Below the pieces are notes generated by a model. That model made no database searches, had not been told where the DNA came from, and saw only the letters and a program-made list of their open reading frames with translations. Shown in pieces: positions 1 to 5,379 of a stretch of 5,379 nucleotides of DNA (position 1 is its first letter; each line of letters begins with the position of its first letter). This stretch comes from Candidatus Latescibacterota bacterium. GTDB taxonomy: Bacteria; JAAXHH01; JABIQT01. The position numbers and the translations under genes are program-made. The stretch spans positions 1 to 5,379 of the forward strand of contig JABIQT010001079.1 of NCBI GenBank assembly GCA_018667995.1, in the 5' to 3' direction.

Positions 1-680
1 CGCAAACGCCCTATTGGGCGAAATAAGCGTACGGAGCGCCTGTCGATGAACCGTGCCATGGCAGGATTATCAGCCGTAATGGGCGTCCAGATATCGACGT
101 TCTCCAGCACCGAGAGTCCTGGGGGTAAAATTGCGATCGCCGTGAATGCAATGCCGTCGAGCATCACCGAATTCCCAATGATCGCAGGGTTACTGGAGAA
201 TTTGCGTTGCCAGAATTTGTGACTCAAAATGATAGTGGGCTCCGAACCGGCAGCAGCGTCCGCCTCGGTGAAATCGCGTCCCATAAAGGGACCGGCACCA
301 AGTGTGCGCATCAGGTTCGGTGTCGCGAACATTCCTGTGATGCGTTCTGGATTTCCGGTTCCGGTCATGTTGAATCGCCATAGGGGTGTCACCGCTGCCA
401 TTTCTTCGAACGAACGATTTCGCTTCCGCCAATCCAGGAAGTTTGGATAGGACACGGGGTCTGACTGGACGCCGGTTTTCTGGTTCTGGCCCCAGATCAT
501 CAGTAAGCGGTCAGGCGAGTCGAAGTCAAGCGGTCGAAGAAGTACGCCGTTTACAATACTGAATATGGCGCTGTTTGCACCTATCCCCAGAGCCAGAATG
601 GTAATGGCAATGACGGTGAAACTCGGATGCTTAAACAGTAAGCGTAGCCCGTGTCGCAGGTCGTAGACTAGTGCGTCCAT
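1..680 (-). CDS. ADOP/MacB-type ABC transporter permease, N-terminal part (cut by window edge)
   Basis: This frame is open from an ATG at 680-678 to the left edge, giving 226 codons of what is normally a protein of about 800 residues. The start is supported by GAGGAG (complement of 684-689) three bases upstream. Residues 1-20 contain the short cytoplasmic lead-in (MDALVYDLRHGLRLL) typical of acidobacterial-type permeases. Residues about 21-46 form the first membrane helix, including ALGIGANSAIFSIVNGVLLRPL. From about residue 50 onward lies the extracytoplasmic MacB-like periplasmic core domain, with recognisable family blocks SYPNFLDWR (78-86), GRDFTEAD (134-141), ILSHKFWQRKF (151-161) and LPPG (185-188), ending in the conserved IGRL lead-in (223-226). 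In the family these permeases work with a MacB/LolD-like ATPase in efflux or mechanotransmission; the substrate here cannot be told. No ATPase gene is visible. The gene diverges from the oxygenase gene. The family call is secure, the function is not. Confidence 0.93.
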   Translation of the reverse strand, partial: MDALVYDLRHGLRLLFKHPSFTVIAITILALGIGANSAIFSIVNGVLLRPLDFDSPDRLLMIWGQNQKTGVQSDPVSYPNFLDWRKRNRSFEEMAAVTPLWRFNMTGTGNPERITGMFATPNLMRTLGAGPFMGRDFTEADAAAGSEPTIILSHKFWQRKFSSNPAIIGNSVMLDGIAFTAIAILPPGLSVLENVDIWTPITADNPAMARFIDRRSVRLFRPIGRL

Positions 681-718
681 AGTCTCCTCGGTGGTAGGTT
701 TGGATTCTCAATTCGGAA

Positions 719-786
719 CATATACCGCAGTGCTTTGTGATTTAGAAGCACTATGTGTGCCAATCTGGTTTTCGCTCATATACCGC
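719..786. repeat. 10-bp direct repeat CATATACCGC, two copies
   Basis: CATATACCGC occurs at 719-728 and again at 777-786, so the copies start 58 bp apart and flank the AGTGCTT dyad. On the minus strand each reads GCGGTATATG, whose TATATG part resembles a -10 element for the permease gene, but no good -35 hexamer lies 16-18 bases upstream of the nearer copy. The copies may be regulator sites or a small local duplication. Confidence 0.35.
729..752. repeat. 7-bp perfect inverted repeat upstream of the permease gene
   Basis: AGTGCTT (729-735) is followed after 10 bases by its exact reverse complement AAGCACT (746-752). It lies 49 bp upstream of the permease start and could be a repressor operator or a small hairpin in the leader. 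There is no T-run beside it, so it is not a convincing terminator. The sequence shows the dyad only; the regulatory role is inferred from its position. Confidence 0.4.
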
Positions 787-937
787 CATCGGGGAAGCAA
801 GCCGGTGGGTATGGGATGAAGGCTATTCGGGTTTTGTCCGGTTGCGGGATAGTCACGTGCCGATTATGGACATTTCCGCAAACGACGGAACGATAGATTT
901 GTCCATTGACAAGCTTCTATCGGTAATCTATGAATGA
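755..937 (+). CDS. Doubtful small ORF, 60 codons, no recognised family
   Basis: A GTG-initiated frame of 60 codons ends in TGA at 935-937. No Shine-Dalgarno sequence precedes it, and the protein shows no motif, signal peptide or membrane segment that I recognise. Its 3' end overlaps the best promoter candidate of the interval (906-934), which argues against it being a real gene. It could be a remnant of a decayed gene or chance. I list it only because it is the longest plus-strand frame in the intergenic stretch. Confidence 0.12.
   Translation: MCQSGFRSYTAIGEASRWVWDEGYSGFVRLRDSHVPIMDISANDGTIDLSIDKLLSVIYE
906..934 (+). promoter_or_regulatory. Candidate sigma70-type promoter for the oxygenase gene
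   Basis: A perfect TTGACA hexamer lies at 906-911. TATGAA (929-934) follows after 17 bases and matches four of the six consensus -10 positions. Transcription would start near 941, giving a leader of about 200 bases before the oxygenase ATG at 1143. The hexamer and spacing are seen directly; activity is inferred, and chance occurrence cannot be excluded. Confidence 0.35.
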
Positions 938-1025
938 TGTACATATTATCTTAGAGGGACCAGGGCTCAAGGATCCCCCGATTGTCGAACTTCAGATCTA
1001 TCCTCAGGCTCTGATCAGCAACTAA
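930..1025 (+). CDS. Doubtful 31-codon ORF overlapping the end of the 755-937 frame
   Basis: The ATG at 930-932 opens a 31-codon frame (starting MNDVHIILEG) that ends in TAA at 1023-1025. It overlaps the preceding small ORF by 8 bases, in a different frame. There is no clear ribosome binding site and no recognised family. If the promoter at 906-934 is real, transcription would begin at about 941, inside this frame, which makes translation from 930 unlikely. Confidence 0.07.
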   Translation: MNDVHIILEGPGLKDPPIVELQIYPQALISN

Positions 1026-1127
1026 CCACTCGCCTGTCCGGCGTCATTATTTATCTAACGAGTTACCGTGAGACATCGGGGAGAGCGGCCCTGGTTCACC
1101 CAACACTCGCGGTACCACGCCACGTCC

Positions 1128-1133
1128 AAGGAG
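1128..1133 (+). promoter_or_regulatory. Ribosome binding site deciding the oxygenase start
   Basis: AAGGAG at 1128-1133 sits nine bases before the ATG at 1143. This is a near-ideal Shine-Dalgarno site and supports that ATG over the in-frame GTG at 1068, which lacks one. Confidence 0.8.
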
Positions 1134-1142
1134 TATCACAAG

Positions 1143-1970
1143 ATGACTGCCGTCGCGTCCTCATTAAGTTCATTTAAGCAGCAAGGGTATGCCATTTTCA
1201 AAAAGGTATATGATGAACCGACTATGGAAGCCATGCGAGCTGGTCTGCGCAAGTTGAACAGTGGGTCCGCGGACCAGGCGCAATGGTGGTTCGGGAATAC
1301 GGTCGAGCACCTGCCCGATTTGATGTTTCCTCAAGTGTCGAATCCCGACCTGCTCAATTTTGCGGAACAGATCATCGGACCGTTCCTTCAACTGGACAAT
1401 CTGACACTCGCGGCCTTTCCTAACGAAGGTGGCGAAGAGGTGGCGGGCAAGGTGAAGGGATGGCACCGTGACCGCTGGGCACGTGTGCCCGACGGTTCCT
1501 ATCATCGGCCCCTTGCATTCAATGCCATCAGCTATCTACAGGATGTGGACGATCGAAATGGTCCGCTACGGGTGATCCCTCGTTCGCACATCGACCCCAT
1601 AACCATTGCCGAGGACCAGCTGAAAGACAGTCGACCGGACGAAATCCTGGTCTATCCGGAGGCGGGGGACGTTGTATTCACACACAATGGACTGATTCAC
1701 AGTGGTACCTACAATGTATCTGATGACCTGAGATACTTTTTCAGTATATTCTACAACCACTGCTGGCTCAAACATACAGACACCCACGACGGTCCAAACA
1801 GTAAGAGAATAATTGCCGAGGCACGCGAAAGCCAAGATCATCGGATCCTGCGTCTCTTCGGAGCCGATGAACAGCTTCAGGCGCGGTGTAACTGGGGTTT
1901 CCTGACCGAAGAGGAAACGAAGTGGCAGGAATGGATCGCAGCGGATGAAGCAGCACGCGGGCCGAACTGA
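1143..1970 (+). CDS. Phytanoyl-CoA dioxygenase (PhyH) family Fe(II)/2-oxoglutarate-dependent oxygenase
   Basis: This is a 275-residue protein, a normal length for bacterial PhyH-family enzymes. They are cytoplasmic non-haem iron oxygenases that hydroxylate a small-molecule substrate while converting 2-oxoglutarate and O2 to succinate and CO2. The double-stranded beta-helix core shows the iron-binding triad: H108 and D110 in GWHRDRW, and H186 in NGLIHSG. R197 in DDLRYFF is the likely 2-oxoglutarate carboxylate ligand. The block NGPLRVIPRSH (139-149) is a family hallmark. The N-terminal SFKQQGYAIFKKVYD (about 10-24) matches the usual opening of the fold. The start was chosen for its strong AAGGAG site; a GTG at 1068 would add 25 Arg/His-rich residues not expected in the family. 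No signal peptide or membrane segment is seen. The Hen1-like gene follows after 56 bp. Bacterial members act on very diverse substrates, so the substrate here is unknown. Confidence 0.93.
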   Translation: MTAVASSLSSFKQQGYAIFKKVYDEPTMEAMRAGLRKLNSGSADQAQWWFGNTVEHLPDLMFPQVSNPDLLNFAEQIIGPFLQLDNLTLAAFPNEGGEEVAGKVKGWHRDRWARVPDGSYHRPLAFNAISYLQDVDDRNGPLRVIPRSHIDPITIAEDQLKDSRPDEILVYPEAGDVVFTHNGLIHSGTYNVSDDLRYFFSIFYNHCWLKHTDTHDGPNSKRIIAEARESQDHRILRLFGADEQLQARCNWGFLTEEETKWQEWIAADEAARGPN

Positions 1971-2013
1971 TCTCCGCATTCGAAATCCGAATTCTCTTGC
2001 AGGAAACCACTTC

Positions 2014-2021
2014 GGAGGAGG
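2014..2021 (+). promoter_or_regulatory. Strong ribosome binding site deciding the Hen1 TTG start
   Basis: GGAGGAGG at 2014-2021 lies five bases before an in-frame TTG at 2027. It is the best Shine-Dalgarno match in the window. The frame has no ATG upstream of the conserved domain, and the other possible TTG at 1997 has no such site, so 2027 is preferred. Confidence 0.7.
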
Positions 2022-2026
2022 ACCCG

Positions 2027-2656
2027 TTGGAGGCCAACGGCGGTTTGCATAAACAGAGACTCCACGCGGTGAGAGATCTCCTGAAACAGAGTGGAGGAGC
2101 ACGCGTCCTGGATCTGGGCTGTGGAGACGGAAAGCTGATGCGCATGCTACTCAAGGAGAGCCAGTTTACCGAGATCGTCGGTATGGACGTCTCCCAGAGG
2201 AACCTCGACTGGGCTGCCGAGCGTCTTCGTTTGACGCAAATGCAGGCACACGACCTGCGTCGAATCAAATTGATCCGAGGATCGTTGGCATACCGAGATC
2301 TGCGCCTTTCAGGATACGATGCGGCGGCCATGGTGGAGGTCATTGAGCACTTGGATCCTGAGTCGCTATCAGCTTTCGAAGGAAGTATCTTTGAGTTTGC
2401 ACAGCCGCAGACTATCATAATCACCACACCAAATCGCGAATACAATGTGCGTTGGATGTCCCTGCCCGCAGGCGAGTTCCGGCATCACGACCACCGTTTT
2501 GAGTGGACCCGCACGGAATTTCAGTTCTGGTCCAGGCGTGTTGCCGATCGCTACGGATACAACGTCCATTTTGCTCCTGCCGGCCCAGAAGATCCAGTCA
2601 TAGGGGCTCCCTCTCAGATAGGTATTTTTAGCCGAGAGAGCGGCACCGATACTTAG
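2027..2656 (+). CDS. Hen1-type RNA 3'-terminal ribose 2'-O-methyltransferase, catalytic domain only
   Basis: The 209-residue protein matches the C-terminal methyltransferase domain of bacterial Hen1, which uses S-adenosylmethionine to methylate the 2'-OH of an RNA 3' end. The SAM-binding motif I is VLDLGCGDGK (27-36), and D54 in IVGMDVS is the acidic residue at the end of the second strand. The Hen1-specific metal site is present: E104, E107 and H108 in VEVIEHLD, and H154 or H156 in FRHHDHRFEW (151-160); alignment with plant HEN1 suggests H154. The Hen1 block TTPNREYNV (133-141) is also intact. Canonical bacterial Hen1 is about 450-470 residues with a large N-terminal domain and is encoded beside the Pnkp repair enzyme. 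Here the N-terminal half is absent: the frame closes at a TGA at 1946-1948, and the preceding space is occupied by the oxygenase gene. No Pnkp gene is next to it. The TTG start at 2027 follows a strong ribosome site; starting at 1997 would add ten residues. The family call is firm; the RNA substrate is unknown. Confidence 0.9.
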   Translation: MEANGGLHKQRLHAVRDLLKQSGGARVLDLGCGDGKLMRMLLKESQFTEIVGMDVSQRNLDWAAERLRLTQMQAHDLRRIKLIRGSLAYRDLRLSGYDAAAMVEVIEHLDPESLSAFEGSIFEFAQPQTIIITTPNREYNVRWMSLPAGEFRHHDHRFEWTRTEFQFWSRRVADRYGYNVHFAPAGPEDPVIGAPSQIGIFSRESGTDT

Positions 2657-2839
2657 GTGGACGCCGCGAAATTCCTACGGGTATGACACGGAGGGCACGG
2701 TCGCGAATTCACCTGGATGTGGCCCCATCAATTCCTTAGTTGGAGAAATGGAAACGTCCGTGTCTCTCTGGCTCAGATACTCAGCGCGTCCGATTCATCC
2801 GTAGAATCCAAAAACACAGCTCAGGCAAAGGGACAATCG

Positions 2840-4240
2840 ATGAGAAAACCCAATTTCGTCTTCATTCTTATTGATGACATGGGATGGACGGATCTTGGCT
2901 GCTACGGCAGCTCATTCTACGAGACGCCGAACATCGATCGCCTCGCCGCTTCCGGTATGCGTTTTACAGATGCCTATGCGGCCTGTCCAGTCTGTTCGCC
3001 CACCCGAGCAAGCATCCTCACGGGGCGTTATCCTGCGTCTGTCGGCGTCACCAATTTTATCGACTGGTCAGGGAAGTCCCATCCCGCCAAAGGTAAGCTG
3101 ATCGACGTCCCCTATCTGAGGCACTTGCCACTCGAGAATCATACCATAGCCAGTGCCCTTAAGGACGGCGGATACGATACATGGCATGTTGGCAAATGGC
3201 ATCTTGGCGGCCCGGAATACTATCCCGACAAGCAAGGTTTCGACGTGAATATAGGTGGTTGGGAACAGGGACATCCCCATCAGGGGTATTTCAGTCCCTG
3301 GGGAATAGACACGCTCGTCGATGGTCCGGATGGCGAATATCTAACGGACCGGTTGACGGACGAGGCCATTGACCTCATTCGAGAAAACAAGGACAAGCCT
3401 TTCTATCTCAATCTCTGGTATTATACGGTCCACACACCCATACAGGCCAAGCAGGATAAGATCGAAAAATACAGAACCAAAGCAGCATCAATGGGCCTTG
3501 ATACGGTAGACACCTTCGCCGAAGGGGACTACTTTCCCAGCGACCACAAAAAGGATCAACGGATCAAACGGCGTCTGGTCCAATCAGATCCGGTCTACGC
3601 AGCCATGATCGAGAGTCTTGATGAGAATGTCGGTAGGTTGTTGGATGTGCTTGAGGAAACCGGGTTGACCGATGATACTGTGGTCATCTTTTTCTCCGAT
3701 AACGGTGGACTGGCGACTTCCGAGGGATCTCCCACATGCAATGCGCCCTTGGCGGAGGGTAAGGGGTGGATGTACGAAGGCGGCACCCGTGAACCCCTTA
3801 TTGTAAAGTGGCCCGGTCACATCGGCGGAGGGACCATAAGCGATACCCCCGTCACCAGCACAGACTTCTACCCCACCATGCTCGAAATGGCTGGGCTGGA
3901 CCCTATCCCAGAGCAACACGCAGACGGGGAGAGTCTTCTGACTGTTCTTGAGGAGACGGGAACCGTAGATCGGGGCTGTATCTTCTGGCATTATCCCCAT
4001 TACGGCAATCAGGGAGGCACCCCCGGATCATCCGTTCGTTGCGGAGCGTACAAACTCATTGAATTCTATGAAGACGGCCGTTTGGAGCTTTACAATCTCA
4101 AAGAAGATTTGAACGAGTCAATGAATCTGGCTGAACAGGAACCTGCAACAACCGCGCGTTTGAAGGAACGGTTGGATCGCTGGCGGATAGACATCGAGGC
4201 TAAGATCCCTGCTCCCAATCCGGATTATGGGAAGGCGTGA
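2840..4240 (+). CDS. S1-family formylglycine-dependent sulfatase (arylsulfatase-like)
   Basis: The 466-residue protein hydrolyses a sulfate ester in the alkaline-phosphatase fold. The metal ligands D12 and D13 lie in ILIDDMGW. The modification motif is C52-S-P-T-R56, where Cys would be converted to formylglycine, followed by ASILTGRYP (57-65). Further expected active-site residues are K119 and H121 (GKWHLG), H198 (VHTP), D287 and N288 (FSDNGG) and K308 (EGKGW). The C-terminal subdomain includes FWHYPHYGNQGG (382-393) and ends with the typical SVRCGAYKLIEFYEDG...LYNL pattern. Length is normal. The start at 2840 has a modest AAGGGA site (2828-2833) six bases upstream and puts the first core strand at residue 5. 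An in-frame ATG at 2717 would add 41 residues that do not look like a signal peptide. With either start I see no export signal, unlike many polysaccharide sulfatases, so the site of action is uncertain. No maturase gene (FGE or anSME) is in the window. The substrate cannot be assigned. Confidence 0.95.
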   Translation: MRKPNFVFILIDDMGWTDLGCYGSSFYETPNIDRLAASGMRFTDAYAACPVCSPTRASILTGRYPASVGVTNFIDWSGKSHPAKGKLIDVPYLRHLPLENHTIASALKDGGYDTWHVGKWHLGGPEYYPDKQGFDVNIGGWEQGHPHQGYFSPWGIDTLVDGPDGEYLTDRLTDEAIDLIRENKDKPFYLNLWYYTVHTPIQAKQDKIEKYRTKAASMGLDTVDTFAEGDYFPSDHKKDQRIKRRLVQSDPVYAAMIESLDENVGRLLDVLEETGLTDDTVVIFFSDNGGLATSEGSPTCNAPLAEGKGWMYEGGTREPLIVKWPGHIGGGTISDTPVTSTDFYPTMLEMAGLDPIPEQHADGESLLTVLEETGTVDRGCIFWHYPHYGNQGGTPGSSVRCGAYKLIEFYEDGRLELYNLKEDLNESMNLAEQEPATTARLKERLDRWRIDIEAKIPAPNPDYGKA

Positions 4241-4314
4241 GTCTCCCCGCATGGCCCGTCGAAAACCACGGTGCAGTTTATTAGTGCTCGACAAGCTGAG
4301 TGCCCTATCGAGGT

Positions 4315-4330
4315 TACAATGTGCTACAAT
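4315..4330 (+). promoter_or_regulatory. Weak -10-like elements upstream of the malic enzyme
   Basis: TACAAT occurs twice, at 4315-4320 and 4325-4330, the second preceded by TG as in an extended -10 (TGCTACAAT). No good -35 hexamer lies at the proper distance from either. The second copy would start transcription almost on the ribosome binding site, so the first is the more workable. Low confidence. Confidence 0.2.
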
Positions 4331-4346
4331 ATAGAGGATGCTACCC

Positions 4347-5379
4347 ATGAATTCAGTGCCTGCACCAGTTCCTGAGGAAGATGTGGTATTGTTAGTGAAG
4401 AACCCCCACCGTGCTGGTTCGCTGGGACGCTTGTTGTCCTCGATCGGGAAGGAAGGCGCCCTGATTGGCGATATTGTCACTCAGTTCATCGGGCGCGATA
4501 GCTCTATCCGAGAGATTACCATATCGGTCCATGACCGACGGCACCTCCAGCAGATCGAAGATACAATCCGGGACAATACGGAAGCCGAGATTCTGGAAGT
4601 AAAGGACTTGGTATTCGAACGTCACGAGGGTGGAAAAATCAGGAGCGGGAGAACCCACCCGCTCGAGCGTTTGGACGACATGAGGTACATTTACACGCCA
4701 GGCGTGGCCCGGGTGTGCCGAGCGATTGAGGACGATCCAGAACTGGCGCGCCGGTATACTGGAATTGGCAGCAGCGTGGGAATTTTCACCAACGGGACCC
4801 GGGTGCTTGGTTTGGGAGACATCGGTGCGCTGGCCAGCATGCCGGTGATGGAAGGAAAGGCCGTCCTCTACGACCGGTTTGTTGGGTTGAGCGCCATACC
4901 CATATTGGTGGACACGCGTGACCCCGAGGCTTTCGTATCGACCGTCGAGGCCATCGCGCCGACGTTTGGCGGCATTCACCTGGAAGACATTCGTATACCT
5001 GACTGCTACTATATCGAAGATGAGTTGAACAGGCGTCTCTCAAAGCCCGTCATGCATGATGATCAGCATGGGACGGCTACCGTCACGCTTGCCGCCGTCC
5101 TGAGCGCCCTGCGTGAGACGGGGCGCCCTAGTCACGAGGGCATGGTCTGCGCCCAGATTGGTCTTGGGGCCGCTGGACTGGGCATAGCACGGTTGCTGAT
5201 GGATTACGGGTTCAATGTGGTGGGGGTGGATCCCAGCGCTGAGTCGCAGAAGCGATTCCAGGACTGTGGCGGCACAAATGTGACGCTCGATGAGGCGCTC
5301 TTAAAAGGAGATGTGGTCATTTCTACGACAGGGGTGGTCGATCTGATCAAACCGGAAATGATTCGTGAGGGACAGATCA
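4347..5379 (+). CDS. NAD-type malic enzyme with N-terminal ACT domain (3' end cut by window edge)
   Basis: The frame gives 344 codons and runs off the right edge; the family is usually about 450-480 residues. Malic enzyme decarboxylates malate to pyruvate and CO2 with reduction of NAD(P), linking the TCA cycle to pyruvate in the cytoplasm. Residues about 12-88 form an ACT-like domain (LLVKNPHRAGSLGRLLSSI, then a beta strand with REITISV), a likely small-ligand regulatory module. The catalytic part follows: Y116 in YTPGV, K171 in VMEGKAVLY, metal ligands E213 and D214 in HLEDI, and D238/D239 in HDDQHGT. The Rossmann domain has GLGAAG (272-277), and D295 in VVGVD at the end of the second strand favours NAD over NADP. 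The segment STTGVVDLIKPEM (326-338) fits the short Rossmann form of this subgroup. The ATG at 4347 is preceded by AGAGGA (4333-4338) with an eight-base spacer. It lies 106 bp after the sulfatase and may be transcribed separately. Confidence 0.94.
   Translation, partial: MNSVPAPVPEEDVVLLVKNPHRAGSLGRLLSSIGKEGALIGDIVTQFIGRDSSIREITISVHDRRHLQQIEDTIRDNTEAEILEVKDLVFERHEGGKIRSGRTHPLERLDDMRYIYTPGVARVCRAIEDDPELARRYTGIGSSVGIFTNGTRVLGLGDIGALASMPVMEGKAVLYDRFVGLSAIPILVDTRDPEAFVSTVEAIAPTFGGIHLEDIRIPDCYYIEDELNRRLSKPVMHDDQHGTATVTLAAVLSALRETGRPSHEGMVCAQIGLGAAGLGIARLLMDYGFNVVGVDPSAESQKRFQDCGGTNVTLDEALLKGDVVISTTGVVDLIKPEMIREGQI

Follow-up and report, generated by a model that had tools for sequence, protein, structure and literature searches.

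A stand-alone Hen1 methyltransferase domain probably derived from a reduced Pnkp/Hen1 RNA-repair cassette

The short hen1 gene and its neighbours

The window analysed in this study is a stretch of 5,379 nucleotides of bacterial DNA. A short hen1 gene encoding 209 aa was located at positions 2027–2656 of the + strand, with a TTG start codon at 2027 and a stop codon at 2654–2656. A Shine-Dalgarno-like sequence, GGAGGAGG, was found at 2014–2021 (+), 5 nt ahead of the TTG. The alignment placed this start within one residue of the ATG of the hen1 gene in G001, a genome of another family in the same order.

The upstream neighbour (1143–1970, +) encodes a PhyH-family 2-oxoglutarate dioxygenase (PF05721, E = 4.3e-14), and the downstream neighbour (2840–4240, +) encodes a sulfatase (PF00884, E = 9.8e-61). 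A malic-enzyme-type gene (4338–5379, +; malic PF00390, E = 3.7e-24) is truncated at the end of the window. On the − strand, positions 3–680 hold the N-terminal portion of a duplicated permease of the ADOP family (MacB-like), which is cut by the contig end. The genes next to hen1 are thus PhyH and sulfatase genes rather than pnkp, as a preliminary description of this DNA had stated; no Hen1 N-terminal domain (N-domain), Pnkp or pnkp remnant was detected anywhere in the 5,379-nt window. Neither Rfam nor tRNA scanning gave any match in the window.

PHYHD1-like PhyH enzymes demethylate 2′-O-methyl nucleosides, although the study showing this describes no action on RNA ends (PMC12709175). The PhyH neighbour was considered as an eraser of 2′-O-methyl groups and rejected: it matched no structure of PHYHD1 at E 0.01, and PhyH is absent beside hen1 in G001. 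The structures it did match, all weakly, were those of leucine hydroxylase and other PhyH enzymes.

Domain composition and predicted active site

The window gene encodes a true Hen1 methyltransferase domain with a complete predicted active site. Against the TIGR04074 (bacter_Hen1) profile, the NCBI equivalog model for the bacterial protein, the window protein matched only positions 264–462 of 462 (E = 1.5e-84), and its score of 284 bits is below the full-protein cut-off of 340 bits. The profile match indicates that the N-terminal ligase-activating domain of Hen1 is not encoded in this gene. Among solved structures, it matched the methyltransferase domains of Hen1 from Anabaena and Clostridium (3jwh, E = 1.4e-69). 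When its AlphaFold model (pLDDT 90) was used in a structure search, the first PDB matches were the CtHen1-C and AvHen1-C crystals (TM to target 0.92–0.94), with small-molecule enzymes far behind.

The class I SAM fold and the E-x-x-E-H ... H metal site are both present. The SAM-binding motif DLGCGDG comprises residues 29–35 (2111–2131, +), of which D29, G31, C32 and G33 are invariant in 32 Hen1 domains. The metal ligands E104, E107 and H108 lie in EVIEH (2336–2350, +), and the metal ligand H153 lies in the RHHDHRFEW block (2480–2506, +; FRHHDHRFEW with the preceding residue); all are invariant among the aligned Hen1 domains. In human HENMT1, the counterparts of E104, E107 and H108 are E132, E135 and H136 (PMC10781085). 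The spacing between H108 and H153 is 45 residues, the same as between human H136 and H181. The preliminary description had reported this Hen1 signature without the N-domain, and in that respect it was correct.

The window protein and the G001 Hen1, which is also short, keep 51 of the 52 near-invariant columns of full-length Hen1. Both have Ser at the position of S113 (2363–2365, +), which is occupied by Arg (or Gln) in full-length Hen1. This column is Arg in 80/80 relatives; among 99 matches with a detected N-domain it is Arg in 92, Gln in 7 and Ser in none, and it is His in a stand-alone Comamonas protein. The change from Arg to Ser, together with the loss of every known partner, might indicate that the methyltransferase, once the repair context was lost, switched to a new substrate, either a different class of RNA or a small molecule. 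We consider this highly improbable, because EVIEH, RHHDHRFEW and the 3′ ribose metal site are fully retained and the nearest structures are Hen1 domains.

Hen1 and Pnkp in the phylum

The genome carrying the window is a metagenome-assembled genome (MAG) of 1165 contigs, 85% complete with 4% contamination. The Hen1 N-domain (Hen1_L) was not found in it even at E 1, no Pnkp ligase was found, and the Pnkp search gave only generic phosphatase-domain matches. The genome-wide check proposed in the preliminary description therefore yielded neither pnkp nor a separate Hen1 N-domain in this 85%-complete genome.

Sixteen genomes of the window's phylum were searched, and hen1 was present in two, the window's own genome and G001 (97% complete). 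The G001 hen1 also encodes the methyltransferase domain only (204 aa, ATG start). The same short form therefore lies near the same gene in two families of the order: two genes downstream of the short hen1, G001 has a malic-enzyme-type gene 74% identical to that of the window, and among the 16 genomes this gene was restricted to these two at a threshold of E 1e-60. The remaining neighbours differ, being the intervening sulfatase and upstream PhyH in the window, and an intervening SnoaL-like protein and upstream glutaredoxin-thioredoxin reductase in G001; the sulfatase is absent from the G001 contig C221. A fragmented MAG with some contamination might raise the suspicion that the window contig was misassembled or misbinned, but this is hardly credible when the same short gene and the same malic-enzyme neighbour recur in an independent genome from another family.

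A split canonical system would have Pnkp and/or a separate Hen1 N-domain encoded elsewhere and missed by the incomplete assembly. Unlinked genes are indeed known in the Pnkp1-Rnl-Hen1 system (PMC4411300), and the own genome has gaps. We nevertheless regard this reading as very unlikely, given the Hen1_L and Pnkp searches of the own genome described above and the result for the 97%-complete G001, where no second Hen1 match was found and the Pnkp search gave only a stump and a phosphatase-domain match.

A pnkp remnant behind the G001 hen1

In G001, the beginning and the end of pnkp are still present, joined to each other, directly behind the short hen1. This stump of 57 codons lies at 2400–2573 on the − strand of contig C221 (locus L095), and the hen1 stop overlaps its start as ATGA. 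The first ~9 and last ~48 Pnkp residues are joined in frame, MKLTIPELS being followed by AKRSLALREFALGIEALERFIRKEPLRQGHECVFGALALESEPVDPRF. Intact Pnkp starts with MKITIPELSLVVLIG and ends with AKRSLALREF...VDPRL; the stump N-terminus resembles the MKITIPELS of an intact Pnkp (L007). In profile searches, the stump matched TIGR04075 (Pnkp) at positions 800–850 (E = 1.6e-22) and PNKP_ligase over its final 47 positions (331–377 of 377; E = 8.5e-18). The same hen1-pnkp ATGA overlap (offset −3) occurs in several intact cassettes. Judged from these alignments, the stump is pnkp after an in-frame deletion of ~795 codons. In intact relatives, Leu-Ser is found at both deletion edges, PELS/LVV and, in L009, GLS/AKRS (slashes mark the edges), which would fit a short-repeat deletion.

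Since the stump sits at the canonical ATGA overlap, the short hen1 is the remainder of a Pnkp/Hen1 cassette and no separate system. The preliminary description had taken it for a Hen1 outside such a cassette, and this claim has to be corrected. Its statement that the catalytic residues are intact stands, whereas the view that there is no obvious decay does not, with a pnkp stump right behind the short hen1 of G001. Of 26 near-invariant C-terminal Pnkp columns, only 2 are changed in the stump. The stump is therefore either young or under constraint itself, so that the timing is less straightforward; it may be a recent scar or a retained micro-protein.

On the same G001 contig, a glutaredoxin-glutaredoxin-thioredoxin reductase fusion (L095, 3195–3929, −) has an apparent large in-frame internal deletion. 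The N-terminus of the reductase is joined to a short C-terminus (GPELMER/KADCRL), the same type of scar as in the nearby pnkp stump. This deletion suggests that the whole locus may be eroding.

Phylogeny and selection

The scars in G001, the patchy presence of hen1 (2/16 genomes) and the TTG start of the window gene raise the question of a dying relic, that is, a Hen1 methyltransferase still in frame, no longer useful and due to be lost like pnkp. The sequence divergence makes this unlikely. The window and G001 short Hen1 are 64% identical over 198 codons despite saturated synonymous divergence (pS 0.77, pN 0.26, pN/pS 0.33); the pN/pS of the malic-enzyme gene pair is 0.22. All catalytic residues are kept in both short forms, as are the 51 near-invariant columns, and in the trees the branches of the short forms do not exceed those of comparable full-length Hen1 in length.

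The two short Hen1 are sisters (bootstrap 98, SH-aLRT 91), nested inside full-length Hen1. The tree check suggested in the preliminary description, like the structure search, grouped the window protein with Hen1 and not with small-molecule methyltransferases. The simplest reading of the sequences is that loss of the N-domain preceded the split of the two lineages and that the methyltransferase has been selected since. Possibly, however, each lineage lost the N-domain on its own at the same domain boundary; part of the conserved divergence would then be older than the loss, and selection on the short form would be less well supported. The conservation of the short-form methyltransferase is that expected of an active enzyme, and its activity is predicted.

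Rarity of the short form

Outside the phylum, the 80 nearest relatives (GTDB contigs) were inspected individually. Full-length Hen1 was found in a single frame in 75 of them; in three (L010, L077, L084) the N-domain is in a second frame, and in two (L028, L032) Hen1 is cut by the contig end, so that a genuine short Hen1 occurred in 0/80. A pnkp gene was recognisable in the available DNA of 74/80. The Latescibacterota relative L019 belongs to another phylum, in which 23 of 64 genomes have Hen1; all 23 match from TIGR04074 position 1, and none is short. All four clear Hen1 proteins from viral contigs have the N-domain. The lack of a genuine short form among these 80 relatives, the 23 Hen1 of the L019 phylum and the four viral proteins indicates that the short form is rare.

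At several GC-rich Hen1 loci (L014, L022, L037, L082 and similar ones), the open frame extends far upstream of the Hen1 domain. These long upstream frames are probably over-extended starts and not extra domains. The Hen1 of Rhizobium pRlX5 was considered as a candidate short form and rejected, being full length with pnkp intact. A phage or plasmid origin of the window gene was also rejected: there was no plasmid nucleotide match, phage Hen1-like matches were ~27% identical, and the clear viral-contig Hen1 are full length. A viral-contig scan with the single window protein as query gave no matches.

A reduced cassette and its possible role

In the canonical system, RNA ends are healed by Pnkp and the 3′ end so healed is methylated at its 2′-OH by Hen1, whose N-domain activates (unlocks) the Pnkp ligase; Pnkp and Hen1 have been described as always being in one operon (PMC4411300). 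The best explanation, which we regard as likely, is that in this lineage a canonical hen1-pnkp RNA-repair cassette has shrunk to the methyltransferase part of Hen1 and that the enzyme still methylates RNA 3′ ends. The short form on which this explanation rests was found in two genomes only.

The N-domain would have been lost before the two lineages split. Because Hen1-N activates the Pnkp ligase, this loss alone leaves even an intact Pnkp unable to seal in that way. The pnkp gene would have been deleted wholly in the window lineage and, in the G001 lineage, except for 57 codons. From what is known of the family, the surviving Hen1 would use SAM and Mn/Mg to 2′-O-methylate the 3′-terminal ribose. 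With the N-domain and Pnkp gone, only methylation of an already free 3′-OH remains possible; the substrates would be RNAs that already have such an end, and the reaction would be uncoupled from kinase, phosphatase and ligase. The likely benefit would be the shielding of some RNA ends from 3′ exonucleases or tailing. As a minor possibility, Hen1 may be a free-standing RNA 3′-end capping enzyme in this lineage, and the 57-residue Pnkp remnant of G001 may be retained as its micro-protein partner and not be debris.

The role known for bacterial Hen1 is that of a repair subunit, and it is through its N-domain that RNA sealing depends on methylation. An uncoupled Hen1, together with the pnkp deletion scar of a relative, suggests that selection can keep terminal 2′-O-methylation without repair. 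With the window Hen1, the idea of an RNA 3′-end mark outside repair in bacteria can be put to the test, and so can the way in which a HEN1-like solo enzyme arises.

Comparison with known systems

The window Hen1 has the same methyltransferase domain as bacterial Pnkp-Hen1 and is up to 62% identical to aligned full-length homologues. G001 also keeps the hen1-pnkp order and the ATGA overlap, with pnkp as a stump. The difference is that the window system has no Hen1 N-domain, kinase, phosphatase or ligase. In the second known system, Pnkp1-Rnl-Hen1 (complex 4xrp), the Hen1 methyltransferase is likewise encoded away from the end-healing enzymes (PMC4411300). However, that Hen1 retains a second domain and is 24% identical to the window Hen1 in the structure match, whereas the window Hen1 has no extra domain; Rnl and Pnkp1 are encoded elsewhere in that system, and for the window Hen1 the Hen1_L and Pnkp searches turned up no partner.

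Animal HEN1/HENMT1 (5wy0, 4xcx) also consist of a methyltransferase domain without the bacterial N-domain and have the same metal site, but they are 36–38% identical to the window Hen1 in the structure match and act on Argonaute-linked small RNAs. The architectural likeness would be convergent, through domain loss. Protection of small RNAs as by eukaryotic HEN1 had been put forward in the preliminary description. Piwi/Argonaute (PF02171) was not found in the 16 phylum genomes, with a positive control that matched, and such a eukaryote-like small-RNA pathway is therefore unsupported.

The stand-alone Hen1 domain of the Comamonas sp. C11 plasmid (WP_256497024.1; L099, NZ_CP101744.1 3905–4594, +) is 229 aa long, matches TIGR04074 positions 261–462 only and is annotated merely as a methyltransferase-domain protein. 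Its gene lies between TraR/DksA and cfa genes, and pnkp was not found in the stretch read around it. It differs from the window Hen1 in its low identity (38%), long branch and other neighbours, and it is apparently independent. Solo Hen1 has thus probably arisen more than once; if the capping role holds, the window and Comamonas proteins would represent the repeated emergence of a solo bacterial HEN1 via domain loss. We found no published description of a bacterial Hen1 reduced to the methyltransferase domain, in a search covering mainly openly accessible literature.

A different architecture was observed on the viral contig IMGVR_UViG_3300002461_000623 (L135), where an 809-aa protein (2281–4710) consists of a full-length Hen1 fused to a Pnkp ligase domain. 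The fusion has no kinase or phosphatase, and the adjoining gene (1172–2215, −) appears by eye to encode an Rnl2-type RNA ligase.
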